From an uncultured Collinsella sp. (GTDB taxonomy: Bacteria; Actinomycetota; Coriobacteriia; Coriobacteriales; Coriobacteriaceae): 15,420 nucleotides of DNA. The position numbers and the translations under genes are program-made. This document shows, in pieces, positions 1-15,420 of the stretch; within the stretch, counting starts at the first letter, position 1; the number at the start of each line of letters is the position of its first letter. The stretch covers positions 1-15,420 of the forward strand of contig CAKUHA010000026.1 of assembly GCA_934655755.1 (NCBI GenBank), read 5' to 3'. The notes under the pieces are model-generated. The model saw nothing but the letters and a program-made list of their open reading frames with translations. It was not told the origin of the DNA and did no database searches.

Positions 1-128
1 CCGCAGAACAGGTAGGCGTGGGACAGGCGCCCCTCGGTGATGGCGTGCTCGAGCGTCGAGACGATATGCTGCTGGCCCACCACGGACTCGAAGGTGAGCG
101 GGCGATACTTTCGGTACAACGATTCCAT
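1..128 (-). CDS. dnaX: DNA polymerase III gamma/tau subunit, N-terminal fragment
   Basis: The minus strand opens with ATG at 128-126 and reads 42 codons to the window edge. It begins MESLYRKYRPLTFESVVGQQ and continues through a HAYLFCG segment. The YRKYRP start, the VGQ motif and the 'LSHAYLF' strand that leads into the P-loop are hallmarks of the DnaX clamp-loader ATPase. The Walker A motif itself lies beyond the edge. DnaX loads the sliding clamp onto DNA and organises the replicase. A GGGGGAG ribosome-binding site lies just upstream (about 133-139). The gene is divergent from the membrane-protein gene at 244. No convincing promoter was found for it in the 115-base gap. The gene is cut only by the window boundary. 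Confidence 0.93.
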   Translation of the reverse strand, partial: MESLYRKYRPLTFESVVGQQHIVSTLEHAITEGRLSHAYLFC

Positions 129-243
129 GGGTGCTCCCCCGGGTATACTGAGTCTTGTTGCCGCGACGGCTATACGGTCGCACGGCATACTGCATTCATA
201 ATAACCCGTACGGCGAGCCCGCCGCGATAGGAGTCCAAAGAGC

Positions 244-954
244 ATGGCAGACGCAGAGAGCAACATCGTTCCCTCCGAAGCAGCCGACCAGGTCGAGGTC
301 GCGCTCGAGAGGCAGGCCGCAGCCGATGACGGCATTCTGTACCTCAACGAGTATCAGTACGAAAACGACCTCGTCACCGACTTCGCACGCTTGGTTGCCT
401 CGCCCAGGCGCCGCGGCTCCCTGTACGTCGCCGCCGCCATTGCCGCGCTCATCGGCATCGGCATGTTGGTGGCCGGCGGCAACTGGATCAAGTTCGGCGT
501 CGTCCTGATCGTATTCGGCGCCTTTTTGGCTTGGTGGAGCAAAAACCTGCACCACACGCTCGCCCGCGACTTTATCGATGCCGTCGAGGCCGACGAGTCC
601 ATGGGCGGCCGCTACCGCCGCGTCGCCGCCAACGAGGACGGCCTGATGGTCTGGGGCAAGAGCGGCAAGTCGCAGTTCTTCCCGTTTGACAAGCTCGACC
701 ACGTGCTCGACGGCGAGCGCATCTTTGTGGCCATGTTCGCCGACCAGGGCGTGACGATCCCCAAGGACACCTTTGTGCGTGGCGACGCCGAGCAGTTTGG
801 CCCCTTCCTGAAGGCGCGCATCAACAAAAAGCTCCGCATCGAAACCAAAAAGAAGAAGATGAAAGCCGAGAAGGCCGCCGCCGAGGCCAAGCAGGGCGAC
901 AAGGACGCCAGCCCTAAGCAGCGCAAGCAGAAGAAGAGCAAGAAGAAGCGTTAG
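244..954 (+). CDS. YcxB-like two-helix membrane protein of unknown function
   Basis: This 236-residue protein has an acidic soluble N-terminus (about residues 1-55) and two adjacent hydrophobic segments near residues 59-77 and 80-98, ending in WWSKNLHH. A soluble domain of about 100 residues follows (near 110-200). Its 'NEDGLMVWGKSGKSQFFPF' stretch resembles the C-terminal domain of YcxB-like proteins, which are Gram-positive membrane proteins without a settled function. The last 40 residues are very rich in Lys, Ala and Glu and end KKSKKKR; this is probably a charged, disordered cytoplasmic tail. AGGAG at 229-233 supports the ATG at 244. A weak CATAAT (197-202) may be its -10 box, but no -35 is recognisable. 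It sits between dnaX and a terminator, so it is probably monocistronic. Family assignment is from memory of the fold pattern and is tentative. Confidence 0.75.
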   Translation: MADAESNIVPSEAADQVEVALERQAAADDGILYLNEYQYENDLVTDFARLVASPRRRGSLYVAAAIAALIGIGMLVAGGNWIKFGVVLIVFGAFLAWWSKNLHHTLARDFIDAVEADESMGGRYRRVAANEDGLMVWGKSGKSQFFPFDKLDHVLDGERIFVAMFADQGVTIPKDTFVRGDAEQFGPFLKARINKKLRIETKKKKMKAEKAAAEAKQGDKDASPKQRKQKKSKKKR

Positions 955-1012
955 GGCTGCACTCTTGCCCCAAGCCTCAGCCGCCTGCTTAGCCATAACT
1001 TAGATTGACAGC

Positions 1013-1060
1013 GGAAACCGTATCCCGTTTTGGAGCTCCAAAGCGGGATACGGTTTCCTT
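1013..1060 (+). terminator. Long hairpin terminator after the YcxB-like gene
   Basis: Arms 1013-1035 and 1036-1058 are complementary over 23 positions, with only one G-T wobble (1028/1043). The outer half (CCGTATCCCG / CGGGATACGG) is followed by TTTCCTTTC, which fits an intrinsic terminator with a modest U-tract. The inner half is itself a palindrome around GGAGCTCC (1032-1039), so the DNA could also form a cruciform or bind a dimeric protein. It separates the upstream gene from the promoter at 1072. Confidence 0.75.
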
Positions 1061-1071
1061 TCACCCGAGCG

Positions 1072-1080
1072 TGCTACACT
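1072..1080 (+). promoter_or_regulatory. Extended -10 promoter for the kinase operon
   Basis: TGCTACACT fits the extended -10 pattern TGn-TAnnnT, with TACACT at 1075-1080. No good -35 is present at 16-18 bases upstream. Transcription would start near 1087, about 75 bases before the kinase ATG. The identical nonamer lies in front of the tRNA-Arg gene on the other strand (11637-11645), which supports it as a real sigma-A element in this organism. Confidence 0.55.
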
Positions 1081-1160
1081 AGCAGCATCTATGCCACCGC
1101 GAACGGCCCGGCCCTGTGCCCGCCACTCGCAAACGAACTTTAAACGCACGAGGGTTGGCC

Positions 1161-3014
1161 ATGCCGCTTTTCTCGCAACATACCGCCCGGTTCTCGCCGG
1201 ACGTTCCCTTGGAGGGCACCAGCTCTCGCGAGCTGCTCAAGCGGTACCAGCCGCTCGAGACGCTTGCGACCGGCGGTTTTGGCTCCATCGAGATCTGCCG
1301 CGACACGCATCTGCGCCGTCGCGTCGCCATTAAGCGCATCCCCCTCACCGCAAACTCCGGCATGCCCGCCAGCGACATCATGGACGTCCTGCGCGAGGCC
1401 CACACCGCCGCCATGCTTCAGCATCCCAATATCGTTCAGGTCATCGACTTTACGCACGACACCGCCTACGCCTACCTGGTCATGGAATATGTCGACGGCA
1501 TGTCGCTGGCCGAGTTTTTGCATCGCGTGGACGGCCATTCGCTCACCTTTGACGAGGCAGCCGCCATTGCCGACGCGCTGAGCCAGGCGCTTGCCTTCGC
1601 CCACAGCAACGGCGTACTTCACCTGGACATTAAGCCCGCCAACGTGCTCATCGACCACTCGGGCAACGTAAAGCTCACCGACTTTGGCATGGCGCGTCTA
1701 TCGTCTGCCGGCGGCTTTGGCGGCTCGCGCGGCGGCACCATCGGCTACATGCCGCCCGAGCAACTCGATATCGAGACCGGCACGGTCGACGAGCGCGCCG
1801 ATGTCTTCGCCCTCGCCTGCGTCATCTACGAGGGCCTGTGCGGCAGCGCGCCCTTTATGGCGGCAACGCCCGGCGACTCGCTCGGCCGTATCATCGGCGG
1901 CGCCACTTATCCCAGCGAGCTCATTCCGCACTTTCCATCAGGGGCCGAGGCCGCGCTGATGAGCGCCCTCTCCCCCATGCCGCAGGACCGGCCCAACAGC
2001 ATCGAGTCCTTTTGCGACCAGCTGCTCGCCGGCTTGGGCAGCGTGCGCGAGGGTCGTCGCAGCCTGGAGCAGATGGTGGGCGAGCTTTCGGATGATGAGC
2101 GCACGGCAGACGATATTGAATCGCTGCCCTACGAGGACGACGTCATCGAAGTCGATCCCGCGCTCGGCTGGGCCGGCACGCGCTGGAGCCATGCGCGTGA
2201 TTACACCATGCGAGCCATCTCGGCGCTCGCCTGCGGCACCTTTAGCTTTTTGCTGATGCAGACGGCAGGCGTCGCGGCGCTTCCCGGGCTTATCGTTGCG
2301 GCCGTCGCGATTGGGGCGGCCGCCGGCCTGGCCCCGCAGATCGGATCTGCCATCTCGGCCGTGGGCTTTTTGGTGCTTATGGCAAACGCCACCATGCAGG
2401 CGCAGGGCATCCTGTCGATGCTGCCCGTTGCGGTGATCTTTGCCGCCGCCATGTCCGGTTGGTGGATCGCCTGGGGCCGCACCGAGGCCGCCGCGAGCAC
2501 CGCACTCACCTGCGCGCTTGCACTTGGCTGTCTAACTGGCGACGTCCTCCTTGCCGCCGGGGTCGCCGGCGGCATCGCGGCCTTTTGGCTCAGTCCGGCA
2601 AGCTCTGCCGCCGCCACGGGGATGGGCGCGCTTTTCGCCCGCCTGGCCACGGTCGCGCTTTCCGCTGGAGGCGTGTTGGGGCTCGGCAACGTCGCCGCGG
2701 CGCTGGGCGACGCGTTCCTCTGGGCCGCCATTGTGCTGGTCGCGGCGACAGCTGCACTGACATCCCTGCTGCTCAACGCCCATGCCAAGCGTGCCGAGCA
2801 GGGCTCAAACCTTGCCGCCATCGCCGCCATCGCCGTCTGCGGCATCGGCTGCGCGGCGTCGCTTTGTCTTGCACACCATATGGAAATTGCCGGCCTTGCG
2901 GCCGCGGTCGTCGTCAAGGCGGCGGTTGCGGGAATCCTATCCTCTATAATCGTTGGGATATGCCTATATTTGCTCGGATACCAAAGAACCTATACGGAGA
3001 GTGATCTTTCGTGA
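1161..3014 (+). CDS. Ser/Thr protein kinase with a polytopic membrane C-terminal domain
   Basis: The protein is 617 residues from the ATG at 1161. This start is preferred because GAGGG (1150-1154) lies six bases upstream; an upstream in-frame GTG at 1116 lacks a ribosome-binding site. The Hanks-type kinase domain spans about residues 28-290. It has a glycine loop (ATGGFG, 36-41), the ATP-binding Lys58 in VAIK, the catalytic loop HLDIKPAN (154-161, Asp156), DFG (174-176) and GTIGYMPPEQ (192-201). The usual HRD arginine is Leu155. After an acidic linker, residues 350-610 form roughly 8-10 hydrophobic helices rich in Ala, Gly and Val. No PASTA or other recognisable sensor domain is present. The gene overlaps fhaA by four bases and heads the wall-synthesis cluster. 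By position it may play a PknA-like role, phosphorylating the FHA proteins or the SEDS-PBP machine; that is inference. Confidence 0.92.
   Translation: MPLFSQHTARFSPDVPLEGTSSRELLKRYQPLETLATGGFGSIEICRDTHLRRRVAIKRIPLTANSGMPASDIMDVLREAHTAAMLQHPNIVQVIDFTHDTAYAYLVMEYVDGMSLAEFLHRVDGHSLTFDEAAAIADALSQALAFAHSNGVLHLDIKPANVLIDHSGNVKLTDFGMARLSSAGGFGGSRGGTIGYMPPEQLDIETGTVDERADVFALACVIYEGLCGSAPFMAATPGDSLGRIIGGATYPSELIPHFPSGAEAALMSALSPMPQDRPNSIESFCDQLLAGLGSVREGRRSLEQMVGELSDDERTADDIESLPYEDDVIEVDPALGWAGTRWSHARDYTMRAISALACGTFSFLLMQTAGVAALPGLIVAAVAIGAAAGLAPQIGSAISAVGFLVLMANATMQAQGILSMLPVAVIFAAAMSGWWIAWGRTEAAASTALTCALALGCLTGDVLLAAGVAGGIAAFWLSPASSAAATGMGALFARLATVALSAGGVLGLGNVAAALGDAFLWAAIVLVAATAALTSLLLNAHAKRAEQGSNLAAIAAIAVCGIGCAASLCLAHHMEIAGLAAAVVVKAAVAGILSSIIVGICLYLLGYQRTYTESDLS
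2945..2950 (+). promoter_or_regulatory. Possible internal promoter before fhaA
   Basis: A perfect TATAAT -10 hexamer occurs inside the last codons of the kinase gene, in otherwise GC-rich DNA. A start site near 2957 would leave a leader of about 54 bases before the fhaA GTG. No -35 at the right spacing is convincing (TTGCGG at 2926 is only 13 bases upstream). If active, it would let fhaA and later genes be expressed without the kinase. Confidence 0.35.
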
Positions 3015-4018
3015 ACTTCCTGAACATCTTCGAGGACCACGTGGCCGGCATCTTCGGTGCCACCCGTGCCCCGTTCTCCTTTAAGAAGCTTGCCAAGCAG
3101 GCCGCTCGCGACATGGAGGATCAGACTCTGGTGATCAACGGCGTCAACACCGCGCCGGCACTCTATACCATCCTGATCGCCGCCGACGACGATCCCATGC
3201 TCGCCCCGTTCTACCCCGAGCTTTCGCGCGAGGTCCGCGAGTTTGTGAAGGCACAGGCCGAGAAGCGCCGCTACGTCTTTGTCGGTGAGCCCCTCGTTCG
3301 CTTTATGATCGACCCGCAGCTGCGCGCCGGCAAGTTCTCGGTCTTTGCCGAGAACGTCGATGCCCCCACGCTCGGCCGCCTGTACGAGGAAGAGCGCGCC
3401 TACCAAAATGGCCTGGGCCAGAACAACTCCGCCGCAAGCCGCGCCGCCAGCGCTCCCCGCGCCGGCAAGCAGCAGTTCGCCGCTCCGCAGCAGCACCCCG
3501 CCGCCATGCCCCAGCAGCCGGCTCCCCGTGCCGCCGCTCCCGACCCGCTCGCCGTGGCCGACCCCTTTGCGCCCAACGTCCCCGACCCCGCTGCCGCGCC
3601 CATCCCCGTGCCGCAGACCGTCTCCCGTGACGCACTCGCCGGCATGGGCGGAGCCGCCGCGACCGGCGCCGCCGTGGGCCTTGGCGCCGCAGCCGGTATT
3701 GCCTCCAACATGGCGAGCACCCGCGCCCCGCAGCGCCCCCTCGCCCAGCTTGTCGACGTTGTGAGCGGCGAGAGCCACAGCATCACCTCCGCGCAGGTGA
3801 CCATCGGCCGCGAGCGCTCGGTTTCGGACATCGCCCTGCGCGACCCCAACGTCTCTCGCCGTCACGCCCAGCTCACCTTTACCGGCTCGGACTGGTCGAT
3901 CGAGGACCTCAACTCCACCAACGGCACGCTCGTCAACAACCGCCGCATCACGCGCTGCCCGCTGCGCAACGGCGATCTGCTGACGTTTGGCCTGAGCACC
4001 TTTGAATTTAGGGGATAG
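3011..4018 (+). CDS. fhaA: FhaA-like protein: DUF3662 domain plus C-terminal FHA domain
   Basis: This 335-residue protein starts at GTG 3011, overlapping the kinase stop (GTGA), with GGAG at 2996-2999. Residues 1-116 match the DUF3662 domain of mycobacterial FhaA (start MNFLNIFEDHVAGIFG, then a short alpha/beta domain). A Pro/Ala/Gln-rich flexible linker runs from about 120 to 235. The FHA domain covers about 245-335. Its phosphothreonine-binding signature is complete: GR at 266-267, SRRHA at 282-286 and NSTNGT at 301-306. In Mycobacterium, FhaA reads phosphothreonine on kinases and on the MviN/MurJ-type pseudokinase and influences wall synthesis. Its place between a kinase and FhaB gives the same picture here. 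No transmembrane segment is seen. Confidence 0.93.
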   Translation: MNFLNIFEDHVAGIFGATRAPFSFKKLAKQAARDMEDQTLVINGVNTAPALYTILIAADDDPMLAPFYPELSREVREFVKAQAEKRRYVFVGEPLVRFMIDPQLRAGKFSVFAENVDAPTLGRLYEEERAYQNGLGQNNSAASRAASAPRAGKQQFAAPQQHPAAMPQQPAPRAAAPDPLAVADPFAPNVPDPAAAPIPVPQTVSRDALAGMGGAAATGAAVGLGAAAGIASNMASTRAPQRPLAQLVDVVSGESHSITSAQVTIGRERSVSDIALRDPNVSRRHAQLTFTGSDWSIEDLNSTNGTLVNNRRITRCPLRNGDLLTFGLSTFEFRG

Positions 4019-4024
4019 TCGCTT

Positions 4025-4441
4025 ATGAACATCGATATCGTCCTTTTTGCAGGCCGCATCGTCCTGGTCGCCCTGCTCTACATCTTCCTGTTCGCCGTTA
4101 TGAAGACCGGCGTGGGACTCGTGCGCGGCCAGCGTCGCGACTCCGCTATCTGGACGATCGATGTGGACAAGGGCCCCCGCGGCATCCGCGGCATCCACGT
4201 GGACATGCTCGGCCCCGTCATCGTCGGCCGCTCGCCGTCCTCGGACATCTGCATCAACGAACCGTTTGTCTCGGCCTCGCACGCACGCTTTTCGCTGCAG
4301 GGCCCGGCACTCATCATCGAAGACCTCAACTCGCTTAACGGCACGCTCGTCAACGGTCGCCAGCTCGTGGAGCCCGCGACGCTGCGCGAGGGCGACGAGG
4401 TCCAGATTGGCGACGTGGTCATGAAGGTGAACCGTCGATGA
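4025..4441 (+). CDS. fhaB: FhaB-like membrane-anchored FHA protein
   Basis: This 138-residue protein has one N-terminal transmembrane helix (about residues 4-24), a short linker, and an FHA domain from about 60 to the end. Binding residues are visible: GRS at 68-70, SASHA at 83-87 and NSLNGT at 102-107. The first conserved Arg of the usual SRRHA is Ala84 here, a mild deviation. AGGGG at 4010-4014, inside the end of fhaA, is the likely ribosome-binding site, and the gene ends in an ATGA overlap with the phosphatase gene. Mycobacterial FhaB (FipA) is a small FHA protein encoded next to pstP and rodA and linked to division-site and wall proteins. The same neighbours here support an equivalent role. 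Confidence 0.92.
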   Translation: MNIDIVLFAGRIVLVALLYIFLFAVMKTGVGLVRGQRRDSAIWTIDVDKGPRGIRGIHVDMLGPVIVGRSPSSDICINEPFVSASHARFSLQGPALIIEDLNSLNGTLVNGRQLVEPATLREGDEVQIGDVVMKVNRR

Positions 4442-6285
4442 TCGACGAGGAGAACAAATCCGCAACCACGCCCGAGACGCCGGCTGCCCCCGCAGCCGCG
4501 CCGGCTCATGCCGCTCCGACGCGCCCCGCGGCCGTGGAGCCCGAGGACACGGTGTTCTCCCTGCCTCTTTCGCATGTAACTCAAGATTATTCGGCACTCG
4601 CCGATGACGGCGACGCCGACACCGAGCAACTCGACGCCCCTATTGGCGCGCATGCTGCCGAGCAGCCCGCCGCACCGGAAACGACGCCCGCGCCGGCTCA
4701 TTTTGCCGAGCCCGTCGCCGCGGCGATCAACGAGAGCGAAGCGGTGTTCGCCACGCCCGAGCCCGCCGCGCCGGTCTTCCCCGTCGCGCCAACGCCCGAG
4801 GTGACGGCCGCGCCCGCTCCGAGGCCCGAGTCCGCGCCGTCGCACTTCGCGACGGCGGAGCCCATCGCCGTGGAACCGCAGAAGGCCGACGAGGTCCCCA
4901 CTGACCCCGGCTCGACCATCCCGACCCTCGATAAGCCTATCGAGGAGCCCGGCACCGAGCCGCCCGACGCAGACGACACCGTCTCCCCCGGCGACACCGC
5001 CGAGATCGACGTCGCCGCCGTGGAGGCAAAGCTCAACGACCCCGGCTCGACCATGAGCTTTGAGCCGCTGACCGATGAGCGCATCGAGACCGACTCGACC
5101 TATGACGCCGGCACCACCACGCAGCTCATGTGGGGTGCCCGCTCCGACGTCGGCTGCGTGCGCCCGCACAACGAAGATTCCTACCTGGTGCAGTCGCCGC
5201 TCTTTTGCGTATGCGACGGCATGGGAGGACATGCCGCCGGCGAGGTGGCGTCCTCTATCGCCGTCGAGACTATAGCCAAGACGGCACCGCAGTCCGCCGA
5301 CGCCGCACGCCTGGCCGCAGCCGTCGAGGCCGCCAACGCCGCCGTGATCGAGGCCGCCCTCAACGGTTTGGGCAAGCCCGGCATGGGCTGCACGGCCACC
5401 TGCGCCTACATCGAAAACGATACCCTCGCCATCGCCCATGTGGGCGACTCGCGCGCCTACCTGCTCCACGAGGGCACGCTGATTCGCGTGACCCGCGACC
5501 ACTCCTACGTGGAGGAGCTCGTTGACGCTGGCGAGATTACGGCCGACGAAGCCCGCGTCCACCCCAACCGTTCGGTCATCACCCGCGCGCTGGGCTCGGA
5601 CCCCGCCATGTATGCCGACCACTTTACCCTGCACATCGAGGAAGGCGACCGTCTGATCCTATGCTCCGACGGCCTTTCGAGCATGATTCCCGATAGCGAT
5701 ATCGAAAACATCGCCACGCAGTCCTCAACCGCGCAGATTTGCGTCGACAACCTGGTAGACGCGGCACTCGCCGCCGGCGGCCACGACAACGTGACCGTAG
5801 TGGTGGTCGATTTGGTCGACGATGGCGTCATGCGTGAGGCAAAACGCATCCGTCGCCGCAACGTCACCATCGCCGCCGTCCTGGCCCTTGTCTTTGTGCT
5901 GGCGACGGGCATCTGGGCGTACACGGGCATCACCGGCTCGTACTACCTGGGTACCTACCACGGCAACGTCGCCGTTTGGCGCGGCCTGCCTGGCGAGACG
6001 CTCGGATTCAAGCTCCACTGGCTCGAAAGCGAAACCAGCATCAAGCTGTCCGACCTGCCCGAAGACACGCAGAACCGCCTAAAGACGGGCATCCCGCAAA
6101 CAAGCGTCGACGATGCGCAGGACACCATCTCCAAGTACCGTCACCAGATCGACGAGGAGCAGACCCGTCAGGTGATTGACGCGCAAACGATTCGCGACAA
6201 CACCGACCAGGGATCGACTTCCGAGTCGAATTCCGAGAAAACCGCCGAACAGTCCGCCGAGGCCGAAGCCTCCGATAAGAATTAG
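4438..6285 (+). CDS. pstP: PP2C-family Ser/Thr phosphatase (PstP-like) with long N-terminal extension
   Basis: The 615-residue protein starts at the ATG of an ATGA overlap with fhaB. Residues 1-230 are a low-complexity Pro/Ala/Glu/Asp-rich, probably disordered extension. The PP2C catalytic domain covers about 232-460: NED at 245-247, DGMGGH at 260-265, GDSR with Asp337, SDG with Asp411 and GHDN with Asp450/Asn451. These are the metal-binding residues expected of an active Mn/Mg-dependent phosphatase. One transmembrane helix follows at about 475-495, then about 120 residues outside the cell, ending in a Ser/Glu-rich tail. Mycobacterial PstP starts directly with the catalytic domain, so the extension is unusual. 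It contains DPGST twice (156-160 and 201-205) and many Thr/Ser next to acidic residues. Expected role: reversal of phosphorylation by the two kinases and control of FHA binding. Confidence 0.93.
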   Translation: MIDEENKSATTPETPAAPAAAPAHAAPTRPAAVEPEDTVFSLPLSHVTQDYSALADDGDADTEQLDAPIGAHAAEQPAAPETTPAPAHFAEPVAAAINESEAVFATPEPAAPVFPVAPTPEVTAAPAPRPESAPSHFATAEPIAVEPQKADEVPTDPGSTIPTLDKPIEEPGTEPPDADDTVSPGDTAEIDVAAVEAKLNDPGSTMSFEPLTDERIETDSTYDAGTTTQLMWGARSDVGCVRPHNEDSYLVQSPLFCVCDGMGGHAAGEVASSIAVETIAKTAPQSADAARLAAAVEAANAAVIEAALNGLGKPGMGCTATCAYIENDTLAIAHVGDSRAYLLHEGTLIRVTRDHSYVEELVDAGEITADEARVHPNRSVITRALGSDPAMYADHFTLHIEEGDRLILCSDGLSSMIPDSDIENIATQSSTAQICVDNLVDAALAAGGHDNVTVVVVDLVDDGVMREAKRIRRRNVTIAAVLALVFVLATGIWAYTGITGSYYLGTYHGNVAVWRGLPGETLGFKLHWLESETSIKLSDLPEDTQNRLKTGIPQTSVDDAQDTISKYRHQIDEEQTRQVIDAQTIRDNTDQGSTSESNSEKTAEQSAEAEASDKN

Positions 6286-6301
6286 GAAGGGAGTGCCGCT
6301 T

Positions 6302-9172
6302 ATGAGTCGCCGCAACACCGAACTGCTTTTGCTCATCGCCTCGGCGTTCCCCGTCATCCTGCTGTATGCGATGTACGTGCTCACCGCGGGCGCCACGATT
6401 TCCTTTGAGACGCTCGCCGTGCCGATCGGCCTCTTTGCCGCTTTCGCCGCAGCGCATATCGCCGTGCGCATCCTGGCGCCCGGCGCCGACCCCGCCATCC
6501 TGCCCATCGTCTTTGTGCTCTCGGGCATCGGCATCACATTCGTGACGCGCTTGGCCCCCGACCTTGCCATCTCGCAGCTCATCATCCTGTTTATCTCGGT
6601 GGCATTGATGGTGGGAACCCTCGCACTGGTCAAGAACCTCGACGTGGTCATGCGCTACAAATACACCTTTGGCATCATCGGCATCATCTTGCTGATGCTG
6701 CCCATCTTTATCGGCACCACGATCTCGGGCTCCAAGCTGTGGATTCGCATTGCGGGCTTTACCATCCAGCCCGGCGAGTTCGCCAAGGTCTTTATCGTGC
6801 TGTTCCTGGCCGGCTATCTGGCCGAGAACCGCGAACTGCTCTCTATCTCCAACCGCAAGATTCTGGGCCTCAAGATCCCGCGCTTCCGTCTGCTGCTGCC
6901 GCTGTTTGCCGTGTGGGGCGTGTGCCTGCTCGTCGTCGTCTTCGAACGCGACCTGGGCTCGGCCGTGCTGTTCTACACCATCTTCTTGCTGATGCTCTAC
7001 GTTGCCACGGGTCGCTTTTCGTACGTCATCATCGGCCTTGCGCTGCTTGCCGTTGGAGCCGTGGGCGCCTACAAGTTTCTGTCGCACGTTCAGGTACGTT
7101 TCCAGATTTGGGCCGATCCGTTTAAGGATGCCCAGGGTCAGGGCTACCAGATCGTGCAGTCGCTCTTTTCGCTCGCCGACGGCGGCCTGGTGGGCGTCGG
7201 TATCGGCAACGGCATGGCAAACAACATCCCCGTCGTCGAGTCCGACTTTATCTTCTCGGCCATCGGCGAGGAGATGGGCCTTTTGGGCGGCGGCGCCGTG
7301 CTTATCCTGTTTATGCTCTTCGCCGTGCGCGGCCTCACCACGGCCGCACGCGCCAAGTCCGACCTTGCTGCCTTTAGCGCCACCGGCCTTACGGCAGCCA
7401 TCAGCTTCCAGGCCTTCTTGATTGTGGGCGGCGTAACCCGCTTGATCCCGCTGACCGGCGTCACTCTGCCCTTCATGAGCCAGGGCGGCTCCTCGCTGTT
7501 GGCGAGCTTTATCATCGTCGCGCTGCTGCTGCGCGCCGGCGACGAGGCGACCGGGCGCGAAGCCGAGCTCACCGGAACCGGCACCATGGCCGCCATCACC
7601 GATGACCAGGTCGCATCCGCCGCAGCCCCGACCGGCACGCGCTTTGCAACCTCGTCTTCTTACGGCCGAGGCAGCCACTCCGCCGGTTCGCGCATGCGCC
7701 GTCGCCTGCTCGACACGCCCGAGTCCGGCGTACTTGGCCGCGTGGCGCTTGCAAACCGCCTGACCCGCGCAGTGTTCGCCTTTACGGCGCTGTTCGCCAT
7801 CCTTATCGGCAACCTCACCTATGTCCAGGTCATCAAGGCCAAGGACTACCAGGACATGCCGACCAACAACCACACCATCGCCCGCTCCAAGTACATCCAG
7901 CGTGGCTCCATCATCACGTCCGACGGCGTGACGCTGGCCGAGTCGCTGCAGCAGGAGGACGGCACCTACGCCCGCTCCTATCCCAATGGCAATATGGCCG
8001 CGCACGTGGTGGGCTACGTGAGCCAGCAGTACGGCACCGCGGGTGTTGAGAGCGTTATGAACGACACGCTCACCGGCTCCAAGGATTACTCCAGCTGGAA
8101 CAACGCCATCGCATCGCTCGCGGGCCAGACTCAGCCGGGCAACACCGTCAAGCTCACGATCGACTCGCGTATCCAAACGGCTGCCGAGCAGGCGCTCAAG
8201 GGCTTTAAGGGCGCCGTGGTGGTCATGGACCCGCGCACCGGTGCGGTCCTTGCATGCGCCAGCTCGCCCACCTACGACAACACCAACATCGACGGCCTGC
8301 TGCAGGCGGGCGGCGGCGAGGACGGCTCCATGTACGACCGTGCCATGGATGCGTTGTACACCCCAGGCTCCACGTTTAAGGTTGTCACCCTTTCCGCAGC
8401 GCTCGAGACCGGCACCGCCACGCTTTCGAGCACCTACCAGGCGCCCGGCTCCATGGATATCGGCAACGCGCCGGTCACCAACTACGACAACGAGAGCTAC
8501 GGCACCATCAGCCTGCAGCAGGCCTTCGCCGTGTCGTCCAACGTCGTCTTTGGCCAGGTGGCCAACGAGGTCGGTTCCAGCACGCTGGTACAGTTTGCCA
8601 ACGCCTTTGGCTATGGGCAAAAGCTGGGCCAGGACCTTACCTCCGCCGCCTCCATCATGGCCGACCCGTCGCTCATGACCGAGTGGGAGACCGCTTGGGC
8701 AGGCGCCGGCCAGCCCGTCGGCATGGACCACACGCCCGGCCCGCAGACCACGGTCATGCAAAATGCCGTGATTGCCGCGGCCATCGCTAACAGCGGCGTG
8801 GTCATGGATCCGTTCTTTGTATCCCAGGTGCTCGCCCCGGACGGAACCGTGGTTAAGACCACGCAGTCCCGCTCGCTGGGCCAGGCCGTCAGCTCGGCCA
8901 CGGCCGACCAGGTCAAGCAGGCCATGCTCGCCGTCGTCCAGTCCGGCACCGGTACCGATGCCCAGATACCGGGCGTCAAGGTCGCCGGCAAGACCGGCTC
9001 GGCCGAGACCGGCGGCACCAACGTCAACTCCATGTTCGTTGGCTTTGCACCTTATGATTCACCCACGGTTGCCATCTCGGTAGCCCTGGAGGATTACGAC
9101 AAACATGACGTCAAGGCGGCCAAGATCGCCGGCATCGTCCTGACCGCGGCACTTGCCGCACAGGGAGCGTGA
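6302..9172 (+). CDS. rodA-pbpA: RodA/FtsW SEDS glycosyltransferase fused to class B penicillin-binding protein
   Basis: One uninterrupted frame encodes 956 residues. The ATG at 6302 is chosen because AAGGGAG (6287-6293) lies eight bases upstream and the protein then begins MSRRNTELLLLIASAFPVIL, as SEDS proteins do; the frame is open further upstream but overlaps pstP. Residues 1-412 are a polytopic SEDS polymerase of lipid II, with GSKLWIRIAGFTIQPGEFAK, the catalytic-site Asp315 in ESDFIFSAIGEEMG, and SQGGSS at 393-398. A cytoplasmic linker (about 412-485) leads to a second membrane anchor (about 487-508). A class B PBP follows, with STFK (active Ser690), SSN at 745-747 and KTG at 897-899. 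It lacks PASTA domains and resembles mycobacterial PbpA. The fusion should join glycan polymerisation to cross-linking on the outer membrane face. Mycobacteria encode these as adjacent separate genes. Confidence 0.95.
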   Translation: MSRRNTELLLLIASAFPVILLYAMYVLTAGATISFETLAVPIGLFAAFAAAHIAVRILAPGADPAILPIVFVLSGIGITFVTRLAPDLAISQLIILFISVALMVGTLALVKNLDVVMRYKYTFGIIGIILLMLPIFIGTTISGSKLWIRIAGFTIQPGEFAKVFIVLFLAGYLAENRELLSISNRKILGLKIPRFRLLLPLFAVWGVCLLVVVFERDLGSAVLFYTIFLLMLYVATGRFSYVIIGLALLAVGAVGAYKFLSHVQVRFQIWADPFKDAQGQGYQIVQSLFSLADGGLVGVGIGNGMANNIPVVESDFIFSAIGEEMGLLGGGAVLILFMLFAVRGLTTAARAKSDLAAFSATGLTAAISFQAFLIVGGVTRLIPLTGVTLPFMSQGGSSLLASFIIVALLLRAGDEATGREAELTGTGTMAAITDDQVASAAAPTGTRFATSSSYGRGSHSAGSRMRRRLLDTPESGVLGRVALANRLTRAVFAFTALFAILIGNLTYVQVIKAKDYQDMPTNNHTIARSKYIQRGSIITSDGVTLAESLQQEDGTYARSYPNGNMAAHVVGYVSQQYGTAGVESVMNDTLTGSKDYSSWNNAIASLAGQTQPGNTVKLTIDSRIQTAAEQALKGFKGAVVVMDPRTGAVLACASSPTYDNTNIDGLLQAGGGEDGSMYDRAMDALYTPGSTFKVVTLSAALETGTATLSSTYQAPGSMDIGNAPVTNYDNESYGTISLQQAFAVSSNVVFGQVANEVGSSTLVQFANAFGYGQKLGQDLTSAASIMADPSLMTEWETAWAGAGQPVGMDHTPGPQTTVMQNAVIAAAIANSGVVMDPFFVSQVLAPDGTVVKTTQSRSLGQAVSSATADQVKQAMLAVVQSGTGTDAQIPGVKVAGKTGSAETGGTNVNSMFVGFAPYDSPTVAISVALEDYDKHDVKAAKIAGIVLTAALAAQGA

Positions 9173-9198
9173 TGCCCGTGATCGAAGCGGTTACTCGG

Positions 9199-9234
9199 GG
9201 CGCGCCGCGGCCAATGAGCTAGCGGCAACGCGCC
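9199..9234 (+). other. Intergenic hairpin between rodA-pbpA and pknB
   Basis: In the 132-base gap, GGCGCG (9199-9204) pairs with CGCGCC (9229-9234) and CCGC (9205-9208) with GCGG (9222-9225), leaving a CAA bulge and a 13-base loop. No U-tract follows, so it is not a standard terminator. It may be an mRNA processing or partial attenuation structure that sets the pknB level apart from the upstream genes. A weak extended -10 (TGGTACTAC, 9259-9267) lies just downstream. Confidence 0.35.
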
Positions 9235-9304
9235 ACACGGCCCCAGCGGCCACACATTTGGTACTACACACATCGTTGAGCGAATAGTTATGTTAGGAGC
9301 AGGA

Positions 9305-11242
9305 ATGGAACAGAGGGTCCTCGGGGGAAGATACCTCCTCAAGGATAAGGTGGGAACGGGCGGCATGGCGACCGTCTTCCGTGCGCAGGATCAGGTCCTC
9401 GACCGCACGGTTGCCGTCAAGATCATGCTGCCGCAGTATGCCGGCGACGCCACCTTCGCCGCCCGCTTTAAGCAGGAGGCCCAGGCAGCAGCCGGCCTGT
9501 CGTCCCCCTACATCGTGGGCGTCTACGATTGGGGCAAGGACGGCGACACCTATTACATCGTCATGGAATACCTGCGCGGCACCGACCTCAAGAGCGGCAT
9601 CAAGAGCCACGGCGCCCTCGATCCCAAGAAGGTCGCGCAGATCGGTTCTCAGATCAGCTCCGCGCTTTCGGTCGCCCACAAGCACGAGATCATCCACCGC
9701 GACATTAAGCCGCAGAACATCATGGTGCTTCCCGACGGCAACATCAAGGTGATGGACTTTGGTATCGCGCGCGCCAAGAACAGCCACCTCACGCAGGACA
9801 ACAACGTGCTGGGCACCGCCCACTATGTAAGCCCCGAGCAGACCCGCGGTCAGGACCTCGGCCCTACCTCGGATATCTACTCGCTGGGTGTCGTCATGTA
9901 CGAGTGCGCTACCGGCCGCGTGCCCTTCGACGGCGATGACGCCATCTCGGTCGCACTCAAGCAGGTCAACGAGCTGCCCATCCCGCCGAGCCAGATCAAC
10001 TCCGGTGTCGATGCCGACCTGGAGCGCATCATCCTCAAGTGCATGGAGAAGGACCCGGCCAACCGCTTCCAGACGGCCGACGAGCTGCGCCAAGTGCTCA
10101 ACAGCTACCTGTCCGGCCGCGCCGTCAACGTCTCGGAGCCCACGCGCATTATCGGCGCCGCCGGCGATCTGGGCGCCACCAAAACCCGCGAACTTTCTGA
10201 CTCGACGCGCGCCATGGTGCGCCCCGTCTCGGGCGTGAGCGGCCAGACCAACCCCCGCAGCGCTGTCTCGGGTTCCACCGGCTCCTATGAGGCCGAGAGG
10301 CCCAAGTCCAACAAGAACAAGATCATCGCCGCCGTGGTGGCCGCCGTCGCCGTCATCGGCATCGTCGTGGCCTTTGCCACGGGTATGTTCAACGGCGACC
10401 TGGTAACGGTCCCCGACGTATTGGGCAAAGATCAGGAGACCGCCGTCGAGCTGATCCAGGAAGCCGGCCTGGAGGTCGGCACCGTCGACCAGAGCTACAA
10501 CGACGATGTCGACGAGGGTAAGGTCGCCGAGCAGACCCCCAACGGCAACACCAAGAAGCCCAAGGGCACGAGAGTGAACCTGGTGATCTCCAAGGGCCCC
10601 AAGCCCTCCGAGAAGGTTGAAGTCCCGCGGCTTGTCGGATTGACCAAGGACCAGGCCGAGGCCGCACTGGCTAGCGTGGGCCTGAAGGGCAGCGCTTCCG
10701 AGGAGGCCAACGAGGCCGAAGAGGGCCAGGTCTTTGAGCAGGGCACTGCCGCCGGTAAAGAGGTCGAGAAGGGCACGACCATCTCCTACAAGGTCTCCAG
10801 CGGCCCGGACACCACCTCGGTGCCCGACCTGACCGACATGACCGAGGCCCAGGCGCGCAACGCCCTCGACATGGCCGGCTTTGGCGTCGACGTGAACTAC
10901 CAGGAAAACGACTCGGTTACCGAGGGCACTGTTATTAGCTGGAACCCCAGCGGCAAGCAGAAGCCCGGCGCAACGATCACCGTCGTCATCGCCAAGAAGT
11001 CCGGCAAGGCCAGCGTCCCGGGCAACCTGTACGGCAAGAGCATCTCCGCCGCCGTCACCGCGCTCAACAATGCCGGTTTCTACAACATCGGCTTCTGCGA
11101 CCAGAACGGCAACCCCGTAAGCGGCAACGAGAACGCCACCGTTACGGGCGTCTCCCCCACCGGCAAGCAGTCCACCGACAGCACGATCACGCTGACGGTT
11201 TCCATCTCCGGCTCGGGAGACGACTCCGAGTCCAGCAACTAA
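9305..11242 (+). CDS. pknB: PASTA-domain Ser/Thr protein kinase (PknB type)
   Basis: The protein is 645 residues from ATG 9305. AGGAG at 9295-9299 favours this start over the in-frame ATG at 9290. Kinase domain, about residues 10-275: GTGGMA loop (17-22), Lys39 in VAVK, HRDIKPQN (131-138, Asp133), DFG (151-153) and GTAHYVSPEQ, so all catalytic residues are present. A Ser/Thr-rich juxtamembrane stretch contains several TR and STR sites. One transmembrane helix spans about 340-362. Four extracellular PASTA repeats follow, near 367-435, 438-503, 506-570 and 571-636; the last is divergent, with an inserted CDQNGNPVSGNENAT segment. PASTA repeats bind muropeptides or lipid II, so this kinase probably senses wall status and phosphorylates FHA and wall proteins. 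It is the last gene of the cluster, as in mycobacteria. Confidence 0.96.
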   Translation: MEQRVLGGRYLLKDKVGTGGMATVFRAQDQVLDRTVAVKIMLPQYAGDATFAARFKQEAQAAAGLSSPYIVGVYDWGKDGDTYYIVMEYLRGTDLKSGIKSHGALDPKKVAQIGSQISSALSVAHKHEIIHRDIKPQNIMVLPDGNIKVMDFGIARAKNSHLTQDNNVLGTAHYVSPEQTRGQDLGPTSDIYSLGVVMYECATGRVPFDGDDAISVALKQVNELPIPPSQINSGVDADLERIILKCMEKDPANRFQTADELRQVLNSYLSGRAVNVSEPTRIIGAAGDLGATKTRELSDSTRAMVRPVSGVSGQTNPRSAVSGSTGSYEAERPKSNKNKIIAAVVAAVAVIGIVVAFATGMFNGDLVTVPDVLGKDQETAVELIQEAGLEVGTVDQSYNDDVDEGKVAEQTPNGNTKKPKGTRVNLVISKGPKPSEKVEVPRLVGLTKDQAEAALASVGLKGSASEEANEAEEGQVFEQGTAAGKEVEKGTTISYKVSSGPDTTSVPDLTDMTEAQARNALDMAGFGVDVNYQENDSVTEGTVISWNPSGKQKPGATITVVIAKKSGKASVPGNLYGKSISAAVTALNNAGFYNIGFCDQNGNPVSGNENATVTGVSPTGKQSTDSTITLTVSISGSGDDSESSN

Positions 11243-11294
11243 ACCAGAACGCTTGTTGCTCCGAACGGTTTAGGCCGCAAACATATTCGCTCAG

Positions 11295-11335
11295 AAGCGC
11301 CCGCTTGCTCCCCCGGCAAGCGGGCGCTTTGCGTT
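11295..11335 (+). terminator. Intrinsic terminator of the pknB cluster
   Basis: A perfect 14-base-pair stem pairs 11295-11308 (AAGCGCCCGCTTGC) with 11316-11329, around a seven-base loop (11309-11315), and is followed by TTTGCGTTTG. It lies 52 bases after the pknB stop codon and faces the convergent tRNA unit. Confidence 0.85.
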
Positions 11336-11381
11336 TGATGTAGCGTTGCTGCCCATGGATGAACACGGTTTTAAACCAGAA

Positions 11382-11410
11382 GAGCCCGGCACCGTTGCGG
11401 TACCGGGCTC
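11382..11410 (-). terminator. Distal terminator-like hairpin behind the displaced tRNA 3' end
   Basis: GAGCCCGG pairs with CCGGGCTC (8 bp); one mismatch and an inner ACCG/CGGT stem with a three-base loop follow. Read on the minus strand it ends in TTCTGGTTTAAAA. It sits 10 bases beyond the displaced tRNA 3' end, the same arrangement and the same TTCTGGTTT tail as the hairpin next to the intact tRNA. Confidence 0.55.
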
Positions 11411-11420
11411 GATCAATCTC

Positions 11421-11443
11421 TGGTGCCCCCGGGCGGATTCGAA
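11421..11443 (-). repeat. Displaced copy of the tRNA-Arg 3' end (att-like direct repeat)
   Basis: These 23 bases are identical to 11551-11573, the CCA end, acceptor 3' strand, T-stem 3' strand and T-loop of the intact tRNA-Arg gene; one further matching base precedes each copy. Identity stops abruptly after the T-loop. A tRNA 3'-end direct repeat is the usual footprint of integrase-mediated insertion. The segment between the copies is only about 107 bases, so any element has been lost. Confidence 0.8.
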
Positions 11444-11470
11444 AACTCCCCCCGCGGGGAAATTGGTGAC

Positions 11471-11496
11471 GCGGGTGTCGACGGCCCGAATCCGCC
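11471..11496 (+). repeat. Inverted copy of the tRNA-Arg variable region and T-arm
   Basis: Twenty-four of 26 positions match the reverse complement of 11562-11587, that is, the tRNA from the end of the anticodon stem through the variable loop and T-arm. The only differences are CC for TT at the start of the T-loop (11485-11486). It could pair with the tRNA 3' half in a read-through transcript, and its last ten bases also pair with the displaced 3' end at 11432-11441. Confidence 0.75.
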
Positions 11497-11517
11497 GGCA
11501 GCCCCCACAAACCAGAA

Positions 11518-11541
11518 ACGGCGCCGCTCTCGCGACGCCGT
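11518..11541 (-). terminator. Proximal terminator-like hairpin of tRNA-Arg
   Basis: Read on the minus strand, ACGGCG and CGCCGT enclose a CGC/GCG stem with a T-G wobble and a GAGA tetraloop, giving about 10 bp. The hairpin begins nine bases after the tRNA CCA end and is followed by TTCTGGTTTGTG. The U-tract is short, so some read-through is likely. Confidence 0.6.
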
Positions 11542-11550
11542 CAGATTCCC

Positions 11551-11626
11551 TGGTGCCCCCGGGCGGATTCGAACCGTCGACACCCGCTTTAGGAGAGCGG
11601 TGCTCTATCCCCTGAGCTACGGAGGC
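11551..11626 (-). tRNA. tRNA-Arg (anticodon CCT)
   Basis: The minus strand folds into a standard 76-base cloverleaf with encoded CCA. The acceptor stem is GCCTCCG/CGGGGGC with one T-G wobble, the D-stem is GCTC/GAGC, the anticodon stem is CCGCT/AGCGG, the loop is CTCCTAA with anticodon CCT, the variable region is GTGTC and the T-loop is TTCGAAT. It reads AGG arginine codons. The T-stem (GACGG/CCGCC) has an A-C mismatch at positions 50/64. The gene has its own promoter, about four bases upstream of the mature 5' end at the expected start site. Confidence 0.97.
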
Positions 11627-11636
11627 ATGTTGTACT

Positions 11637-11645
11637 AGTGTAGCA
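11637..11645 (-). promoter_or_regulatory. Extended -10 promoter of tRNA-Arg
   Basis: On the minus strand TGCTACACT has TACACT at 11642-11637. The start site would be near 11630, just before the tRNA 5' end at 11626. It is identical to the element in front of the kinase operon. The -35 region (TGCATG at 18-base spacing) is a partial match. Confidence 0.65.
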
Positions 11646-11688
11646 GATTTACGCCGCTGCCATGCAGCGCATAGCCACTCTTCGAGGT

Positions 11689-11742
11689 AGTCATTGGGGA
11701 CGTTCTTTAATGACTAGTCGTTTAAGAACGTCCCCAATGACT
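11689..11742. repeat. Palindromic intergenic repeat, REP- or MITE-like
   Basis: Arms 11689-11707 and 11724-11742 are perfect reverse complements over 19 bases (AGTCATTGGGGACGTTCTT). The 16-base loop holds another copy of AATGACTAGT (11709-11718), repeated again at 11736-11745. The structure is more elaborate than a terminator and lacks a clear T-run, though it could terminate DUF956 transcription. Its right arm includes part of the DUF956 stop codon (11743-11741). It looks like a short dispersed element; copy number cannot be judged from this window. Confidence 0.7.
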
Positions 11743-12139
11743 AGTTTCCTTTGTGGAAGAGGCTTTTGATAACGCTTGGGATGCTCTTGGCGCCCTTGGC
11801 CGTCACATCGATAAAGTCAGGAGAGCGCACGAGTTTATCCTCGTCTACGTACTTGCGCACCGCGCGAAGCGTCTCTTTGTCGTCGCGCGTCGAAAACGTA
11901 AAGTGGCCGTTATCCTTGGTAAAGATGGCAAAGCGCGTGATCTTCTTGGTGCCGCGCAAAACCTCGGCCGCGATGTAGTCGACCTCGTCCCACGGGATTT
12001 GAATATAATCCTCGGGGTTGCGCTCGTTGTAGTACTCAAATGCCTTGTTGCCCACCATCACGTTGCCGTGGCTGGTAAGCCCCATCAGACAGGTTGCCGG
12101 CGTCGCCAGATCGACCGTGCTGTTCTGAGATTGCGCCAT
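11741..12139 (-). CDS. DUF956 family protein associated with the mannose PTS
   Basis: This 132-residue soluble protein begins MAQSQNSTVDLATPATCLMG at ATG 12139, with GGAGGG (12155-12150) ten bases upstream. An earlier in-frame ATG at 12190 would start inside the terminator hairpin and is rejected. The sequence matches DUF956, which in many low-GC Gram-positives and Coriobacteriia lies next to manXYZ-type PTS genes (ManO in lactic acid bacteria) and has been suggested to modulate that operon. The 'HGNVMVGNKAFEYYN' and 'YIQIPWDEVDYI' stretches resemble a PH/GRAM-like beta fold. It lies 120 bases after the EIID gene, beyond a hairpin, and seems to have its own promoter. Its stop codon falls in the palindromic repeat. 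Confidence 0.9.
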   Translation of the reverse strand: MAQSQNSTVDLATPATCLMGLTSHGNVMVGNKAFEYYNERNPEDYIQIPWDEVDYIAAEVLRGTKKITRFAIFTKDNGHFTFSTRDDKETLRAVRKYVDEDKLVRSPDFIDVTAKGAKSIPSVIKSLFHKGN

Positions 12140-12167
12140 GCGCGCCTCGCCCTCCAAATAAAACAAT

Positions 12168-12203
12168 CGGACCGCATCCAGTGTACCCACCGGGTGCGGT
12201 CCG
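12168..12203 (-). terminator. Terminator of the mannose PTS operon
   Basis: A 12-base-pair stem (12168-12179 with 12192-12203, CGGACCGC core, one G-T wobble) encloses a 12-base loop. On the minus strand it is followed by ATTGTTTTATTT, a good U-rich tail. It lies 57 bases after the EIID stop codon and would separate DUF956 from the PTS transcript. Confidence 0.8.
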
Positions 12204-12209
12204 TTTCAA
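12180..12209 (-). promoter_or_regulatory. Promoter for DUF956 nested in the terminator hairpin
   Basis: On the minus strand TTGAAA (12209-12204) and TACACT (12185-12180) are 18 bases apart, giving a reasonable -35/-10 pair. The start site would fall near 12173, within the distal arm of the hairpin, about 34 bases before the DUF956 ATG. The hairpin stem is thus the spacer of the promoter. Confidence 0.55.
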
Positions 12210-12259
12210 TGGCTTAATAGCCCTTGTTTAGCAACTCTCGGTCTTAGGCCGAAGCGTGC

Positions 12260-13180
12260 TTACATGAAGCCGCAGACGCGACCGATGATGCCGACGGCGA
12301 AGAGGGCCAGGATGATGACGATCGGGCTGACCTTCTTCTTGAGGAGCTTGCAGACCAGCAGGGTCAGGCACACGGCAGCAAGGCCGGGGATGAGCTGATC
12401 GAGGTTAGCCTGAAGCGTGGTGACCTTCACCTGATCAAGGGCAGTGGCACCGACGGAGTTGTACATCGTCAGTGCTTCCTTGACGCCCTCGGAACCGGAA
12501 GGCAGGTTGGCCCAGTCAATGAAGGCGCCGGCAGACTGCGTAACCTTGGAGACGACCGGGGTGAAGGAGATGGACACCCAGCGCTCGACCAGGGCACCGA
12601 TGATGAACATACCCAGGATGGAAGCACCCTCGGTGACCTTGCCCATCAGACCACCGGAGAGGTCCTTGGCGATGGAGGAGCCGACCTTGTAGCCAAACTC
12701 CTGCGTGTACCACAGGAAAGCGTAACGGATGATGTTCCACGCGAAGAAGAACAGCAGCGGGCCGGCAATGCTACCGGACAGGGCCAGGGAAGCGCCCAGA
12801 GCGCCCAGGATCGGGCGAAGGGTGAACCAGAAGGCGGGGTCGCCGACGCCGGCGAGCGGGCCCATCATACCGACCTTGACGCCCTGGATGGCGACGTCGT
12901 CGATCGGAGCACCGTTGGCGCGCTCCTCCTCGAGAGCGAGGGTAACGCCAATGACGGGGGCGGAAACATAGGGATGGGTGTTATAGAACTCCAGGTGGCG
13001 CTTAAGAGCGGCGATCTGGTCATCCTTGCTGGTGTAGAGCTTCTTGATCGCAGGGATCATTGCGAAGCACCAGCCGCCATTCTGCATACGCTCGTAGTTC
13101 CACGAGCCCTGAAGGAACTGATGACGGAAGCAAACCTTCTTGCGGTCAGCCTTGGTAAGCTGAATCTTGTTCTCTGCCAT
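12260..13180 (-). CDS. manZ: PTS mannose/fructose/sorbose-family IID component
   Basis: This 306-residue membrane protein starts at ATG 13180, with GGAGGGGAG (13197-13189) eight bases upstream; the GTG at 13189 overlaps that site and is rejected. It begins MAENKIQLTKADRKKVCFRH, and its FLQGSWNYERMQNGGWCFAMIP segment and 'GPLAGVGDPAFWFTLRPI' are typical of EIID. The N-terminal half is soluble or amphipathic. Hydrophobic segments cluster in the middle (LALSGSIAGPLLFFFAW) and at the C-terminus (VSPIVIILALFAVGIIGRVC). With EIIC it forms the sugar channel; in several bacteria this pair is also a bacteriocin and phage receptor. Third gene of the operon, 16 bases after EIIC. Confidence 0.95.
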   Translation of the reverse strand: MAENKIQLTKADRKKVCFRHQFLQGSWNYERMQNGGWCFAMIPAIKKLYTSKDDQIAALKRHLEFYNTHPYVSAPVIGVTLALEEERANGAPIDDVAIQGVKVGMMGPLAGVGDPAFWFTLRPILGALGASLALSGSIAGPLLFFFAWNIIRYAFLWYTQEFGYKVGSSIAKDLSGGLMGKVTEGASILGMFIIGALVERWVSISFTPVVSKVTQSAGAFIDWANLPSGSEGVKEALTMYNSVGATALDQVKVTTLQANLDQLIPGLAAVCLTLLVCKLLKKKVSPIVIILALFAVGIIGRVCGFM

Positions 13181-13196
13181 ATGTATCACTCCCCTC

Positions 13197-14015
13197 CTAC
13201 TCGTAATCGTTCAGAATGTCGCCGAGCGGGTCGCCGGAGCCACCGCCCATGCCGCCACCCTGCTTGGCCAGATCCTTAAGGCCAAGGTAGATGAGGGCAA
13301 GGGAGATGCCGATGAGGCCAAGGGCGATCAGCGTGAGCTGAGGGATGGCAGCAAGGACAAAGCCGAGGATGAAGAACGGCCAGGTCTCCTTGGTGGCCAT
13401 CATGTTGATGACCATGGCGTAACCGACGGAAGCGACCATGCCGCCGCCGACAGCCATGCCGCCGGACAGCCAGTCAGGCATAGCGTTGAGCGCGTTGGTA
13501 ACTGCCTCGGCCGGGATGATGCACAGCAGGACGGCCGGGATGGCGATACGAAGGCCCTGCATGAGGATGGCAGCGTACTGCCAGCGCTCGATGCCAGCGA
13601 AATCGCCCTTCTCGGCGCAACCGTCCATAGCGTGAGCGATAGCGGTAGCCAGGGTACGGCAGATCATGGTCAGGAACAGGCCGGCGACCGACAGCGGGAC
13701 GGCGACGGCGATGGCGGCGGTAACGGCCTTCGACGGATCGGTAGCGCCGCCGTTGAGGGCGAGCACCATGATAATCGAAGAAGCGACCGATGCCAGAGCA
13801 GCGTCAGGCGCGACGGCGGCGCCGACGTTAGCCCAGCCAAGGGCCATCATCTGGAGCGAACCGCCCAGGAGGATGCCCTCCTGAAGGTGACCGGTTACGA
13901 GACCGATAAGCGTGCATGCCACGAGCGGCTGATGGAACTGGAACTCATCCAGAATGCCTTCCATACCGGCAAGCAACGCGACAATCGCAACAAGCAGAAT
14001 AGTGATTGCAGACAT
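13197..14015 (-). CDS. manY: PTS mannose/fructose/sorbose-family IIC component
   Basis: This 272-residue, highly hydrophobic protein starts at ATG 14015 after AGGAGGG. The early segment 'FQFHQPLVACTLIGLVTGHL' and 'GGSLQMMALGWANVGAAVAPD' are the characteristic EIIC motifs around the sugar site. About eight to ten transmembrane segments are visible. The C-terminus is a Gly-rich cytoplasmic tail (KQGGGMGGGSGDPLGDI). The stop codon sits in the ribosome-binding site of the EIID gene, so the two are probably translated together. The substrate cannot be assigned from sequence alone; mannose or glucose is most likely, with fructose, sorbose or amino sugars possible. Confidence 0.95.
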   Translation of the reverse strand: MSAITILLVAIVALLAGMEGILDEFQFHQPLVACTLIGLVTGHLQEGILLGGSLQMMALGWANVGAAVAPDAALASVASSIIMVLALNGGATDPSKAVTAAIAVAVPLSVAGLFLTMICRTLATAIAHAMDGCAEKGDFAGIERWQYAAILMQGLRIAIPAVLLCIIPAEAVTNALNAMPDWLSGGMAVGGGMVASVGYAMVINMMATKETWPFFILGFVLAAIPQLTLIALGLIGISLALIYLGLKDLAKQGGGMGGGSGDPLGDILNDYE

Positions 14016-14033
14016 GTATCGGACCCTCCTTTA

Positions 14034-15023
14034 CTATGCTTGAGCGGCCAGTTCGGCCTTAGCTTTCTTCAACATGGCATCGAGATCCTCGGAGGAATCC
14101 GAAGGAACCTTGCGAACCTCGAACTTGACGCCCTTGGCCTTGAGGGCCTCGAGAGTCTTGACGTCGTCATCGCCCATAGCGACGGCGTTGGTGACGACGA
14201 CCTTGCCCTTGGAGTGGGCCATGGAACCGATGTTGGCTTCCTTGATGTCAACGCCGGCCTCGATGGCCTTGAGCAGATCCTGCGGGTTCTCGAAGAGCAG
14301 CATGGCCTTGGTATCACCAAAGCGCGTGTCCTTGACGACCTCGGCCATCTTCTTGATGGGCACGACGTTGGCATGGACTCCCGGAGGGGCAGCCTGCTCG
14401 ATCATGGTCTTGCGGAGCTCGTCGTGAGCAACGCCGTCGGAAACCACGATGATGCGGTTGGGGTTGATCTGCTTGGTCCACGTGGTGGCCACCTGACCAT
14501 GAAGCAGACGGGTGTCGATACGGACGTGGGCAATCTTGATGTGCCCATCGCCGATGACCGTTCCCGGAGGAATGGCGCCTGCAGGAGCAGCAGCGGCCGC
14601 AGCCGGCTTCTTCTCCTCGGGCTCCAGAGACTCGGGCTTGACGCGCACGCCAGCCTTAGCCTCAGTCACGAGATGTTTTGCGATCGCATGTGCAGTGTTC
14701 TTTGCGTCAAAGCGCTGCGAATATGCCTCGATGAGCATAGGCAGGTTGACACCGGTGACGATAGCCCAGGAATCGTGGCCCTCGATGAGCCCGCTGATCT
14801 GGTTGAACGGCGTGCCGCCCCACAGATCAACGAGGAAGAGCACCTGCTCCTGGTCCTCGAAGGAAGCGATTGCTTCCTCGACCTTGGCACGGAAGTCGTC
14901 GGGGCCCATGCTCGGCTCGAGCGAGACCACGGCTACAGACGGCTGATCGCCAAAGACCATCGAGCCCGTCTGCTTGATTCCAGCAGCCAAGTCCCCGTGG
15001 CTAGCAAGAACAATACTTACCAT
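14034..15023 (-). CDS. manX: PTS mannose-family fused IIAB component
   Basis: The protein is 329 residues from ATG 15023. AGGAGG (15036-15031) is seven bases from this ATG but only four from the GTG at 15026, so the ATG is preferred. The IIA domain covers about residues 1-130, with the phospho-accepting His9 in LASHGDLA and DLWGGTPFN. A Pro/Ala/Glu/Lys linker lies near 131-158. The IIB domain runs from about 160 to the end, with phospho-His175 in RIDTRLLHGQVATTW, the same number as in E. coli ManX. HPr passes phosphate to IIA, then IIB, then the sugar entering through IIC/IID. First gene of the operon, with a clear AT-rich leader upstream. Confidence 0.96.
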   Translation of the reverse strand: MVSIVLASHGDLAAGIKQTGSMVFGDQPSVAVVSLEPSMGPDDFRAKVEEAIASFEDQEQVLFLVDLWGGTPFNQISGLIEGHDSWAIVTGVNLPMLIEAYSQRFDAKNTAHAIAKHLVTEAKAGVRVKPESLEPEEKKPAAAAAAPAGAIPPGTVIGDGHIKIAHVRIDTRLLHGQVATTWTKQINPNRIIVVSDGVAHDELRKTMIEQAAPPGVHANVVPIKKMAEVVKDTRFGDTKAMLLFENPQDLLKAIEAGVDIKEANIGSMAHSKGKVVVTNAVAMGDDDVKTLEALKAKGVKFEVRKVPSDSSEDLDAMLKKAKAELAAQA

Positions 15024-15030
15024 CACATAA

Positions 15031-15036
15031 CCTCCT
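15031..15036 (-). promoter_or_regulatory. Strong ribosome-binding site of EIIAB
   Basis: AGGAGG on the minus strand, followed by TTATGTG. It decides the ATG at 15023 over the GTG at 15026. Confidence 0.8.
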
Positions 15037-15093
15037 TTTTGTCTACGTAATTCCTACACGACATGAAAGGAGTATACCTGTTTGTCTTGTGAA

Positions 15094-15121
15094 ATTATAG
15101 CTAAAACCGCAAAAGGTTGAA
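15094..15121 (-). promoter_or_regulatory. Likely promoter of the mannose PTS operon
   Basis: A perfect TATAAT on the minus strand (15099-15094) has TTCAAC (15121-15116) 16 bases upstream as a weak -35. The start site near 15087 gives a leader of about 64 bases. A second -10-like TATACT lies at 15076-15071 without a -35. Confidence 0.5.
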
Positions 15122-15124
15122 TTA

Positions 15125-15135
15125 TTTGTTTAAAC
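15125..15135. repeat. Direct repeat TTTGTTTAAAC, copy 1
   Basis: Eleven bases identical to 15287-15297, with the palindromic core GTTTAAAC. This copy ends right behind the -35 side of the PTS promoter candidate, a reasonable place for an operator or activator site. Confidence 0.4.
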
Positions 15136-15286
15136 GTCTAGGTTTGTTACAAATTGATTACATCGCTGATTTACAGCTCATTACCTGCTAAATCGTAGCT
15201 TATCAATCGATATTTTGACATATACAGGCACGCTGTTCATTACTACCGATTTTTAGGCGATCGGAATACACTCAATCCGGCGCAAT

Positions 15287-15297
15287 TTTGTTTAAAC
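15287..15297. repeat. Direct repeat TTTGTTTAAAC, copy 2
   Basis: Second identical 11-base copy, 162 bases from the first. The two could be a paired operator for a looping regulator; AT-rich DNA makes chance possible. Confidence 0.35.
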
Positions 15298-15349
15298 AGA
15301 CTGAGCTTGACTATTTGCATGGCTTATGCTCTAGCACAAGTAATCATTG

Positions 15350-15420
15350 GGTGTTCCTATAGTTTTGTCAACCGCCGGGGCTACTCCCGGTAGGGCACCC
15401 GGTCGCGCATCACGGCGTAT
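15350..15420 (-). mobile_element. Probable right end of an IS110-family insertion sequence
   Basis: On the minus strand a short coding tail ends at TAG (15383-15381). Ten bases further comes TTGACA (15371-15366), then AAACTATAGGAACACC. IS110-family elements typically carry a -35-like TTGACA just inside their right end, which forms a promoter with the left end when the element circularises. The exact boundary, around 15349-15352, is a guess. The rest lies outside the window. Confidence 0.4.
15381..15419 (-). CDS. C-terminal tail of a possible IS110-type transposase
   Basis: Only 12 codons and a stop are visible: YAVMRDRVPYRE. The pattern 'AVxRDxxPY' resembles the C-terminus of IS110/IS116-type transposases. 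The fragment is too short to be sure of the frame or family; the context of a right-end-like TTGACA supports it. Confidence 0.35.
   Translation of the reverse strand, partial: YAVMRDRVPYRE

Follow-up and report, generated by a model that had tools for sequence, protein, structure and literature searches.

We describe a gene that joins a SEDS protein and a class B penicillin-binding protein (PBP), cell-wall enzymes that usually act as separate partners, in one open frame, and that is found throughout the bacterial class Coriobacteriia. It lies in a stretch of 15,420 nucleotides from an uncultured Collinsella sp., which we call the window. Judged by its sequence, the encoded protein is the ortholog of RodA–PbpA, the SEDS–PBP pair of the kinase cluster, and not the core of the elongasome. 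We think it very probable that this protein is a single-chain bifunctional peptidoglycan synthase, a third SEDS–PBP system that is orthologous to the kinase-cluster pair and has a single origin at the base of the class.

The fused gene occupies positions 6302..9172 of the window (+ strand, as are all of its features; stop included). An ATG start, with AGGAAGGGAG at 6284..6293 as its likely ribosome-binding site, opens an uninterrupted frame of 956 codons. The 956-aa product matches three Pfam families. PF01098 covers residues 66-414 (E 1.3e-73), scoring 248.6 bits against a cut-off of 26.4 and spanning positions 13-352 of the 356 in the profile. PF21922, the PbpA dimerisation domain (PBP_dimer_2), matches residues 534-616 (7901..8149; E 3.2e-25), and PF00905, the transpeptidase domain, matches residues 637-940 (8210..9121; E 9.2e-57). 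An earlier, sequence-only reading of the window had proposed a natural fusion of SEDS and class B PBP, and the frame and the domain matches together bear it out.

Every motif named in that reading is found where it had been placed. The SEDS half (residues 1-416; 6302..7549) has 12 predicted TM helices, based on Pfam and the AlphaFold2 helices. It carries QPGE at residues 156-159 (6767..6778), SQGGSS at residues 393-398 (7478..7495) and D315 (7244..7246), which aligns with the catalytic D262 of E. coli RodA in structure 8tj3. The substitution D262A in an engineered E. coli RodA–PBP2 fusion is described as blocking polymerisation (PMC6207328). Two of the 12 predicted helices (residues 8-58, window 6323-6475) precede the Pfam SEDS core. 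In the second half the catalytic serine, by motif, is S690 of STFK (8369..8371), followed by SSN at 745-747 (8534..8542) and KTG at 897-899 (8990..8998). With SxxK, SxN and KTG in the transpeptidase domain, and no Pfam match to a GT51 domain at E 0.001, the protein classifies as a class B PBP. The 50 matches listed from each fold search are PBP chains, so the fold comparison covers the PBP half. Class A PBPs likewise combine a polymerase with a crosslinker in a single chain, with GT51 as the polymerase domain.

The helices of the AlphaFold2 model, whose pTM is moderate only, and the charges of the loops fit a SEDS half of 12 helices, an intracellular linker, one further helix (the 13th) and extracellular PBP domains. 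The PBP transmembrane helix is predicted at residues 487-511 (7760..7834), as part of a longer helix, 473-511. The expected compatibility of the two topologies therefore holds.

A stop or frameshift was sought at 7540-7760, where it could have separated the two genes, and was absent. The same is true of relatives. Among 119 genomes of the class that were searched, the nearest being G001, the junction lies in one frame in 109, and the two-gene arrangement was found in none. Loci were examined from 99 of these genomes, and SEDS and PBP share one frame in all 99, including G031, whose frame breaks further on, within the PBP half, and G024, which is cut by a contig end. The remaining 20 genomes include 10 with the junction in one frame (G078, G069, G057, G008, G096, G011, G080, G092, G030 and G033) and four that are cut at contig ends (G095, G066, G094 and G102). 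No ortholog of the fused gene was found in six of the 119 (G015, G042, G070, G104, G114 and G118); five of the six are less than 90% complete, and the sixth, G070, in 290 contigs, has a completeness rating of 95%. Fused rows come from 15 of the 17 families sampled. Collinsella names are borne by 20 of the 22 named loci, at about 90-93% DNA identity to the window, and several remoter relatives among the best 120 protein matches are named Coriobacteriia bacterium.

The idea that a sequencing or assembly error joined two genes can practically be dismissed, because the junction is in one frame in so many genomes and two genes in none. It is also contradicted by a protein cluster of 32607 member sequences (P0003), and by PDB entries from Atopobium parvulum that are numbered 523-950 and whose sequence is that of the C-terminal half of the L063 fusion. 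Selection across the linker, as read from substitution rates, is a further contradiction: against four close Collinsella loci its dN/dS is 0.028-0.065, like that of the flanks (SEDS 0.030-0.043; PBP 0.039-0.059). Against five remoter relatives the values are 0.26-0.65 for the linker, 0.19-0.25 for SEDS and 0.26-0.36 for PBP. As the linker exceeds SEDS in this comparison, the long linker itself is loosely constrained.

There are two irregular frames within the class. In the single-contig genome G031 (L193, L075) the fused frame stops within the PBP half, near residue 813, and is picked up again in another frame some 250 bases downstream, perhaps because of insertion or decay. Because of this interruption the intact fused protein may be dispensable in G031. 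The fused frame of L249 (G092) has 889 aa and lacks roughly the last 100 residues of the SEDS half; this is a draft genome, and the gap may be an artefact.

The linker spans residues 417-486 (70 aa) between predicted TM helices. Its long form, residues 417-477 (7550..7732), is cytoplasmic by prediction and modelled with low confidence (pLDDT <50 at residues 418-436 and 438-472), except at its end, which already belongs to helix 473-511. Counted between positions 413 and 478, the linker is 43-80 residues long in the family of G001 (f1), 47-63 in f3, 22-34 in f5 and 17-20 in the 12 remaining families. The suggestion that this kind of protein is lineage-wide has thus held for the fusion and failed for the long linker, which is confined to f1 and f3.

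Two motifs border the linker. G-D-x-x-T-G (residues 413-418; 7538..7555) follows the last SEDS TM helix and is conserved in fused proteins but rare in separate SEDS. In 84 fused proteins G413 is kept in 80, D414 in 83, T417 in 77 and G418 in 79; in 30 separate SEDS the respective counts are 0, 7, 1 and 2, and 29 have Ser at 413. The junction motif L-G-R-x-A-L-x-x-R (residues 478-486; 7733..7759) has L478 and R486 in all 84 fused proteins and G479 and R480 in 83. Its first part, residues 478-480, lies upstream of separate pbpA genes, because those begin near window residue 483. LGR is absent from all 31 separate SEDS tails and all 31 separate PBP starts. A looser form of the pattern is matched by five of the 31 SEDS tails, three of which have EILIGGR at or near the end. 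The mean frequency of the majority residue is 0.72 over 478-490, hardly higher than the 0.71 of the SEDS half, and some of the junction conservation may simply reflect common descent. One could imagine the two motifs as a coupling element in the cytoplasm that relays the state of polymerase and crosslinker to each other. The conserved T417 might then be phosphorylated by PknB and recognised by the FHA proteins encoded nearby, and the protein would be a kinase-gated one-chain synthase. We regard this idea as rather doubtful.

The linker also bears on the number of proteins that the frame yields. Separate RodA and PbpA proteins could result if translation also began internally or if a protease cleaved the linker, so that the fusion would exist at gene level only. 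In favour of this, the linker of the window protein is disordered and long, and partial linker cleavage is described for an engineered E. coli fusion (PMC6207328). Furthermore, 33 of the 84 fused rows have a GTG, ATG or TTG codon (GTG in 30) at 481-486, the place where separate genes start. However, the other 51 have no start-like codon there, ATG is present in only two, and Met occurs anywhere in 478-489 in six. Inspected by eye, the in-frame start-like codons of the window (429, 465, 481 and 491) are not preceded by any obvious ribosome-binding site. We judge a two-protein product unlikely and prefer the single-chain synthase. The fixed 1:1 stoichiometry that the sequence-only reading had attached to the fusion follows only if the chain stays unprocessed.

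The fused gene sits within a cluster of signalling genes, all assigned by Pfam and all on the + strand. Upstream are a Ser/Thr kinase gene (1116..3014), an FhaA-like gene (FhaA_N + FHA; 3011..4018), a second FHA-domain gene that is FhaB-like by place (4025..4441) and a PP2C phosphatase gene that is PstP-like by place (4438..6285). Downstream is a PknB-like kinase with PASTA domains (9290..11242). The rest of the window holds mannose/sorbose-family PTS genes for EIID, EIIC and EIIAB together with a DUF956 gene (12260-15026 and 11741-12190, both -) and a tRNA-Arg (CCT) at 11551-11626 (-), which is overlapped by an ORF-like frame on the opposite strand (11346-11615). The 236-aa product of 244-954 (+) looks hydrophobic in places by eye and matches no Pfam family at E 0.001, and the gene start at 3-347 (-) presumably belongs to a dnaX-like gene, which it resembles.

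In the other Actinomycetota examined the two enzymes are encoded separately. We chose 31 loci outside the class among the matches listed from 296 Actinomycetota genomes (class included), a choice that favours good matches and long frames, and in all 31 the SEDS and PBP genes are separate, adjacent and on the same strand. PP2C is found upstream in 30 and a PknB-like kinase downstream in 28, one of them weak and 8 kb off; in some there is room for one more gene before the downstream kinase, and most have FHA matches upstream. The best candidate start of pbpA overlaps the end of rodA in 27 of the 31 loci, by 4 bases in 17. Mapping the fusion onto a tree, as had been advised, gives a single change: only one is needed for 84 fused and 30 separate concatenated rows (SH-aLRT 100), on a tree that is unrooted, was built with a quick method and has some long branches flagged. 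The rows exclude L075, L122, L136, 14 of the 30 loci L001-L030 and the named loci L038-L059. Most likely, a single event at the base of the class produced the fusion from neighbouring genes that overlapped. We infer that the direction was fusion and not fission, and a small indel in the gene overlap would have been sufficient.

Several candidate joins outside the class turned out to be something else. Long frames in 17 genomes from the family of G155 were fused in none of 18 loci, and those of G414, G351 and among L136-L144 were not fused when examined. The alignments of G362, G230 and G433 span both genes only since the search reads through stops, and their genes are separate. In these three (L129, L130 and L229, respectively) rodA and pbpA share a frame with one or two stops between them, a near-fusion state. 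For L139, a seeming join of PP2C and SEDS, the intervening frame is arginine-/proline-rich and, by eye, probably out-of-frame. Our protein searches of public genomes and metagenomes covered the best 120 matches each, so fusions could also exist outside the phylum.

The sequence-only reading saw the fusion as a model of the elongasome core, and this part has to be given up. The nearest genome, G001, has three SEDS genes, and on its contig C6 a separate SEDS (69796-70878) lies beside a 689-aa PBP, MreC (73838-74278) and MreB (74738-75700). G003, G004, G005 and G041 also have a non-fused SEDS within ~4 kb of mreB and mreC; a different SEDS thus holds the mre-linked place in each of the five class genomes in which SEDS, mreB and mreC were all sought. 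Ten class genomes were searched for MreB and MreC, and all ten have both; the six searched for SEDS have three each. In a SEDS tree the fused SEDS belongs with the kinase-cluster SEDS of other classes (11 rows, 100/100) and falls outside the mre-linked group; the labels FtsW and RodA in this tree are ours, based on neighbouring genes wherever these were known. The fused protein also misses the NCBIfam equivalog cut-offs for RodA (195.5 vs 336.7 bits), MrdA (273.4 vs 455) and FtsW (241.1 vs 337.5). Its PBP_dimer_2 domain and its place between PP2C-rodA and PknB identify the PbpA type of the kinase cluster. On the strength of the separate mre-linked SEDS and of the clade placement, we conclude that this is the RodA–PbpA of that cluster, orthologous to the neighbouring rodA–pbpA pairs of other Actinomycetota. 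A role as catalytic core of the Mre elongasome is very unlikely for the fusion on these grounds, although the idea is not baseless, because the C. glutamicum RodA–PBP2b pair supports polar elongation (PMC8262863).

A related question is that of cellular role. The fusion may act mainly in division or cell separation and not in elongation, a proposal about role only, compatible with the kinase-cluster synthase. Mycobacterial PbpA is described as septal and as a PknB substrate (PMC3989709), and rodA mutants of C. glutamicum have cell separation defects (PMC8262863). An FtsW-like SEDS (the label is ours) is also present in these genomes, which counts against such a role, and no localisation data for this class turned up in the papers searched. 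We see a division role as a serious possibility, albeit slightly the less probable one. In mycobacteria rodA and pbpA are co-transcribed with pstP, and after pstP knockdown in M. smegmatis growth was restored by pstP while rodA and pbpA stayed down (PMC6554272).

By analogy with its relatives, the kinase-cluster synthase could work as follows. The N-terminal SEDS half, with its 12 predicted TM helices and D315 outside, would polymerise lipid II. The chain would then run through the cytoplasm as a flexible linker and cross the membrane again as the PBP helix, which would place the C-terminal, PbpA-type half outside to crosslink the new strand. The tethered PBP half may activate the SEDS half through this helix and a short pedestal. 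Control of the synthase by the neighbouring PknB, PP2C and FHA proteins is suggested by the operon. The synthase would be the third SEDS–PBP system of the cell, beside an FtsW-like SEDS and the mre-linked RodA–PBP2.

The closest known system is the RodA–PbpA of the pstP-rodA-pbpA-pknA-pknB cluster of Mycobacterium and Corynebacterium (PMC6554272, PMC3989709), which shares neighbours, the PBP_dimer_2 domain and the SEDS clade with the fusion. There it is two genes, whereas the fusion is one chain, and the sampled Coriobacteriia genomes also have an mre-linked SEDS. The engineered RodA–PBP2 and SpoVE–SpoVD fusions were designed as single chains of SEDS and PBP (PMC6207328, PMC10449877); these are synthetic joins from other SEDS subfamilies, while the Coriobacteriia fusion is natural and class-wide. 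Natural single-ORF SEDS–PBP fusions are said to exist by Nygaard 2023, citing the McLeod genome paper (PMC10449877). We could not confirm that example, with no fusion in the 18 loci from the family of G155 nor in G414. We take the cited genome to be that of Rhodococcus RHA1, and the family of G155 to be Mycobacteriaceae.

The fused protein has in part been seen before. Its extracellular PBP half alone was crystallised in PDB entries 4jbf, 4qjg, 4r0q, 4r1g, 4r23, 4r3j, 4ra7, 4n1x (Atopobium parvulum) and 4mnr (Eggerthella lenta); the 4jbf sequence equals the fused protein of L063 from residue 505 onward, and 4mnr is 43-46% identical to the window protein. The database names of P0205, P0233 and P0240 contain both FtsW and FtsI. 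The enzyme pair is thus already known, and its natural one-chain form is mentioned in print. In the open-access literature searched we found no description of a class-wide fusion, its single origin or the junction motifs. What is added here is the distribution, the single change, the correct identity of the pair and the junction motifs.

Cross-signalling between SEDS and class B PBPs has been studied with engineered fusions (PMC6207328, PMC10449877). A natural one-chain synthase that is kept across a class offers homogeneous material for structure and kinetics. Crystal structures with bound beta-lactams already exist for the crosslinking half, and the junction, being conserved, supplies residues to test. 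For the Coriobacteriia themselves, the finding points to cells with three SEDS systems, of which one is encoded inside a PASTA-kinase operon.
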